Source of the DNA: Hanstruepera marina
GTDB lineage: Bacteria > Bacteroidota > Bacteroidia > Flavobacteriales > Flavobacteriaceae
DNA length: 64,000 nt
NCBI RefSeq assembly: GCF_019880635.1
Contig: NZ_JAINVX010000004.1
Location: 186,001-250,000, forward strand
Direction of reading: 5' to 3'
Below are positions 1 to 64,000 of the stretch, one piece after another. A program made the translations under genes and the position numbers. Each line of letters begins with the position of its first letter. The first letter of the stretch is position 1. The notes below the pieces were generated by a model that saw only the letters and a list, made by a program, of their open reading frames with translations, made no database searches and was not told the DNA's origin.

Positions 1-1980
1 CTTTAATGTTTCCGAGCTTTTATTTTTAAGAATATATGTGGCCTTAACCACATAGCGTTTGTCTGAAGGATAAAGATCTACTTCGGTTTCCATTTTTACA
101 GGAAATAAACCTCTTAATTCTTCATATTTCTTAAATAATCGTTCATAATCTTTACGTAAATCCAAATTTTCTTGACTTGTGATATAGTGAGTTTCTACAT
201 TTGTATTGTAGTATACAGCCGTAGCGGATGTACCAAATAATAGCAATAATGACGTAAAAACTATCGTAGATTTTTTACTCCAATTAGAAAACATGAGTTT
301 AAATCTAAATTTCAAACTCGTAGATACGCCTCTTTTCCATAGTTTAAAAGACAGGAAAGCGAGTAAACTTCCAAATAGCAACCAGTAAACCGCTAAATAA
401 TTATAGCCTTTTACAATACCACTAAAACCATTCATTCCAGAGATATTAATTTTTGGCAAATTTCCTAATAAAAGCATAGGGTGTTGCAAGCCAATTGATG
501 ACGATAAAGAGGTTCCCAGAAATACGATTATTAAGCCCGTAATTCCCATTCCTAAATATTTATTTGGGATTAGAGATTGAATAACTAAAGCCAAAAGCGC
601 ATAAAATACTAAGGTTAACCCTGGGTTATAAAAGAGAGAAAGGTATGAGCCTATTTCAAATTGATCATAACCAAATACACCTTGTAATAGCATTGAAACT
701 GCGATTCCCATAACAATTAATACCAATGGTAAACCCAGAATGGCTAAAAACTTTGAAAAGAAAAAAGGCAGGTTTTTTGTAGGACTACTATCTATGATAC
801 CATTAAAATTCAAACTGCGTTCGCGCCACACAATCTCACCACTATAAAATATGATTAGAATGTAACTTAAAAATAATAAGGGATCTACAAACAGCTCAAT
901 GAGCTTGTACATAGCTGGGTATAAACTATCATTATAAGGGCCACCTTCAACAATTCTGGAAAACACTTCTATAATTACAATTGCAATCCATAATAAAACC
1001 ACACCAATAAACGGCAAGCTCTTCATACTGTTGGCCATCTCCAATTTGAATAAGGAAAAAAACGCCCTTATTTGTGATTTGTTAGAGGTATTTACCATAA
1101 CTGTACGGTAAGGGACTGTATTAATAAGCTCTTGGTCTTGGCTTACGCTTTTCTTTATTTTTTTCTGAATGGTTCTGAATGAAAACAAGCGATACGTCAC
1201 TACAAGTGTGATTACACCAACGAGTACCCATAATAGTCTATTCCACATAAAGTTACCAGCAAACGCAATGTATTTACTATTCTTCTCAAAAACAGTCCAG
1301 TATTGTGTCTGTTCGAAAAGCGCAGATAAGCCAAACGGATCTAATAAGGCTGCCATAACATAACTATCTGCTGACAATTGCGCTGAACTTGCCATTATTG
1401 GCGAATTTAAAAACAAGGAACAAAGAAAATAAAACGCATAAATTAAGATGGCACTGGCATAGGTAGCAACGTTACTTTTGGTTAAAATACTAACCGAAAA
1501 AATAATAGCCGTGCATATAAAAATATTAGGCAGCACTATAATGAGAATTGTCCAAAGGTAATCTGTAATTTGAAACGCATTTACCAGTTCGGGATCCAAA
1601 TTAGGGAGTTCAGTTGTTATTGCAAAACCTATTAAAAAGGAACAAAATGCTAATACACTCGCCATAAATACGCCTAAAAACTGACTCCAGAAATAGTGCT
1701 GTTTTTTTACAGGAGTACTAAACATAATGGGTTGCATATTATAGCGACTATCTTTCAGCACACCATTTATAACAAAAAACATGATGATAAAAACAGCACC
1801 TAATGTTAGAATTCCTGTGATTTCTGAAATAGATTGTGGTGAATTGTAAATGGTAGCACCTCTTCCATAGCCTTGTCTACCTATTTGAATTCCAATTATT
1901 AAAAACAATAGTGACAGGAAGACAAAAGCTTTTTGTTTAAACTGATACGATATTTCAAATTGAATGAGTTTTTTAAACAT
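1..1980 (-). CDS. ABC-2 type permease, probably fused to an M1 aminopeptidase domain (C-terminus beyond window)
   Basis: An open frame of 660 codons starts at ATG 1980 and runs off the left edge, so the gene is partial. The visible part is highly hydrophobic, with about twelve membrane segments in two blocks separated by a charged cytosolic stretch, as in two fused ABC-2 permease modules. After the last segment the chain continues into a soluble part (residues about 600-660) whose last visible strand, near 'VDLYPSDKRYVVKATY', looks like the N-terminal beta domain of M1 aminopeptidases. Fused permease/M1 proteins are known in Bacteroidota annotations. It lies 21 bp after the ATPase gene and is surely its partner. 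Substrate unknown; the permease call is firm and the fusion is inferred from about 40 residues. Confidence 0.8.
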   Translation of the reverse strand, partial: MFKKLIQFEISYQFKQKAFVFLSLLFLIIGIQIGRQGYGRGATIYNSPQSISEITGILTLGAVFIIMFFVINGVLKDSRYNMQPIMFSTPVKKQHYFWSQFLGVFMASVLAFCSFLIGFAITTELPNLDPELVNAFQITDYLWTILIIVLPNIFICTAIIFSVSILTKSNVATYASAILIYAFYFLCSLFLNSPIMASSAQLSADSYVMAALLDPFGLSALFEQTQYWTVFEKNSKYIAFAGNFMWNRLLWVLVGVITLVVTYRLFSFRTIQKKIKKSVSQDQELINTVPYRTVMVNTSNKSQIRAFFSLFKLEMANSMKSLPFIGVVLLWIAIVIIEVFSRIVEGGPYNDSLYPAMYKLIELFVDPLLFLSYILIIFYSGEIVWRERSLNFNGIIDSSPTKNLPFFFSKFLAILGLPLVLIVMGIAVSMLLQGVFGYDQFEIGSYLSLFYNPGLTLVFYALLALVIQSLIPNKYLGMGITGLIIVFLGTSLSSSIGLQHPMLLLGNLPKINISGMNGFSGIVKGYNYLAVYWLLFGSLLAFLSFKLWKRGVSTSLKFRFKLMFSNWSKKSTIVFTSLLLLFGTSATAVYYNTNVETHYITSQENLDLRKDYERLFKKYEELRGLFPVKMETEVDLYPSDKRYVVKATYILKNKSSETLK

Positions 1981-2001
1981 AATGTTGCGTTTTTTGATTG
2001 A

Positions 2002-2874
2002 TTAATGAGTCGCTAGCGTGGTAAAATAAAAATCTTCTAAATCTGCTCTAACTAGAGAAAACCCTTCTTCTGGTTTAGTTTCAGACAACACTTTTATTTG
2101 AGTTTCACCAGACACTAACGTTGATGAAATAACAGAGAAAGCGTTTTTATAAGCTTCTACATCTGTTTTAGCTATAATTTTAGACCATATTTTACCCTGA
2201 ATACCGTTTACTAGTTCTGCAGGGTTTCCAGTTACTAATATGTTCCCATTAGATAGTATAGCCATGTTCTTGCAGAGATTATGTACGTCTTCAACAATAT
2301 GAGTTGATAAGATGACAATTACACTCTCGCCTATTTCGCTTAATAAGTTTAAGAAACGATTGCGTTCTTCTGGATCTAATCCTGCAGTTGGTTCGTCAAC
2401 AATTATTAATTGCGGATTACCCAAAAGCGCTTGGGCTATTCCAAACCTTTGGCGCATGCCTCCAGAAAAAGTGGCAACAGCTTTTTTGCGATGTTGGTAT
2501 AAATTGGTTTGATGCAGTAAACTTTTAACTTGTTGTTTTCGCTCCTTGGTATTAATTATCCCTTTTAATATGGCTAAATGATTTAATAACTTTTCAGCTG
2601 ATAATTTTGGATATACACCAAATTCTTGGGGTAGATATCCTAAATTTTCGCGAACATATTGAGGTTTTGATATAATATCAATATCATTGAATGTAATCGT
2701 CCCATTTGAGGGTTCTTGTAAAGAGGCTATTGTGCGCATTAAAGACGATTTTCCAGCACCATTAGAGCCGAGTAAACCAAACATACCGTTTGATATTTCT
2801 AAAGAAACACTTTTGATGGCTTGTACACCATTAGGATATGTTTTACTGATATTATTAATTTTTAATGTGTTCAT
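2002..2874 (-). CDS. ABC transporter ATP-binding protein (ABC-2 partner)
   Basis: A 290-residue cytosolic ATPase with all canonical motifs: Walker A GSNGAGKSS (36-44), Q-loop in 'GYLPQEF', signature FSGGM (137-141), Walker B LIIVDEP (157-163) and a switch His in 'STHIVED'. The last 70 residues form the C-terminal extension usual for exporters of the CcmA/NatA type. It powers the permease encoded 21 bp downstream and is the first gene of the leftward unit. It is divergent from a LytS-type sensor kinase gene, 207 bp away, which suggests but does not prove that the two-component system controls it. Confidence 0.9.
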   Translation of the reverse strand: MNTLKINNISKTYPNGVQAIKSVSLEISNGMFGLLGSNGAGKSSLMRTIASLQEPSNGTITFNDIDIISKPQYVRENLGYLPQEFGVYPKLSAEKLLNHLAILKGIINTKERKQQVKSLLHQTNLYQHRKKAVATFSGGMRQRFGIAQALLGNPQLIIVDEPTAGLDPEERNRFLNLLSEIGESVIVILSTHIVEDVHNLCKNMAILSNGNILVTGNPAELVNGIQGKIWSKIIAKTDVEAYKNAFSVISSTLVSGETQIKVLSETKPEEGFSLVRADLEDFYFTTLATH

Positions 2875-3081
2875 TTTCTTTAGTTTAATAATTGTGAGAC
2901 AAATAAAACAGGAAATAAATCATTACGAAATTAAAAAGGACACACAGGTCATTTTATGCTATAAACACGGTCGGTTTTAGGTTAAGTGTGGTTCAACTAA
3001 AATAAGACGGTGTTCATGCCATTTTTTATACTGTACATCAATATAATTGTGTTTAGACCCTAACATTTGTAATTTCGCTTT

Positions 3082-4209
3082 ATGATTAAGTTTTTTAAAA
3101 AATATAAAGCCTTTGTTATTGGCCTAGTTGTTACCAAGGTTTTGGCATTACTATTAGAATATAAGGGTGCTATTATTGTTGATGAAGATGAACACCTAAC
3201 TAATATACTAGGGTTTCTATTTTACTGGTTTTTAATCTCAATTTTCATTCATAAAATCGCTTACTTAAAAGAAAACTTTAAAACAGTCATTAAGGTTATA
3301 TGTCTAATCCTCTTTTTAATAGCCATACTCGTAATAGATTCTAACGCTGATATGCCAGATAATCCAATTACCATCTTATTGATAATTGTATTTTATTTGG
3401 CTGTAGTTTATGTCATTGTTCCTGCCTTTTTTAAAAAGTACAAAGTGGCTATTCTTTCCACTTATGCTTTGGCATATTCCGTTTTTCTGTATTTCAGATT
3501 GTTTTCTGATAGTTTTGAATTGTACAGACAGCAAAGCAAGGAATTGTTTATTCTTTTTATGTTGCCAATCCCAATTTTTGCATCGCTATGGGCTTACCAG
3601 CAATGGAAATGGTTTCAAAATTTGAAAAGTGAAAAGTCTCAAGCCGAATTAGCCATGCTGCAAGCGCAAATGAACCCACATTTCTTTTTCAATACCCTAA
3701 ATAACTTATATGCCTTAACCATTAAACAGTCTGATAAGGCACCTGAAGTCATTTTAAAATTGTCTGATATGATGCGCTATACCATTTATGAAGGCAAAAA
3801 GGACTTTGTTACCATAGGTGAAGAAATAGCCTATTTAAATAATTATATCCAATTGCATAAAATCCGTTATAAGAAAGAGGTTGATATTCAATTTAACCAT
3901 GAGGTTGATAATGATTTAAAAATAAAACCCTTACTATTCATTATCTTGTTAGAAAATGCCTTTAAACATGGCGTTGAATCTTGGTCTAAAAACAACGCAT
4001 ACATTCACATGAATCTGACGTATACAGATGATTTTGTACAATTTGAAATTGAAAATAATTTCGATGGAACTCATACTAACAAAGTTGGTATCGGTCTGGA
4101 GAATCTCAAAAGGCGCTTACAGTTATTGTTTGGAAAAAACTATGCTTTATTAATTAATAAAACGGAAAACACCTATAAAGTAACTTTAAAAATACCACCA
4201 CATGCTTAA
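3082..4209 (+). CDS. LytS/YehU-family sensor histidine kinase
   Basis: A 375-residue membrane kinase. Five to six hydrophobic segments occupy residues about 10-170 without a large external sensor domain, so it probably senses a signal in or at the membrane. The phospho-acceptor is His200 in the family motif 'QMNPHFFFN' (His_kinase, PF06580), followed by an ATP-binding region with 'LLENAFKHG' (N-box) and 'GIGLENLKRR' (G-box). Its stop overlaps the start of the LytTR regulator by 8 nt, so the pair is translationally coupled. The ABC transporter genes lie divergently upstream. Confidence 0.92.
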   Translation: MIKFFKKYKAFVIGLVVTKVLALLLEYKGAIIVDEDEHLTNILGFLFYWFLISIFIHKIAYLKENFKTVIKVICLILFLIAILVIDSNADMPDNPITILLIIVFYLAVVYVIVPAFFKKYKVAILSTYALAYSVFLYFRLFSDSFELYRQQSKELFILFMLPIPIFASLWAYQQWKWFQNLKSEKSQAELAMLQAQMNPHFFFNTLNNLYALTIKQSDKAPEVILKLSDMMRYTIYEGKKDFVTIGEEIAYLNNYIQLHKIRYKKEVDIQFNHEVDNDLKIKPLLFIILLENAFKHGVESWSKNNAYIHMNLTYTDDFVQFEIENNFDGTHTNKVGIGLENLKRRLQLLFGKNYALLINKTENTYKVTLKIPPHA

Positions 4210-4906
4210 GTTTATAATTGTAGATGATGAACCGCTAGCTCATGAAGTCATAACGGAATTATGCAATATGATTCCGCATATAGAATTGGTTCATAATTGC
4301 TATAGCGCTATGGAAGCTATGCAGTATCTTAATGAAAACAAGGTGGATTTTATGTTTTTAGATATTAATATGCCAAAATTAAAAGGTCTCGACTTCCTCA
4401 AAACCTTGAGCCAACCACCAAAAACAATTATAACAACAGCGTATAAGGAGTATGCTTTAGAAGGTTATGAATTAAACGTGGTCGATTACCTTTTAAAACC
4501 CTTTAGTTTTGATAGATTAGTAAAAGCCGTGAATAAGGTTTCAGAGTTGCAGGCATCTAAACCGTTCATTCAAGAAGTATCAAAAGATGATACGAATCCT
4601 ACTAGCCTATTTGTAAAAGGTGATAAAAAATACCATCAAATAGAATTAGACAATGTGTTATATATTGAAGCCTATGGTAATTATACCAAGCTATACCTAA
4701 AGGATGACATGATTGTAAGTCATGAAAAAATATCGCACTATGAAGACTTTTTAAATCCTTCGCATTTTCTGCGTGTTCACAAATCCTTTATCGTTGCCAT
4801 TGATAAAATAAAATTTATTGAAGGCAATCGCATGGTCATACAAGATCACAAAATACCCATTGGTCAAACCTACAAGAGCCATGTCAACAAGCTCGTTAAC
4901 AAGTAA
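4202..4906 (+). CDS. LytTR-family response regulator
   Basis: A 234-residue two-domain regulator. The receiver domain (1-120) has acidic pocket D8/D9, phospho-acceptor D54 in 'MFLDINMP', and the conserved Lys in 'DYLLKPF'. The C-terminal LytTR DNA-binding domain (about 135-234) has the typical 'LYIEAYGNYTKLYL' and 'FLRVHKSFIV' strands. It is the output of the kinase encoded immediately upstream. Targets are unknown; the divergent ABC operon is the natural candidate because such TCS pairs often regulate adjacent transporters. Confidence 0.93.
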   Translation: MLKFIIVDDEPLAHEVITELCNMIPHIELVHNCYSAMEAMQYLNENKVDFMFLDINMPKLKGLDFLKTLSQPPKTIITTAYKEYALEGYELNVVDYLLKPFSFDRLVKAVNKVSELQASKPFIQEVSKDDTNPTSLFVKGDKKYHQIELDNVLYIEAYGNYTKLYLKDDMIVSHEKISHYEDFLNPSHFLRVHKSFIVAIDKIKFIEGNRMVIQDHKIPIGQTYKSHVNKLVNK

Positions 4907-5007
4907 AAGCATCCTGCTTCCCACCTGCTTAACTTGAAGTTTACTCTAAAGGAATTGTTTAAAAAATACGCTAAAACTTAATATATTTACACTCTTATAT
5001 AGTTTTT

Positions 5008-5634
5008 ATGCTTAAAACAGTAGATGTCACTTTTTCTTATACTAAAGACACTTCTTTTAATTTTCCTGATATTGAATTATCTCCTAGTCAGCCATTATTA
5101 ATTCTAGGTAAATCTGGCATTGGCAAGACCACTCTTTTGCATTTACTGGCTGGAATATTAAGTCCGGATAAAGGCAGTATTTTCATCAAAGACACCAATA
5201 TTGCCAGTATGAGTATTAAAAAATTAGACCGTTTTAGAGGAAAGCATATTGGCATTGTTTTTCAAAATACCATTACAGTGTCGTCATTGACTGTTTACGA
5301 AAACCTGCAAGCTAGATTATATTTTAGTGGCATTTCCAATCAAAAAGGGGCCATTGAAAACATATTGGAGCAATTAGATTTAGTTTCTGTTAAAAACCAA
5401 AAACCTAATACATTAAGCACAGGTCAATTGCAACGTTTAGGAATTGCTTTAGGAGTTATTCATAAACCAGATATTATTCTTGCGGATGAACCTACCTCAA
5501 GTTTAGATGATGAAAATTGCGAATTAGTTATTGAATTATTAAAAAGTCAAGCAAAAAAGTCGCATGCGAATTTGATTATTATTACCCACGATCAACGTAT
5601 AAAAAATTCATTTACTAATACTATTGTTTTATGA
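5008..5634 (+). CDS. ABC transporter ATP-binding protein, LolD/MacB-like
   Basis: A compact 208-residue ATPase with Walker A GKSGIGKTT (34-42), signature LSTGQLQR, Walker B 'IILADEP' and switch His in 'IITHDQ'. The size and the 'VFQNTITVSSLTVYENL' Q-loop region fit the LolD/MacB/FtsE group, whose partners are FtsX-like permeases. The gene for such a permease follows with a 4-nt overlap. This group includes lipoprotein releasers, efflux pumps and the zinc-linked Zrg transporter of Vibrio. Context (His-rich permease, DUF3299-like protein) favours the last, as an inference. Confidence 0.88.
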   Translation: MLKTVDVTFSYTKDTSFNFPDIELSPSQPLLILGKSGIGKTTLLHLLAGILSPDKGSIFIKDTNIASMSIKKLDRFRGKHIGIVFQNTITVSSLTVYENLQARLYFSGISNQKGAIENILEQLDLVSVKNQKPNTLSTGQLQRLGIALGVIHKPDIILADEPTSSLDDENCELVIELLKSQAKKSHANLIIITHDQRIKNSFTNTIVL

Positions 5635-6833
5635 ACTTTATAAAGCTTAGTTATAAAAATATTATTGCAAAACCCTTGCAAACGTTTTTAACAGTCTTGA
5701 TACTGTCTTTAAGTATTGGACTACTCCTTGGGGTTAAACAATTAAACAAAGTATTTGAATCTCAATTACAGCAAAGTTTAAATGGCGTTGATATGGTTGT
5801 TGGCGCCAAAGGAAGCCCCTTACAATTAGTACTTTCTGCTGTGTTACATATTGACAATCCCACTGGTAATATTCCTTATAATGAAGCAAAAAAGATTGCA
5901 GACAACAAGTATATTGGTGAAGCGATTCCCATTTCAATTGGCGATAATTATAAAGGTTATAAAATTGTTGGAACGACTGTTAGTTTCGTCAATCTACATA
6001 AAACGGGTATAGCTACCGGAACCATGTTTAATACTACTTATGAAGTGGTTATAGGTAATGCTGTTTCAGAAAACTTAAACCTAAACATTGGCGATACGTT
6101 TTCTAGTTCGCATGGCATGATTGAAAATGCTATTGAAAGCCATGATGAACATCCGCTTAAAGTTGTAGGGATTTTAAAGCCTACACAAAACGTCATTGAT
6201 AGATTGATTTTAACAAATCTAGAAAGTATATGGCATATGCATGAGCATGAAGGTGTAAATAATAGCCCTGATCACAATCACGATAATGAAGAAATAACAG
6301 CATTATTAATAAAGTTTAAAAACAAAAGGGGGTTGCTGCACCTTCCACGAAATATTAATAAAAACACAAACTTTCAAGCAGCATTACCAAAATATCAGTT
6401 AGATAAACTTTTTAAACTTACTGCAATTGGTGCAAAAGCCATTACATGGATTGCGTTTTCTATTTTATTTGTCTCAGGTATAAGTATGTTTGTCAGCTTA
6501 TATAGAATGGTAAAAGAAAGAGCTAAAGAATTGGCTTTAATTAGAACTTATGGAGCTAGTCGAAACAAGTTAATTTTACTCGTGTTTTCTGAAGGACTAT
6601 TAGTTGGTCTTTTTAGTTTTATCCTCGGAGCTTTGTTAGCTACTTTTTGTTTACAAACAATATTTTCTTTAATTAAAGATACCTATAAACAACAAATCTA
6701 TTTACTGGAATACCATAAAGATATTTTAGATTTGTTTTTGTTTATTTTTGGCATCATTATTTTTGCAACCTTAATAGCCATTCGTCCAATATTTAAAATG
6801 GATATTTCTAAAATTATAAGTCATGAAAGTTAA
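5631..6833 (+). CDS. FtsX-type ABC permease with His-rich extracytoplasmic loop
   Basis: A 400-residue permease with the MacB/FtsX plan: one membrane segment near 17-36, a large extracytoplasmic domain (about 40-260), then three segments near 268-290, 314-340 and 366-386. The region 'VVGAKGSPLQLVLSA' (56-70) is characteristic of a subfamily I associate with zinc-regulated ABC operons in gammaproteobacteria. Eight histidines cluster between residues 161 and 217 (H161, H171, H174, H202, H204, H206, H215, H217), mixed with Asp and Glu, which looks like a metal-binding patch. It overlaps the ATPase gene by 4 nt and the next gene by 11 nt. A metal substrate is inferred, not shown. Confidence 0.85.
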   Translation: MNFIKLSYKNIIAKPLQTFLTVLILSLSIGLLLGVKQLNKVFESQLQQSLNGVDMVVGAKGSPLQLVLSAVLHIDNPTGNIPYNEAKKIADNKYIGEAIPISIGDNYKGYKIVGTTVSFVNLHKTGIATGTMFNTTYEVVIGNAVSENLNLNIGDTFSSSHGMIENAIESHDEHPLKVVGILKPTQNVIDRLILTNLESIWHMHEHEGVNNSPDHNHDNEEITALLIKFKNKRGLLHLPRNINKNTNFQAALPKYQLDKLFKLTAIGAKAITWIAFSILFVSGISMFVSLYRMVKERAKELALIRTYGASRNKLILLVFSEGLLVGLFSFILGALLATFCLQTIFSLIKDTYKQQIYLLEYHKDILDLFLFIFGIIIFATLIAIRPIFKMDISKIISHES

Positions 6834-7257
6834 ATCTGTATTAGTTCTTTTAATATTTACTTTAGTTTACACTACGGCATTTAGTCAAAAAAAAATAACT
6901 TGGAAAGAACTCAGTACCGCATATCGCAATGAGCTTTTCCCTAAAGAAAGTGACGACAAAAACACATTATCTCTAAAAGATATTGAAGGTAAAGAGGTTA
7001 CCGTTAGAGGCTATTTTTTAGATTTAGGTGCAGACTCCATGTGGTATATGCTCTCAAGATTTCCTTTCGAAAATTGCTTTTTTTGCACCGGTGTTGGTCC
7101 TGAAACCGTTATTGAACTTGGAGAGTTTAAAAACGAAAAGTCAGAATTTAAAACCGATGACATTGTTATAGTTACTGGCACCTTATATTTAATGGAAGTA
7201 GATGGAGAATATTTCTATATTTTAAACAATTGTACTGTAAAACTTTTTGAATCTTAA
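6823..7257 (+). CDS. Small secreted protein, DUF3299-like, third gene of the ABC operon
   Basis: A 144-residue protein with a signal peptide (residues 1-21, ending TAFSQ) and a compact beta-rich domain. The stretch 'GKEVTVRGYFLDLGAD' followed by 'SRFPFENCFFCTG' resembles DUF3299 proteins, in which a Cys sits in a similar place; here there is a CxxC pair, C85 and C88. DUF3299-like genes sit beside this type of ATPase and permease in proteobacterial zinc-linked operons. The 11-nt overlap with the permease shows co-translation. Its function is unknown; a periplasmic metal-handling accessory role is an inference. The family match is moderate. Confidence 0.65.
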   Translation: MKVKSVLVLLIFTLVYTTAFSQKKITWKELSTAYRNELFPKESDDKNTLSLKDIEGKEVTVRGYFLDLGADSMWYMLSRFPFENCFFCTGVGPETVIELGEFKNEKSEFKTDDIVIVTGTLYLMEVDGEYFYILNNCTVKLFES

Positions 7258-7275
7258 TTAATAGGTTTTGAGTAA

Positions 7276-7318
7276 AATTAAAAAAAGCCTTTTCATTATG
7301 AAAAGGCTTTTTTTAATT
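7276..7318. terminator. Bidirectional intrinsic terminator
   Basis: A perfect 19-bp inverted repeat with a 5-nt ATTAT loop. The GCC/GGC core is flanked by seven A on the left and seven T on the right, so it can terminate on both strands. It separates the convergent ABC operon and M28 peptidase gene. Confidence 0.9.
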
Positions 7319-7337
7319 CATTAGTTACGCAAAAATG

Positions 7338-8891
7338 TTACATCCCTCCCTTTCTTGTTGGTGATCTTTGCGCTGGCCATTCGCGAGGTTCTCCCGTTCC
7401 TGGATTAATGGGCATGACTATTTTTTCATTTGAAGCTCTTTCCGGATCTTCAGATGCCATATAAGCTAAAATCGCCGTTAGAATAACATTATTTCGTACA
7501 TCATCAAATACTACTTTATCGTATGTATCACGATTTGTATGCCATGTATAGTTCCAGTACGACCAGTTTAAAGCACTTAAATTAAATGCTGGCACACCCG
7601 CAGCTAAAAAAGATGCATTATCAGAACCTCCTCTACTTGGGCTTCCTGGAAAGCTGGTTTCTATATGTGTGGTAATGCTTCTCGGTACCGCATTTAGCCA
7701 ACGTCCTAAATAATCATAAGCATGTAAAAATCCAGCTCCTGAAATATCTATAACACGTCCTGTTCCATTATCTTGGTTAAAAGATGCTTGTATATTTTCT
7801 ACAATCTCTGGATGATCCTCAACAAAAGCTCTGGAACCGTTCAAGCCTTGCTCTTCACTTCCCCAATGACCAACAATAATAGTACGCTTTGGGTTCGGAT
7901 AAAACTTTTTAAGTAAACGCATGGCTTCCAGCATCACAAGAGTTCCTGTGCCATTATCAGTAGCTCCTTGGGCGCCATCCCAAGAATCAAAATGTGCAGA
8001 TAGCACAATATATTCGTTTGGTTTTTCGCTTCCTTTAATTTCGGCTATGGTATTAAATGTAGGTACTTCTCCTAGCTCTTTGGATTCTGCCTCTACTTTA
8101 ATTACGGGTTTGTTTCCGTAAGTAGCCAAACGATATAACATACCATAATCTTCTAATTCAACATCAATAGTCGGTATGTTTTTAACGCGAGAACTAAATA
8201 TTTTGTTAGACCCAAATGCTTTAGACCAATAACTTGATACGAGACCAACGGCACCTGCTTCTTCCAAAGCGCTACCAATAGATCGTGATGTGTAACCCGT
8301 ATTTCTTATGTTTTCACGCCATGCCTCTGTTTGTGCATCGCGCGCTTCCTTCATTTTTGTAAATGACTCTTCTGTTGCGAATTCTTCCCAGTTATAATCT
8401 GGACGGCCTGTTGGTTGTGGCATCGAAATCATCACAAACTTACCTTTTACACTAGGTAACCAGTTTTTAAATGCAATGGAATCCTTAATATTCTCTGGTA
8501 ATGTAACAACCTCTGCGGTCACGCCTCCTTTTGGAGTACTGGCACTCCAAGCCAATTGCGTTCCATCAAGTGATTGTACCCTTGGTGAGACCATATCTAT
8601 ATGTGTAATCCCACGTTCCCATCCACGCCATGTTCCATAGTTTTCTCTTCTTGCTGGAATTCCCCATTCGGCATATTGGTCAATGGCCCATTGACTGGCA
8701 TGTTCCATTTGAGGCGTTCCTACTAATCTTGGTCCAACAACGTCAAAAAGTTCATGGGCTAATCGTTCAAGTTGAGAATTTTCGTTGGCTTCTTTAATCA
8801 TGCCTTCAATCACTGGGTCTTTTTCCTGCGCAAAAACTATTCCGCTCGTTAATAGAGCAAAAGTCATTAAGAATTGAATGTATCTTTTCAT
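7338..8891 (-). CDS. Secreted M28-family zinc peptidase (carboxypeptidase Q-like)
   Basis: A 517-residue exported peptidase with signal peptide 1-21 (ending IVFAQ). A PA-like insert occupies about 120-260 and the M28 catalytic domain follows. The co-catalytic zinc set is complete: H300 ('SAHFDSW'), D312 ('GATDNGTG'), E346/E347 ('SEEQGLNG'), D374 ('QDNGTG') and H451 ('WHTNRDTYD'). It probably releases amino acids from peptides in the periplasm or at the surface. Monocistronic: strong terminators lie on both sides. Confidence 0.92.
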   Translation of the reverse strand: MKRYIQFLMTFALLTSGIVFAQEKDPVIEGMIKEANENSQLERLAHELFDVVGPRLVGTPQMEHASQWAIDQYAEWGIPARRENYGTWRGWERGITHIDMVSPRVQSLDGTQLAWSASTPKGGVTAEVVTLPENIKDSIAFKNWLPSVKGKFVMISMPQPTGRPDYNWEEFATEESFTKMKEARDAQTEAWRENIRNTGYTSRSIGSALEEAGAVGLVSSYWSKAFGSNKIFSSRVKNIPTIDVELEDYGMLYRLATYGNKPVIKVEAESKELGEVPTFNTIAEIKGSEKPNEYIVLSAHFDSWDGAQGATDNGTGTLVMLEAMRLLKKFYPNPKRTIIVGHWGSEEQGLNGSRAFVEDHPEIVENIQASFNQDNGTGRVIDISGAGFLHAYDYLGRWLNAVPRSITTHIETSFPGSPSRGGSDNASFLAAGVPAFNLSALNWSYWNYTWHTNRDTYDKVVFDDVRNNVILTAILAYMASEDPERASNEKIVMPINPGTGEPREWPAQRSPTRKGGM

Positions 8892-8964
8892 TTAAAAAAT
8901 TAATTGGTTATTAAGACTAAGATACAATATGATTAGTAGTTTGTAACCACCATTATAAAATTTA

Positions 8965-8996
8965 ACAAAAAAAGAGCCTTAATGCTTATGGCTCTT
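8965..8996 (-). terminator. Intrinsic terminator, leftward
   Basis: On the minus strand AAGAGCC and GGCTCTT form a 7-bp stem with an 11-nt loop, followed by a run of T. It lies upstream of the M28 gene and would stop leftward transcripts coming from the gene-poor stretch or from the GPP34-like gene. Confidence 0.7.
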
Positions 8997-9186
8997 ATAA
9001 ATTATGACTTTAGTTAATAGATGAATCAAAAGATATTCCAAGATACAATTCAAATCTTATTTAGATGCAACCCGAGCACCAAATCAAGTTATTAAAATGA
9101 ATTAGTAAAACGTTGTTTTCCCCATTTGTAAGTTCGAAATGAACAACTACTTAAGAGTAACTAACTATTAAAAACAATTGAAACCT

Positions 9187-9315
9187 TCCCAACCGCTATC
9201 ATAAGCACCAACGGTCTTAAGAAATAATGAGCCAACAATAACTAAATAAATGTAATAAACAATCCCAACCACGCTGTCGTAAGCACCAACGGTCTTAAGA
9301 CATAATGAGTCAACA
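9187..9315. repeat. Imperfect tandem direct repeat, two copies
   Basis: Copy 1 is 9187-9237 and copy 2 is 9263-9315. They share the identical 20-nt core AAGCACCAACGGTCTTAAGA and near-identical flanks (TCCCAACC before; ATAATGAG, then C-CAACA or TCAACA, after). Copies are 51 and 53 nt, separated by about 25 nt of A/T-rich sequence. In copy 2 GTCGTAAG and CTTAAGAC can pair around a 10-nt loop. A weak third start (AATCC) follows at about 9329. Not a CRISPR array as it stands: only two units, and the second repeat is diverged. Confidence 0.8.
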
Positions 9316-9439
9316 AAATAGTTTAAGCAATCCAAAACAAGGGAGTAATTCAAAAAATAAAGTGAACACGTTCAGAATTGCTTAAAGAAAAAGGCGAATG
9401 GTCTGAAAGAATGTCCTAAAGACCGTTTTGATTTTTTTG

Positions 9440-9522
9440 GTTCGTTTTTGTATCAAGACAAAAATGAACAAAACAAAATACTACCTCACCTTTTGGTTCT
9501 TTTATGTGCTTTATAAAAGAAC
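9440..9522. repeat. Two adjacent hairpins of the same design
   Basis: Hairpin 1: GTTCGTTTTTGT (9440-9451) pairs with ACAAAAATGAAC (9458-9469), 12 bp with one G-U, 6-nt loop. Hairpin 2: GTTCTTTTAT (9496-9505) pairs with ATAAAAGAAC (9513-9522), perfect 10 bp, 7-nt loop. Both begin TTTTGGTTC and end GAAC followed by A-rich sequence, so they look like two copies of one palindromic element family rather than terminators. Confidence 0.65.
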
Positions 9523-9622
9523 ATATAAAAAAAGAAAAATTAAAAACCCCTACACAACCCGTTCCTCTAAAAGAATATTAACCCGCGAATAAAAATGAAC
9601 ATATAAAAAAATATTTAGCGTA

Positions 9623-10312
9623 TTAGGTACTAGCAGCCGTTGTAGCCGCAATGGAAGACGAAATAATCACAACCAGCATGGCTAAAATAATCTCATGCAC
9701 CTCTTTAACAGTTGCACTAATAACCTGACTGTTTTTGGCATCAGCTATAACGGTTTTTATTTGGTCTTTGCAGCGCTTGGCACGATCCTTACCATAAACC
9801 GTTCGGTTTAAATTACAGGCATCAATAAGGCTTATAAGCATAAGCTCATCTAACTCGGGCTTTTTATCATGTTCTATAATGTCATATAAACGATGTCGTA
9901 GGCTGTTTTCGGGCTTCGCGTTAACGGTTGGAAACTTATCATTATTAAAAACCCATAAAAACTTTTCTTCGCGTTTGGTTAAAATACCTTTTAGAATAAG
10001 CTTATCCAAACTATCTTTTTTAATAGCACGCTCTTTATTTCCAAGTTTTTCTACCCAGTATTTAAGCGAGCGTTCTTTTTTTGAATCCCTTATGACCTCT
10101 AAATAACTATTAAGCAACCCATCATCCAGACCTTTTGTGGTAGTTACCACCACCTTTTTGTTGGCTATGCTTATACAGTTCTGTAATGAGAGTTCCAACA
10201 ATATAGCGCCTGCCAATCCATAGGTTAAAGCAAATGGCCCAGAAACAAAGGTGCCTTTATCATCATCTAATGCCAATAGTAGTAATTTATCTACCAAGTT
10301 TAAGTCTGTCAT
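9623..10312 (-). CDS. GPP34/GOLPH3-family protein
   Basis: A 229-residue protein that follows the GPP34 fold pattern from end to end: 'DKLLLLALDDDKGTFV' near the start, 'YGLAGAILLELSLQNCISI' (about 30-48), a basic helix 'YWVEKLGNK', 'LDKLILKGILTKRE', 'LRHRLYDII', and the 'LMLISLIDACNL' helix. Eukaryotic GOLPH3/Vps74 bind PI4P at the Golgi; bacterial homologues are uncharacterised, membrane-associated proteins. The last 20 residues (208-229) are hydrophobic and could be a membrane tail. It is isolated beside a repeat-rich stretch, with no operon partner visible. Family assignment is good; cellular role unknown. Confidence 0.8.
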   Translation of the reverse strand: MTDLNLVDKLLLLALDDDKGTFVSGPFALTYGLAGAILLELSLQNCISIANKKVVVTTTKGLDDGLLNSYLEVIRDSKKERSLKYWVEKLGNKERAIKKDSLDKLILKGILTKREEKFLWVFNNDKFPTVNAKPENSLRHRLYDIIEHDKKPELDELMLISLIDACNLNRTVYGKDRAKRCKDQIKTVIADAKNSQVISATVKEVHEIILAMLVVIISSSIAATTAAST

Positions 10313-10410
10313 AATATAAATTTGATTACTTCTATAGGTTGTTTAAAATTAAGAAATGTTACAGGAAACGAGTTAGTAATTAGCATGCTCCTTGTCATCC
10401 AGCATTTGTC

Positions 10411-10452
10411 ACCCTGAACGGAAATTGAGGTCCTCGAAATGCGTTTCAGGGT
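10411..10452. repeat. REP-like palindrome abutting the ohr stop codon
   Basis: ACCCTGAACG (10411-10420) pairs with CGTTTCAGGGT (10442-10452), one bulged T. It ends exactly at the base before the ohr stop codon. The ACCCTGAA...TTCAGGGT form recurs in many Bacteroidota intergenic regions, to my recollection. It could also stabilise or end the ohr transcript, although there is no T-run. Confidence 0.55.
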
Positions 10453-10881
10453 CTACTCGTCCAATAACAAGTTTAAGGTCACCGTAATATTATCACGAGT
10501 AGCCTTACTAAACGGACATATTTCATGGGCTTTTTCAACCAGTTCCTCACCAGTTTCTAAATCGACACCCGGGATATAACAGTCCAGCGTAGCTTCTAGG
10601 CAAAAGCCATCCTCGTCCTTACAGAACCCAATAATAGCCGTTACACTCAAGGCTTCATCATCAATATCCAGACCTTGCTGTTGGGAAATAGCTTGTATGG
10701 CTCCTCCAAAACAGGCGCCATAAGCCGCACCAAATAATTGTTCCGGGTTGGCACCGTTACCGCCATCGCCACCCATAGATTTAGGCACAGACAAGCTAAA
10801 GTTTACGGGGCTGTTTTCAGATTTTACGTGGCCTTTACGCCCACCAACCGCTATTGTGGTTGCTTCATATAATGTTTTCAT
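10453..10881 (-). CDS. ohr: Organic hydroperoxide resistance protein (Ohr/OsmC family)
   Basis: A 142-residue thiol peroxidase of the usual Ohr length. The two redox cysteines are C57 ('AAYGACFGG') and C122 ('HEICPFSKATR'), and 'PEQLFGAAY' precedes the first, as in Ohr rather than OsmC. It reduces organic hydroperoxides with lipoylated protein as the usual electron donor. Single gene; no adjacent ohrR repressor is present. Confidence 0.92.
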   Translation of the reverse strand: MKTLYEATTIAVGGRKGHVKSENSPVNFSLSVPKSMGGDGGNGANPEQLFGAAYGACFGGAIQAISQQQGLDIDDEALSVTAIIGFCKDEDGFCLEATLDCYIPGVDLETGEELVEKAHEICPFSKATRDNITVTLNLLLDE

Positions 10882-10974
10882 GATTTGTTTTTTATGATTT
10901 ATCCTAAAGATACCAAGCTCTGTATATTTAGTAAAAGGATTTGTCTTAAAGTTCTCTTAAATTACTTTGCTACA

Positions 10975-11790
10975 CTAATAAGGTAGACTGTTTATTTGGT
11001 TAATAACGACGTCTATTTCTTGGTGCAATCGGTCCAAGTTGTTAAAGTATATATTGGTGTCTTCCTTAATGGCCTTTCTAAAGAGTTTAAAGGTTTCTAG
11101 ACGTAGTTCGGCATAATCCAACAGCAGGGCATTTCGTTCTATCAGTTCAGGTGGTAAATTAGCTATCTCGTTGGCTTTTTTTGCAATGGTTATGTTTTCT
11201 ACCCATTTGGGAATGGTGCTAGAGTCTAATTCATAAAGCTGATCGTTTCTAGTGGCTGTATCCATACGGTCGTAAAAGCCCAGTGTTTCCGATTCGTTCC
11301 TGAAAAATGGCTCCATTTGTGCATCATACTGCTCATAAACTTCATCATTGTCCAATAAAAAGACACCAGCAAACAGGGCTATAAAAGTAATTATAAGCGA
11401 TATGAGCCCAATACCTGCGGCTCGCCATCCCGAGTAAAAGGGTTTGTTTTCTTCTTTATGATTTTTGAGTAGGTCGCCCATTTGCCATTCCACCAAAGCC
11501 ATTCCAATAGCTGTATATGCAAAGGGTATTAAAATATTAGGTATTTTATCTAATATGTCTTGAGGAACAAAAAATACAACTGAAAACACGGCAATAGTTA
11601 CTAAAATACCAATCAGTAATGCGTTACGCCCTTCGGCTGGTTTGTTTATGGCCTTAAAGTTTTCACTAACCATATAGCCTCCTGCCAAGGGGCCTGCTAA
11701 AAAGGTTGCACCACTTATAGCTCGTGATGAATAGAGTTTAATGTCTTCTGAAGGGCTTTCGATTTCTGGTTGCTGTGGGTTTTCGTTCAT
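10975..11790 (-). CDS. Conserved membrane protein of unknown function
   Basis: A 271-residue protein with a short cytosolic N-terminus, a 'FLAGPLAGGYM' stretch that may be a half-inserted helix, three clear membrane segments (about 55-75, 84-103 and 124-148), and a soluble C-terminal half (150-271) rich in acidic residues and predicted helix. I recognise the general layout from flavobacterial genomes but no functional family. It is followed by ohr after a 93-bp gap; co-transcription is possible but not shown. Confidence 0.7.
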   Translation of the reverse strand: MNENPQQPEIESPSEDIKLYSSRAISGATFLAGPLAGGYMVSENFKAINKPAEGRNALLIGILVTIAVFSVVFFVPQDILDKIPNILIPFAYTAIGMALVEWQMGDLLKNHKEENKPFYSGWRAAGIGLISLIITFIALFAGVFLLDNDEVYEQYDAQMEPFFRNESETLGFYDRMDTATRNDQLYELDSSTIPKWVENITIAKKANEIANLPPELIERNALLLDYAELRLETFKLFRKAIKEDTNIYFNNLDRLHQEIDVVINQINSLPY

Positions 11791-11846
11791 GATAATTGGT
11801 TAGGCTATTTGCGTAGCAAATATAGCAGTTTGTAAATAGTAGGCAC

Positions 11847-11880
11847 AAAAAAAGGCGCTCAAACTGTCTATTTAAGCGCC
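11847..11880 (-). terminator. Intrinsic terminator, leftward
   Basis: GGCGCT and AGCGCC form a 6-bp GC-rich stem around a 15-nt loop. On the minus strand it is followed by seven T. It ends the transcript of the lipoprotein gene at 11916-12596. Confidence 0.75.
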
Positions 11881-11915
11881 CTATTTAAGTAACTATTTCT
11901 TCTTCAATCTGTTAT

Positions 11916-12596
11916 TTAAAAACTTCTAACAATTACCACCGCATTACTGGCAAAGCAGGTACCTAAAAATGCCGAACCACCAAACATACTTGGGTTAAAA
12001 CTCATAACATAAGGCTGGTAACCGTCTTTAGTTGATGTCCAATAGAATTGGGCTTCATCAAAATTACCCATACCCTGTGCATGCACATTATTAAAAATGG
12101 CTTCCATAGAACCGCTGCTAGGCACATACCAATCTGTGTAGCCCTCATGTTCTAAATCGGTTACAATTTTAAAGGCATAATCGTCACTACCAAACTCGAG
12201 TCCGTTTGGTACATTGCTGTTATCATTTAGGTTGCCATCCACTATTTGTTGGGTGTTGTCGCGACCGGCACCAATTTCGGCACTATTGGTTAAATCGAAA
12301 TGATCGCCCCATGACTTTGTACCAATAGAAGAATAATCGGTAGCAACCATTAGCGTACCATCGGTTTCGTTAACATGGAATATATAGCCGCCACCATACT
12401 CAATGCCATATAGAGCTTCTATGCCCACTTCTGCAGTAATATCCAATACCGCTACACCATTATCCAGATTCTCAACAATGGTGAGATCAGGGTTGTATTG
12501 TGTAAGGTCTATGGTAGGTTCTATTTGGGTGTTGTTGTCATCAGTTGAGCAGTTAAAAAATGCCACTGCAAAAAGCATAAAGAGTACCTTTTTCAT
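11916..12596 (-). CDS. Lipoprotein with DUF1566 (Lcl)-like domain
   Basis: I place the start at ATG 12596, giving 226 residues; an upstream in-frame start would put eleven residues before the signal peptide. Residues 1-15 form a lipoprotein signal with lipobox 'AFFNC'. The mature part has a DUF1566-like pattern: 'GGGYIFHVNETDG', a 'WGDHF' segment, 'DWYVPSSGSMEAIF', 'YWTSTKDG' and a terminal 'VIVRSF'. Such domains occur in fimbrial and surface proteins and are thought to be ligand-binding lectin-like folds. Surface location is inferred from the lipobox. Confidence 0.75.
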   Translation of the reverse strand: MKKVLFMLFAVAFFNCSTDDNNTQIEPTIDLTQYNPDLTIVENLDNGVAVLDITAEVGIEALYGIEYGGGYIFHVNETDGTLMVATDYSSIGTKSWGDHFDLTNSAEIGAGRDNTQQIVDGNLNDNSNVPNGLEFGSDDYAFKIVTDLEHEGYTDWYVPSSGSMEAIFNNVHAQGMGNFDEAQFYWTSTKDGYQPYVMSFNPSMFGGSAFLGTCFASNAVVIVRSF

Positions 12597-12695
12597 GTTG
12601 TATATTTTTGGTTTATACCTATATAACAACTGAATACTTAAAAATCCTGAACGAATTTTGGTTTTTTACAGTTTAAGCCTAAAAATATAAGCGCA

Positions 12696-13754
12696 TTAGC
12701 CTTTTAAGGACTTCATATCAATTACAAAACGGTACTTAACGTCGCTTTTCAGCATACGATCATAAGCTGTATTGATGTCTTGCATATTGATAACCTCAAT
12801 ATCGGATGTAATGTTATGCTTGCCGCAGAAATCCAATAGTTCCTGGGTTTCTGCAATACCTCCAATTAGAGAACCCGCTACGGTTTTACGCCCCATAATC
12901 ATAGGTACGGTAATTAATGCTGGGTCTAAAGGTCCTAAATACCCCAGGATCACTAAAGTTCCGTTTGTGCTTAAGGTATTGATATACGGATTAAAATCAT
13001 GCGCATAGGGTACGGTATCTAAAATCACATCAAAGCGACCAGCAGCAGCTTCCATTGCAGCAGGGTCGGTTGATATAATCACTTCATTTGCACCGAGTTG
13101 CTTGGCATCATCTATTTTATTAGTTGAACGAGAAAACAAGGTGACATGAGCTCCTAAAGCTGATGCTAATTTAATAGCCATGTGACCTAAACCGCCTAGT
13201 CCAACAACAGCTACTTTACTACCCTTGCCCACATTCCAGTGTCGCAATGGTGACCACGTGGTAATGCCAGCACATAGTACTGGAGCGATACCGGCTTTAT
13301 CCAGATTTTCAGGAACACGCAACACAAAGTCTTCGTCTACCACAATAGTTTCAGAATACCCTCCATGGGTGTTGGTATCTAAATGTTTGTCGTAACCACC
13401 ATAGGTGCCAACCCAACCACCAGTACAGTATTGCTCTAAATCGGCTTCGCAATTACTACAGGTTCTACAGGAATCTACCAAACAGCCCACAGCAACCAAG
13501 TCACCTACCTTGTATTTGGACACCTCACCTCCTACTTGTGTAACGCGCCCAACAATTTCGTGACCTGGAACAACGGGATACACGGTCATACCCCAATCGT
13601 TTCGGGCAAAATGTAAATCGGAATGGCAGACACCACAGTATAATATATCGATTTCTACATCCTTTGGTAGAACGGTACGACGGTCTATTTGCATTTGTTT
13701 TAAATCGGCTTCAGGAGAATCAGCACCAAAGGCCTTTACGTTTTTTACTGACAT
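12696..13754 (-). CDS. Zinc-dependent NAD(P)-alcohol dehydrogenase (YahK/CAD type)
   Basis: The start is set at ATG 13754 (352 residues); an upstream TTG-like start would add an unlikely N-terminus. It is a medium-chain dehydrogenase with catalytic zinc ligands C40 ('CGVCHSDLH'), the His/Glu of 'GHEIVG' and a later Cys, the four-Cys structural zinc lobe ('SCRTCSNCEADLEQYC') and the Rossmann motif 'GLGGLGHMAIKLA'. The closest recognised group is the broad-specificity aldehyde reductase/cinnamyl-alcohol dehydrogenase set. It probably detoxifies or reduces aldehydes; substrate not deducible. Confidence 0.9.
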   Translation of the reverse strand: MSVKNVKAFGADSPEADLKQMQIDRRTVLPKDVEIDILYCGVCHSDLHFARNDWGMTVYPVVPGHEIVGRVTQVGGEVSKYKVGDLVAVGCLVDSCRTCSNCEADLEQYCTGGWVGTYGGYDKHLDTNTHGGYSETIVVDEDFVLRVPENLDKAGIAPVLCAGITTWSPLRHWNVGKGSKVAVVGLGGLGHMAIKLASALGAHVTLFSRSTNKIDDAKQLGANEVIISTDPAAMEAAAGRFDVILDTVPYAHDFNPYINTLSTNGTLVILGYLGPLDPALITVPMIMGRKTVAGSLIGGIAETQELLDFCGKHNITSDIEVINMQDINTAYDRMLKSDVKYRFVIDMKSLKG

Positions 13755-13843
13755 GATATTAATGTTTTTATGATTAGAATTTATATTCAAATAACGCTAT
13801 ATAGGTCGTTTATGAAATGAGGAAACTAAAGGTAGTGAATATT

Positions 13844-14437
13844 TTAGTTTGTTGGGCTAACAATGGAAAACTTAATAATACCTGCATCTGTTTCGGTACG
13901 TTGCAGTACGCCATTTTGATAGTGATAGGTACTTTTATGACCACTGTTGGTAGTTTTTAAATAGGTACTATCCTTAATTTTTTTCAAGGTGTGAAACGTA
14001 CCGTGTTCTTCTGAATATATTCTTGTAAGTCCTATAGGCTCTTCAAACAGTAATTGTACAATACTATGGTTAATACTGGTTTCTGGAATGTTTTTTTGTA
14101 ATTGGCCATCAGAATAAAAATTGTAGCCTTTATTGGTTATTAGGGTTTTAGTATTGGTTTTTTCGTTACCCTTTACCATAATATTCGCTTTAGCTTCACG
14201 AAGCTCTTTATTATTAAATGACACCTGGTAATCGTAAATTATCTCTATGGGAACAATTAAATGATATTGAATTTTAGTGTGGCTTGCGTAAGTTGTAATA
14301 TCACCATCAGTGGTTTTGGTGGCTTTTAAAGTACCCAACGATTTACCATCATGAAGAATATTAAATTGTTTGGTTTGCGTTTGAGCTGATACCAATTGAT
14401 AACTTACAAAAACAATACTAAATAACCATCTTTTCAT
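13844..14437 (-). CDS. Secreted DUF6134-like protein
   Basis: The ATG at 14437 gives 197 residues; the frame extends six bases further to a GTG that I do not favour. Signal peptide about 1-19 (ending LVSAQ), then a beta-rich domain of repeated strand pairs ('FNILHDGKSLGTLKA', 'YDYQVSFNNKELREAKANIMV', 'YHYQNGVLQRTET'). This matches the periplasmic or surface DUF6134 family of Bacteroidota. It follows the membrane regulator gene after 37 bp on the same strand, so it may share its transcript. Confidence 0.65.
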   Translation of the reverse strand: MKRWLFSIVFVSYQLVSAQTQTKQFNILHDGKSLGTLKATKTTDGDITTYASHTKIQYHLIVPIEIIYDYQVSFNNKELREAKANIMVKGNEKTNTKTLITNKGYNFYSDGQLQKNIPETSINHSIVQLLFEEPIGLTRIYSEEHGTFHTLKKIKDSTYLKTTNSGHKSTYHYQNGVLQRTETDAGIIKFSIVSPTN

Positions 14438-14474
14438 AAACACTAAAGTACAAACAATTTTAGAACCTAAATGC

Positions 14475-15338
14475 TTAATCGATTTCTAATTTATAGCCTA
14501 CACCATGTACATTAGTTAATTTAATGCTTTTATCATCTTGAAGCTTTTTACGCAATTTTGAAATATAGGTATCCAAACTGCGACCAACAATTACACCATT
14601 ATCTTCCCAAACGGCTTTTGTAAGCTCATCACGCTTAATAATTTCGTTAGGTCGCTCTACAAACATAGCCAGTATCTCGCACTCTTTTTTAGAAAGACTG
14701 ATTTCTGTAGCTTGTTTTACCAATTTGTTTTGTTCTGGATAAAAATGAAAGCTTCCAATTGTTACATGGTCATTATCTTCATTGATTTGGGTTTTATTGT
14801 ACTTTCCTTTAATAAAGCCTAAGGCTATTAGTACAAATCCTGAAATCAACAAAATATACCACCATATCGTGTAATTGTTTAGTTCTTGTGTGGTGCCTGT
14901 AAAACGAACGGTTATGGTATAGCAGCTTTTTGGTAGATCTCGAGTCCTGCAAGGTATAATATCAGTATCTACATTCTTTTTCATATCGAAACTGTATGCC
15001 ACTTCCCTATCGGAACATTGTAAAACTTCAGTTAGGTATTTATCAGGGAGATTAACTTTTTTGATGCTTCTCGACATGATATTCACTAAACTATCTGGTT
15101 CAATAGCCAAAGGCTTTTCAAACGAGAGTTCGTATTTTAAGGGTTCTAGCTTTTTAATGGGTAGAATTACAGATGTTGAATCTTTAAGGTTTAGTAATAA
15201 TTGATTACCTGCATCTCGTAATGCCAATTTTGCCTTTTCGGCGAATGTTATAGGATTTGTTTTTGTACTTGACAAATTGTACACAGATAAAACAATGATA
15301 ATCAAACCTATACCAATATAAATGCCTTTTTTACTCAT
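14475..15338 (-). CDS. Membrane-anchored OmpR-type winged-helix regulator
   Basis: A 287-residue one-component regulator with an unusual order. An N-terminal membrane segment (about 6-22) precedes an external domain (about 25-155) with three Cys, a second membrane segment (about 159-177), and a C-terminal cytosolic Trans_reg_C wing-helix domain (about 190-287; 'LSKKECEILAMFVERPNEIIKRDELTKAVW', 'LDTYISKLRKKL', 'VHGVGYKL'). ToxR and CadC carry the DNA-binding domain at the N-terminus, so this is the reverse arrangement. The external-domain segment 'DSLVNIMSRSIKK' is one I associate with a flavobacterial family. It is divergent from a lipoprotein/serine-hydrolase pair, likely targets. Confidence 0.82.
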   Translation of the reverse strand: MSKKGIYIGIGLIIIVLSVYNLSSTKTNPITFAEKAKLALRDAGNQLLLNLKDSTSVILPIKKLEPLKYELSFEKPLAIEPDSLVNIMSRSIKKVNLPDKYLTEVLQCSDREVAYSFDMKKNVDTDIIPCRTRDLPKSCYTITVRFTGTTQELNNYTIWWYILLISGFVLIALGFIKGKYNKTQINEDNDHVTIGSFHFYPEQNKLVKQATEISLSKKECEILAMFVERPNEIIKRDELTKAVWEDNGVIVGRSLDTYISKLRKKLQDDKSIKLTNVHGVGYKLEID

Positions 15339-15462
15339 AATAGTGGTAAATTACAGACAATTATAGGACTTTTTACACCTATTGACAGTTCTTTTACATT
15401 TTTTTGACACTTTAAACACTTGTTAGGCCTAGTTTTACGAATGAATCTAAAATACTAATATT

Positions 15463-16044
15463 ATGAACAAATATCTTGTTATTCTTGGAATTGTACTGAT
15501 AACTAGCTGTACTACCAAAACCGAAAAACCTGGAGAACTCGCACTAGCTATTAACCACACTGATGCTATTAACGCTGAAAACAATCCGCTTTTGTATTCT
15601 GTTTTTAATAAACCTGATATAGAAAAGGACTTGTATGCCGTAAAATTTAGTGCCTATTCACATGGTAATGCTTTACATGACTTAACAATTGATATGCGGT
15701 TGAAAAATGATGGCCATTTTGTATCGCCAAACGCAACAAGAGACTTTAAAGGAAAATTCACTATGATAATTGATAAAAATTCAGATTTTAATTTAGTAGG
15801 TAATCTTATTGAGTCGCCACGCTCTGTTGAAGAAATTGATTTGCACCCTTTTGTTAATGGTCCCGTTAACTGGGTAAGGAAAAATACAACATACACTCAA
15901 CAGATACGGCTAAATAGCAGTGATGACTTTGAAGTTATAGGTTTTATTCAGTTTACTATCGAGCCTGCTTGTACATTAGAAAAAGTTCCCTTTATTATTA
16001 AACAAGTTAATGGTGTTTTACAATTTGAATTTTTTGAATGTTAG
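15463..16044 (+). CDS. Lipoprotein of unknown function
   Basis: A 193-residue protein with a lipoprotein signal peptide and lipobox 'LITSC' (Cys16). The remainder is a soluble beta-rich domain without a family I recognise; strands such as 'DLYAVKFSAYSHGNALHDLTIDMRL' suggest a binding or transport-protein-like fold. It lies divergent to the membrane regulator gene and 35 bp upstream of the serine-hydrolase start, so the two genes probably form an operon under that regulator. Confidence 0.7.
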   Translation: MNKYLVILGIVLITSCTTKTEKPGELALAINHTDAINAENNPLLYSVFNKPDIEKDLYAVKFSAYSHGNALHDLTIDMRLKNDGHFVSPNATRDFKGKFTMIIDKNSDFNLVGNLIESPRSVEEIDLHPFVNGPVNWVRKNTTYTQQIRLNSSDDFEVIGFIQFTIEPACTLEKVPFIIKQVNGVLQFEFFEC

Positions 16045-16079
16045 TTCCTAAATCAACCCTAGAAAAACTGAAGATTACC

Positions 16080-17540
16080 ATGAAGAGACTTGCAATACTG
16101 CTTATTACATTACATCTTTTTGTCATAGGTTCGTCCTGTAGCCAAGAAGCAAATAGTACAACACCTACTAATGATAAAGCCCATAAAATAGATTCCCTAA
16201 TAAGCCTTTATGCCGATTATGAAGGCTTTAATGGATCTGTTCTTGTAGCTCATGAGGGAGAGGTTATTTTAAAAAAAGGTTATGGTTCTGCCAACAAGGA
16301 ATGGGATATTCCTAATACTGTTGATACCAAGTTTCAAATTGCATCGGTTACCAAGCCTTTTACAGCGTTCTTAATTTTACAGTTGGCTTCTGAAGGCAAG
16401 ATTGATTTGCATGAGCCTATAACGACCTATTTACCGTCATATCCTAATAAAATTGGCGATAGTATAACTGTGCAGCACCTTCTTACCCATTCATCTGGTT
16501 TGTCTAGAAGTTTTATAAGCACACAGAAAGGCAATAACCCAAAAGTTATGATGGAAGATATTGCAGCTATGCCTTTAGAGTTTGCTCCTGGTGAAACGTT
16601 TAAATATAGTAACTCGGGTTATAACCTTTTGGGCTATTTAATAGAAACCCTAACAGGCATGGCCTATGAAGATGCTCTACAAGATAGAATTTTCAATCCT
16701 CTTGGCATGAAAAATTCTGGGTTATTTAATAACAGGGCCATAATAAAGCACATGGCATCGGGTTACTATAAGGGTTTTGGTGATTATTTTAATATTGAGC
16801 GTAATTACAACTTATTAGCTTATGCTTCAGGAGGCATTTACTCAACCGTTGAAGACCTTTTTATTTTTAATCAAGCCCTAAATAACGATGAAATACTATC
16901 TAAAACCTATCGCGATTTGATGCAGAAAAAACACATTGAAGATCCTGGGTATAGTGGCTATTATGGATATGGTTTGGAAATCATGGAAAAGCCCATAGGT
17001 AACTCTGGAAAAATGATAGAGACTTACGGACACAGTGGAGCAATTGATGGTTTTTGTGCATTATTCACTACAATTCCGTCTAGTAACTCCACAATTATAT
17101 TTTTAAATAATACACGACGTGCTTTTTTAAATAGTATGACCACTGCTATTACAGGTGCTTTGTATGATGAAACTTATGATTTTCCTAAAATACCTTTGGC
17201 CAAGTTTATGTCTCAAACTATTGATAAAGATGGTATTGACGCTGGGATTTCATATTACAAAACGCATCAAGACCACCCGGATTATTATATAAGCGAACAA
17301 GAGCTTATTGTAGCAGGCTATAAATATTTACAAGCAGGAAATGCACAATATGCGGCTGATATATTTAAATTGAGTATAGATGTTTTTCCAGACAAAGACA
17401 ACCCTTATGACAGTTATGCGGAAGCTTTAATGGTTTTAGGGCGTAATGACGATGCTATTAAAAACTATAAGAAATCTTTAGAACTTAACCCGAACAATCA
17501 TAATGCTAAAGCCATGCTTAAAAAATTGCAGAACAAATAA
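16080..17540 (+). CDS. Serine hydrolase lipoprotein (class C beta-lactamase fold) with TPR tail
   Basis: The start is placed at ATG 16080 (486 residues) because a lipoprotein signal follows at once (lipobox 'GSSC', Cys20). The catalytic set of the beta-lactamase/DD-peptidase clan is present: S89-V-T-K92, Y176-S-N178, and 'GHSG' in place of KTG. The last 90 residues form tetratricopeptide-like helices ('NPYDSYAEALMVLGRNDDAIKNYKKSLELNPNN' region). Such proteins are usually D-aminopeptidases, esterases or peptidoglycan-associated hydrolases; true beta-lactamase activity is unlikely. Confidence 0.88.
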   Translation: MKRLAILLITLHLFVIGSSCSQEANSTTPTNDKAHKIDSLISLYADYEGFNGSVLVAHEGEVILKKGYGSANKEWDIPNTVDTKFQIASVTKPFTAFLILQLASEGKIDLHEPITTYLPSYPNKIGDSITVQHLLTHSSGLSRSFISTQKGNNPKVMMEDIAAMPLEFAPGETFKYSNSGYNLLGYLIETLTGMAYEDALQDRIFNPLGMKNSGLFNNRAIIKHMASGYYKGFGDYFNIERNYNLLAYASGGIYSTVEDLFIFNQALNNDEILSKTYRDLMQKKHIEDPGYSGYYGYGLEIMEKPIGNSGKMIETYGHSGAIDGFCALFTTIPSSNSTIIFLNNTRRAFLNSMTTAITGALYDETYDFPKIPLAKFMSQTIDKDGIDAGISYYKTHQDHPDYYISEQELIVAGYKYLQAGNAQYAADIFKLSIDVFPDKDNPYDSYAEALMVLGRNDDAIKNYKKSLELNPNNHNAKAMLKKLQNK

Positions 17541-17543
17541 TAG

Positions 17544-17583
17544 CTATAAAAAAACCACCTTGAACTAGGTGGTTTTTTTATAG
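17544..17583. terminator. Bidirectional intrinsic terminator
   Basis: A perfect 17-bp inverted repeat (17544-17560 with 17567-17583) around a 6-nt loop, with ACCACC/GGTGGT core and seven A or T on either side. It lies between the convergent serine-hydrolase gene and the EF-G-like operon. Confidence 0.9.
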
Positions 17584-17596
17584 TGAAAAGTTATGA

Positions 17597-17977
17597 TTAG
17601 AGTACTTCTCTAAAGAAGTCCATCATTTCTTCCTTTAAATCGTAATGCAACTTTATGTATGTACGCATGTCTTCCCGCAATGGGCGTTGCTCATTAGATA
17701 AGCGACCATCAATAGTTTCGCCAATATCAGCATTATTTATGGCGACCATCTTGTTACGACAACGATGCAACAATTTTGATATGGCATCTTTTTCAATCAT
17801 AATGCGATTTTGAAAAACTTCTAATTTCTTAAGCGCAATAGGATCTTGCTTATATTGTACTACTTCCTCTAATTTTTCTTGAAAAGTATCCATTTCGGTA
17901 AAATGAAATCTTAACTCACGTCTCCAAGTTTCAATGTTAAACTTCAAATCGCTTAAATACATTATTTTTTCTTGCAT
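17597..17977 (-). CDS. Small helical protein co-transcribed with the EF-G paralogue
   Basis: A 126-residue, almost entirely alpha-helical and charged protein without signal peptide or membrane segment. Heptad-like spacing in residues 20-75 suggests a coiled coil. No family recognised. It starts 12 bp after the stop of the EF-G-like gene and ends just before a terminator, so the two form an operon. A ribosome- or GTPase-associated function is a guess from context. Confidence 0.7.
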   Translation of the reverse strand: MQEKIMYLSDLKFNIETWRRELRFHFTEMDTFQEKLEEVVQYKQDPIALKKLEVFQNRIMIEKDAISKLLHRCRNKMVAINNADIGETIDGRLSNEQRPLREDMRTYIKLHYDLKEEMMDFFREVL

Positions 17978-17989
17978 GATAATTTTGTT

Positions 17990-20107
17990 TTATGAGGTTA
18001 TTACTTCTTGTTTTACTATTTCTTTTTGAACATGAACAGGCACAGCGCCATAGTTTTCAAATTCAGATGTATAAGTCGCTCTACCTTGTGTTAGGGAACG
18101 TAATTGCGATGAGAAATCGGTTAATTCAGCGCTAGGAATATTACATTTTAACTGTTGGTAATGTGCTTCAGATTCTATGCCCTGAATAATGGCGCGTCTA
18201 CTTTGCAGTTCTGTCATTACGTTACCAATCATGTCTTCAGGAACACGTAAAATCATTCTTTCAATAGGCTCCAATAATTTTGGCTTGGCGTTTAAAAAGG
18301 CTTCTCTAAAGGCATGAGAACCGGCTATTTTAAACGATATATCATTTGAGTCTACTGGATGCATCTTACCATCGTAAACCATAACGCGAACATCTCTGAT
18401 AAATGAATCGGTCAATGGTCCTGATTCCATAACCTCTAATATACCTTTCATGATAGACGGTAAATAACGTTGGTCTATAACACCACCAACTATACAGTTG
18501 TAAAACACAAGCTTTCCACCCCAAGGCAAGTTTACTTCTTCTTTACCGCGCAATGAAAACCCTTCAGGGTCTGGCATGCCTTCATAAAACGGATCTATCT
18601 TTAAATGAACCTGACCAAATTGACCAGAACCACCACTTTGTTTTTTGTGTCTATAGTTGGCTGTGGCACTACGCTGAATAGTTTCTCTGTAAGAAATTTT
18701 TGGGGTTTCGAATCGGGCTTTTACATCGTAAATGTTTTCTAAAATCCAGACCAAAGTCGCTAAATGCAATTCACCTTGTGTACCCACTAAAGTTTGGTGT
18801 GTTTCCTTATTGTACTTAACATCTACTGTTAAATCCTGACTATGAATACGTTTTAAGGCATCACTTAATTTCTCTTCTTCAGTTGTACTTTCTGCAAAAA
18901 CAGCTTTCACCAAACGTGGTTGTGGAAATTTAATTGGTCTGATAATACCAGCACTTTCAGATTGGGCTAACGTATCATTTGTGTTGGTGAACTTTAATTT
19001 GGTAGTTGCACCAATATCTCCAACGGTTAGCTTTTGAACGGCATGTTTTTGTTTGCCATCCATAATATATAATTGATTGAGCGTTTCTAAATCGCCTGTA
19101 CGAGCATTATACAGCTTATCGTTAACGCTTACTTCGCCAGACATGACTTTAAAAAATGTAATCTGACCTAAATTAGGTTGGTAAACGGTTTTAAAAACAA
19201 ACAATGCTGTTTCAGCATCTTTTGTAGGGTTTAATATTTTTCCATCAAGTGTTTGCTCGGGTTTTAAATCGGCTGCAGCTGGCGCTACATTATCTATAAA
19301 GCCCATTAAACGTCCAGTTCCCATATCGTTTAAGGCTGAAACACAAAATACAGGAAAAACATCATGGTTAAGCATTCCTAATTTAATGCCTTTTCGAAGT
19401 TCATCTTCATTAAGTGTGCCTTTATCAAAATACAACTCCATAAGCTCTTCATCATTTTCGGCTGCTTTTTCAACCAATTCATTATGCAATTTATTGGCGT
19501 ATTCCAATTGATCATCAGGTATTGCCAATTTTTCAGGCTTCCCTCCTTCAGGTTTAAACTTGTAGCACTTCATTTTAAGAACATCAATAATGCATTGTGC
19601 GCCATCTATCTTAATTGGGTATTGAATGAGCACAGCGTTATTTCCCACGAGTTCCTTTAAACTATTCACGCTCATATCGTAATCAGCTTTTTCGCTATCA
19701 ATTTTATTAATAACAAATAATGTGGGTTTGTGGTAGCGATCTACATAGTTCCAAATTATTTCTGTACCAATGTCTGCACCATGCTTTGCATTAATAACTG
19801 TAACAATGGTATCTGCCACACGAATGGAAGACATAATTTCTCCAATAAAATCATCTAGACCTGGTGTGTCGATAATGTTGATTTTATAGTTGCGCCATTC
19901 AGTATGCAAAGGGGTAGCAAAAATAGAAGCACCGCGTTGGTGCTCAAATTCATGGTAATCGGAAACTGTGTTTTGCTGCTCTACAGTACCTCTTCTGTTT
20001 ATTAGGCCAGCCTCAAAGAGCATGGTTTCAGATAAGGTTGTTTTCCCAGAGCGGTGTGTACCTACGAAGGCCACATTTTTGATGTGTTTATCGTCAAATA
20101 CTTTCAT
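17990..20107 (-). CDS. Elongation factor G-like translational GTPase (paralogue)
   Basis: A 705-residue protein of full EF-G length. The GTPase domain has P-loop G16-THRSGKTT, 'RGASIF' as the switch I end, 'DTPG' (80-83), and 'NKID'. Domain II (about 290-370), III, IV ('GSGQFGQVHLKI', 'AGSHAFREA') and V ('PIERMILRVPEDMIG') follow in order. In the DTPGH motif the catalytic His is Leu84, and the P-loop DHG is RSG. It therefore belongs to the second EF-G group and is not the housekeeping fusA; GTP hydrolysis may be slow or differently triggered. It forms an operon with the following coiled-coil gene. Confidence 0.88.
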   Translation of the reverse strand: MKVFDDKHIKNVAFVGTHRSGKTTLSETMLFEAGLINRRGTVEQQNTVSDYHEFEHQRGASIFATPLHTEWRNYKINIIDTPGLDDFIGEIMSSIRVADTIVTVINAKHGADIGTEIIWNYVDRYHKPTLFVINKIDSEKADYDMSVNSLKELVGNNAVLIQYPIKIDGAQCIIDVLKMKCYKFKPEGGKPEKLAIPDDQLEYANKLHNELVEKAAENDEELMELYFDKGTLNEDELRKGIKLGMLNHDVFPVFCVSALNDMGTGRLMGFIDNVAPAAADLKPEQTLDGKILNPTKDAETALFVFKTVYQPNLGQITFFKVMSGEVSVNDKLYNARTGDLETLNQLYIMDGKQKHAVQKLTVGDIGATTKLKFTNTNDTLAQSESAGIIRPIKFPQPRLVKAVFAESTTEEEKLSDALKRIHSQDLTVDVKYNKETHQTLVGTQGELHLATLVWILENIYDVKARFETPKISYRETIQRSATANYRHKKQSGGSGQFGQVHLKIDPFYEGMPDPEGFSLRGKEEVNLPWGGKLVFYNCIVGGVIDQRYLPSIMKGILEVMESGPLTDSFIRDVRVMVYDGKMHPVDSNDISFKIAGSHAFREAFLNAKPKLLEPIERMILRVPEDMIGNVMTELQSRRAIIQGIESEAHYQQLKCNIPSAELTDFSSQLRSLTQGRATYTSEFENYGAVPVHVQKEIVKQEVITS

Positions 20108-20216
20108 AAGTTGTATGTTTTAATTAAGAAAATTGGTGTGTAGGTTTTATGGTATTAAAGGTATTAATTGTCCAGACCATAAAACATGACATAAGTTAGG
20201 TTTTTTTAATTTGAAA

Positions 20217-20258
20217 TGCAAAAAGGGTTGATTATATTTAATTAATAATCAACCCTTT
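20217..20258 (-). terminator. Intrinsic terminator, leftward
   Basis: AAAGGGTTGATTA (20222-20234) pairs perfectly with TAATCAACCCTTT (20246-20258); on the minus strand it runs into five T. It ends the dioxygenase-like gene transcript. Confidence 0.85.
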
Positions 20259-20279
20259 AAAAAAAACTACAACTAAAAC

Positions 20280-20909
20280 TTATTTACTTTCTGAAGTAAA
20301 ATTTGGTAAAACAATATTGTATTCAGCTACATAAATATCTCCTTTTTTGGGTGTTTTAAGAATGTTATTTATGCCTTTTTTGCTTAATTTTTTGCGACAT
20401 GCTTTTGTTAAAAATGGATCGTCATCAAATAACCATGCATTTAAAGCGTATTCAGGTTTTCCGGCTTCTTTAATTTCTGCATGAATTATACGTTTTTCTC
20501 GACTATGAGGATAAGAGCCTGGCACAAAAGTGTAAAAGGTATACTGGCCATCTGCATCGGTTTTAATCCAACCTCTATTGTACACATAACGTTTATCGTC
20601 TTTGGTTTTCATATCAAAATAACCATCTTGGTCTTGATGCCAAATAAATAAGATAACATCTTTTGCTGGTGTAACACCATCACTCTTATAAATAGTTCCG
20701 GTTATCTTAAGCTTGCTTTCCTGCAATTCATAAGTTGGTATGGTATCTACATTACTTAATGTATTGGGATTGTAATCGTAAATAGGACTTCTATGTAAAT
20801 AATCAAAAGGAACTTCTTCTAAAACATTAGAAGCTGCATCTTGTGCGCTCAACTTATGAAAAACTATTGAAACAAATAAACAGACGAAAAGAAGGATTAA
20901 TTTTTTCAT
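20280..20909 (-). CDS. Secreted intradiol-dioxygenase-like protein, iron site incomplete
   Basis: A 209-residue protein with signal peptide about 1-22 (ending KLSAQ). The core (65-150) matches the intradiol ring-cleavage dioxygenase beta sandwich: 'GTIYKSDGVTPAKDVILFIW', 'QDGYFD' with Tyr97, 'NRGWIKTDADGQY' with Arg112, 'PGSYP' with Tyr133, and 'RIIHAEI' with His143. Catalytic members carry Tyr, Tyr, His, His, the two His as HxH; here the first His is Ile141, so one iron ligand appears lost. Exported homologues are common in Bacteroidota. It may have another metal or binding function. Confidence 0.75.
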   Translation of the reverse strand: MKKLILLFVCLFVSIVFHKLSAQDAASNVLEEVPFDYLHRSPIYDYNPNTLSNVDTIPTYELQESKLKITGTIYKSDGVTPAKDVILFIWHQDQDGYFDMKTKDDKRYVYNRGWIKTDADGQYTFYTFVPGSYPHSREKRIIHAEIKEAGKPEYALNAWLFDDDPFLTKACRKKLSKKGINNILKTPKKGDIYVAEYNIVLPNFTSESK

Positions 20910-21208
20910 GGAGCTTTACTTTTATAATTCGTTCAAAATTAAGCACTTCAATAGGTTTCTACCTAAAAAATCATGTAAACTCAAAAATATTACGACAAAA
21001 GGATTGGAGTTGTAAAAATCTTCGATGAATAACTAAAATAATTTAAAACAAAGCTCTAATTCAAGTTTGAAGTAACATGGTATAATGTTAATTTTTAATA
21101 ATCTAACAATACATTAACACACTTTATCGTTTATTTTTTTAATTTCGTCGATTGAAAATTTAAAAATCGATACATTCATCAATCAATATAGAATAAGATT
21201 AATAGCAA

Positions 21209-22132
21209 ATGAAATCACTTTTTTTTAACCTACTTATCGTTGGTTCAGTACTAACAAGTTTTGCCCAAAGTAGCCCAGAGTTTAAAAAAGCAGATAAAAT
21301 ATTAGAACTTTTTGAGGGCATTGAAAATCAAGAATTTTCTCAAGAAGCACAATCTGAAGATCAATTTTCAGTATTTGATATCACGGCTGAAAACTGGGAT
21401 ACCAAACACGTAAAAATTGAATATAATAAAAAAGTTAACTTTCCTTTACAGATAGCCTTTAACGATTCTGTTTATGTATCACCCATTTCAAAAAACAAAG
21501 TTATTACTTCGCGTTATGGATGGCGTTGGGGTCGTGCACATAGAGGTATTGATATTGACTTAATAACTGGCGATAGCCTTTTTGCCATGTTTGATGGTAT
21601 TGTACGTTTTGCTAACTACAGTTCTGGACATGGGCGTACTGTTGTTGTAAGACATTATAATGGTGTAGAAACCTTATATGCGCATTTATCTAGCTATGGC
21701 GTAAAAGCCAACGATACTGTAAAGGCTGGTGATTTTCTTGGTAAAGGTGGTCGTTCGGGTAATGCTCGTGGAAGTCACTTGCATTTAGAGATGACCTATA
21801 ACGGTGTTCATATCAATCCAGAGTATCTATTAAAATTTGATGATAATAATGATGTTAATGCATCTGAACTATGGGTTACAAAAAAATGGACACGTCCTGA
21901 ACTCCATAACAGTAAACGACAAAGTAAATTGGATTTGTTAACAACAGAGGAAGAACTTGAAGCATATCTAGAAAGGCCAACCGAGGTTTATGTTGTTCGT
22001 AAGGGTGATACACTGTCTAGAATATCTGCACGAAATAATGTGAGTATAACAGCCTTGTGTAAAAGTAACCACATTCGCGAAAATTCAACATTGCGTATTG
22101 GGCAAAAGCTGGTTATTGAGAAAACACTTTAA
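21209..22132 (+). CDS. M23-family peptidoglycan endopeptidase with LysM domain
   Basis: A 307-residue exported protein (signal peptide about 1-19). The LytM/M23 zinc site is complete: H111-x3-D115 ('RAHRGIDID'), H159 and 'SHLHLEM' with H192. Residues 260-303 form a LysM peptidoglycan-binding domain ('YVVRKGDTLSRIS...LRIGQKLVI'). It is likely a cell-wall hydrolase acting in division or separation. Single gene, with a 299-bp A/T-rich upstream gap that probably holds its promoter (a TAATTTCG element near 21140). Confidence 0.92.
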   Translation: MKSLFFNLLIVGSVLTSFAQSSPEFKKADKILELFEGIENQEFSQEAQSEDQFSVFDITAENWDTKHVKIEYNKKVNFPLQIAFNDSVYVSPISKNKVITSRYGWRWGRAHRGIDIDLITGDSLFAMFDGIVRFANYSSGHGRTVVVRHYNGVETLYAHLSSYGVKANDTVKAGDFLGKGGRSGNARGSHLHLEMTYNGVHINPEYLLKFDDNNDVNASELWVTKKWTRPELHNSKRQSKLDLLTTEEELEAYLERPTEVYVVRKGDTLSRISARNNVSITALCKSNHIRENSTLRIGQKLVIEKTL

Positions 22133-22138
22133 TTTTTT

Positions 22139-23173
22139 TTAATAGTACTTTTTACGCAACCAAAAAGCAACACGTACTAATAAAATTAAAGCGGGAACTT
22201 CTATAAGCGGTCCTATTACTCCTGTAAATGCCTGACCTGAATTCAAACCAAAAACGGCTATAGCAACGGCTATGGCCAATTCAAAGTTATTACCTGCTGC
22301 AGTAAAGGCAATAGCCGCATTCTTATCATAACTTGCTCCAACGGATTTACTAACAAAAAACCCAATAAGAAACATAAAGGTAAAGTAAATCAGCAATGGA
22401 ATAGCTATAATTACTACATCCATTGGAATCTCTACTATTAGCTCTCCTTTTAATGAAAACATAACAATTATTGTGAACAATAAGGCAATTAACGTTATTG
22501 GAGAAATAGTTGGTATAAACGTTTCCGTATACCACTTCTCACCTTTCCATTTTACTAATAATAGTCTACTTAATATTCCCAAGACAAATGGAATACCTAG
22601 ATAAATGGCGACACTTTCAGCTATAGTTGCAATTGAAATATCCACAATAGCACCATCAAACCCAAAGTAAGGTGGCAAAACGGTTATAAACAACCAGGCG
22701 TAAAAACTATAGGCAAATACTTGAAAGATACTATTTAGAGCTACCAAACCAGCTCCATATTCACTACTGCCTTCTGCTAAATCGTTCCAAACCAAAACCA
22801 TGGCAATACATCGTGCCAAGCCAATTAATATTAATCCAACCATATATTCTGGATAGTCTTGCAAAAATATTATGGCCAAAACGAACATAAGTACTGGACC
22901 AATAATCCAATTTAAAACTAGGGATATAGATAAGGTTTTGACATCTGAAAATACTTTGGGCAATAGAGCATAATTTACTTTAGCCAAAGGGGGATACATC
23001 ATTAATATTAAGCCAATTGCAATTGGAATATTAGTTGTACCACTGCTTAAAGCATTAATATTGTTAGGTATTGACGGTATAAAATAACCTAATGCAACAC
23101 CTAGAGCCATTGCCAAAAAAATCCAAAGTGTTAAATATTGATTTAAAAAGCCTAACTTCTTTTGCTGTGTCAT
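22139..23173 (-). CDS. acr3: Arsenite efflux permease, Acr3 family
   Basis: A 344-residue inner-membrane protein with ten hydrophobic segments. The Acr3 hallmark is Cys122 in '[18 protein letters not shown]', the membrane Cys needed for As(III) transport, plus '[16 protein letters not shown]' near the C-terminus. It exports arsenite (and possibly antimonite) using the proton gradient. It is the last gene of the ars operon, with a 4-nt overlap with the phosphatase-like reductase gene. Confidence 0.94.
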
Positions 23174-23787
23174 TTTACCAGAATTTTAGAGAATACGGCA
23201 TATAATTCGGTTGCTATTTGTAAGCTACGCTCATTGTATTTTTCTATTTGCTTGGGAGTTCCATCAAATAGTTTGGGGTCATCAAAAGTCAATGGTATTC
23301 TAACATCGGCATTTGGAATAAAAGGACAATCGGCATCAGCTTCAGAACAGGTTAAAACAGCCACAAAATCTGAAGATGGATTAAATTCATCATGGTATGT
23401 TTTTGAAAACCCAATGATTGGTTGCCTATTAGAACTGTATTTAATGGCATAAACTGGGTTTTCGCCTTCGGCAAGTGTTTGAAAAACAAAGCCTTGGTCT
23501 TGTAATATTTGAGCCGTCATTGGAAACATGGCTGTAGCTTCTGTTCCTCCCGAATAGCAATTAACATTTGGAATGTTGAAATATGAAGCCATAGTTTGTG
23601 CCCAAATTTGTGATAAATGACTTCGCCTTGAATTGTGGGTGCATATAAAATTAAGATTGATATCCTCTTTTTTGTCAGTCTTATTTTGAATATACGTAAT
23701 GAGCCGATTGTGTGTATCTTCTCTATTTGGACGAATTGTTGATAAATCTAGATGGTCTATAACGTCCTGAATTTTTTGATATATCAT
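23170..23787 (-). CDS. Arsenate reductase-like LMW protein-tyrosine phosphatase
   Basis: The ATG at 23787 gives 205 residues; a TTG-initiated form seven codons longer would overlap the GNAT gene by 11 nt and is less likely. The catalytic loop is C49-THNSRR (CX5R), with further Cys in '[12 protein letters not shown]' near the general-acid Asp. The N-terminal 45 residues are a helical extension typical of the Bacteroidota form. In the ars operon it is expected to reduce As(V) to As(III) for Acr3. Confidence 0.85.
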
Positions 23788-23797
23788 TTTTTGCTTT

Positions 23798-24286
23798 TTA
23801 TACTCCAATTATTTTACTGCGCTTTTCCATAATAACATTATCATGCCAAACGTCTTTTAATTTCCCTATACGTTCTCTGTAACCTATAGTTCGAAAGCCA
23901 CAATTCTCGTGCATTTTTATGCTAACCTTATTATTACTAAATATGGCAGATTGCAGTGTCCATATTCCATTTAATTCGCTTTCTTCTATTAACTTTTTTA
24001 GAAGCGTCGTTCCAATACCTTTTTGTTGAAAGTGTTTTGCAACATAAACACTAACCTCTGCTACCCCATAATATACTTCCCGTTTAGAAACAGCACTTAA
24101 CGCTGCCCAACCAACAATTTGGTTTTGTATTACTAAAGCTATTCGAGCAAAGGGTAAATATTTGGAATCCCATTCTTTCCAATTAGGGATTTTAGTTTCA
24201 AAAGTTGCAGAGCCTGTTTTAATACCATACTCATATATTTGAGTGATTTCGAGGTAATTTTCCTTGCTTATGGTTGTAAAGGTCAT
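23798..24286 (-). CDS. GNAT N-acetyltransferase, phosphinothricin-acetyltransferase/ArsN1-like
   Basis: The start is placed at ATG 24286 (162 residues); the longer frame overlaps the preceding gene. The sequence follows the pat/YncA pattern: 'IYEYGIKTGSATFETKIP' near the start, 'VSVYVAKHFQQKGIGTTLLKKLI' (acetyl-CoA loop QKGIGT) and 'HENCGFRTIGYRERIGKL'. In ars operons this group is known as ArsN1 and acetylates arsenical phosphinothricin analogues. That substrate is inferred from the operon; gap of 8 bp to the DUF6428 gene. Confidence 0.8.
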   Translation of the reverse strand: MTFTTISKENYLEITQIYEYGIKTGSATFETKIPNWKEWDSKYLPFARIALVIQNQIVGWAALSAVSKREVYYGVAEVSVYVAKHFQQKGIGTTLLKKLIEESELNGIWTLQSAIFSNNKVSIKMHENCGFRTIGYRERIGKLKDVWHDNVIMEKRSKIIGV

Positions 24287-24294
24287 ACTTTCAA

Positions 24295-24768
24295 TTAACA
24301 GCAACCTGAATCTGGTGTGCAACAACTCTCAACTTCACGACTTAAATCAGACAGAGCTACTTTTGCTTTAGAAACTGGAACACCACAAGCACTTTTTGCC
24401 AAGCAGTCGGTTTTTTTTGTTGTCAACAAAAAATTAGTTCCATCAAAATCCAATCCGTATTTGCCTATTGTTTCTCCTTGATATTCAACTTCAATTTCAG
24501 AATCTGGTAAGTTTAGTGTTTTCTCAGATAATTCAATAATATGAACAAGCTTTTCAGGGTGCAACCTATGGTTATAGTCATTGGCTTCCCAAAGCTGAAA
24601 ACTAACAACATCCTCTTTCCTAACTGTTCCGCCACAATCAATAAAATGTTTGTGTATTTTACCTATTTCTGTAACATGAAAATGACTTGCAACCAATTCG
24701 TCATTAGGTAATTTAAATGCAATGGTCTCTAAATAGTTTAAGTGTTCTTTAATTTCTGATAGTTTCAT
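24295..24768 (-). CDS. DUF6428-like protein of the ars operon
   Basis: A 157-residue cytosolic protein of a Bacteroidota family regularly found next to arsR. It is predicted alpha/beta with 'FHVTEIGKIHKHFIDCGGTV' and 'DYNHRLHPEKLVHIIELSE'. The C-terminus is Cys-rich: 'CLAKSACG' and the final CCTPDSGCC, a likely As(III)- or thiophilic-metal-binding tail. It could bind or hand over arsenite; no function is established. It is separated by 20 bp from arsR and 8 bp from the GNAT gene. Confidence 0.75.
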   Translation of the reverse strand: MKLSEIKEHLNYLETIAFKLPNDELVASHFHVTEIGKIHKHFIDCGGTVRKEDVVSFQLWEANDYNHRLHPEKLVHIIELSEKTLNLPDSEIEVEYQGETIGKYGLDFDGTNFLLTTKKTDCLAKSACGVPVSKAKVALSDLSREVESCCTPDSGCC

Positions 24769-24788
24769 AATATCGCTTTTTATATGTT

Positions 24789-25121
24789 TTAACAGCAGTC
24801 TCCTGCCCTATTTACTTTTTGCCCAAAAAAGACCTGAAACAGTTCCGCTACTTCAGACCAAGTATCTTGATCTATACAATAGCAAACACTAGTGCCTTCT
24901 ATATTGCCTTTTATGATTTTTAAATTTTTTAGCTCTTTTAAGTGTTGAGAAATGGTTGGTTGCGCCAATCCTATTTCATTAACTAAATCACCACATACAC
25001 AACTATTGGTTTTAAACAAATGCTGCATAATGGCTACTCTGGCTGGATGACCTATAGCTTTAGCCAATTGGGCTATTCTATTTTGTTGCTCTGAAAATAT
25101 TTCTGTTTTAGTGAGTCCCAC
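24789..25121 (-). CDS. arsR: ArsR-family arsenic-responsive repressor
   Basis: A 110-residue winged-helix repressor. It starts with GTG (25121); no internal Met is available before residue 32. The DNA-binding helix-turn-helix follows 'CVCGDLVNEIGLAQPTISQHLKELK', with Cys41 and Cys43 in the position of the classical ArsR metal site, and a CC pair ends the protein (109-110). First gene of the leftward ars operon; it should repress its own promoter, where an inverted repeat lies at 25145-25162. Confidence 0.93.
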   Translation of the reverse strand: MGLTKTEIFSEQQNRIAQLAKAIGHPARVAIMQHLFKTNSCVCGDLVNEIGLAQPTISQHLKELKNLKIIKGNIEGTSVCYCIDQDTWSEVAELFQVFFGQKVNRAGDCC

Positions 25122-25144
25122 AAATTATTTAATTTATTTATTGC

Positions 25145-25162
25145 AATATTACGATTAATATT
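25145..25162. promoter_or_regulatory. Candidate ArsR operator
   Basis: A perfect inverted repeat, AATATTA-CGAT-TAATATT, 24 bp upstream of the arsR start. The minus-strand sequence TAATATTG inside it is one base from the Bacteroidota -7 element TAnnTTTG, so a bound repressor would cover the promoter. Confidence 0.55.
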
Positions 25163-25210
25163 TTTATTAAGTGTTTGTTTTTCGAAAAAAAATATAAATA
25201 AAAGTTAAAA

Positions 25211-25242
25211 TTTCTTTATTAATAGTATTACTATTATATTTG
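25211..25242 (+). promoter_or_regulatory. Promoter and candidate TetR operator of the exporter operon
   Basis: TATATTTG (25235-25242) matches the -7 element TAnnTTTG exactly, with a TTTC about 20 nt upstream in place of -33 TTTG. A perfect 17-nt palindrome TAATAGTATTACTATTA (25220-25236) sits between the two and touches the -7 element. Its length, position and adjacency to the TetR gene fit an autoregulatory operator. Confidence 0.6.
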
Positions 25243-25260
25243 CAATATAAATAACTTTTA

Positions 25261-25935
25261 ATGAAAAATTTATTATCCACTATTAAAATAGTCGTACCAG
25301 AAAAGATATTCATTAAAGATCCAGAAACATCTGACCTCGGTAAACGAATAATAGAGCATAGTATTCAATTGATTGATGAAATTGGTTTTGATCATTTCAC
25401 ATTTAAAAAATTAGGTGCAGAAATAAAATCAAATGAAAGTTCTATTTATCGATATTTTGAAAGCAAACATAAACTGCTACTTTACCTATCTTCTTGGTAT
25501 TGGTCTTGGATAGAATATCAAATGGTATTTGAAACCCATAATATCTCTGACCCCAAAGAGAAATTAAAAAAAGCTATAGAAATAGTAACTAGAAGTGTTG
25601 TTGAAGACTCAAACTACAATCATATTAATGAAATTGCATTACATAGGATTATTGTAAATGAAAATTCAAAATCTTTCTTAACCAAAGAAGTTGACCAAGA
25701 GAATAAAGACGGTTACTTTATAGTCTATAAACGCATTATTGGCAGATTGAATGATATGATTTTAGTGGTTAATCCTGATTATGAGTATTCATTAAGTTTA
25801 GCCAGCACTATAACCGAAGGTGCTTTACATCAACATTTTTTGAATGATCATTTCAAATCCTTGACAAATTGTAACGGTTTAAAAACACCAGCAACTTTTT
25901 TTGTAAAGCTTGCTATTGACACTTTAACTCATTAA
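25261..25935 (+). CDS. TetR-family transcriptional regulator
   Basis: A 224-residue regulator. After a 27-residue N-terminal extension comes the TetR helix-turn-helix ('RIIEHSIQLIDEIGFDHFTFKKLGAEIKSNESSIYRYFESKHKLLLYL' region, about 30-77). The C-terminal helical ligand domain is unrecognised. It is the first gene of a four-gene operon (3 bp before the ABC gene) and probably represses it through the palindrome at 25220-25236. Confidence 0.88.
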   Translation: MKNLLSTIKIVVPEKIFIKDPETSDLGKRIIEHSIQLIDEIGFDHFTFKKLGAEIKSNESSIYRYFESKHKLLLYLSSWYWSWIEYQMVFETHNISDPKEKLKKAIEIVTRSVVEDSNYNHINEIALHRIIVNENSKSFLTKEVDQENKDGYFIVYKRIIGRLNDMILVVNPDYEYSLSLASTITEGALHQHFLNDHFKSLTNCNGLKTPATFFVKLAIDTLTH

Positions 25936-25938
25936 AAT

Positions 25939-27606
25939 ATGAATAAAGAAAATTTAACGCCTTGGAATCGGTTTTTGGGTTTATTACAACTTGAACGAAA
26001 AGATATTTTTCAAATATTTTATTATGCCATTTTCTCGGGAATTGTAGCCCTATCTTTACCGCTAGGTATTCAAGCCATTATCAATCTCATTCAAGGGGCA
26101 CAGATATCAACCTCCTGGGTAGTTTTAGTTATATTGGTAACATTGGGAGTTGTTTTTTCTGGCGCATTACAAGTCATGCAACTTCGCATAATTGAAACCA
26201 TACAACAGCGTATTTTTACTCGTGCTTCATTTGAATTTAGTTATCGCTTTCCAAAAATTAGAATGAGTGAACTACGTGATTATTATCCACCAGAGCTTGC
26301 CAATCGTTTTTTTGATACGTTGACCATTCAAAAAGGGCTTTCAAAAATACTTATAGATGTGCCTTCAGCCCTATTGCAAATAATTTTTTCATTAATCCTC
26401 CTGTCTTTTTACCACCCCTTTTTTATTGTATTTGGCATGTTTTTATTGCTACTGGTATACATCGTCTTTAAATTCACAGCAAAAAGGGGTTTAGAGACAA
26501 GTTTGGAAGAATCAAAACACAAGTATATGGTAGCGCATTGGATTCAAGAAGTAGCTAGAACCATTGTAAGTTTTAAACTGTCTGGAAATACAAATCTTGC
26601 CATCACTAAAAATGACGCTTATGTAACCGGTTATCTAAAAGCGAGAGAAAGCCATTTTAGAATATTAATAATTCAATTCATACAAATGATAAGCTTTAAA
26701 GTTGTAGTAACTGCAGGCTTATTATTAATTGGCGGTGCACTTGTACTTAATCAAGAAATGAATATTGGACAGTTTGTAGCTGCCGAAATTATCATTCTGC
26801 TGGTCATTGGCTCTGTAGAAAAACTCATTTTAGGTCTAGAATCATTTTACGATATTTTAACATCTATTGAAAAACTTGGGCAGGTAGTTGATAAAAAATT
26901 GGAATCACAAGAAGGAGAAAGACCCAGCTACAACGAACATTTAGAAATAGAATTAAACGATGTATCTTTTAGTGTTGTCAATAGAGAAAAAGCAATTTTA
27001 AATAATATAAGCTTACATATTTATCAAAAAACTAGAGTTCTAGTACGAGGAGAAAGTAGCTCAGGAAAATCAAGCTTGTTGCGTCTTATTTCTGGCATTA
27101 TAAAACCTACCAAAGGTCAAATTACGGTAAACCAACATTCCTTAAAAAGCATTAACCTTAATCACTATAGGTCACATCTCGGCATGTCGCTTTCAGAAGA
27201 AACCCCTTTTATTGGAACCATAAGGGAAAATATTACATTTGGGAATACTAATATAACTGACGAGGCCATATATTGGGCTCTTGATAATGTCGGCTTATCA
27301 GAATTCATTAAAGAACAAGACGAAGGATTACAAACTATATTACATCCTGAAGGCAGACAGATGTCATATACAACATCCAAAAAAATTATTTTGGCAAGAG
27401 CAATAGTCAATAAACCAAAAGTATTGATTCTAGAAGATCCATTGGATCAATTTAGTGCTCACGAAACAACAAAAATCATAAATTTTTTGACTCATAAAAA
27501 TCAGCCATGGGCATTAATTGTTGTGAGTAGCAATCCAGAATGGGAAACTGTATGCGATCAAATTATTGAGTTGGAAAACGGAAATATTAAAAGCAATACC
27601 AAATAG
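25939..27606 (+). CDS. Type-I-exporter-like ABC protein with degenerate nucleotide-binding domain
   Basis: A 555-residue fused membrane/ATPase protein: six membrane segments in about 25-300, nucleotide-binding domain 335-555. Walker A is intact (G371-ESSSGKSS). The Q-loop Gln is replaced ('LSEE' at 418-421). The signature LSGGQ is MSYTT (475-479), Walker B reads LILED (496-500) with the usual Asp-Glu order exchanged, and the H-loop His is missing ('VVSSNP'). No C39 peptidase domain. The next genes encode a fusion protein and an outer-membrane channel, so the transport role is clear in outline. ATP hydrolysis must be unusual, or the domain is structural. Confidence 0.85.
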   Translation: MNKENLTPWNRFLGLLQLERKDIFQIFYYAIFSGIVALSLPLGIQAIINLIQGAQISTSWVVLVILVTLGVVFSGALQVMQLRIIETIQQRIFTRASFEFSYRFPKIRMSELRDYYPPELANRFFDTLTIQKGLSKILIDVPSALLQIIFSLILLSFYHPFFIVFGMFLLLLVYIVFKFTAKRGLETSLEESKHKYMVAHWIQEVARTIVSFKLSGNTNLAITKNDAYVTGYLKARESHFRILIIQFIQMISFKVVVTAGLLLIGGALVLNQEMNIGQFVAAEIIILLVIGSVEKLILGLESFYDILTSIEKLGQVVDKKLESQEGERPSYNEHLEIELNDVSFSVVNREKAILNNISLHIYQKTRVLVRGESSSGKSSLLRLISGIIKPTKGQITVNQHSLKSINLNHYRSHLGMSLSEETPFIGTIRENITFGNTNITDEAIYWALDNVGLSEFIKEQDEGLQTILHPEGRQMSYTTSKKIILARAIVNKPKVLILEDPLDQFSAHETTKIINFLTHKNQPWALIVVSSNPEWETVCDQIIELENGNIKSNTK

Positions 27607-27608
27607 TC

Positions 27609-28961
27609 ATGCTAAACATTTCAAATAACGAATTGCATAAAAAAATACCATTATCCGATTTTAATTCGGGTAAAATGGTATTTAATAAAAACTACTATAA
27701 AGTTTTAAACAAATTTTTATTGGTATTTGCCATCATTGTTTTAATCATATTGTTTTTGCCTTGGACCCAAAACATAACTGGTCAAGGTCAAGTAACAACA
27801 TTAAAGCCCAACCAAAGACCACAAACCATTCAATCCCAAATACCAGGCCGTATTGAAGAATGGTTTGTACAAGAAGGGAACTTCGTGAGCAAAGGCGATA
27901 CCATTTTAAGAATTTCAGAAGTTAAAAGTGAGTATTTTGATGACCGATTGGTAGAACGAACAGGAGAGCAAATCAATGCAAAGACCTCCTCTGTTTCTGC
28001 CTATCAGGGGAAAGTTGAAGCTTTAAACAATCAAATTGTAGCCTTACAACAAGAGCGACAATTGAAATTAAAACAAGCTGAAAATAAGCTTTTACAGTCA
28101 AAACTGAAGGTTAAAAGTGATAGTATTGACTTTGAGGCTGCTAAAACCAATATGGCTATTGCAGAACGCCAATACAATCGTACTGTCACACTTCAAGAAG
28201 AAGGGCTTAAAGCGGTTAAAGATGTTGAAGAAAAACGCTTAAAACTTCAAGAAAATCAGGCAAAATTAATTTCGCAAGAAAATAAATTACTGGCAAGCAA
28301 GAATGATGTCATTAATGCTGAAGTTGAAATAGGTCGTACTCGAGCAGAATATACCGATAAAATATCAAAAGCTCAAAGTGATATGTTTACAGCTCAATCC
28401 AACCAATTTGATACGAAAGCTCAAGTAACAAAATTAGAGAATGATTATACCAATTATCAAAAGCGAAATAATTTACTATACGTTACGGCGCCTCAAAGCG
28501 GCTATATCAATAAAGCATTACGTGGTGGTATTGGCGTAACTTTTAAAGAAGGTGACGAGTTGGTTGGTATTATGCCCTCTCAATTTGAACTTGCAGTTGA
28601 AACCTATGTTCGGCCAATTGATTTGCCGTTACTACATATAGGTGAAAAGGTACGCGTACAATTTGATGGTTGGCCTGCCATAGTATTTAGTGGTTGGCCC
28701 AATGTATCCTACGGAACTTATGGTGCAAAAGTTGTAGCCATTGAAAATTTTATCAGCGACAATGGGCGTTATCGTGTGTTACTAGCCCCAGATGAGACAG
28801 ATTACGAGTGGCCAGAAGCCATTCGCGTTGGTTCAGGTGCGAGAACCATTGCTCTATTGAACGATGTCCCAATTTGGTATGAGGTTTGGAGGCAGCTAAA
28901 TAGCTTCCCTCCTGACTATTACTCTCCCCAAATAAAAGAATCTAAAGACAAAAAGAAATAA
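27609..28961 (+). CDS. HlyD-family membrane fusion protein
   Basis: A 450-residue periplasmic adaptor. It has a short cytosolic N-terminus, one membrane helix (about 34-52), a lipoyl half-motif 'PGRIEEWFVQEGNFVSKGDTIL' region near 80-100, a long coiled-coil hairpin (about 125-285), the second lipoyl half ('APQSGYINKALRGGIG', about 295-312) and a beta-barrel to the end. It bridges the ABC protein encoded 2 bp upstream and the TolC-like channel 5 bp downstream. Length and layout match type I secretion adaptors. Confidence 0.92.
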   Translation: MLNISNNELHKKIPLSDFNSGKMVFNKNYYKVLNKFLLVFAIIVLIILFLPWTQNITGQGQVTTLKPNQRPQTIQSQIPGRIEEWFVQEGNFVSKGDTILRISEVKSEYFDDRLVERTGEQINAKTSSVSAYQGKVEALNNQIVALQQERQLKLKQAENKLLQSKLKVKSDSIDFEAAKTNMAIAERQYNRTVTLQEEGLKAVKDVEEKRLKLQENQAKLISQENKLLASKNDVINAEVEIGRTRAEYTDKISKAQSDMFTAQSNQFDTKAQVTKLENDYTNYQKRNNLLYVTAPQSGYINKALRGGIGVTFKEGDELVGIMPSQFELAVETYVRPIDLPLLHIGEKVRVQFDGWPAIVFSGWPNVSYGTYGAKVVAIENFISDNGRYRVLLAPDETDYEWPEAIRVGSGARTIALLNDVPIWYEVWRQLNSFPPDYYSPQIKESKDKKK

Positions 28962-28966
28962 ATTCC

Positions 28967-30364
28967 ATGAAACAGATTGTATTTGGCATTTTCTTATCCT
29001 TTAGTTTGAATATATCTGCTCAACAACCTGTCGATTCCATATTGACCTTGTCAGAATATTTGGGCTATGTAAAAGCTTTTCATCCTATTGTAAAACAAGC
29101 CAATTTAATTGTAAATGAAAGTGAATTAAAGCTATTAAAGTCTCGTGGCGCCTTCGACCCCAAAATTGAAGTCGATTATGATCGTAAGAAATTTAAGAAT
29201 ACGGAGTATTATGATAAACTGAACGCCACTTTTAAGATTCCTACGTGGTATGGTATAGAATTTAAAGGAAATTTTGAAGAGAATGAAGGTGTTTATTTAA
29301 ACCCTGAAGCCACATTGCCAGACAACGGACTATATAGTGTTGGTGTTTCCATAGATATTGCCAAGGGATTAATTATGAATGAACGCATGAATATGCTTAA
29401 ACAGGCAAAATTGTTTGTTAAACAAGCAGAAATGGATAGGCAATTACTCGTCAATGACATACTATTTCAAGCTTCTGTAACTTACTTTAATTGGCTTAAA
29501 GCCTACAATGAAAAACAAGTTTTTGAATCTTTTGTAGAAAATGCACAATTACGATTTAACGGAGTTAAAAAAAGTTATGAAGTTGGTGAGCGGGCTGCAA
29601 TAGATACAACCGAAGCCAGAATAGCACTTAACGATAGACGCCTAAACCTTGAAAAAGCACGCATCAATTACATAAAAGCAACCCTTGATTTGTCAAACTA
29701 TCTTTGGCTGGACAACAATGTACCTATTGAATTACAGGATAATATTATACCAGATGTAAATACACTTGTACAAATTGATGCAGTATTAAGCACTTCAGAA
29801 TTTGATATGGCTACATTTAATATTGACACACATCCTAAAATGCTATCATTAAACTATAAATATGAAGGTTTAGATATTGAGAGCCGCTTTGCTTCTAATA
29901 ATTTATTACCCAGAGTGAATCTTGAATACAATTTTTTATCAGAAACACCAGAGATTATTAATTCCTTTAACACAGCAAATTATAAAAGCGGTTTAAATAT
30001 TAGCATGCCTTTGTTCTTAAGAAAAGAACGTGCCGATATAAAACTGGCAAATCTTAAAATGCAGGATACTGAATTTGAAATTGAAGCTACTAGAGTTACG
30101 CTTAAAAATAAAATTTCAGCTATAGATCAAGAGCTTGATTCATTTCAAGTACAAAATGCTTATAATAGTGATATAGTTACAGATTATGAAAAGTTATTAT
30201 CTGCAGAAGAGCGCAAATTCTTTATAGGCGAAAGCTCTATATTTTTGGTAAACAGCCGTGAATCTAAATTAATTGATGCCAAATTGAAAGCCATAAATTT
30301 AGAATATAAATTCTTTGAAACTAAAGCCAAATTATTTAATGTGCTATCTACTTTGCCCTTCTAA
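28967..30364 (+). CDS. TolC-family outer-membrane channel protein
   Basis: A 465-residue exported protein (signal peptide about 1-18). The chain is mostly long amphipathic helices with the duplicated pattern of outer-membrane efflux proteins: 'VGERAAIDTTEARIALNDRRLNLEKARI' in the first half and 'FFIGESSIFLVNSRESKLIDAKLKAI' in the second. It ends the exporter operon and supplies the outer-membrane exit. No obvious cargo gene is adjacent. Confidence 0.9.
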   Translation: MKQIVFGIFLSFSLNISAQQPVDSILTLSEYLGYVKAFHPIVKQANLIVNESELKLLKSRGAFDPKIEVDYDRKKFKNTEYYDKLNATFKIPTWYGIEFKGNFEENEGVYLNPEATLPDNGLYSVGVSIDIAKGLIMNERMNMLKQAKLFVKQAEMDRQLLVNDILFQASVTYFNWLKAYNEKQVFESFVENAQLRFNGVKKSYEVGERAAIDTTEARIALNDRRLNLEKARINYIKATLDLSNYLWLDNNVPIELQDNIIPDVNTLVQIDAVLSTSEFDMATFNIDTHPKMLSLNYKYEGLDIESRFASNNLLPRVNLEYNFLSETPEIINSFNTANYKSGLNISMPLFLRKERADIKLANLKMQDTEFEIEATRVTLKNKISAIDQELDSFQVQNAYNSDIVTDYEKLLSAEERKFFIGESSIFLVNSRESKLIDAKLKAINLEYKFFETKAKLFNVLSTLPF

Positions 30365-30383
30365 AAAAGTAGGTGTTATACAT

Positions 30384-30411
30384 CTGTTATTTTAGTAAAA
30401 ACTGTTATTTT
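30384..30411 (+). promoter_or_regulatory. Direct repeat in the topB promoter region
   Basis: CTGTTATTTT occurs twice (30384-30393 and 30402-30411), 18 nt apart, 27 bp before the topoisomerase start. The second copy runs into TATTTTG, close to a -7 element. Could be a regulator site or chance in A/T-rich sequence. Confidence 0.3.
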
Positions 30412-30437
30412 GCAGCTTTCAGAATCTAATCTTTTTA

Positions 30438-32732
30438 ATGAAAGTTTGTATAGCAGAAAAGCCTAGTGTAGCTAGAGAAATTGCCAATGTTTTAGGAGCA
30501 AAAACTAAACACGATGGTTATTTTGAAGGTAATGGCTACGCAGTAACATACACTTTTGGACATTTATGCACGCTTAAAGAACCTAATGATTACAAACCAC
30601 ATTGGAAACGTTGGGATTTAAACAACTTACCCATGTTGCCTGAAAAATTTGAAACTAAAATTGCAGGCGATTCAGGAATTAAAAAACAGTTTAACATAGT
30701 AAAATCGTTGTTCGACAAAGCCGATGTTGTTATTAATTGCGGTGATGCTGGTCAGGAAGGAGAGCTTATACAGCGTTGGGTATTTAACCAAGCTAATTAT
30801 AAGGGAAAGGTGCAGCGCTTGTGGATTTCATCCTTAACTACTGAAGCGATAAAAGAAGGCTTTGAAAATTTAAAATCTTCTGAAAACTACAACAATCTAT
30901 ATTATGCTGGATTTTCTCGTGCTATTGGAGATTGGTTGTTAGGCATGAATGCTACGCGGTTATATACGCTTAAACACGGTGGCTACAAACAAGTATTGTC
31001 TATAGGACGTGTGCAAACACCAACCTTGGCTATGGTGGTGAATCGGTTTAAGGATATTGAAAATTTCAAGCCACAACCCTATTGGGAATTGCAAACCATG
31101 TACCGTGATACACTGTTTGCTTATGAAGATGGACGGTTTACCAAAATGGAAGACGGTGAAATTCTTGCAAATAAAGTCAAGGAAAAAGATTTCGAAATTA
31201 TATCTATAACCAAAAAGAAAGGAAAGGAATACGCACCTAAACTGTTCGATTTGACGGGTTTGCAAGTGTATTGTAATACCAAGTTTGGGTTTTCAGCCGA
31301 AGAGACTTTAAAGATAGTTCAACGTTTATATGAAATGAAAGTGGTTACCTATCCAAGGGTTGATACCACATTTTTACCCAATGACATTTATCCAAAAGTC
31401 CAAGGTATTTTGCAGAAATTAACCAATTACAGTGATTTGGTTCAACCACTTTTAGGCAAGAAAATAAAGAAGTCCAGCAAAGTTTTTAACGATAAAAAAG
31501 TAACCGATCACCATGCCATTATTCCAACTGGCATACAAACCAGTTTACAATACAACCAACAACAGGTTTATGATATTATCGTTAAACGTTTTATTGCTGT
31601 GTTTTACGACGAGTGTTCGGTCTCCAATACAACGGTCATTGGAAAAGCAGCTGAAGTAAATTTTAAAGCTACAGGAAAAGAAATACTTAAAAAAGGTTGG
31701 CGTATTGTTTTTGAAACTGAAAATACAGTAAAAAAAGAATCTGGGATTCTACCTACTTTTACAAAAGGAGAAAAAGGACCGCATGAGCCTTCGTTTCTAG
31801 AAAAGCAAACCAAACCACCTAACCAATTTACTGAAGCCTCTCTCCTACGCGCTATGGAAACTGCAGGTAAACAAGTTGATGATGATGAGCTTCGCGATTT
31901 GATGAAAGAAAATGGCATTGGAAGACCATCAACCAGAGCCAATATTATTGAAACCTTGTTTAGGCGTAAATATATTAAGCGGAATAAAAAGCAAATCTTA
32001 CCAACGATAACTGGAATTCAATTAATTGACACCATTCAAAATGACCTTTTAAAATCTGCTGAATTAACCGGGACTTGGGAAAAGCAATTAAAGGATATTG
32101 AAAAAGGTACCTATAGCGCCAGTGACTTTATTAAAAATATGAAACAGATGGTTGATAATTTGGTCTATGAAGTCCGTAGTGAAACCCAGCGTGCCAATAT
32201 CACACACATCAATAATAAGGCTAAAGTTCCAAATTCTAAATCAACTAAAAAAGCTATAAAAGAATTAGCTGGAAAATCATGTCCTAAATGTAATCAAGGT
32301 ACTATTTTAAAAGGGAAAAAGGCTTATGGCTGTTCCGCATATAAAACGGGCTGCAACCTTGTGCTTCCGTTTAAATATAAAGGCAAACACATTTCAGAAA
32401 AACAACTTATTAGATTATTGGATAAGGGCTCTACAGTAAACCTAAAAGGCTTTAAAACAGATTCAGGTGCCATTGAGGGATTGTTGCGTTTTGATGAAAA
32501 ATTCAACTTAATACTTGAACCCAAACAGATAAAACAAAACATTCCTAATAAAATTTCCTGTCCAAAATGTAAAAAAGGAACAGTTATCAAAGGCAAAACA
32601 GCCTATGGTTGTTCTGAATATAAAATGGGCTGTGATTTTGTTTTTTCCTTTGAAGCTATTAAGGAGCATGCCAATGGAAAAAAACTGACTAGAGAATTAG
32701 TTTATAATATAATTTCTAAACCCGTAAAATAA
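30438..32732 (+). CDS. topB: DNA topoisomerase III (type IA)
   Basis: A 764-residue type IA topoisomerase. The TOPRIM domain starts with 'VCIAEKPSVAREIA' (Glu7) and contains 'CGDAGQEGELI' (101-111). The catalytic Tyr305 lies in 'VTYPRVDTTFLP', and 'GIGRPSTRANIIETL' marks the late core. Two C-terminal zinc-ribbon-like modules follow, each with paired Cys ('CPKCNQG...YGCSAYKTGC' and 'CPKCKKG...YGCSEYKMGC'). It decatenates single-stranded DNA during replication and recombination. TopB copies also sit on conjugative elements, but no transfer gene is near. Confidence 0.95.
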   Translation: MKVCIAEKPSVAREIANVLGAKTKHDGYFEGNGYAVTYTFGHLCTLKEPNDYKPHWKRWDLNNLPMLPEKFETKIAGDSGIKKQFNIVKSLFDKADVVINCGDAGQEGELIQRWVFNQANYKGKVQRLWISSLTTEAIKEGFENLKSSENYNNLYYAGFSRAIGDWLLGMNATRLYTLKHGGYKQVLSIGRVQTPTLAMVVNRFKDIENFKPQPYWELQTMYRDTLFAYEDGRFTKMEDGEILANKVKEKDFEIISITKKKGKEYAPKLFDLTGLQVYCNTKFGFSAEETLKIVQRLYEMKVVTYPRVDTTFLPNDIYPKVQGILQKLTNYSDLVQPLLGKKIKKSSKVFNDKKVTDHHAIIPTGIQTSLQYNQQQVYDIIVKRFIAVFYDECSVSNTTVIGKAAEVNFKATGKEILKKGWRIVFETENTVKKESGILPTFTKGEKGPHEPSFLEKQTKPPNQFTEASLLRAMETAGKQVDDDELRDLMKENGIGRPSTRANIIETLFRRKYIKRNKKQILPTITGIQLIDTIQNDLLKSAELTGTWEKQLKDIEKGTYSASDFIKNMKQMVDNLVYEVRSETQRANITHINNKAKVPNSKSTKKAIKELAGKSCPKCNQGTILKGKKAYGCSAYKTGCNLVLPFKYKGKHISEKQLIRLLDKGSTVNLKGFKTDSGAIEGLLRFDEKFNLILEPKQIKQNIPNKISCPKCKKGTVIKGKTAYGCSEYKMGCDFVFSFEAIKEHANGKKLTRELVYNIISKPVK

Positions 32733-32743
32733 AATGTGATAAA

Positions 32744-32759
32744 TGTCATTTTTATGACA
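32744..32759. promoter_or_regulatory. Perfect inverted repeat TGTCAT-TTTT-ATGACA
   Basis: A 6-bp dyad with 4-nt spacer, equivalent to TGTCA-N6-TGACA, between topB and the small membrane-protein gene, 48 bp before the latter's start. Spacing resembles Crp/Fnr-family operators. No T-run follows, so it is not a typical terminator. Confidence 0.45.
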
Positions 32760-32807
32760 AGACTCACGTTGTAAATTTACAGTCAGTTAATTTAAAAATC
32801 TATCGAT

Positions 32808-32963
32808 ATGATCAATCAATTTCTTACAATGTCTAATTGGAATAACGGCGTAATCATGATAGCCATTTTTGCTCTAGTATGTATTGTTTTAATTGGTGTA
32901 TTAGTAAATTTTATGATGGGAGGTAAAAAGAATTCATCTGGAGATGATAGCGATACAGATTAA
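32808..32963 (+). CDS. Small single-span membrane protein (51 residues)
   Basis: A short gene with ATG at 32808 and TAA at 32961-32963. Residues about 15-37 form one strong membrane helix ('VIMIAIFALVCIVLIGVLV'), followed by GGKK and an acidic tail ending DDSDTD. The charge pattern predicts the tail in the cytosol. Its TTAA stop is shared tail-to-tail with the helicase gene on the other strand. I recognise no family; the sequence has the look of a real small protein because it is bounded by a promoter-like inverted repeat and ends exactly at the neighbour. Confidence 0.6.
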   Translation: MINQFLTMSNWNNGVIMIAIFALVCIVLIGVLVNFMMGGKKNSSGDDSDTD

Positions 32964-34078
32964 ACTGTAAGCTCCTTAAACTGAATATCTAGTGCCTTTT
33001 GTATATCATATACGGGTTGTAGCTCATTGGGCAATATAAGAGCTATGGAACGGCCCGTTTTACCTGCTCTGGCAGTGCGTCCACTTCTATGTGTATAGTA
33101 TTCCAACTGTTCGGGTAACTGATGGTGAATTACGAAGGCCAAATTATTAACGTCTATTCCACGTGCTGAAACATCTGTAGAAACCAATACCTTTAGTGAC
33201 TCATTTTTAAAAGCACGCATCACTTTATCGCGTTCTTTTTGTTGCATATCTCCTTCCAAAACATCAACCGCAAAACCTTCATTACGCAACGTTTCTGTTA
33301 GGTTTTTGGCGCCTGCTTTTGTACGGCAAAAAATGATGCCGCGTTGCTCATCAAAACGATCCAACAAACCCGTTAGAACACTTGTTTTATCCTTTATAGA
33401 TGTTTTTATGAATTGATGCGTAATATTGGCATTTACCAAACTATTTTTATTGACTTCAACCTTTATTGCTTTGGGTGACATATAAGTCTTAATTATACGT
33501 TGAATGTCTTCAGGCATAGTAGCTGAAAACAGCCAAGTATACCGTTTCCCAGAGGTATATTTTAAAATTTTGTTCAAATCGTGTTTAAAACCCATACTCA
33601 ACATTTCATCAGCCTCATCAAGCACCAAGGTTCTTATGTTCTTAATATCAATATGACCTCTTTCAATTAAATCCAATAACCGACCAGGAGTTGCCACAAC
33701 TATATGTGTTGTACGTTGCAGGTTTTTAATTTGTCTATCAATTTTTTCACCACCATAAACCCCTTCTGCAAAAATTTTAGAATCGCAATATTTTGTAAAC
33801 TTAAATAACTGTTTCTGTATTTGTTGGACCAATTCCCGTGTTGGTGCCAAGATTAAAGCTTGAATATGAGAATCATCAGGATTAATTTGATGTAGAACAG
33901 GTAAACCATACGCTGCCGTTTTTCCAGTGCCTGTTTGTGCCAAACCAATAAAATCAGTTTCTGTAGTTAATAAATTAGGTATTGTCTCTTCTTGTATTTC
34001 AGTTGGCGTTTTAATATTAAGTTCTTTTAAAGCTTTAATAAACTCTTTTCTAACACCTAAATCTGCAAATGAACCCAT
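32960..34078 (-). CDS. DEAD-box RNA helicase
   Basis: I use ATG 34078 (372 residues), which begins right at the Q-motif region ('FADLGVRKEFIKALKELNIKTPTEIQ'). Motif I is AQTGTGKT (47-54), DEAD is 154-157, 'SATMP' is motif III, and 'HRSGRTARAGKTG' is motif VI. There is no C-terminal RNA-binding extension, so it is a minimal core helicase. Likely roles are ribosome assembly or RNA turnover at low temperature. It faces two rRNA methyltransferase genes. Confidence 0.93.
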   Translation of the reverse strand: MGSFADLGVRKEFIKALKELNIKTPTEIQEETIPNLLTTETDFIGLAQTGTGKTAAYGLPVLHQINPDDSHIQALILAPTRELVQQIQKQLFKFTKYCDSKIFAEGVYGGEKIDRQIKNLQRTTHIVVATPGRLLDLIERGHIDIKNIRTLVLDEADEMLSMGFKHDLNKILKYTSGKRYTWLFSATMPEDIQRIIKTYMSPKAIKVEVNKNSLVNANITHQFIKTSIKDKTSVLTGLLDRFDEQRGIIFCRTKAGAKNLTETLRNEGFAVDVLEGDMQQKERDKVMRAFKNESLKVLVSTDVSARGIDVNNLAFVIHHQLPEQLEYYTHRSGRTARAGKTGRSIALILPNELQPVYDIQKALDIQFKELTV

Positions 34079-34170
34079 AACGATAAAATTGTAACGCAAA
34101 GGTATAGTTATTTATATGTATGGCTCTATGGTATTTCAATTATATTTGCTTTTATCCAGCATAAATAAAC

Positions 34171-35025
34171 ATGCATAAACATAATAAACATCAAAAATCT
34201 TATGATTTTAGTGCTTTAGTGAAGGCTAATTCAAGTTTGCATCCCTTTGTGTTTACAAACAAACACAATACAAAAACTATTGATTTTGCTAATGCTGAAG
34301 CGGTTTATCAACTGAATAAAGCAATACTCATTTCGGATTATGAATTGATTGATTATCAGTTACCACAGGGTTATTTATGCCCACCAATTCCTGGACGAGC
34401 AGATTATATACACCATTTAGCTGACTTATTACAAAAAATGGACTCACAAATAACAGGATTAGATATAGGAATTGGTGCCAATGGCATTTATCCTATTTTG
34501 GCTTCCCAAATTTATGATTGGAAAATGGTTGGTTGTGATATTAATCTTGATGCTGTTAAAATTTCACGGCATAATGTGAGTTTAAATGATTCACTTTCAG
34601 AAAATATAGACATTCGCCTTCAAGAAAATCCTGCCCATATTTTTAAAAATATTATTAAACCAAATGAGTACTATCATTTTACTATGTGCAATCCACCTTT
34701 TCATGCATCTGCAATAGAAGCTCAAAAAGGTACGCAACGTAAATGGAGTAATTTAACGGGTGAATCTAGTTCTGAATTAAATTTTGGTGGGCAAGCTCAT
34801 GAATTATGGTGCAATGGTGGTGAAGCACTATTTATTAAGCGTATGATAAAGGAAAGTGCACAGTTTAAAGCACAGGTTGGTTGGTTTACAACTTTAGTTG
34901 CTAAAGGATCTCACTTGCCAAAACTTATTAAGCAATTAGACAAACTAAAAGCAACTTACAAGATTATTAATATGGCTCAAGGTCAAAAACAATCACGGAT
35001 TTTAGCATGGCGTTTTGAAGATTAA
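34171..35025 (+). CDS. rlmF: 23S rRNA (adenine-1618 N6)-methyltransferase RlmF
   Basis: A 284-residue methyltransferase with SAM motif 'GLDIGIGANGIYP' (96-108) and catalytic 'CNPPF' (N174-PPF). The segments 'YQLNKAILISDYELIDYQLPQGYLCPPIPGRADYIHHLADLL' (48-89, shown in part) and 'AHELWCNGGEALFI' are diagnostic of RlmF. It methylates A1618 (E. coli numbering) of 23S rRNA. Its stop overlaps the convergent RlmI-like gene by 4 nt. Confidence 0.94.
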   Translation: MHKHNKHQKSYDFSALVKANSSLHPFVFTNKHNTKTIDFANAEAVYQLNKAILISDYELIDYQLPQGYLCPPIPGRADYIHHLADLLQKMDSQITGLDIGIGANGIYPILASQIYDWKMVGCDINLDAVKISRHNVSLNDSLSENIDIRLQENPAHIFKNIIKPNEYYHFTMCNPPFHASAIEAQKGTQRKWSNLTGESSSELNFGGQAHELWCNGGEALFIKRMIKESAQFKAQVGWFTTLVAKGSHLPKLIKQLDKLKATYKIINMAQGQKQSRILAWRFED

Positions 35026-36245
35026 TCGAATTTATAATATCCACATTTTAAATAAGCACCTTCAGGAAATCCTATAGGATGATCCGAGTCGTGTTGCGTC
35101 TTTAAAACGACTTTAAATTTTCGATTTGTAGCTTTTAAAACCTGTTGATTGATATCAAAAAACGAATCGGCTAAAACACGAGACGAACATGATGCTAAAA
35201 CCAATAGACCTTTTTTTGCGGTTAGCTTCTCTCCAAGTCTAGCCAATTGAGTATATTTTTTCTTGGCCAGAGAAATTTCAGATTGTTGTTTTGCAAAGCT
35301 AGGCGGATCAATCACAACCACATCAAAGGTTTTTTGGGATTGAATAAGTTTTTCAATTTCTTCAAAAGCATCGCCAGCAATAGTATAATGTTTTCCAGAA
35401 TAGTCATTGAGCTTGCCATTTTCTACTGCAATCTCTAAAGCCTGTTTACTAATATCCAAACTTGTAACTTCTTTGGCTTGGTTGGCCAAGGCATGAACTG
35501 AAAAACCACCAGCATATGAAAACACATCTAAAACGGTTTTGCCTTTACTTAATTCACCTACTCGTTTTCTATTATGTCTATGATCTAAAAAATAACCCGT
35601 TTTATGACCTTTAATGACATTAGCAGAAAAATGCACACCATGCTCAATAAACTGAACAACCTCATTCTCTAATTTACCGTAAATAACTTGACCATCTTTT
35701 AAAATAGAAGCCGCTTGCTGTAAACTGCGGCTTAATCTTACGACAACAGTTTTTGCTTTAGAGATATCGATTAAACTTTCAATAATTGGCTTTAAATAAG
35801 GAAACCAAATAGCTGAATACAACTTTACAACCAGTACATTGGCATAAACATCAGCTATGAGTCCAGGAAAACCATCATTTTCTCCAAAGAGTAAACGATA
35901 ACTGTTGGTATTGGTTTTTAAAAGCAATTCCCGTTTTTTAAACGCCCTCTGAACAGACTTGTTAAAAAATACACTATCAATTTTTTGCGAGCCGCCATGA
36001 TGCAGCATTTTTATACGAATAGGTGAAGTTTTATCATGTAAACCAATACCAATAACCGAATCATCACGTTTTCTGAAAATGATACAAATATCTCCTGTCT
36101 GTCCTTCCTTGTTCTGTTTGACAATACTGTTTTCAAACACCCAAGGATGCCCTTGCAATACACTGCGTTCGCCATTAGTGTTGAGCTTGATAGCCAAACG
36201 ATAAATAGGTTTGTTGTATTCTGGTATGCTTAATGAGTTTTTCAA
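35022..36245 (-). CDS. RlmI-like rRNA methyltransferase (PUA domain)
   Basis: A 407-residue protein that starts with TTG (36245); no in-frame ATG occurs before the PUA domain, which occupies about 15-90. The Rossmann SAM motif is 'DVFSYAGGFS' (240-249), with 'DPPSF' (313-317) and 'CSS' (353-355), the expected Cys of 5-methylcytosine formation. This is the COG1092 group containing E. coli RlmI (m5C1962 of 23S rRNA). It overlaps the convergent rlmF stop by TTAA, so two rRNA methylases lie tail to tail. Confidence 0.9.
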   Translation of the reverse strand: MKNSLSIPEYNKPIYRLAIKLNTNGERSVLQGHPWVFENSIVKQNKEGQTGDICIIFRKRDDSVIGIGLHDKTSPIRIKMLHHGGSQKIDSVFFNKSVQRAFKKRELLLKTNTNSYRLLFGENDGFPGLIADVYANVLVVKLYSAIWFPYLKPIIESLIDISKAKTVVVRLSRSLQQAASILKDGQVIYGKLENEVVQFIEHGVHFSANVIKGHKTGYFLDHRHNRKRVGELSKGKTVLDVFSYAGGFSVHALANQAKEVTSLDISKQALEIAVENGKLNDYSGKHYTIAGDAFEEIEKLIQSQKTFDVVVIDPPSFAKQQSEISLAKKKYTQLARLGEKLTAKKGLLVLASCSSRVLADSFFDINQQVLKATNRKFKVVLKTQHDSDHPIGFPEGAYLKCGYYKFD

Positions 36246-36261
36246 AATAAAAAAGTAATTA

Positions 36262-37062
36262 CTAAATATTTATTTCTATCGGAATTGAATAGCTTACATT
36301 AATTTTTGTTTCACCTCGTTTAGCAGGTTTAATTATTATAAAATCATTCTTTATTATCTTTTCAATTTTCTTGTCAAGAGAAGTATTGCCAGTATGGCTA
36401 ATTACGGTATTGATAATTCCGTTTTCATTAATATTTATTTCAACAATACTTGATATTTTATGTTTTATAAATTTACTTTTTTTAAGTTGCTCGTATAACA
36501 GATTATTTATGGCTATTTTGAAACATTTTTTAAAATCTTCAGCTTTTTCACATCCTTCACAAACAGCATGTTTAAAATCCCAGTCAGCTAGATTTGGATA
36601 TGGAGTATTTTTTGGGTCAAATTTAGTTTTAGCTCCCATCAAAGAATACTTTCCCTCTTCTCTTTTAATTCTTACATAAAAACCCCATGACCGAGTTATT
36701 GGTTTAGATTTCTCTTTAGAGAATGCTGGTTCTATGATCGGAATATTTTCAAGTGCTTTATGGGTAATGAGCTTTAATTGTTGATTTTCAACTTCATTTT
36801 CCAAAACAGTAGCATTTCCTAAATTGTCAACACGAATTAATAGCTTGATAATTTCTTTATCAAAAAGAACCTCACTTTTATTTAATTCATTAATAATTAG
36901 ATTACCTATTGCTTTTTCAAAGCATGAGTCTTTGTCTTCAGCATTTTCACATCCGGGATAAGTAAAAGCTATTTCATTTAAATAATCTAAATATGTTTTC
37001 TCTTGTCCTTGAATATTGAAGGTAAAAAAGAATACGAGAAAATTAAGTAGTAATTTCTTCAT
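36262..37062 (-). CDS. Secreted protein with internal duplication, unknown function
   Basis: A 266-residue exported protein (signal peptide about 1-19, ending NIQGQ). It consists of two related halves. Each has a Cys-rich entry ('GCENAEDKDSCFEKAIGNLI' and 'GCEKAEDFKKCFKIAINNLL'), a helix ending 'L.KS', and a beta unit with 'V.I...G' ('IRVDNLGNATV' and 'VEININENGII'). The beta part resembles TonB C-terminal-like repeats in Bacteroidota envelope proteins. Paired Cys suggest disulphides. It follows the M16 peptidase terminator region and precedes the RlmI-like gene by 16 bp. Confidence 0.7.
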   Translation of the reverse strand: MKKLLLNFLVFFFTFNIQGQEKTYLDYLNEIAFTYPGCENAEDKDSCFEKAIGNLIINELNKSEVLFDKEIIKLLIRVDNLGNATVLENEVENQQLKLITHKALENIPIIEPAFSKEKSKPITRSWGFYVRIKREEGKYSLMGAKTKFDPKNTPYPNLADWDFKHAVCEGCEKAEDFKKCFKIAINNLLYEQLKKSKFIKHKISSIVEININENGIINTVISHTGNTSLDKKIEKIIKNDFIIIKPAKRGETKINVSYSIPIEINI

Positions 37063-37093
37063 TTAGTTTCAGCTTTTAATAGGCTAAAATAAA

Positions 37094-37127
37094 AAATGCA
37101 CAGCAAACAAAAGCCTACTGTGCATTT
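37094..37127 (-). terminator. Intrinsic terminator, leftward
   Basis: AAATGCACAG (37094-37103) pairs perfectly with CTGTGCATTT (37118-37127). On the minus strand it is followed by a T-rich run. It ends the M16 peptidase gene. Confidence 0.8.
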
Positions 37128-37145
37128 ATATTATTTAATAAGTTA

Positions 37146-39986
37146 TTATTTTGAGATAACAGGATTACCAAAGATATCCAATTCAATAACGGTTTTGCCC
37201 AGTTTTTGAACTTCGTCCCATTGCGTGGCTTTGTCACCAACAACAACATAAATCATATCGTCCTCAACTAGATATTTATTGATAATGTTTTTGTAATTGT
37301 CAACTGTCATGGCAATAAGTTCGTCTTGGTCTTGCTCTATATAATCCATGGCATAACCATATTTGCTAATATTGCGTAAAATGCTCAACTTGGCTCCTAA
37401 ACTTTCGTAAGCTCTGGTATTGGCTTTTAACAACTTGTTTTTAGTTAACTCGACTTCTTCTTCACCAAAACTTTCAGCATACGTGACTAACATATCTTCA
37501 ATAATTTCCAAGGATTTTAAAGTAGCATTGGCTCGTACACTTGAGCGAACGGTGTAAGGTGCAATTTCTAAACTATTTCCAACTCCAGAATAGGCGCCAT
37601 AAGTATAACCTTTTTCAATTCGCAAGGTTTGAAACAAACGTCCACTTGAGCCTCCACCAATAATCTCGTTGGCAAAATCTAGATTGTTTGCTTCAGGATT
37701 TTTCGCTGATAATGCCAATTTTCCAATATTTAAAACCGATTGTTTAGAGTCTGGAACATCTATAAAGAAGAGTAGGTCCTTTTTATCGTTACCGGAAATA
37801 GTGTAATCTAACATTTCTGGTGCTTCTCCTGTCCAATCATTTAGAGTAGCTAAAACGTTCTTCGTTTTTTCAGGAGTAATGGCTCCTGCAATATGAAATG
37901 ACGCATTAGCCGGAACCAAGTTTTTATAATAGGTTTTTAAATCATCCATTGTAATATTTTCAACGGTATTCAACATACCGCTTCCTGGTACAGCAAACGG
38001 ATGGCCGTCTCCATACAATAATTTGTTATAAGCCAGACTAGCAATAGCATTTGGGTTGGCTTCACGATCTTTCAATCCTGTTTCTAAAGCTTGTTTTAAT
38101 CGTGCATATTCACTTTCGTCCCAACGTGGTTCCAAAAGAATTTCTTTTACCAATGCTATGGTCTCTTCAAAGTTTTTTGTTAAACAAGAACCTGTAATGT
38201 GAAAATCTTCGTTAGCACTATACATACCAATACTTGCACCTAATAAACCTATGGCCTCCTCTAATTCAGCTGGTGTTTTAGTAGCAGTACCTTCCATCAT
38301 TAAATCACTCAACAAATTAGCAACTCCAGCTTTACCTTCCGGATCTAATACATGACCACCTGGAATAGTAATATCAAACTGTACTAATGGAATTTCGTTG
38401 TTTTCAATACCAAATAAATCCATGCCGTTTTCCAGTTCTGCGGTCCAAATATCAGGCATTTTAAATTTTGGTAAATCACCGAACGGCGGTTCACTTCTAT
38501 CATATTTGCTTGGTGTTTTTTCGTACTCGGCTTCTTCACCTTGGCTAACCTCTTCGCTGGCAACGTTCTGTTTAACTTCTTCAATCCAAACGGTTGCCTC
38601 ATTAGAGTTTTCAACAGCTAAATCTAATTGACCTTTCGGTACAACGCTAGTCATTACATAGTTCTTACCTTTTATATATTGGTTGTAAACACGCATAACG
38701 TCTTCGGCCGAAACTGCATTTGTTAATTTCGCTGTTTTGGTAATATAACTAGGGTCTCCTCCAAACTCATTATCCTGTCCTAATTGAAAGGCTTTATTTA
38801 AAACAGTACTAATTCCTTGATATAAGTTGGTTTCCAATTCCGCTTTAATGCGCTTTAAGTCACGCTCATTAACACCTTCGGTTTCAAACTTCTGCAAACC
38901 AGTATTGATTGCAGCTTGTACAGCATCTAGATCGGTACCAGCATTCGCACGTACACGGAAAATGAACTCTCCAGCTAGTTCACTGCTATATTGATAAGTT
39001 CCAATATTAGGCGCTAATTTCTGTTCTTCAACTACTGTTTTATACAACGGTGATTTTTTACTGCCACTCAACAATTGGCCTAAAATTTGAAGTGCATAGG
39101 AATCTTTATTGTATTCTTCAACTGTTGGATAAACCATTCGAAGCTCTGGTAACTTGGCAAAGTTATCTTCAAAATACAATGATTTGGTCTCGCTTAAAGT
39201 CACTAGCATTGGATTTTGCTTTTCAACTTCAGGACCACTAGGTATTTCACCAAACCACTTCTCTACTTGTTCTTTGGTTTCATCAAAATTTATATCACCT
39301 GCAATAACCAACGTAGCATTGGCAGCACCATAATATTTCTTGTAAAACTCCTTAACATCATCAATAGTAGCAGCTTGTAAATCAGGTAAAGAGCCTATAA
39401 CTGTCCAATTATAAGGATGTCCTTCTGGATATAAATTTGAACGAATAATTTCATCGGTATAGCCATAAGGTGCGTTATCTACACGTTGGCGCTTTTCATT
39501 TTTAACAACTTGTTTTTCACGTTCTAAAGCCGCTTCGGTAACTGTATTAATCATATATCCAAAGCGATCAGAATCAATCCACATGATCTTCTCAAAAGCA
39601 TCTTTTGGAACCACTTCATAATACACGGTATAATCATTTGATGTGCCTCCATTACGGCTACCTCCCCATTCTGGAATCATTTTCCTGTTGGCCCCCACAG
39701 GCACATTTTCAGAATCGTTGAAACTCATATGTTCAAAAAAATGTGCAAAACCTGTCTTTCCTGGTTTCTCACGATTTGAACCCACATGCATGATAGTGGC
39801 AACTGCGACTATAGGGTCGCTTTTATCTTGGTGTAAGATGACTTCAAGACCATTATCTAAAGTGAATTTTTCATAATCGATAGCAAATTCTTTTTCAACT
39901 ATTTCTGCTTGGGCTGTTTCTTTATCGTCTTTACAAGAAAGAGCAACCAATAAAATAGCAAAAAGGCTTAATTTTAAAATACGCAT
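37146..39986 (-). CDS. M16-family zinc metallopeptidase, lipoprotein
   Basis: A 946-residue two-lobed peptidase. The lipoprotein signal has lipobox 'VALSC' (Cys18). The inverted zinc motif is H82-FFE-H86, with the third ligand Glu in 'EREKQVVKNEKRQR'. A second, inactive M16 half begins near residue 510 ('LENGMDLFGIENNEIPLVQFDI') and keeps the fold but lacks HxxEH. The full length and two halves match bacterial pitrilysin-like enzymes that degrade peptides in the periplasm. Confidence 0.93.
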   Translation of the reverse strand: MRILKLSLFAILLVALSCKDDKETAQAEIVEKEFAIDYEKFTLDNGLEVILHQDKSDPIVAVATIMHVGSNREKPGKTGFAHFFEHMSFNDSENVPVGANRKMIPEWGGSRNGGTSNDYTVYYEVVPKDAFEKIMWIDSDRFGYMINTVTEAALEREKQVVKNEKRQRVDNAPYGYTDEIIRSNLYPEGHPYNWTVIGSLPDLQAATIDDVKEFYKKYYGAANATLVIAGDINFDETKEQVEKWFGEIPSGPEVEKQNPMLVTLSETKSLYFEDNFAKLPELRMVYPTVEEYNKDSYALQILGQLLSGSKKSPLYKTVVEEQKLAPNIGTYQYSSELAGEFIFRVRANAGTDLDAVQAAINTGLQKFETEGVNERDLKRIKAELETNLYQGISTVLNKAFQLGQDNEFGGDPSYITKTAKLTNAVSAEDVMRVYNQYIKGKNYVMTSVVPKGQLDLAVENSNEATVWIEEVKQNVASEEVSQGEEAEYEKTPSKYDRSEPPFGDLPKFKMPDIWTAELENGMDLFGIENNEIPLVQFDITIPGGHVLDPEGKAGVANLLSDLMMEGTATKTPAELEEAIGLLGASIGMYSANEDFHITGSCLTKNFEETIALVKEILLEPRWDESEYARLKQALETGLKDREANPNAIASLAYNKLLYGDGHPFAVPGSGMLNTVENITMDDLKTYYKNLVPANASFHIAGAITPEKTKNVLATLNDWTGEAPEMLDYTISGNDKKDLLFFIDVPDSKQSVLNIGKLALSAKNPEANNLDFANEIIGGGSSGRLFQTLRIEKGYTYGAYSGVGNSLEIAPYTVRSSVRANATLKSLEIIEDMLVTYAESFGEEEVELTKNKLLKANTRAYESLGAKLSILRNISKYGYAMDYIEQDQDELIAMTVDNYKNIINKYLVEDDMIYVVVGDKATQWDEVQKLGKTVIELDIFGNPVISK

Positions 39987-40105
39987 GGTTTAATATTTTT
40001 GATTGAAATAAAACTTAATCTATAAATGTCAGATTTTTATCGATAGAATCGACGAAAAGAGAGTATAATTAACATTTTTTTATACATTTAAAAAAATTTT
40101 AAAAC

Positions 40106-42292
40106 ATGCATAAAATTACCCGTATCATAGTCTTTACAATTGTTCTATTAACTTTTAAAACTCAAGCCCAACAGTCTGTTGCTAGGGAATGGAATGAACA
40201 ATTGTTAGAGGCTATTAGAAATGATTTTGCAAGACCTACTGTTCATGCGCGGAATTTATTTCACACATCATTGGCTATGTATGATGCCTGGGCTGTGTTT
40301 GACCCACAAGCTGAAACAATTTTTTTGGGTAAAAATTTTGGAGGTTACTCGTGTGCTTTTAATGGAATAGCTACACCTAGTGATGTAGAATCTGCAAGGC
40401 ATGAGGTTATAAGTTATGCTATGTTTCGATTACTGAGCCATAGATTTCAAAACTCACCAGGTTCTGTAGAAACATTAGCTGCATTTAATAATCACTTTAC
40501 ATCTTATGGTTATGATGATACATTGACATCTACTGATTATAGTTCTGGCTCTTATGCTGCATTAGGTAATTATTTGGCTAGTGAAATAATAGCTTTTGGA
40601 AATCAAGATGGTGCGCATGAAGAATCTGGATACAATAACCTTTATTACTCACCACAAAATCCACCTTTAGTTTTAGAGTTGTATGAAGATAATACTGCAA
40701 TAGACCCAAGTAGATGGCAACCATTAGCTTTTGATGTTTTTGTGGATCAAAGTGGAAATGTTTACCCTTTAAATACCCCAGATTTTGTTAGCCCTGAATG
40801 GGGTGAAGTTGTTCCGTTTAGTCTTACGAGTGATGAACTTGAAGTATTAAACAATGGGTTTGACAGCTATATTTATCATAATCCCAGTCCTCCACCAACA
40901 ATACAAAACTCTAATGAAGATGGATTTGATGACCCTTACAAATGGTACTTTTCATTAGTGGCTTCATGGTCTTCACATTTAGACCCCAATGATGCAACTA
41001 TGATAGATATTTCGCCTAATGGTGTTGGAAACGTAAATTTTAATGATTTTCCACAAACATTTGAAGAATACCGTTCCTTTTATGACTATATGGAAGGAGG
41101 TGATCCTGGCACTGGACATAGCATAAATCCTTATACAAATATGCCTTATACTCCACAAATGGTTAAGCGAGGAGATTATGCACGAGTGCTTGCAGAATTT
41201 TGGGCTGATGGTCCAGATTCTGAAACTCCACCTGGTCATTGGTTTACCATTATGAATTATGTTAGTGATCATCCATTGATTGAAAAGCGTTTTAATGGTC
41301 AAGGCCCTATTTTAAGTAATCTGGAATGGGATATAAAATGTTATTTAACACTTGGTGGTGCTATGCATGATTGTGCTGTAACCACTTGGGGCGTTAAAGG
41401 ATACTATGATTATATTCGACCAATTTCGGCTATTCGCTATATGGCTGGGAAAGGTCAAAGTTCTAATGCAGCATTACCCAACTATGATCCTCATGGCTTA
41501 CCATTAGTTCCTGGAAGAATTGAACTTATTGAATCTGGCGATCCTCTTGCGGGTTCTGGTGATGAAAACGTTGGACAGATAAAGATATTTGCTTGGAAAG
41601 GTCCTGATTTTATTGCAGATCCAGATACAGATGTTGCACATGTAGATTGGATTTTAGGGACGCATTGGTGGCCGTACCAAAGACCTACTTTTGTGACTCC
41701 TCCTTTTGCTGGCTATGTATCTGGTCATTCTACGTTTTCAAGAGCAGGTGCTGAAGTTTTAACATTATTGACTGGTGACGCATATTTCCCTGGAGGTATG
41801 GGAACTTTTGAAGCGCCACAGAATGAATTTTTGGTTTTTGAAGAAGGGCCTTCAGAATCTTTAACGTTACAATGGGCAACTTATAGAGATGCATCAGACC
41901 AATGTAGTTTATCACGTATTTGGGGTGGCATTCATCCTCCTATTGATGATATTCGAGGACGAATAATTGGCGAGGAAATTGGGGTTGAAGCTTATAATTT
42001 AGCTTTAAGCTATTTTAACGGTACTTTAAGTACTGATGAATTTGCCCAAATTGATGATATCATATCAATTTATCCTATTCCATTTGAAAACGAATTTACT
42101 GTGAAGCACCATTTAAATGAACCTCTTAAAATGGAACTATATAGTATTGATGGTAAAATTGTAAAAAGCGATACTATTTTGACCAACAACCAAAAGGTTA
42201 CAATAACTTCACTACAAAAAGGCATCTATTTTGTGAGATTAAGTAATTCACAAAATGAAATAGTAAGTATTAAAAAAGTTATAAAGCAGTAA
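40106..42292 (+). CDS. Vanadium haloperoxidase-like (PAP2 superfamily) protein secreted by T9SS
   Basis: A 728-residue protein with signal peptide about 1-21 (ending KTQAQ). The vanadate/phosphate pocket is complete: Lys431 and Arg438 ('VKGYYDYIRP'), S539-G-H541 ('YVSGHSTFS'), and Arg604/His610 ('SRIWGGIHPP'). The K-x6-R spacing matches true vanadium haloperoxidases. Residues 655-728 form a type IX sorting domain ('YPIPFENEFTV', 'ELYSIDGKIV', 'GIYFVRL', 'KKVIKQ'). It is therefore surface-bound or released. Halide specificity cannot be read here; an acid-phosphatase role is the alternative. Confidence 0.87.
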   Translation: MHKITRIIVFTIVLLTFKTQAQQSVAREWNEQLLEAIRNDFARPTVHARNLFHTSLAMYDAWAVFDPQAETIFLGKNFGGYSCAFNGIATPSDVESARHEVISYAMFRLLSHRFQNSPGSVETLAAFNNHFTSYGYDDTLTSTDYSSGSYAALGNYLASEIIAFGNQDGAHEESGYNNLYYSPQNPPLVLELYEDNTAIDPSRWQPLAFDVFVDQSGNVYPLNTPDFVSPEWGEVVPFSLTSDELEVLNNGFDSYIYHNPSPPPTIQNSNEDGFDDPYKWYFSLVASWSSHLDPNDATMIDISPNGVGNVNFNDFPQTFEEYRSFYDYMEGGDPGTGHSINPYTNMPYTPQMVKRGDYARVLAEFWADGPDSETPPGHWFTIMNYVSDHPLIEKRFNGQGPILSNLEWDIKCYLTLGGAMHDCAVTTWGVKGYYDYIRPISAIRYMAGKGQSSNAALPNYDPHGLPLVPGRIELIESGDPLAGSGDENVGQIKIFAWKGPDFIADPDTDVAHVDWILGTHWWPYQRPTFVTPPFAGYVSGHSTFSRAGAEVLTLLTGDAYFPGGMGTFEAPQNEFLVFEEGPSESLTLQWATYRDASDQCSLSRIWGGIHPPIDDIRGRIIGEEIGVEAYNLALSYFNGTLSTDEFAQIDDIISIYPIPFENEFTVKHHLNEPLKMELYSIDGKIVKSDTILTNNQKVTITSLQKGIYFVRLSNSQNEIVSIKKVIKQ

Positions 42293-42296
42293 GGAG

Positions 42297-43655
42297 TTAG
42301 TCTATTATTAACTTTTTCATTAAGGACTGATTCTCATAATAGACTTTAAGCATATATAATCCTGAACTAATGGTACTTAAATCTATTTGATTAAGACCTT
42401 TGTTTAAGCTTTTTGATATAACTGACTGTCCATTTATGTTGTAAATCTCAAAATGGCTCGCAGTATTCGTTATACTAATATTCAGTATATCGGTAACTGG
42501 ATTTGGGTACATTTCAAAAGCTATATCGGCTTTAATATCATCTTTAACATTCAATGCATTACACTCTTGAGGTGTTTCCACAAAAGTTGTTGCGGCATCT
42601 ATATTCCAGTCATTTAAATACACTGCATCTATATCATCAACAAATAAACAAGTCATATTTGGATTATTTGTTGCGTTAAAATCAGAGATTTCAGAATTCA
42701 TTGCATTACGTATATCAACTGAATGCAGATTATTACCATCAAGATGTACGTACTTTAAGTCTGAATTATTAGATAAATCTATTTCTGTCAATTGGTTTCC
42801 ACTAGCATAAAACAATAACAAATCATCAGCTGTGCTTAATTCAAAATCTGAAATAATATTGTTGTTACATAATAATCGCTTTAAAAACCCATTAGAGCTT
42901 ATATCAAGTTCACTTAAATCATTACCACTAGCATCTAAATATTTTAAGTCAAAACAATTAGAAATATCTAATGTTTGAAGATTATTGCCACCACATGAAA
43001 TAGATTGCAATAAACTGTTGTTACTGATGTCTAGATTTGTAATATTATTTTCTCCACAAAACAAGGATTCCAATAATACATTGTTATTGAAATTCAGTTC
43101 AGAAAGATTGTTTGAGTAACACCAAAGCACTTCTAAATTTAAATTTTGAGATATATCAAGTTCAGAAATATTGTTCAAATTACAGGATAACAACTCTAAT
43201 TCTAAATTATTAGAAATATCAAGCTCATCCAATAGATTATTACTGATGTAAACTTGTTTTAAGTTTACATTGTTTGAAATATCCAACCCTTCAATACTAT
43301 TGTTTTCAATATCCAAAACCTCTAATTCTAAATTATTCTGAACATTTAAATACTCAATATTATTAAAATAGCAATACAAATATTTTAAATCGATAAAAGC
43401 TTCAATGCCTTCTAAACTGGTTATATTTTTATTGAAAATATTTAGAGTAATAACGCCTTCGGCATCAGTGTTTAGTATGTTTCCGTTAAAACCATTGGAA
43501 TCAATATTAGCTTCAATTAAAGCTTGTTCAAAACTTGGATCAGGAATTAAAGTCGTTTGAGAAAAAGTGGTACAATGAAATATTATAACACATAAAATGG
43601 TTACTATACGATTAGATGCTAATATTACTAGTTTTGAGGCCACTACTGAATACAT
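42297..43655 (-). CDS. Leucine-rich-repeat surface protein with T9SS sorting domain
   Basis: A 452-residue exported protein (signal sequence within 1-33). After a capping segment it has about twelve repeats of roughly 21 residues with the frame 'L..LDISNN..L..L.C..N.L', in residues 70-340. The C-terminal 75 residues are a type IX sorting domain ('MYPNPVTDILNISI', 'FEIYNINGQSV', 'SGLYMLKVYYENQ', 'KKLIID'). LRR cargo of this type mediates adhesion or protein binding. Its stop lies 4 bp from that of the convergent haloperoxidase-like gene. Confidence 0.88.
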   Translation of the reverse strand: MYSVVASKLVILASNRIVTILCVIIFHCTTFSQTTLIPDPSFEQALIEANIDSNGFNGNILNTDAEGVITLNIFNKNITSLEGIEAFIDLKYLYCYFNNIEYLNVQNNLELEVLDIENNSIEGLDISNNVNLKQVYISNNLLDELDISNNLELELLSCNLNNISELDISQNLNLEVLWCYSNNLSELNFNNNVLLESLFCGENNITNLDISNNSLLQSISCGGNNLQTLDISNCFDLKYLDASGNDLSELDISSNGFLKRLLCNNNIISDFELSTADDLLLFYASGNQLTEIDLSNNSDLKYVHLDGNNLHSVDIRNAMNSEISDFNATNNPNMTCLFVDDIDAVYLNDWNIDAATTFVETPQECNALNVKDDIKADIAFEMYPNPVTDILNISITNTASHFEIYNINGQSVISKSLNKGLNQIDLSTISSGLYMLKVYYENQSLMKKLIID

Positions 43656-43784
43656 ATTCGTTTCTGGCGCTAAAAATATGCGTTACAACCTCTTGTAACG
43701 ATTATATTCGTTATTCGTAACTTTTAATCGGTAACCGACTTGATTGTATGATTTTTACAGATTAAAAACACTTATTCATAAAAT

Positions 43785-43817
43785 TATAGAATTGTAGTTA
43801 TAGGAATTGTATTTTTG
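43785..43817 (+). promoter_or_regulatory. Promoter region with direct repeat
   Basis: TATTTTTG (43810-43817) matches the -7 element TAnnTTTG exactly, 20 bp before the DUF3817 gene. Just upstream TATAGAATTGTA (43785-43796) is repeated as TATAGGAATTGTA (43799-43811). A -33 element is not evident. Confidence 0.4.
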
Positions 43818-43836
43818 TACCTATAAAATTTAACCT

Positions 43837-44112
43837 ATGTTACAATTGTTTCGTGTCATTGCACTTTTTGAAGGTATTTCATATATATTATTACTATTTA
43901 TTGCTACTCCAATAAAATACTTTTTAGATGAACCAAAATATGTAAAATGGCTTGGCATGCCTCATGGTTTGCTGTTTATTGCCTATATAGTGTTAGCTGT
44001 AATAGTTGGGGCAAATTTAAAATGGGATAAAAAAATAATGCGCGTAGTATTATTGGCTTCAATTATTCCTTTTGGTACTTTTTATGTGGATAGAGCATAT
44101 TTAAAACAATAA
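43837..44112 (+). CDS. DUF3817-like small membrane protein
   Basis: A 91-residue integral membrane protein with three hydrophobic segments. The sequence 'FRVIALFEGISYILLLFIATPIKY' and 'GMPHGLLFIAYIVLAV' match DUF3817, a family of small proteins found next to transporters and channels; function unknown. It is the first gene of a two-gene unit, 4 bp before an MscS-type channel gene. Confidence 0.85.
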   Translation: MLQLFRVIALFEGISYILLLFIATPIKYFLDEPKYVKWLGMPHGLLFIAYIVLAVIVGANLKWDKKIMRVVLLASIIPFGTFYVDRAYLKQ

Positions 44113-44116
44113 AAAC

Positions 44117-45355
44117 ATGTCCAAATACTCACGTTTTTTTTACGATTATTTTATAAGTTCAAATATATCTGAATCTACAGCAGAGTTTTTGAACATGGCT
44201 ATACTTTTGGTTATACTAATTGTAGTGTTATGGATTACTGACTTCATTACAAGAAAAGTATTGGTTCAAGCGTTTAATAATTTTGCCTCAAGAAGCTCTA
44301 CCAATTTTGATAATTTATTAGTTAAACATAAAGCTCCAAGGAATATTGCCCATATTGTTCCGCTTCTAATAACTATTAAATTCTTTCCAATTGTATTTTA
44401 TGATTACCCGCATTTTGAGCAACCCATAGAAACCATTTTAAAACTTTACACAGTTTTTTTAATCATCTGGATTATTAGAAGTGTTTTAAAAACCTTTGAG
44501 TCTTATTTTCAAAGTATAAAAAGATTAAAAGACAAGCCTATAGCAAGTTATATACAGGTTGTAATGATTGCTCTTTGGGTTTTAGGCATTGCTGTAGCTG
44601 TAGTTATTGTAACTGATATTTCAATACTAAAATTTTTCACCACACTAGGAGCTGCATCTGCAGTAATGCTATTGATTTTTAAGGATACCATTTTGGGTTT
44701 TGTAGCCAGTATTCAGTTTGCCGTTAACGACACTATTAGAATTGGAGATTGGATAACTATGACAAAATATGGCGCTGATGGTGATGTTATTGCTATAAAT
44801 TTGAATAATGTACAAGTTCAAAATTTTGATAAAACCATAACTATTATTCCAACTTATGCTTTTATTAGTGAAGCGTACACCAATTGGCGCGGCATGGAAG
44901 AGTCTGGCGGAAGACGAATAAAAAGGTCATTAACAATCAAAGCCAATAGTATTACCTATTTAACGGATGAGGATATTCAAAAACTTAAAACAATAGATTT
45001 AATAAGTAATTATATTGAATCTAGACAAGACGATATTAATGCTTACAATGAAAAAATTGGCGCCAATAAAGAATTGTTAATTAATGGTAGAAACCTAACT
45101 AATCTAGGTGTATTTAGAAAATATGCACAAGAATATGTCACCAACCATTCTGCCATTAATAAAGATATGACCATTATGATTAGACAGCTTGCGCCAAATT
45201 CAAAAGGAATTCCTTTAGAGGTTTATGCCTTTAGCAGTGATAAACGTTGGGCAAACTACGAATACATTATGGCCGATATTTTTGATCATTTACTAGCCGC
45301 TGTACCCTACTTTCAACTTGAGATTTTTGAGGATATTTCTGGTAAGGTAAACTAA
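44117..45355 (+). CDS. MscS-family mechanosensitive channel (YbdG-like)
   Basis: A 412-residue membrane protein with five hydrophobic segments up to about 190. The pore-lining helix ('FTTLGAASAVMLLIFKDTILGFVASIQ') and the beta domain ('VNDTIRIGDWITMTKYGADGDVIAINLNNVQVQNFDKTI', shown as landmarks) follow. The C-terminal cytosolic domain is longer than in E. coli MscS and resembles YbdG. It releases solutes on hypo-osmotic shock. Its stop overlaps the convergent thioesterase gene by 4 nt. Confidence 0.92.
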   Translation: MSKYSRFFYDYFISSNISESTAEFLNMAILLVILIVVLWITDFITRKVLVQAFNNFASRSSTNFDNLLVKHKAPRNIAHIVPLLITIKFFPIVFYDYPHFEQPIETILKLYTVFLIIWIIRSVLKTFESYFQSIKRLKDKPIASYIQVVMIALWVLGIAVAVVIVTDISILKFFTTLGAASAVMLLIFKDTILGFVASIQFAVNDTIRIGDWITMTKYGADGDVIAINLNNVQVQNFDKTITIIPTYAFISEAYTNWRGMEESGGRRIKRSLTIKANSITYLTDEDIQKLKTIDLISNYIESRQDDINAYNEKIGANKELLINGRNLTNLGVFRKYAQEYVTNHSAINKDMTIMIRQLAPNSKGIPLEVYAFSSDKRWANYEYIMADIFDHLLAAVPYFQLEIFEDISGKVN

Positions 45356-45744
45356 TCTGTTTCCAATCTATCCTTTACAAATTCAACTTGGGTTTTACCA
45401 TGAGGTTTTGGTTTTCCTTTTTCATCCAGATTTACCATTATAATTTTATCTATGGTCAATATGGTTTCTCGGGTCATTTTATTTCTGGCTTCACAGCGCA
45501 AAGTGATTGAAGATTTACCAAATTTAACAACCTCCATTCCCAACTCAACTATATCACCTTGTTTAGCAGAACTCATAAAATTGATCTCTGATACAAATTT
45601 GGTAACAATACGTTTATTTTCAAGCTGAATTAAAGTATACAAGGCTGCTTCTTCATCTATCCAAGCCAATAATCGACCACCAAATAATGTCCCGTTAGGA
45701 TTTAAGTCTTCAGGTTTTACCCATTTTCTTGTGTGAAATCTCAT
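45352..45744 (-). CDS. Acyl-CoA thioesterase, hotdog fold
   Basis: A 130-residue single-hotdog protein of YciA/BACH type. Diagnostic is 'NPNGTLFGGRLLAWIDEEAALY', in which the Asn/Asp-Glu helix carries the catalytic residues, then 'VSEINFMSSAKQGDIVELGMEV'. It hydrolyses acyl-CoA esters in the cytosol. It ends 4 nt inside the MscS gene stop and starts 3 bp after the DUF72 gene, so the two leftward genes are co-transcribed. Confidence 0.9.
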   Translation of the reverse strand: MRFHTRKWVKPEDLNPNGTLFGGRLLAWIDEEAALYTLIQLENKRIVTKFVSEINFMSSAKQGDIVELGMEVVKFGKSSITLRCEARNKMTRETILTIDKIIMVNLDEKGKPKPHGKTQVEFVKDRLETD

Positions 45745-45747
45745 GTT

Positions 45748-46635
45748 TTAAAGTAAGGTTTGTTGCGAATCATCATTGGGGATTTTCAAATTACACCCTA
45801 ATTCAGCATTTAATTTTTTTATAAAATAGGCAGAAAGCAAAGGTGATTCTTTCTCTATATTTTGGTGTACAAAAAAATCTATTTCCTTTATGCCCTGCTC
45901 TTGCCATTCTTTTAACCTAGTAACCCAATCATCTAATCGTGAATAATCACTCGGATGATTAGCGCCAACGTACCTAACAAATGCTGTTGGGTTGGTTAAT
46001 CGCATGTGCATTAGATCTCTTCTTCCAGCAGTATCAACAATAACGTTTGAAATATTATTGGATTCCAGTAAATCATACAATTGATTTGAAACGGCTTCAT
46101 CATTGTACCAATCAGTATGCCTAAACTCAATGGCCAATGGCAACTCTTTTGGCCAACTTTCAACAAAGTGGACCACCCTGTCAAAATCTTTTGGCGCAAA
46201 ATTATTGTGCATCTGCAAAAAAATTGTTCCCAACTTTTCTTTTAGATTGGACGCATTGTAGAGGTAATTTTCAACAACAGCTTGTACGTCGTTTAGACGT
46301 TTCCAATGGCTAATTTCCTGATTGAGCTTAGGGAAAAACTTAAAACCTTCTGGTGTTTTCTCATACCATGCTGCAAATTGTTCTGGAGAAAAAATCCTGT
46401 AAAACGTTGCATTCAATTCTATGGCATTAAACTGTCTGGAATAATAGCCTAATTCATCTTTAGTTCCTCTGGGATAAAAACCTTTCAAATCGGCTTTGTT
46501 CCATTTGGCACAACCAACATATATACTGGGAACATTATCATCTTTTACCCTATTCAATACCCGTGCTGTATCAATATGATCGGGTTTTAGAGTAAAATCT
46601 ATGCTTTCAGGATTGTCAACGCTTCCAAACTTCAT
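45748..46635 (-). CDS. DUF72-family protein
   Basis: A 295-residue TIM-barrel-like protein. 'IYVGCAKWNKADLKGFYPRGTKDELGYYSRQFNAIELNATFYR' (in part) near residues 40-80 and 'LPLAIEFRHTDWYN' are the standard DUF72 motifs. Function is unestablished; nuclease or nucleotide-related roles have been proposed for relatives. First gene of a pair with the thioesterase. Confidence 0.9.
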   Translation of the reverse strand: MKFGSVDNPESIDFTLKPDHIDTARVLNRVKDDNVPSIYVGCAKWNKADLKGFYPRGTKDELGYYSRQFNAIELNATFYRIFSPEQFAAWYEKTPEGFKFFPKLNQEISHWKRLNDVQAVVENYLYNASNLKEKLGTIFLQMHNNFAPKDFDRVVHFVESWPKELPLAIEFRHTDWYNDEAVSNQLYDLLESNNISNVIVDTAGRRDLMHMRLTNPTAFVRYVGANHPSDYSRLDDWVTRLKEWQEQGIKEIDFFVHQNIEKESPLLSAYFIKKLNAELGCNLKIPNDDSQQTLL

Positions 46636-46808
46636 TTTATCGGGTTTTAACCAAAGATAATGGTTACAATTATTAAAATAAAATACTTTAAATAATTAAG
46701 CTTGATTTTAAAATGCAAAGAATCTATTGTTGATAACGCTGTTAATATTGAAATTGAAGTTGACCGGTATAAGCTATTTGAATTTATATTTTTAATAAAA
46801 CTAAAATC

Positions 46809-47222
46809 ATGAACCGATCTACAAGCCTATTGCAATGCCGACCAGAAATTTCATCGGCATTATTTTTTGACACCATGAGTCCTGATGAACGTTTTCAAAA
46901 CAAGACTTTACGACCTATAATTAAAATGCAAAGTGATTTGTTTGTGGCTGTATTTAAAAACTATGCTGCCAAGCACAAAAATGTTTTTTATGGTTTATCT
47001 GTTGAAAAGCAGATTCACTACATTGAAAATGCTATTCACAAAGACATGAAGTTTAGAAACTCACTAAAAGGAATGATAATTGGTCAATTTACTGTAGAGG
47101 AATATAGTTTTTATATAACCAACTCTTCAGCTTTGAATAAACGTATGATGAATATTGTTAAGGAGCGTTTTATTAGCGACATTCAATTATTCCAAAAAGA
47201 TACAGTTTTAGAAGCTATTTGA
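46809..47222 (+). CDS. Conserved small cytosolic protein, unknown function
   Basis: A 137-residue, probably all-helical protein lacking signal peptide or membrane segment. Landmarks are 'ERFQNKTLRPIIKMQSDLF' and 'MKFRNSLKGMIIGQFT'. I recall flavobacterial relatives labelled 'glyoxalase', but I see no vicinal-oxygen-chelate metal motif, so that name is not adopted. Its stop overlaps the convergent DUF2461 gene by 8 nt. Confidence 0.75.
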   Translation: MNRSTSLLQCRPEISSALFFDTMSPDERFQNKTLRPIIKMQSDLFVAVFKNYAAKHKNVFYGLSVEKQIHYIENAIHKDMKFRNSLKGMIIGQFTVEEYSFYITNSSALNKRMMNIVKERFISDIQLFQKDTVLEAI

Positions 47223-47892
47223 TAAGTGATTCGCCATTTAGATTTGTAGTGAGTACATCGCTCATGTAATCAAAAAAAGGTCTAACAGCCTTAAACGAAT
47301 TATTAACTTCGTCCAAGAAATTATTGGACAAGACCTCTGAATCCTTATATTTTTTGGTAAAAATGTATTGTTTTTTTCTAATTAAATCTATGTCTGGATG
47401 ATTTTTATCAAAATCTCTTGGTGCTGATTTTAGTTCGTCGCCCACCAAATTCCCCCAAATAGTTTTAAAAGAAACCTCATTCATAATATCCCTCATTTCC
47501 GAAGCATCCATTTCAAACTCCTTTCGCATTCTTAACAAGTCATCTTTATTAGGTTCCCAAAAACCTGTAGCGATAAACGATTCATTGTTTGGAGCAATAT
47601 GCAAATAGTAACCACCTCTAAGCTGCGGTTTTTTTCTATGAAATGAGCCGCCAAAATGTGTTTTGTAAGGCTGTTTGTTTTTTGAAAAGCGAACATCACG
47701 GTATATTCTAAATATTTTGGAACTGTCAACATCATCGTGAGTCTTTAGCATAGTAAATAGCTCATTATAGAAAGCCTTTACTTGTGTTTCTAATGCTTTA
47801 AATTCTTTTTTGTTATCGTTAAACCAGTCACGATTATTATTTTTTTCTAATTTCTTTAAAAAGTTTAAGACGCCTTTGGAAAGTGTTTTCAT
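47215..47892 (-). CDS. DUF2461 (TIGR02453) family protein
   Basis: A 225-residue cytosolic protein of the usual length. Hallmarks: 'NFLKKLEKNNNRDWFNDNKKEF' at the start, 'IFRIYRDVRFSKNKQPYKTHFGG' and 'GGYYLHIAPNNESFIATGFW'. Widely conserved, function unknown. Convergent with the preceding small-protein gene and sharing its last 8 nt. Confidence 0.92.
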   Translation of the reverse strand: MKTLSKGVLNFLKKLEKNNNRDWFNDNKKEFKALETQVKAFYNELFTMLKTHDDVDSSKIFRIYRDVRFSKNKQPYKTHFGGSFHRKKPQLRGGYYLHIAPNNESFIATGFWEPNKDDLLRMRKEFEMDASEMRDIMNEVSFKTIWGNLVGDELKSAPRDFDKNHPDIDLIRKKQYIFTKKYKDSEVLSNNFLDEVNNSFKAVRPFFDYMSDVLTTNLNGESLIK

Positions 47893-47914
47893 ACCAAATA
47901 TTTTTTATAAAGTT

Positions 47915-47946
47915 ATAAAAAAATGCCTCAATAAAATTGAGGCATT
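47915..47946 (-). terminator. Intrinsic terminator, leftward
   Basis: AATGCCTCAAT (47922-47932) pairs perfectly with ATTGAGGCATT (47936-47946) around a 3-nt loop, followed on the minus strand by seven T. It ends the secreted-protein gene at 47969-48526 and probably the whole stress cluster upstream. Confidence 0.88.
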
Positions 47947-47968
47947 GTTATTAATCTATAACAGTCTA

Positions 47969-48526
47969 TTATTTACTAGACTTTAGAGTCATAAATTTAG
48001 TTGTCATTAAAGAATTGGATTCCGTATCATAATATTCTATAACGAAATTTCCTTCGTCTGTAAAATACCCAATGCCCGAATAATCCTTATTGTTAAAAAT
48101 ATAATATCTGTCATCCAAACTTGTTTTTAAGGCATTACCAAAAACACTTTTAGAACTATTGCTAGTTACCGAAAATCCGTTAGATTTTTTTATAAAATCA
48201 TACTCCTTTCCATTTCTAATATAAGTTACCAACTCAATTTCAGAATCGTAAAACGGATCATTATCATTATCAATTGCAATGGTTTTAGTCACCGTTTTAT
48301 CGTCATGAATAACCATATCCTGATTTACTTTTCCGGCATCAGCCTTATCAAGCTTTATTTTCTTTTCTTCTTTTGTTGTTACTTTAATTTTGTTTTCTAC
48401 AACCTTCTCGCCATTGTTAATCTTAACGGTTTTTACTTCAGTTGTTTCAGACATGTCTTTTGGTTTTTCTTGTGCAAATAGAGCACCAGAAATTAAGAAT
48501 ACTGATATATAAATTAAATTTTTCAT
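47969..48526 (-). CDS. Secreted protein of unknown function, last gene of a stress-type cluster
   Basis: A 185-residue exported protein (signal peptide about 1-18, ending ALFAQ). The N-terminal half is Lys/Glu-rich with repeated 'KVTTKEEKKIKLDKADAGK'-like charge blocks; the C-terminal half is beta-rich ('YYIFNNKDYSGIGYFTDEGNFVIEYYDTE'). No family recognised. It follows a small acidic lipoprotein and other envelope-stress-like genes on the same strand. Confidence 0.7.
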   Translation of the reverse strand: MKNLIYISVFLISGALFAQEKPKDMSETTEVKTVKINNGEKVVENKIKVTTKEEKKIKLDKADAGKVNQDMVIHDDKTVTKTIAIDNDNDPFYDSEIELVTYIRNGKEYDFIKKSNGFSVTSNSSKSVFGNALKTSLDDRYYIFNNKDYSGIGYFTDEGNFVIEYYDTESNSLMTTKFMTLKSSK

Positions 48527-48578
48527 TGTTAAATAGTTTTTAAGGTTAATAATATAGTTTCAAATAAGGAAATGGTAA

Positions 48579-48758
48579 TTAATCGTCTACTACATCTTCA
48601 ACGGCATCGCCAACTTCATCTGCAGCATCTTCTACATCATCTCCAACTTCCTCTACTGTTTCTTCAATTTTTTCACTTGGTTCTTTTTCATCTCTACATC
48701 CTGTAAACACAGTTGATACAGCGAATAAGAAAACAAATGCTACTAATATTTTTTTCAT
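48579..48758 (-). CDS. Tiny acidic lipoprotein (59 residues)
   Basis: ATG at 48758, TAA at 48579. A lipoprotein signal ends in lipobox 'VFTGC' (Cys21). The mature part is almost only Asp, Glu, Val and Ala, built from a short repeat of the type EVGDDVEDAADEVGDAVEDV, predicted as one amphipathic acidic helix. It is anchored in the outer or inner membrane. No function known; similar short acidic lipoproteins are widespread in Flavobacteriaceae, to my recollection. Confidence 0.8.
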   Translation of the reverse strand: MKKILVAFVFLFAVSTVFTGCRDEKEPSEKIEETVEEVGDDVEDAADEVGDAVEDVVDD

Positions 48759-48799
48759 CGTATTTAATTTTAATGGTTAATAATCTCTTGTTTTTGTTT

Positions 48800-48964
48800 C
48801 TATTTAGTGCTCAATAAACCCTTTAGTAAGGATAAAACAAACAGTACTAAGAAAACAAAGAAACATATTTTAGCAATTCCTGCTGATGCTCCAGCTATTC
48901 CACCAAAGCCAAGTATTCCAGCTATAATTGCAATTATTACAAATGTGATTGTCCAACGTAACAT
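48800..48964 (-). CDS. DUF1328-like small membrane protein (54 residues)
   Basis: ATG at 48964, TAG at 48800. Two hydrophobic segments are joined by the Gly/Ala-rich '[14 protein letters not shown]', the hallmark of DUF1328 (YtjA-like) proteins, which are often induced by stress. It lies 48 bp after the MscS-type channel gene and 41 bp before the small lipoprotein, same strand. Confidence 0.85.
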
Positions 48965-49012
48965 AATTTTTGTTTTTTAAATTAGTATTAAGGCTTTTAT
49001 TTTTAGCCTACT

Positions 49013-49918
49013 CTAGTTATTAGAGAATTCTTCTTGAAATTTGACAGGATTTTCAAACTTTAGTTTGTTGTCAAATTGTAAAGTTCGAATTGGGAATGGT
49101 ATAATTATACCAGCTTTATCATAAGCTTTTTTTATCTCGATAATGGCCTGTGTTTTAGCACGCAGTTTTTCCAACATGCTTTCTGCATCAATCCAAAAGC
49201 GGCATAAGTAGTTAATTGAGCTATCACCAAATTCTGTGAAGTAAAATTCTACATCTTCAGCAGATTCTACTTGTTCAAAAGTTTTAGCAATAACCTTTTT
49301 AGTTAATGATTCTACTTGTTCAAGGTCAGAATCGTAATTAACACCACATTCTAAAAACACACGCATTTTTGTTGTTAATGAATAATTTTTAAGTGGGTTT
49401 TCAAGAATCATCTTATTAGGAATGACCACTATATTGTTATCGGCTTCCTTTAAAGTGAAATCTTTCATATTAATATCTATTACTTCACCCGAATATCCAT
49501 TGGTTTCTACCCAGTTACCAATTTGAATTTTCTTTCTAAACGATAGAATAATTCCAGAAATGGTATTCGCCAAGGTCCCTTGTAAGGCCAAACCAATGGC
49601 TAAACCTGCAACACCGGCACCAGCTAACAATGATGTAAGTGCTTTGTTTAAATTCATTATTCCTAACGCTAGAAATAATCCGGCTAAAACAACTACTACA
49701 GCAGTTATTCTAGAAATCATACTACTTACCGCTTCATCACTAACACGTTTGTCTACGATTTTTTTAGTAAGCTTGTTTACATATTTAGCGATAAAAAAAG
49801 CAGTCGCTAATACTATTAATGCTAGTAAAAGATTAGGAAGATATTCCACTATTGTATTAAACCAACCTTTTAATTTGCTTACTAAATTACCAAATGCTTC
49901 TGCTAATTGCTCTTTCAT
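49013..49918 (-). CDS. MscS-family small-conductance mechanosensitive channel
   Basis: A 301-residue channel with three membrane helices (about 24-44, 65-85, 90-125), the last with the Gly/Ala-rich pore pattern 'LLAGAGVAGLAIGLALQGTLANTISG'. The beta domain 'IQIGNWVETNGYSGEVIDINMKDFTLKE' and the mixed C-terminal cage follow. It is the standard E. coli MscS length, distinct from the longer YbdG-like channel elsewhere in this window. It sits 42 bp after dps on the same strand. Confidence 0.94.
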   Translation of the reverse strand: MKEQLAEAFGNLVSKLKGWFNTIVEYLPNLLLALIVLATAFFIAKYVNKLTKKIVDKRVSDEAVSSMISRITAVVVVLAGLFLALGIMNLNKALTSLLAGAGVAGLAIGLALQGTLANTISGIILSFRKKIQIGNWVETNGYSGEVIDINMKDFTLKEADNNIVVIPNKMILENPLKNYSLTTKMRVFLECGVNYDSDLEQVESLTKKVIAKTFEQVESAEDVEFYFTEFGDSSINYLCRFWIDAESMLEKLRAKTQAIIEIKKAYDKAGIIIPFPIRTLQFDNKLKFENPVKFQEEFSNN

Positions 49919-49960
49919 TGTTCAATGCTTTTAGTCGTTAATAATTCAGTTAGGCATATA

Positions 49961-50464
49961 CTAAACTTCCATAGGCGCTTCTTTTAAAGAGTCTTTAGTG
50001 TCCTTTAACCAAGCATCTAACATCCAGCTTGTTTTTTCCAATTCTCTAATGTAAGCACCTATCAAATCAATTGTTCCTTCATCTGAAACAGATTCCGCTT
50101 TTTTAATTACTTGACTCATTTGCTTTAAAAGAATTTTATGGTCACTTAATGTTTCTTTTACCATATCAACATCGGTCTTTAAATTGTCTTTTTCTGTTAT
50201 GGCAGACACTTTAAAATAATCTTTGAATGTACTCATTGGATGAAATCGTAATGTTAATATTCGCTCTGCTATTTCATCAATTTTTACTTTAGCGTCATTA
50301 TACATCTCTTCAAATTTCATATGCAAATCAAAGAAGTTCTTGCCCAAAATATTCCAATGGTTACTTCTTAACTTTTGATAGTATATATGGTAATCTGCTA
50401 ATAGTGTATTTAATTCTTCAACAACTGGTATTAGATTTTCATCTTTCATATTCAAATAACTCAT
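49961..50464 (-). CDS. dps: Dps-family ferritin-like DNA-protection protein
   Basis: A 167-residue four-helix ferritin-like protein. The inter-subunit ferroxidase residues are conserved at the expected spacing: His36 ('SNHWNI'), His48 ('DLHMKFEE'), Asp63 and Glu67 ('IDEIAER'). It stores iron and protects DNA against peroxide. It leads a leftward series with an MscS channel, DUF1328 and envelope proteins, consistent with a general-stress cluster. Confidence 0.94.
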   Translation of the reverse strand: MSYLNMKDENLIPVVEELNTLLADYHIYYQKLRSNHWNILGKNFFDLHMKFEEMYNDAKVKIDEIAERILTLRFHPMSTFKDYFKVSAITEKDNLKTDVDMVKETLSDHKILLKQMSQVIKKAESVSDEGTIDLIGAYIRELEKTSWMLDAWLKDTKDSLKEAPMEV

Positions 50465-50637
50465 AATCTTACTTTCTTTTTTGGTTTTACATTAATTACG
50501 AGTATAAACTATGGGCTAGATGAGAAATGTCAAGCGATTTAACAAGCTTTAACGGCATTAAGATTTATTTAACTTAAATTATGTTAAAGGAAATATGGTA
50601 CTGTTAAACAATTTAACAGAAATTACATCAAGTATTT

Positions 50638-51423
50638 CTATATAAATTCAACTTTATTTAGGATTAATCCCGAAGCTGGAGCGATATAGTTTATTGGTAT
50701 ATTATGATTAGGATGTAGACTGTCCTCTACATCCTGAAGCGATAACTCGCCTTTACCGACTTGTATTAGCACTCCCATCATTAGCCTTATTTGGTTACGC
50801 ATAAAACCTTTGCCTTTTACACGTAACAAATAAGATTCTTCAGGAAAAAAACTTGCAGTAAACGTTTTGTTTTCTGTTATTTCGCAAACATCAATTTCCC
50901 TATCATAAACACCTTTGTCTGTAGCTTTATAGCAGTACGATTTTAAATAGTGTTTCCCTTCAAACAGTTTAGCTGCGATTGTCATTTGCTCGACATCCAA
51001 ATCATCTAGAATTGTTGTCATAATAGGTGCGCAAAACGGATGGAACTTACCACCACAAGCAAAAACATAGAGGTACTCTTTAACTTTTGAATCTTGAATG
51101 ATATTGAAGTTTTCTGTAACAGGCTCAATACTTAAAGCACGAATGTCTTGGGGCAAGTTGTAATTAAACAGCTCTAAAAAAACATTAAGGTCTTCAATTT
51201 GGTGGTATATAAACAATTCGAAAGCTGCTTCATTAGCAGAAACCATGGCATCTGTTCTACCTGAAGTCAGTGTTTTAAAACGTATACCTTCTAATATATA
51301 ATTTAAGGTTTTATCTATCATTAAGTGCAACGTTTTTAAATTAGGCTGCTTTTGCCAACCATGGAATCTGTAACCCAAGTATTGACATTTAATAAGATAA
51401 TAGAAACGCTTTTTTTCAAACAC
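50638..51423 (-). CDS. TruA-family tRNA pseudouridine synthase
   Basis: A 261-residue protein starting with GTG (51423). The catalytic Asp58 lies in 'SGRTDAMVSA' (family AGRTDxGVHA). 'VKEYLYVFACG', 'GKHYLKSYCYKATD' and 'RVKGKGFMRNQIRLMMGVLIQVGKG' are the other TruA segments. The replacement of GVHA by MVSA marks it as a divergent paralogue, so target position 38-40 is not certain. Single gene with no close operon partner. Confidence 0.87.
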   Translation of the reverse strand: MFEKKRFYYLIKCQYLGYRFHGWQKQPNLKTLHLMIDKTLNYILEGIRFKTLTSGRTDAMVSANEAAFELFIYHQIEDLNVFLELFNYNLPQDIRALSIEPVTENFNIIQDSKVKEYLYVFACGGKFHPFCAPIMTTILDDLDVEQMTIAAKLFEGKHYLKSYCYKATDKGVYDREIDVCEITENKTFTASFFPEESYLLRVKGKGFMRNQIRLMMGVLIQVGKGELSLQDVEDSLHPNHNIPINYIAPASGLILNKVEFI

Positions 51424-51521
51424 TTTATAGAATTTTAAAACCGTTCGAAATTACTGTATTTTAAGTATCTAACAAATTTTTTATAAATTGTAATATATAA
51501 ACTAACTAAATACTTAAAAAA

Positions 51522-51953
51522 ATGACTGAATCAAACAAACCTGCAATCTGGTTTTGGATTGTAAGCATTATTGCTTTGTTATGGAACTTAATGGGTGTTA
51601 ATGCCTATATTCAACAGGCTTACAGAACAGAAGCTGTTATGTCTCAAATGACACCTGAACAAATTGCTTTACTTGATGCTAGACCAACTTGGGTAACTGC
51701 ACTATTTGCTATAGCTGTTTTTGCTGGAGCAATTGGTTGTTTATTATTGCTTTTAAGAAAAAAGCTAGCCACTAATGTTTTAATTTTATCTTTTTTGACA
51801 GCGACAATTCAGCAAATATGGTGGTTCACAACTGATGGGCCTACAACTATGGATCAATTTTCAGGGACAATCATGCCTATCATGATTATTGTTATCTGTT
51901 TATTTTTAGTATGGTTCTCAAAAAAATCTGCTGCTAAAGGTTGGATTTCATAA
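51522..51953 (+). CDS. Small integral membrane protein, unknown function
   Basis: A 143-residue protein with four membrane segments (about 9-28, 60-80, 85-105, 115-135). A loop 'QMTPEQIALLDARPTWVTALFA' after the first segment is distinctive and recurs in Bacteroidota proteins of this type. No function is assigned. It is followed by a strong bidirectional terminator shared with hisIE. Confidence 0.75.
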   Translation: MTESNKPAIWFWIVSIIALLWNLMGVNAYIQQAYRTEAVMSQMTPEQIALLDARPTWVTALFAIAVFAGAIGCLLLLLRKKLATNVLILSFLTATIQQIWWFTTDGPTTMDQFSGTIMPIMIIVICLFLVWFSKKSAAKGWIS

Positions 51954-51970
51954 TTGAATCTATAAAGATT

Positions 51971-52005
51971 AAAAAAGGCATTAGAAATTCTAATGCCTTT
52001 TTTTT
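51971..52005. terminator. Bidirectional terminator, shared with the hisIE stop
   Basis: GGCATTAGA (51977-51985) pairs with TCTAATGCC (51989-51997), preceded by six A and followed by eight T. The right arm contains the hisIE stop codon and last codons, so the end of the his operon is built into its terminator. Confidence 0.88.
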
Positions 52006-52586
52006 AAGACCTTTTCAATATCACATAATTTATAACCTTTAGCTTGCAATAAAATTAAATAATGAAAGAGTAAATCAGCACTTTCATTTAAAAACAAATC
52101 ATTATTGTCGTCTTTAGATTCGATAACTAATTCCACAGCTTCCTCACCTACTTTTTGCGCTATTTTATTAATGCCTTTTGCAAATAATGATGCCACGTAA
52201 GATTCATCTTCTAAAGAATTATTTCTTCTGTTTTCAATTATAGATTCCAATTTGGAGATAAATCCATGTTTTGATTTGTTTTCTTCATTCCAGCATGTAT
52301 CAGATCCTTTATGACAAGTTGGTCCTTCTGGATTTACTCTAATAAGTAGCGAATCGTGATCACAATCTGATTTAACAGATACAAGGTTAAGTACATTGCC
52401 ACTCTCCTCGCCTTTTGTCCATAGTCGATTTTTAGTTCTGCTAAAGAACGTCACCAACTTGGTTGACTTTGTTTTTTCTAAAGCTTCTTTATTCATATAA
52501 CCTAACATCAGTACAGCGTTAGTTACATCGTCTTGTATAATTGCTGGAACTAGTCCGTCGTTATTTTTGTTGAAATCTATATTCAT
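51990..52586 (-). CDS. hisI: Phosphoribosyl-AMP cyclohydrolase / phosphoribosyl-ATP pyrophosphatase
   Basis: A 198-residue bifunctional HisIE. The N-terminal cyclohydrolase part (1-105) has '[11 protein letters not shown]', '[14 protein letters not shown]', and the metal residues in 'DCDHDSLL' and '[12 protein letters not shown]'. The C-terminal pyrophosphatase (110-198) has '[12 protein letters not shown]'. It carries out steps 2 and 3 of histidine synthesis. It overlaps hisF by 4 nt and is the last gene of the operon. Confidence 0.96.
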
Positions 52587-53338
52587 AGCCTAACTTCTAT
52601 ATTTTTATTCTTTAGTTCTTGCTTCAAATCAATAATATCAATTTCACCAAAATGAAATACACTTGCTGCTAAAGCTGCGTCGGCATTACCTCTTCTAAAA
52701 ACATCAGTAAAATGCTGAACTGTGCCCGCTCCACCAGATGCTATTATTGGTATATTAACGAGTGTTGATAATTTGGCTAATGCACCATTTGCAAAACCTT
52801 TTTTAGTTCCATCATTATTCATAGAAGTGAATAATATTTCTCCAGCACCAAGTTGTTCGACCTCTTTTGCCCAATCAAATAGATTGAGTTTTGTACGAAT
52901 AGTTCCACCGGCTAAATAAACTATCCATTCATCATTATTTTTTTTTGCATCAATTGCCACAACAACACATTGACTTCCATACCTGTTGGCCAACTCGTTT
53001 ATTAATTCTGGACGCTTCACTGCTGATGAGTTTACCGATATTTTATCAGCCCCATTTTTAAGCAATATATCCACATCTTCTACAGATGAAATACCACCAC
53101 CCACAGTAAAAGGAATATTTACTTGTTCCGCCACCTTTAAAACTAGATCTTGCATAGTTTTACGTCCTTCTCTTGTAGCCGAAATATCTAAAAACACTAA
53201 TTCATCAGCTCCTATCGTTGCATATTTCTTGGCTAAAGCAACAGGGTCACCGGCATCACGTAAATCCATAAAATTGATGCCTTTTACGGTTCGTCCGTTT
53301 TTAATGTCTAAACAAGGAATGATTCTTTTAGTTAGCAT
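52583..53338 (-). CDS. hisF: Imidazole glycerol phosphate synthase, cyclase subunit
   Basis: A 251-residue (beta/alpha)8 barrel. The catalytic aspartates are in 'IPCLDIKNG' (Asp11) and '[10 protein letters not shown]' (the second). '[10 protein letters not shown]' and '[11 protein letters not shown]' are the phosphate-binding loops. It joins ammonia from HisH with PRFAR. It overlaps hisA by 11 nt and hisI by 4 nt. Confidence 0.97.
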
Positions 53339-54074
53339 TAATAATAAAATTTTCCAGTTCTCTTAATGATATTTTATTCTCGTAAATAGCTTTTCCTATG
53401 ATTGCTCCTTCACAACCAATACTCTTTAGATTTTGTAGGTCTTCAATTTTAGTTACTCCTCCAGAAGCTATTAAATTTAGAGATAACGTATTTAGATTTG
53501 TTTGGCAATATTTTATTATTCTTTTGTAGAGCTCTTCTGATGCCCCCTCTAACATGCCATCTTTAGAAATATCAGTACAAATCACATAAGTAATTCCAGC
53601 CTCTAGGTATTTTTTAATGAATGGTATTACATTAATATTACTCTTTTCTGTCCATCCACTTATAGCAATTTTTTGCTTGTTACAATCAGCTCCAAGAATT
53701 ATTTTTTGAGCTCCATAACGTGAAATCCAATTTTTGAAGGTGTCTTCATGCTTAACCGCAATACTACCGCCAGTAACTTGTTTCGCCCCAGAATTAAAGG
53801 CAATTTGTAAATCCTCGTCTGATTTTAATCCTCCTCCAAAATCAATCTTCAAATTTGTTTTTGAAGCTATCATTTCTAATACTTTATAGTTAATAATATG
53901 TTTTGCTTTAGCCCCATCTAAATCTACTAAATGAAGATACTCTACACCAGAATCTTCAAATTGCTTCGCTACTTCCAGTGGGTTTTCGTTGTATACTTTT
54001 TTGGTGCTATAATCACCTTTCTTAAGCCTAACGCATTTTCCTTCTATAATATCTATTGCTGGTATTATTCTCAT
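53328..54074 (-). CDS. hisA: ProFAR isomerase
   Basis: A 248-residue (beta/alpha)8 barrel isomerase. '[19 protein letters not shown]' carries Asp8, 'DLDGAKA' follows, '[12 protein letters not shown]' carries the second catalytic Asp, and 'FGGGLKS' and 'ASGGVTK' are phosphate loops. It converts ProFAR to PRFAR. It overlaps hisH by 4 nt and hisF by 11 nt, so the subunits are made in step. Confidence 0.96.
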
Positions 54075-54652
54075 AATTCTAAAAAATTTTTTAAAATTTG
54101 TTCTCCTGCCTGACTACTTTTTTCTGGATGAAATTGTACACCATAAAAATTATTTTTTTGCAAAGCAGAAGCATACTCTAATTGATAATTGGTTGTTGAT
54201 ATACACTCTTGACAATTTTCAGCATAATAACTATGCACTAAATACATAAATTCATATTCATTTACATTTTTAAATAATTCAGATTTTAAATTATAAATAG
54301 TATTCCATCCCATTTGAGGCACCTTTGAACTTGTACTAAATCGTTTAACCTTCGTGTTAAAAATCCCGAGTCCTTCTGTATTGCCTTCTTCAGTTTCCAG
54401 GCACATAAGTTGCATGCCTAAACAAATTCCCAAAACAGGTAGCTTAAGTTTTGGAATCAATATATCGAGACCACTGTTTTTAAGCATTTTCATAGCTGAA
54501 CTCGCTTCTCCCACACCAGGAAATATAATCTTATCTGCCGATTCAATTTTTTCAGGATTATTTGATAAAATGGCATCAACTCCCAGTCTTTTGAACGCGA
54601 ATTGTATACTCTTTATATTTCCAGCACCATAATTTATGATTACAACATTCAT
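54071..54652 (-). CDS. hisH: Imidazole glycerol phosphate synthase, glutaminase subunit
   Basis: A 193-residue class I glutamine amidotransferase. The nucleophile Cys is in '[11 protein letters not shown]', and the His-x-Glu pair is in 'GVQFHPEKS'. 'YGAGNIKSI' near the start is diagnostic for HisH. It produces ammonia for HisF. The start ATG shares one base with the hisB stop (TAATG), a coupled junction. Confidence 0.96.
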
Positions 54653-55788
54653 TATAATACGCCTTTAGTGGATGGTAGAATCATTCTTTCTACATCGCGC
54701 TTTATTGCCATTTTTATAGCTTTAGCAAAGGCTTTAAAAATGGCTTCTATTTTATGGTGTTCGTTAGTACCTTCTGCTTTAATGTTGAGATTGCATTTGG
54801 CGCCATCTGTAAACGATTTAAAAAAGTGCATAAACATCTCTGTAGGCATTTTACCAACCATTTCACGTTTAAAATCAGCCTCCCAGACCAACCAGTTTCT
54901 TCCTCCAAAATCAATAGCAACTTGTGCCAAACAGTCATCCATAGGCAAAGAGAAACCATAGCGCTCTATGCCTAATTTATCGCCTAACGTAATTGCAAAT
55001 AGTTCGCCTAACGCTATTGCAGTATCTTCAATGGTGTGGTGTTCATCAACCTCTAAATCACCGTTAACCTTAATATTTAAATCTAGTTGACCATGTCTAG
55101 TTATTTGATCCAGCATGTGATCGAAAAACGCAATACCTGTGTCTATTTTGCTTTTTCCAGTTCCGTCTAGGTTCAAATAAATTTCAATATTCGTTTCGTT
55201 TGTATTTCGTTTAATACTGCCTGTTCTATTTTTGGTTTTAAGAAATATGTATATTCTCTCCCAATCATTACTTTCCAATGCTATAAACGAATCTAGCTCA
55301 TCTCCATGAACGGTAATCTCATTGGCGCCTAAATTGGTATTATTATTTATAAAGATACCTTTAGCCCCTAAGTTCTTTGCCAGTTCTACATCTGTAAGGC
55401 GATCACCAATAACAAATGAATTTTCTAAATCGTAATCATTAGAAAAATATTGAGTTAGTAAACCCGTATTTGGTTTACGAGTTGGTGCATTTTCATTTGC
55501 AAAAGTTCTATCAATAAATTGTTCTTTAAAAACAATGCCTTCTGCTTCAAATGTTTTCAATATAAAATTGTGAACTGGCCAAAATGTTTGTTCTGGATAG
55601 GTTTCTGTTCCCAATCCGTCTTGATTTGTAATCATTACTATTTCAAAATCAAGTTCTTTTGCAATTTTACTTAAGTATTGAAATACTTTTGGATAAAACA
55701 CTAGCTTTTCAAAACTATCTATTTGCTCGTCTGCTGGTTCTTTAATAAGTGTGCCGTCTCTATCTATAAATAATACTCTTTTTTTCAT
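54652..55788 (-). CDS. hisB: Histidinol-phosphatase / imidazoleglycerol-phosphate dehydratase
   Basis: A 378-residue fusion. The N-terminal HAD phosphatase (1-165) starts with '[11 protein letters not shown]' (two catalytic Asp) and contains '[12 protein letters not shown]'. The C-terminal dehydratase (about 185-378) has the manganese ligand motifs '[14 protein letters not shown]' and '[12 protein letters not shown]'. The fusion order is that of enterobacterial HisB and is common in Bacteroidota. The 85-bp gap to hisC is the only sizeable break in the operon; I see no terminator in it. Confidence 0.97.
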
Positions 55789-55873
55789 ATTTATCTTGTT
55801 TATATTGTAAAATCAGGAATCTATTTGATTTATACTCTATTATGGATTTCACAATAAGTTTGGATTGACCATT

Positions 55874-56914
55874 TTATTTAAATTCATTGAAAATTTTTAC
55901 TAATTTTTTGTTCTCTTTTTCTGTTCCAATAGTAATGCGCAAGCAATTATCGCAATTGGTTTCATTTGTCCTATTTCTGACAACAATGCCTTTTTTAATA
56001 AGTTGATTGTATCGTTTAATTGCACTATCAACTTTTATTAAAATAAAATTGGCATCAGATGGGAATATTTTTTCAATACATTCAATGTGTTTTAATTGCT
56101 CGACTAATTGTGCTTTTTGTTCTATTAAATAATTTACCTCTTGAACAACATTTGAACTGTTCATTAGTCGTTTTATAGCCTTTTGTTGCGTTAATTCATT
56201 TACATTGTATGGTGGCTTAATTTTATGTAATGCATCTGTAATAGTTTTTGAAGCGTAACAAATACCAAGTCTAATTCCTGCCATTCCATATGCTTTTGAT
56301 AAAGTATGTGTTACAATTAAATTTGGAAATTCATCGAGCCTGCTTAACCAACTTTCTTGCTTTGAAAAATCTATATAGGCCTCATCAATAATCACTATAC
56401 CTTTAAATTGGTTTAATAATTTTTCAACTAACTCTGGATTAAAGCTATTGGCTGTTGGGTTATTTGGAGAACATAAAAACAAAAGTTTAGTACGCTTATT
56501 CGCGGCTCTTAAAATTTCATCAATATCGGGCTGAAAATCTATACTGCGCAACGGAATTTCAATATTTTTTACTGCATTGATATTTGCCAATACATTATAC
56601 ATTCCATAGGTAGGTGGTAACGTGATTACTTTATCCTGATTTGGTTCGCAAAACACTCTAAAAATTAAATCTAAAATTTCATCACTCCCATTACCTAACA
56701 AAATATTATTAATTGGAATATTCTTAATTTCAGACAACCTGTTTTTTAAAACAAATTGTTGGGGATCTGGATAACGATTCATATCATTATCAAAAGGATT
56801 TTCGTTAGCATCTAGAAAAACCAAATCGCTTGATATATCCTTAAATTCATCTCTAGCAGATGAGTACGGTTTTAGTGATTTTACATTGCCTCTTATTAAA
56901 AGTTCTATATTCAT
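55874..56914 (-). CDS. hisC: Histidinol-phosphate aminotransferase
   Basis: A 346-residue PLP enzyme. 'LLGNGSDEILDLIFR' binds the cofactor phosphate region, 'LCSPNNPTANSF' and 'VIIDEAYIDFS' follow, and the Schiff-base Lys is in 'HTLSKAYGMAGIRLG'. The C-terminal Arg sits in 'CLRITIGTEKEN'. It converts imidazole-acetol phosphate to histidinol phosphate. It overlaps hisD by 4 nt. Confidence 0.96.
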   Translation of the reverse strand: MNIELLIRGNVKSLKPYSSARDEFKDISSDLVFLDANENPFDNDMNRYPDPQQFVLKNRLSEIKNIPINNILLGNGSDEILDLIFRVFCEPNQDKVITLPPTYGMYNVLANINAVKNIEIPLRSIDFQPDIDEILRAANKRTKLLFLCSPNNPTANSFNPELVEKLLNQFKGIVIIDEAYIDFSKQESWLSRLDEFPNLIVTHTLSKAYGMAGIRLGICYASKTITDALHKIKPPYNVNELTQQKAIKRLMNSSNVVQEVNYLIEQKAQLVEQLKHIECIEKIFPSDANFILIKVDSAIKRYNQLIKKGIVVRNRTNETNCDNCLRITIGTEKENKKLVKIFNEFK

Positions 56915-58197
56915 TGTTTTAAGTCTTTTAGTCGATAAGAAACCGCATTCTTATGAGCTTTCAAGCCTTCTGCTTCTGCCATTAACTCAATAACACTTCC
57001 TATATTTTTTATTCCTGCTTTAGTTATTTTTTGAAACGTGATGCTTTTTGTAAAACTATCAAGATTAACTCCTGAGTACGCTTTACAAAATCCGTTTGTC
57101 GGTAATGTGTGGTTTGTCCCAGACGCATAGTCACCTGCGCTTTCTGGTGTGTAATTACCTATAAAGACAGAACCTGCATTTTGAATGCCATCAACAAAAA
57201 ATGTTTCGTTTTTAGAGCATATAATAACGTGTTCTGGTCCATAGCTGTTTATTAATTGCAAAGCATCTCTATCAGATTTTAGATGTATGGCTTTTGAGTT
57301 TTTAATTGCTGTTTTTGCGATTTCCATTCGTGGAAGATCTACAACTTGTTTTTTAATTTCTAAAGTCACTTTTTTAATCAAATCTTTAGAAGTAGATACT
57401 AAAATAACTTGGCTATCTGTTCCATGTTCAGCTTGACTTAATAAATCTGAAGCCACATATCTTGGAATTGCAGCATTATCTGCAAAAATGAGTAGTTCAC
57501 TTGGTCCTGCAGGCATGTCTATAGCTATACCGTATTTCGTAGCTAATTGTTTAGCTACGGTAACAAATTGGTTTCCAGGACCAAATATTTTATACACTTC
57601 TGGGATACTATTTGTTCCGAAGGTTAAAGCTGCAATAGCTTGAATACCTCCTACTTTAAATATTTTGGTTATGCCACATAAATTTGCTGCATATAAAACT
57701 TCATCTGCAATTTTTCCATTCTTATTGGGCGGTGTACACAAAACAATATCTTCACAGCCTGCAATATTAGCTGGGATTGCTAACATTAAAACCGTAGAAA
57801 ATAAAGGTGCTGTTCCTCCAGGTATGTATAATCCTATTTTATTAATAGCCCTTTTTTCTTGCCAACATTTAACCCCAGTTGTGGTTTCGACTTCTATACG
57901 CTTAGTTTTTTGAGCTATGTGGAATTTTGTGATATTGGATTTTGCAACTTGAATAGCCGCTTTTAAATCATCGGATATACGCGAATTAGCTAAATCAATT
58001 TCAGCTTTGGCAACCCTAAAATCATTTAAAATTGCACCATCAAACATACAAGTATATTTAGAAACTGCTTGATCTCCGTTACGTTTCACATCATCAAAAA
58101 TTAGATTTACTGTATTTTCTATATCATGAACCGTTTGGGTGGGTCGTTTTAATATTCTTGACCAATTTTCTTTTTTTGGGTTTTCAATTACTATCAT
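56911..58197 (-). CDS. hisD: Histidinol dehydrogenase
   Basis: A 428-residue zinc enzyme of standard length. Signature parts: 'GLYIPGGTAPLFSTVLMLAIPA', 'VFKVGGIQAIAALTFGT', 'DMPAGPSELLI', 'LSQAEHGTDSQVIL' (zinc Gln/His) and 'YGPEHVIICS', 'ASGTNHTLPT'. It performs the last two oxidations to histidine. It overlaps hisG and hisC by 4 nt each. Confidence 0.97.
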   Translation of the reverse strand: MIVIENPKKENWSRILKRPTQTVHDIENTVNLIFDDVKRNGDQAVSKYTCMFDGAILNDFRVAKAEIDLANSRISDDLKAAIQVAKSNITKFHIAQKTKRIEVETTTGVKCWQEKRAINKIGLYIPGGTAPLFSTVLMLAIPANIAGCEDIVLCTPPNKNGKIADEVLYAANLCGITKIFKVGGIQAIAALTFGTNSIPEVYKIFGPGNQFVTVAKQLATKYGIAIDMPAGPSELLIFADNAAIPRYVASDLLSQAEHGTDSQVILVSTSKDLIKKVTLEIKKQVVDLPRMEIAKTAIKNSKAIHLKSDRDALQLINSYGPEHVIICSKNETFFVDGIQNAGSVFIGNYTPESAGDYASGTNHTLPTNGFCKAYSGVNLDSFTKSITFQKITKAGIKNIGSVIELMAEAEGLKAHKNAVSYRLKDLKQ

Positions 58198-59051
58198 AAT
58201 ACCATATTTTCAATTGGGCAAACTAAAATTCCTTCTGCACCATTATCCTTGAGCTCATTAATTACATCCCAGAATTCATTTTTATTAATTACAGAGTGAA
58301 GGGAACTCCAACCTTCTTTTGCCAAAGGCAGTATTGTTGGACTGTTCATTCCAGGTAGAATACTAACAATTGCATCTAGCCTTTCATTTGGGGCATTCAG
58401 TAAAACATATTTGTTTTGTCTTCCTTTTAAGACGGATTGAAGTCTAAATTGAATTTTATCCAAAATAGCTTGGTTCTCATCAGATATTTTTGGTGAGACC
58501 GCTAAAACGGCTTCTGACTTTAGTAACACCTTTACTTCTTTTAAACCATTTTTAAATAGCGTGTTGCCACTAGATACAATATCTACTATAACATCAGCCA
58601 ATCCAATATTAGGCGCTATCTCAACTGACCCATTTATAATATGCAATTTTGCTTTAATTTTGTTTTTAGCCAAAAAATGATTTACAGTATTTGGGTAAGA
58701 TGTAGCTATGCGCTTTCCTTGTAAATCTTTTATAGATATAAAGGTTTGTGATTTAGGAATGGCTATAGAAACTTTACATTTAGAAAAACCTAATTTCTCA
58801 ATTATTGAAATTCCATTCCCTTTTTCTATAAGGACATTTTCTCCAATAATAGCAGCATCTACAATACCATCTTTAAGATATTGTGGTATATCACCATTCC
58901 TCAAATAAAATACTTCTAAAGGAAAATTTCTGGTTGATGCCTTAAGTTGATCTTTACCGTTGTCTATTGAAATACCTATTTCCTTAAGGATTTTCATTGA
59001 ATCGTCGTGTAACCGACCCGATTTTTGAACTGCAATTTTTAATTTACTCAT
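58194..59051 (-). CDS. hisG: ATP phosphoribosyltransferase, long form
   Basis: A 285-residue long-form HisG with the C-terminal regulatory domain (about 215-285; 'SPTILPLAKEGWSSLHSVI', 'GAEGILVCPIENM'), which normally binds histidine for feedback inhibition; no HisZ is needed. The catalytic part has 'IQKSGRLHDDSM'-type start, 'DAAIIGENVL' and the PRPP loop 'DVIVDIVSSGNTL'. It is the first structural gene and is preceded by the attenuator at 59112-59228. Confidence 0.96.
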   Translation of the reverse strand: MSKLKIAVQKSGRLHDDSMKILKEIGISIDNGKDQLKASTRNFPLEVFYLRNGDIPQYLKDGIVDAAIIGENVLIEKGNGISIIEKLGFSKCKVSIAIPKSQTFISIKDLQGKRIATSYPNTVNHFLAKNKIKAKLHIINGSVEIAPNIGLADVIVDIVSSGNTLFKNGLKEVKVLLKSEAVLAVSPKISDENQAILDKIQFRLQSVLKGRQNKYVLLNAPNERLDAIVSILPGMNSPTILPLAKEGWSSLHSVINKNEFWDVINELKDNGAEGILVCPIENMVL

Positions 59052-59104
59052 TATTCTTTTTTTGTTGTCTGAGTAAATCTTTTGGAGAGATTTCTAATGT
59101 GATA

Positions 59105-59140
59105 GAAATAAAAAACCGCTTGATTTACTCAAACGGTTTT
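59105..59140 (-). terminator. Transcription attenuator of the his operon
   Basis: On the minus strand AAAACCGTTTGA (59140-59129) pairs with TCAAGCGGTTTT (59123-59112), 12 bp with one G-U and a 5-nt loop, followed by TTATTT. It lies 60 bp upstream of hisG, inside the leader transcript. The 5' arm CGTTTGAGT (59135-59127) can alternatively pair with ACTCAAGCG in the leader coding region (59186-59178), which would prevent termination. Confidence 0.88.
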
Positions 59141-59171
59141 AAAAATATCTTGGTTTTTATTCAATACATCT

Positions 59172-59228
59172 TCAGCTCGCTTGAGTGCAAGTATGAAAAT
59201 GATGATGATGTAATTGAATAAAATTCAT
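59172..59228 (-). CDS. hisL: his operon leader peptide, 18 residues
   Basis: ATG at 59228, TGA at 59172; the product reads MNFIQLHHHHFHTCTQAS, with four consecutive His codons and a fifth after Phe. GGAAG lies about 10 nt before the start. The reading frame ends 31 nt before the attenuator stem. Stalling at His codons when charged tRNA-His is scarce would leave ACTCAAGCG (codons 15-17) free to form the antiterminator. No other plausible function exists for so His-dense a frame placed just ahead of hisG. Confidence 0.92.
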   Translation of the reverse strand: MNFIQLHHHHFHTCTQAS

Positions 59229-59246
59229 TTGTCTTTTTCTTCCGAA

Positions 59247-59279
59247 CAAATTTTCAAAAAATAATTTTATATATCCAAA
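59247..59279 (-). promoter_or_regulatory. Candidate his promoter
   Basis: Minus-strand TTTG (59279-59276) and AAAATTTG (59254-59247, one mismatch to TAnnTTTG) are spaced by 21 nt. The expected start point would lie roughly 10-15 nt before the leader ATG. Weak but placed where a promoter is needed. Confidence 0.35.
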
Positions 59280-59302
59280 TGTTTTTAGGTTTTTTTTGAA
59301 CT

Positions 59303-60115
59303 CTACTGATTACCAAGTATAATAGGCATTCCTGAATCGCCAGAACCTATAACGATTACTTTTGAGTTTGGTGACTCCGATAATTTAATGGTGGCTTCAA
59401 TACCTTTGTCTTGTAAAATCTTATCAGTTAACGAGGCGCTTAATATTCTGTTTGCATCTGCTTTACCTTGAGCTTCTATACGTTGGCGTTCGGCTTCTTT
59501 TTGGGCTGTAACCAATCTAAATTCATATTCCAACGATTCTTGCTCTTGTTTTAATTTGCGCTCAATTGCATCTTTAATAGTTGGAGGTAGTGTAACATCT
59601 CTAATTAAAATACTATTCAATTGAATGTATTGATCTTCAACAATTTTTTTGGTTTCTTCATAAATTTCTGCCTGAATGGCGTCACGTTTCGTAGAATACA
59701 ACTGCTCTGGTGTATAGCGCCCTACTACACTTCTAGCTGCAGAACGAACCGCTGGCTGTAAAACACGTTGCAGGTAATCTTTTCCTTTTTCTTTATGCAA
59801 TCGTGGCAATTGTGAGTACTTTGGCTGATATAATACTGAAGCATCCAATTTAATATCCAATCCGTTTGAAGACAAAACTGACATTTTCTCTGGTATTTCC
59901 TGTTGTCGTACCTCGTACTCAATAACACTATTCCATGGTGCTACGAAATTAATCCCTTCTCCAAGAGGATCGCTATCGGGATCTACTCCTCCACCCAACT
60001 GATATAAAACTCCAGCATAACCAGAATCAATAGTTACAATAGATTTTGTAACAAGAACAAATAAGACTATAACTGTAATAATAATTGGCAACCCAATTTT
60101 TGGCAATTTTTCCAT
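59303..60115 (-). CDS. Prohibitin-like SPFH-domain protein
   Basis: A 270-residue protein with one N-terminal membrane anchor (about 8-25) and an SPFH/band-7 domain: 'VTIDSGYAGVLYQLGG', 'RQQEIPEKMSVLSSNGLDIKLDASVLYQP', then a long coiled coil ('LEYEFRLVTAQKEAERQRIEAQGKADANRILS', about 190-225). Prohibitin-like proteins form ring scaffolds in the membrane. It follows the VWA-like protein gene by 15 bp, and the two are likely co-transcribed. Confidence 0.9.
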   Translation of the reverse strand: MEKLPKIGLPIIITVIVLFVLVTKSIVTIDSGYAGVLYQLGGGVDPDSDPLGEGINFVAPWNSVIEYEVRQQEIPEKMSVLSSNGLDIKLDASVLYQPKYSQLPRLHKEKGKDYLQRVLQPAVRSAARSVVGRYTPEQLYSTKRDAIQAEIYEETKKIVEDQYIQLNSILIRDVTLPPTIKDAIERKLKQEQESLEYEFRLVTAQKEAERQRIEAQGKADANRILSASLTDKILQDKGIEATIKLSESPNSKVIVIGSGDSGMPIILGNQ

Positions 60116-60130
60116 TTTTGAAATTTTAAA

Positions 60131-62164
60131 TTAAATAAGTCCGTTATATTTTCTAATAAACCATTCCGAAGCTAAACACATAGCTATTAAGGCAAGTAAA
60201 TATTTCCAATCTATCAAAGGTACTGTATTTTTTGTGCTTTTCTCAATAGCTACAAAGCGATTATCATTTAATAAACTACTAATCAAATCTTGAGATGTAT
60301 TAGGGAAATAGGCTTTTCCATAGCTATTATTAGCCAATGCCTGCATTTTTGTTACATCGGCATTTAAAAACTGTTCCTCAATATTATATTCCAGGATTTT
60401 AAATTTACCTGATTTACTTAAATTATCCGTTGTGGTTTTTACAGTAAAACTATAATCTGAAGGTAGTAAACTACTTAAATCGACTTCAAAATTATTATTT
60501 CGCAAAACAAACGGAAAATCTCTAACAACTTTTGTACTGTCATTCATTACAGAAACAACTAAATTTTCACGATTGTCAAATTCATAGTTTTTATTGTAAT
60601 ACTGTGCCTTAATAATCACGTTTGAGTTGCCTTCGTAAAAAGAATTATAGTCTAAAGTCAAGCGTTCTTTGCGTTTATTTGTAGATAAATATTGAACCAA
60701 CTTTCCTGTGAAATTATCAAAAGGATTAAACGAATTTTTATTTAAAAAGGACTGTGCTCGCCATTTCCAAATATCTTCTCCAAAAATAATGGCTTCTCTC
60801 CTTCCATTTATTTCAAAACTAGCCATCAATGGATTGTTGGTTGTTGTGTTTCTTATTTTTTTAAATAACACGGTTTCAAAAGGAATCGTAAACTCAACAT
60901 TACCAAATTTTGATTTTAAAGGCGGAAAGGATTCAAAATCTAGCTCATTTATAATAAATACATTGTAATTTTGATTTGGTGATGCTAAATAATTTTCTGT
61001 TTGTGCCGAGTTTTTTTGCGTGTAAAATGAATTCACTTGATTTAAGAAATTCCAATCAGTTTTTGTACCTGTAATAACCAATTTATTACTTTTAGAAGCC
61101 TCAAGTTTTTCATAAATTGACTTAAAGCGATTGTTAGGCTGATATAGAACAACTAATTGAAAATCGTTAATTTGATTTTCGTATTCTTTTGCAGTTAAAA
61201 TACTTACTGTTCGCTGTTGATTACTTTCAATACTCTTTTTTAAGGCGCCAATATCTGGATGAAGCCAATCGCTAACAATTGCTATTTTAGATTTCTCATC
61301 CACAACCTCAATAGCAAAATTTTTAATATTGTTTTGTGTATTTAATTCACTTGTTATGGGTTCTACACTAACTTGATAAGAAAATGTCCCAACTTTATTT
61401 GCCGGCAGTGTAAAATTCACAACAGCTGAATTGCTATTCTTATCGAGCTTTAATACTGACGAATAAACCGTAGAGCTACCACTTTTAACTGTAAATTTTG
61501 GGTTGAACTCTTCATCACCATTATAAACGACTATAGCCTCAACAGGAAATTTATTCTTCAAAAATGCATATTTGTTGACGTTTAATTGCTCTATCTTTAA
61601 ATCGATGTGCGCTACTGTATCACCCAATATTACAGGGAAAATAGGCTGTTTATATGCTCTTGTTGCAAAACTATAATCGCTACCATAGGTTTGATTTCCA
61701 TCAGACAAAATAATAGTTGGAGCAACCGTTTGTTTATAAACATCATTTAAACCATCAAATAAGTTGTCAAGATTGGTTTGTTTATCTTGAAATGACAAGC
61801 TATCAGAAAGCTTCAATTCATTTCCAAAAGCATAAAAATCAATATTAAATTTTTCATTTAATTCTTGATGGTTTCGTATTTTACCGACTATATTTTCAAC
61901 TAAAGAATCTTGGTTTAAGAACGATATAGAATTAGAGTTATCTACTGCTACAACCAAACTAGGCTTTTCATAAAAAGTAGACAACTGTTCAATTTTTGGA
62001 TTTAACAATAATAGAATGACCGCAAATACTGTAATAAATCGTAGCACCAATAAATAATTATTAACGGACAATTTATGTTTCACCTTATATCTATACTGAA
62101 AAAGCGCTACTAATAGCGCTATAATTCCAGATATTACAATATATAAGATTACTGTATTTGACAT
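60131..62164 (-). CDS. Large membrane-anchored BatA/VWA-like protein
   Basis: A 677-residue protein with two N-terminal membrane segments (about 5-22 and 38-57), a degenerate von Willebrand A region ('VVAVDNSNSISF', a DxSxS metal site, about 70-200), long extracytoplasmic beta domains, and a single C-terminal helix near 650-670 before a short basic tail. The plan matches Bacteroidota proteins related to BatA/glutamine-amidotransferase-like membrane proteins of aerotolerance operons. No MoxR ATPase is nearby. Function unknown; 1 bp from the fabG stop, so in the same unit. Confidence 0.75.
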   Translation of the reverse strand: MSNTVILYIVISGIIALLVALFQYRYKVKHKLSVNNYLLVLRFITVFAVILLLLNPKIEQLSTFYEKPSLVVAVDNSNSISFLNQDSLVENIVGKIRNHQELNEKFNIDFYAFGNELKLSDSLSFQDKQTNLDNLFDGLNDVYKQTVAPTIILSDGNQTYGSDYSFATRAYKQPIFPVILGDTVAHIDLKIEQLNVNKYAFLKNKFPVEAIVVYNGDEEFNPKFTVKSGSSTVYSSVLKLDKNSNSAVVNFTLPANKVGTFSYQVSVEPITSELNTQNNIKNFAIEVVDEKSKIAIVSDWLHPDIGALKKSIESNQQRTVSILTAKEYENQINDFQLVVLYQPNNRFKSIYEKLEASKSNKLVITGTKTDWNFLNQVNSFYTQKNSAQTENYLASPNQNYNVFIINELDFESFPPLKSKFGNVEFTIPFETVLFKKIRNTTTNNPLMASFEINGRREAIIFGEDIWKWRAQSFLNKNSFNPFDNFTGKLVQYLSTNKRKERLTLDYNSFYEGNSNVIIKAQYYNKNYEFDNRENLVVSVMNDSTKVVRDFPFVLRNNNFEVDLSSLLPSDYSFTVKTTTDNLSKSGKFKILEYNIEEQFLNADVTKMQALANNSYGKAYFPNTSQDLISSLLNDNRFVAIEKSTKNTVPLIDWKYLLALIAMCLASEWFIRKYNGLI

Positions 62165-62165
62165 T

Positions 62166-62912
62166 TTATGTTAACATACCTCCATCTACATTTAAAGTTT
62201 GACCAGTAACATAAGCAGACATATCACTTGCCAAGAACACACAAGCATTAGCTATATCTTCTGGAGTTCCACCTCGCTTTAACGGGATTGCTTCTCGCCA
62301 TCCTTTCACGGTATCTTCATCTAGTTTGGCGGTCATTTCAGTCTCAATAAAACCTGGAGCAATAACATTGCTTCTAATATTTCTCGAGCCTAATTCTAAA
62401 GCCACTGATTTGGAAAATCCAATAATACCTGCTTTTGAAGCCGCATAATTAGTTTGTCCAGCATTCCCTTTTACACCAACAACAGAACTCATATTTATAA
62501 TTGATCCCTTACGTTGTTTTAACATAGTACGCTGTACGGCTTTGGTCATATTAAAAACAGATTTTAAATTCACTTCTATAACTGTATCAAAATCTTCTTC
62601 GCTTATTCGCATAAGCAAATTGTCTTTAGTAATTCCTGCATTATTAACAAGCACATCTATACTTCCAAATTCAGCTACAACTGCATCGGCAAGTTCTTGA
62701 GCTTCTTGAAAACTAGCAGCATTGCTCTTATACCCCTTTGCTTTAATACCTAAAGCGTTTAATTCTTTTTCTAATTCATTTGCTGCTTCAACAGAAGAGC
62801 TATATGTAAATGCTACATTAGCACCTTGTTGTGCAAAAACTTGAGCTATCCCTCTACCTATTCCTCTACTAGCTCCAGTTATTATGGCTGTTTTACCGTC
62901 TAATAATTTCAT
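62166..62912 (-). CDS. fabG: 3-oxoacyl-[acyl-carrier-protein] reductase
   Basis: A 248-residue short-chain dehydrogenase of standard FabG length. NADP-binding 'TGASRGIGRGIA', 'NNAGITKDNLLMRI', catalytic Ser in 'NMSSVVGVKGNAGQ', Tyr and Lys in 'NYAASKAG', and 'PGFIETEMTAKL' are all present. It reduces beta-ketoacyl-ACP in fatty acid elongation. It begins the leftward unit with the VWA-like and prohibitin genes. Confidence 0.95.
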   Translation of the reverse strand: MKLLDGKTAIITGASRGIGRGIAQVFAQQGANVAFTYSSSVEAANELEKELNALGIKAKGYKSNAASFQEAQELADAVVAEFGSIDVLVNNAGITKDNLLMRISEEDFDTVIEVNLKSVFNMTKAVQRTMLKQRKGSIINMSSVVGVKGNAGQTNYAASKAGIIGFSKSVALELGSRNIRSNVIAPGFIETEMTAKLDEDTVKGWREAIPLKRGGTPEDIANACVFLASDMSAYVTGQTLNVDGGMLT

Positions 62913-62971
62913 GTTTCAATGTTGAGATTGGTTGTTTGTCAAATATAATAAATACAAGTTGCATCAAATAA

Positions 62972-63002
62972 AAAAACCTTACAAGATTTTGTAAGGTTTT
63001 TA
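62972..63002 (-). terminator. Intrinsic terminator of sucD
   Basis: AAAAACCTTACAA and TTGTAAGGTTTTT form a 13-bp stem with a 4-nt loop and a T-run on the minus strand, between the sucD stop and the fabG start. Confidence 0.85.
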
Positions 63003-63020
63003 ACAGAATATTATAAGCTT

Positions 63021-63893
63021 TTAAGCTAAAACTTCAGCTACTTTCTTTCCTATTTCAGCAGGTGAATCCACGACATGGATACCGCAAGCTCTCATGATTT
63101 TCTTTTTAGCTTGAGCTGTATCATCACTACCACCCACTATAGCACCAGCGTGTCCCATAGTTCGCCCTGCTGGAGCTGTTTCGCCAGCAATAAAACCAAC
63201 TACAGGTTTTTTACTTCCGCTTTCTTTATACCAATTGGCAGCATCAGCTTCCAACTGACCGCCTATTTCCCCAATCATTACAACTGCTTCAGTTTCCGGG
63301 TCGTTAATTAATAATTCAACAGCTTGTTTGGTTGTCGTTCCAATAATTGGGTCACCACCAATACCAATTGCTGTGGTAATACCTAAACCTTGTTTTACAA
63401 CTTGATCTGCCGCTTCGTATGTTAGGGTTCCTGATTTAGAAACAATACCAACTTTTCCTTTTTTGAATACAAAGCCTGGCATAATACCAACTTTTGCTTC
63501 CTCTGGTGTTATAACACCTGGACAGTTGGGGCCAATTAAACGACAATTTTTATCTTTTATGTAATCTGAAGCAACAATCATGTCTGCAACAGGAATACCT
63601 TCTGTAATCGTAATAATAACTTTAATTCCTGCGTCTGCAGCTTCCATAATAGCATCTGCGGCAAAAGCCGGAGGAACAAATATTATAGTCGTATCAGCAC
63701 CTACTTTCTCCACAGCTTCCTGTACTGTATTAAAAACAGGCTTATCTAAATGGGTTTGTCCACCTTTACCAGGTGTTACTCCTCCTACTACATTTGTACC
63801 ATACTCAATCATTTGACCAGCGTGAAAAGTACCTTCACTACCAGTAAATCCTTGGACTATTATTTTTGAATCTTTATTAACTAAAACGCTCAT
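63021..63893 (-). CDS. sucD: Succinyl-CoA synthetase, alpha subunit
   Basis: A 290-residue subunit of standard length. CoA-binding '[16 protein letters not shown]', '[12 protein letters not shown]', '[20 protein letters not shown]' and the phospho-His in '[13 protein letters not shown]' are all present. It makes ATP or GTP in the TCA cycle. The beta subunit gene (sucC) is not adjacent, a usual arrangement in Flavobacteriaceae. Confidence 0.96.
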
Positions 63894-63922
63894 TTAAGTT
63901 TGATTTTTGTTGTTTTTTAATC

Positions 63923-63959
63923 GACTACAAAAGTAGTCTTTTGCATACTATTTGTAAAA
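63923..63959 (-). promoter_or_regulatory. sucD promoter embedded in a palindrome
   Basis: Minus-strand TACTTTTG (63935-63928) matches the -7 element TAnnTTTG exactly; a TTTT lies 20 nt upstream (63959-63956). The -7 element is inside a perfect inverted repeat GACTAC-AAAA-GTAGTC (63923-63938), 30 bp before the gene. Confidence 0.45.
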
Positions 63960-64000
63960 GTATTTTACGAATTTATTTTATTGAATGCATTTGAATTTAG

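Follow-up and report, generated by a model that had tools for sequence, protein, structure and literature searches.

A conserved, probable histidine attenuator before hisG in Hanstruepera marina and other Bacteroidia, with a candidate link to hisG translation

Attenuation by a translated leader peptide is a textbook form of control. The enterobacterial his attenuator uses the classical ladder of six segments and, like classical attenuators at large, has a protector pairing that forms when the leader is not translated. RF00514 is described as a proteobacterial His-leader motif (PMC9413887), and passages of PMC4833913 name leaders before hisG in gamma-proteobacteria and before hisZ in Firmicutes; PMC4833913 also refers to a comparative paper on attenuation, Lopatovskaya 2010. 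The Firmicutes leader-peptide attenuators of his genes (PMC9413887) share with the locus described here 3-5 consecutive His codons and terminator and antiterminator hairpins, but they belong to another phylum, and the main text of that paper has no word beginning with "bacteroid". In the available passages of a paper devoted to his genes across this superphylum, attenuation comes up a single time, for enterobacteria (PMC8305728). Much closer is a transcriptome of Flavobacterium psychrophilum, which gave clues for leader-peptide attenuation of amino-acid operons and revealed, ahead of hisG, a structured 5' element that is shared by other Flavobacteriaceae genera and lacks an Rfam hit (PMC9723704). 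The hisG element as such was therefore noticed before. It comes from the same bacterial family and precedes the same gene, and is very probably the same element as ours; the main-text passages of PMC9723704 describe no anatomy, no alternative pairings and no arm like the one called D below. More widely, the literature searched on Bacteroidota his attenuators and dual control, in the parts accessible, mentions this hisG element and gives no description of an attenuator anatomy, of pairings or of a D-like arm in Bacteroidota, and Lopatovskaya 2010 may include members of the phylum. A single leader serving both termination and initiation is described in Bacillus subtilis, in the dual transcription and translation attenuators yxjB/tlrB (PMC6851288) and vmlR (PMC9226507) and in TRAP control of trpE (PMC12288461).

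The window analysed here is a stretch of 64,000 nt from Hanstruepera marina, in which hisG (58194..59051; minus strand, like all features below) is the first gene of a hisGDCBHAFIE operon (51990-59051). HisG matches NCBIfam TIGR00070 with 181 bits against a cut-off of 75.75, and hisD, hisC, the bifunctional hisB, hisH, hisA, hisF and hisIE each score above their own NCBIfam cut-offs. The gene before the leader (59303-60115) gives a weak NCBIfam hflK match (24.5 bits against a cut-off of 159.4) and, from its appearance, is presumably SPFH/prohibitin-like. Between the two lies a leader ORF of 18 codons, MNFIQLHHHHFHTCTQAS, which with its TGA stop occupies 59172..59228 and carries five His codons (codons 7-10 and 12). 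Four segments around it matter for what follows. Segment A, ATTCAATTACATC (59207..59219), spans codon 4 to the first His codon; the antiterminator segment AT, ACTCAAGCG (59178..59186), is the end of the leader frame; segment B, GATGTATTGAAT (59159..59170), lies 3' of the leader stop; and the terminator 5' arm T5, AAAACCGTTTGA (59129..59140), opens a hairpin with a GTAAA loop (59124..59128) and the 3' arm T3, TCAAGCGGTTTT (59112..59123), after which comes a T-rich tract. The terminator stem is 12 bp long (59140-59112). AT is complementary, with one G-U, to CGTTTGAGT in T5, and A pairs with B around one bulged base (59219-59207 with 59170-59159), so that A:B encloses AT. Leader, terminator and both of these pairings had been proposed in a first-pass annotation of this DNA, and we find every one of them where it was placed. 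The 129-nt RNA from the leader start to just beyond the terminator folds to -36 kcal/mol, compared with -16.05 (sd 3.38) for shuffled sequences (z = -5.9; none of 200 shuffles as good), and its minimum free energy (MFE) structure includes both A:B and the terminator.

A scan of the window with Rfam 15 found no family that attains its gathering score, the his leader RF00514 and the T-box included; across 20 relatives there was likewise no leader family and no T-box, the matches being only an SRP RNA and two tRNAs. With the enterobacterial attenuator (RF00514) the locus shares a His-codon leader, a terminator and an antiterminator before a his operon. It differs in lacking an Rfam match, in having two extra elements (segment D and a complement of the hisG start), and probably in its antiterminator strand, which here is formed by the last stretch of the leader frame and has the terminator arm as its direct partner. 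The sequence features that define the attenuator class are present: a His-rich ORF upstream of a his operon, an intrinsic terminator, and a conserved, mutually exclusive antiterminator. Attenuation of his genes is a known kind of control, and what appears new is the variant anatomy with a probable translational layer.

Conservation was assessed on hisG upstream regions from related genomes. hisG was detected in 55 of 80 relatives and in 64 of 139 genomes of the class, and at least 80 named hisG loci were fetched; among the matches listed, the nearest named HisG relatives were Flavobacteriaceae bacterium NBU2973 (88%) and Psychroserpens species (86%). The resulting set holds 196 upstream regions, seven of them duplicates. 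Scoring as a leader any frame with at least three His within seven codons and a start 90-260 nt before hisG, a His leader precedes hisG in 187/196 of these sampled Bacteroidia loci, compared with 13/980 dinucleotide shuffles and 1/196 reverse complements. Leader and terminator occur together in 184/196, and the observed terminator score was reached by 12/935 shuffles. Of 57 loci outside the window's order, as judged from kinship labels, 50 have the leader and 47 have both. The elements seen in the first pass are real and well beyond chance, and the first-pass reading of the hisG upstream region as a histidine attenuator is supported, with the leader frame and the alternative pairings holding in relatives.

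Finer comparisons were made after dropping the seven duplicates, two loci in which no leader was found (L033, L052) and two of odd length (L151, L156). Among 132 non-redundant loci on the Flavobacteriales side, which include two from outside the order (L152, L173), the first His-His pair stands at codon 7 in 116, and the leader peptide ends in QAR, QAS, QAN or QAK in 98, those being the codons that carry the antiterminator strand. In 45 of the first 52 loci the AT:T5 duplex is stronger than its shuffles at p<=0.05, and across 123 loci 936/984 aligned cells pair; there are 803 Watson-Crick and 133 G-U cells, 104 of the latter in one shared column, and six A-C cells. One locus with a miscalled hairpin (L040) was left out of the 52-locus tests of AT:T5, A:B and D:T5 and yet counts among the 132, as does a second such locus, L116. 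A further local hairpin between the leader stop and T5 reached p<=0.05 in only 24/132 loci. Upstream of the leader, an exact TAnnTTTG motif occurs between -45 and -8 of the leader ATG in 25/132 loci against 6.8 expected, and 19 of the 25 end at -20..-16. The window locus has no exact match; the candidate -7 promoter element there, AAAATTTG (59247..59254), has one mismatch and ends 19 nt before the leader ATG, which makes for a weak assignment.

Two interpretive claims of the first-pass annotation need rewording. The heptamer TCAAGCG does recur in the leader and in T3, as it had reported under the name of mimicry; however, both strands have one common partner, so the likeness is only a by-product of their competition for T5. 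It had also called A:B a built-in default-off pairing. A:B reaches p<=0.05 in 29/52 and in 93/132 loci, and would act as described, but this is not a new principle: by analogy, A:B appears to play the part of the protector helix of classical attenuators.

The anatomy and its conservation are observed; from these parts a response to histidine can be proposed. With the leader untranslated, A:B would form, AT would be closed in a loop, and T5:T3 would terminate transcription. When His-tRNA is plentiful, a ribosome at the stop codon would cover AT and T5:T3 would again terminate. When His-tRNA is scarce, a ribosome stalled on the His run (codons 7-10) would cover A and leave AT free to take T5, allowing read-through. 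The geometry of coverage, A by the stalled ribosome and AT by the ribosome at the stop codon, is inferred from the usual ribosome footprints.

What the first-pass annotation missed is a segment beyond the terminator, D, together with its complementarity to the hisG start. D, GATTTACTCAGAC (59067..59079), lies about 28-16 nt before the hisG start and is complementary to GTTTGAGTAAATC (59134-59122), which runs from the inner half of T5 across the loop into the first bases of T3. T5 has three competing partners: AT, T3 and D. In 37 of the first 52 loci the D:T5 duplex reaches p<=0.05, and 30 of these also reach p<=0.01; in the 132 non-redundant loci the corresponding numbers are 109 and 98, and the duplex energy averages -14.07 kcal/mol compared with -6.02 for shuffles. 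Such locus counts are not independent events, because the species are related. The loop columns, being free of the terminator stem and hardly bound by AT, give independent evidence for a relation of loop and arm to D. Loop and D types change jointly, as in GTAAA/TTTAC, GACAA/TTGTTTC, GAATTC/GAATTC and GCTAA/TTAGC.

To count such changes without choosing loci by their pairing, we took the 132 loci, less eight without an anchor (L042 and L048, left out of the loop/D comparison, have none) and three without a register; of the remaining 121, 117 had at least four arm pairs and 103 of these a full HisG on the tree. On this HisG tree 17 of 29 same-branch co-changes of loop and D kept the pair in register, and slid registers gave 2, 4, 6, 3, 5 and 2. 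With preselected loci and the register set by the arm the count was 21/25 (slid: 1, 2, 4, 4, 4, 1), and with both loci and register chosen by pairing it was 30 against at most 5; the last figure comes from 93 loci preselected at p<=0.05 and the one before it from 84 of those on the same tree. In the unselected set 563/726 loop cells pair, compared with 431 on average and at most 460 over 1000 permutations of loops among loci, a comparison from which species relatedness is not removed. At the level of sequence, T5 with the loop and D thus remain complementary through change, and the D:T5 pairing is well supported; its effect on hisG, and the sign of that effect, would be as proposed below.

Two explanations that need no RNA function for D have to be weighed here. 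Template switching during replication (quasi-palindrome correction) might maintain the likeness of T5 and D in this inverted repeat; it would mimic compensation around a functionless D and would place co-changes on the same branches. We consider this very improbable, since D holds its place before the ATG and differs among loci in its spacing from the terminator. The gap between T3 and D ranges from 9 to 45 nt, and the distance from D to the ATG is more constant: of the 103 strong cases, 84 have the 5' end of D 25-37 nt before the ATG, and in 19 D lies 43-70 nt before it. Alternatively, the repeat could be a DNA operator for some regulator, given two near-perfect inverted copies about 45 bp apart. 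G-U pairs far outnumber A-C in the strong cases of D:T5 (105 and 6), but this excess is weakened as proof of sense-strand pairing, with 62 G-U and 28 A-C in the unselected loop columns near the 69 and 42 given by permutation alone; the arm itself can hardly show A-C, because GTTTGA in T5 has one A and no C. Strand asymmetry, once composition is allowed for, is accordingly a weak means of excluding an operator. Such a site nevertheless seems hardly credible, as one copy is the terminator, and joint change of the loop part and D many times within one family is unlikely for a protein site.

D has a narrower distribution than the attenuator. D:T5 at p<=0.05 is found in Flavobacteriaceae, in four further families of the order (f2, f3, f5 and f15), and in L152 and L173 outside it, a range narrower than that of the His leader, which makes D look younger than the attenuator. 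Three class-level loci (L181, L186, L193) pass by energy without the same sequence pattern and were taken as chance. In 23/132 loci D:T5 is not significant, so the attenuator can do without D; L020, L021, L023, L027, L028, L030, L031, L035, L049 and L050, which keep the attenuator and have no significant D:T5, are natural controls. In L005, L006, L007 and L011, the four inspected of the loci with D farther from the ATG, about 20-30 nt of extra sequence with a GC-rich palindrome (e.g., CCCGCTTTCTCGGG) separate D from the hisG ATG, and D and its start complement are kept despite this longer spacer.

D can also pair with the beginning of the gene. Within it, GATTTACTCA is complementary to the hisG start as well, and the predicted MFE structure of the window's read-through RNA keeps the terminator hairpin and pairs D with the hisG start region ATGAGTAAATT (59041..59051). 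As D matches both, the terminator loop region (the loop with its flanks) resembles the hisG start. In loci with a GAGTA loop, a 5-nt complement of the start lies within -40..-6 in 31/49 against 4.2 expected, which follows in part from D:T5. Loci with an ATGAG start and other loops, in which D has lost its match to the start by way of the loop, still have such a complement in 30/49 against 5.2 expected. Most of these complements begin at one of two places, 17-18 nt ahead of the ATG, just behind D, or 32-37 nt ahead of it, in front of D and overlapping its beginning; eight lie wholly inside D and 22 do not. hisG genes with other starts show no excess (3/34 against 3.9 expected), nor do the controls, the leader-peptide start (7/132 against 10.1) and the outgroups (3/48 against 2.5, one match being the Flavobacteriales locus L149). 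These counts take each locus singly and are uncorrected for relatedness. D pairs with its own start better than with other start types in 84/103 cases, a result carried by the ATGAGTAAA type; for several start types it pairs with its own start no better than with others, or worse, and the codon-4 test of D against the start gives a borderline result (Fisher p 0.0495). Judged from these complements, then, D or an adjoining segment can often pair with the hisG start in ATGAG-start species. Species with other starts have no such complement, and some of them keep D:T5, so the proposed role of D fails there.

This last observation bears on a further possibility, that T5:D serves the structure or stability of the mature his mRNA as a hairpin with no regulatory role in initiation, as its retention in species without start complementarity (e.g., L025, L029, L032) would allow. 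We judge it improbable, because the distance from D to the ATG is steadier than that from T3 to D and complements of the start recur inside, before and after D. D lies 3' of the terminator and can act only on read-through RNA, or on such RNA in trans. The trans variant would have the loop and arm of the released, terminated leader RNA bind D on read-through his mRNA and block hisG when histidine is plentiful. The complementarity has the loop at its centre, loop and D co-vary, and a trans role is on record for the leader peptide of a transcription attenuator in Sinorhizobium meliloti (PMC7298713). Against this, T5 is locked in a 12-bp stem in terminated RNA, and no further exact site for D exists in the genome, even if one target would be enough: the D pattern occurs exactly only twice, as D and as the complement of T5, and with at most one mismatch 22 times, compared with 53 for a reversed control pattern. 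Action in trans, too, therefore appears improbable.

The reading we consider reasonably likely combines a ribosome-mediated histidine attenuator, with three partners competing for T5, and an action of D on hisG translation. Once polymerase has passed the terminator, D would emerge just before hisG and could displace AT from T5; held by T5, it would leave the hisG start open. On RNA that has leaked past an intact terminator hairpin, a free D would cover the start, and such stray transcripts would be poorly translated. Folding energies are compatible with the first of these steps. For RNA that begins 3' of a ribosome stalled at the first His codon and runs to D, mean MFE values are -23.4 with AT:T5, -28.4 with T5:D and -28.8 with T5:T3, and T5:D lies below AT:T5 in 95/103 and below T5:T3 in 53/103. 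Adding 45 nt of hisG changes the means to -33.7, -35.0 and -39.6, with T5:D below AT:T5 in 65/103 and below T5:T3 in 10/103; in the accessibility modelling, which includes the start region, T5:T3 is more stable than T5:D in 87/103. By these energies D can take T5 from AT on emergence, T5:D would have to be kinetic because T5:T3 is the more stable in the longer RNA, and in the ground state finally reached the terminator hairpin is formed, leaving D available to the start. Accessibility of the start in the model is 0.41 with T5:T3, no better at 0.42 when T5 is blocked in the way AT would block it, and 0.63 with T5:D; relative to T5:T3, T5:D makes the start at least 0.2 more accessible in 56/103 and 0.2 less in none, a result partly built in, because forcing T5:D removes D from other pairings.

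T5:D in RNA would thus favour hisG translation, although its sign could be the opposite. In that case T5:D would be a long hairpin ending about 15 nt before the start, hindering the 30S subunit (off), and AT on T5 would free D (on). D does stand at a rather fixed distance before the ATG and adjoins the mRNA region from -12 to -15 that bS1 may contact (PMC6847099). We regard this sign as unlikely, since T5:D is the more stable of T5:D and AT:T5 in the great majority of loci as long as the start is not yet transcribed, which would turn expression off just at the starvation signal, and a modelled drop of 0.2 in start accessibility appears in none of the 103. Extending the preferred sign, we tentatively suggest a relay, which we consider possible, though less likely than not: a stalled ribosome would free AT, AT would take the arm, the arm would be passed on to D, and the start would be unhidden, so that only transcripts induced by starvation would be translated well.

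With the B. subtilis yxjB/tlrB, vmlR and trpE leaders, this arrangement would share control of termination and of the first gene's translation by a single leader. The yxjB and trpE leaders hide a Shine-Dalgarno sequence, whereas in the flavobacterium the candidate target is the start codon region, the Bacteroidota being described as a phylum without Shine-Dalgarno sequences (PMC6847099). Further differences are that the signal here would be His-tRNA and that one terminator arm is common to three partners. Of the components of a dual attenuator, the leader ORF and terminator are present, and for the second structure, over the initiation site, an anti-start complement is enriched only in ATGAG-start species.

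Other leaders in the same genome offer some context. Upstream of a gene with a chorismate-binding domain, probably trpE, lies a trp-type leader, MNTILNHTWWWNFRNQLS (locus L204 on contig G000:C5), with a terminator AAAGGCTTGTC-ATTCAC-GACAAGCCTTT that ends 12 nt before the gene; it has no D-like arm, and leaves no room for one. The core of this terminator is similar to GGCTTACC/GGTAAGCC, which by eye is often the core of the his terminators of class-level loci outside Flavobacteriales (among L139-L202); in these, again by eye, a matching strand often stands at the leader end. ilvD (PF00920) was not found in the genome. For two homoserine dehydrogenase matches there was no trustworthy leader with terminator at the locus that reaches the gene's upstream region; the second locus stops short of that region.

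Segment D offers a directly testable case in which one shared RNA strand may link control of termination with that of initiation, in bacteria that initiate without Shine-Dalgarno pairing. Changes can be made in the terminator loop while the stem stays as it is, so a clean test is possible. If the relay is true, a single strand would tell the translation machinery how polymerase passed the terminator, in a phylum without Shine-Dalgarno control.
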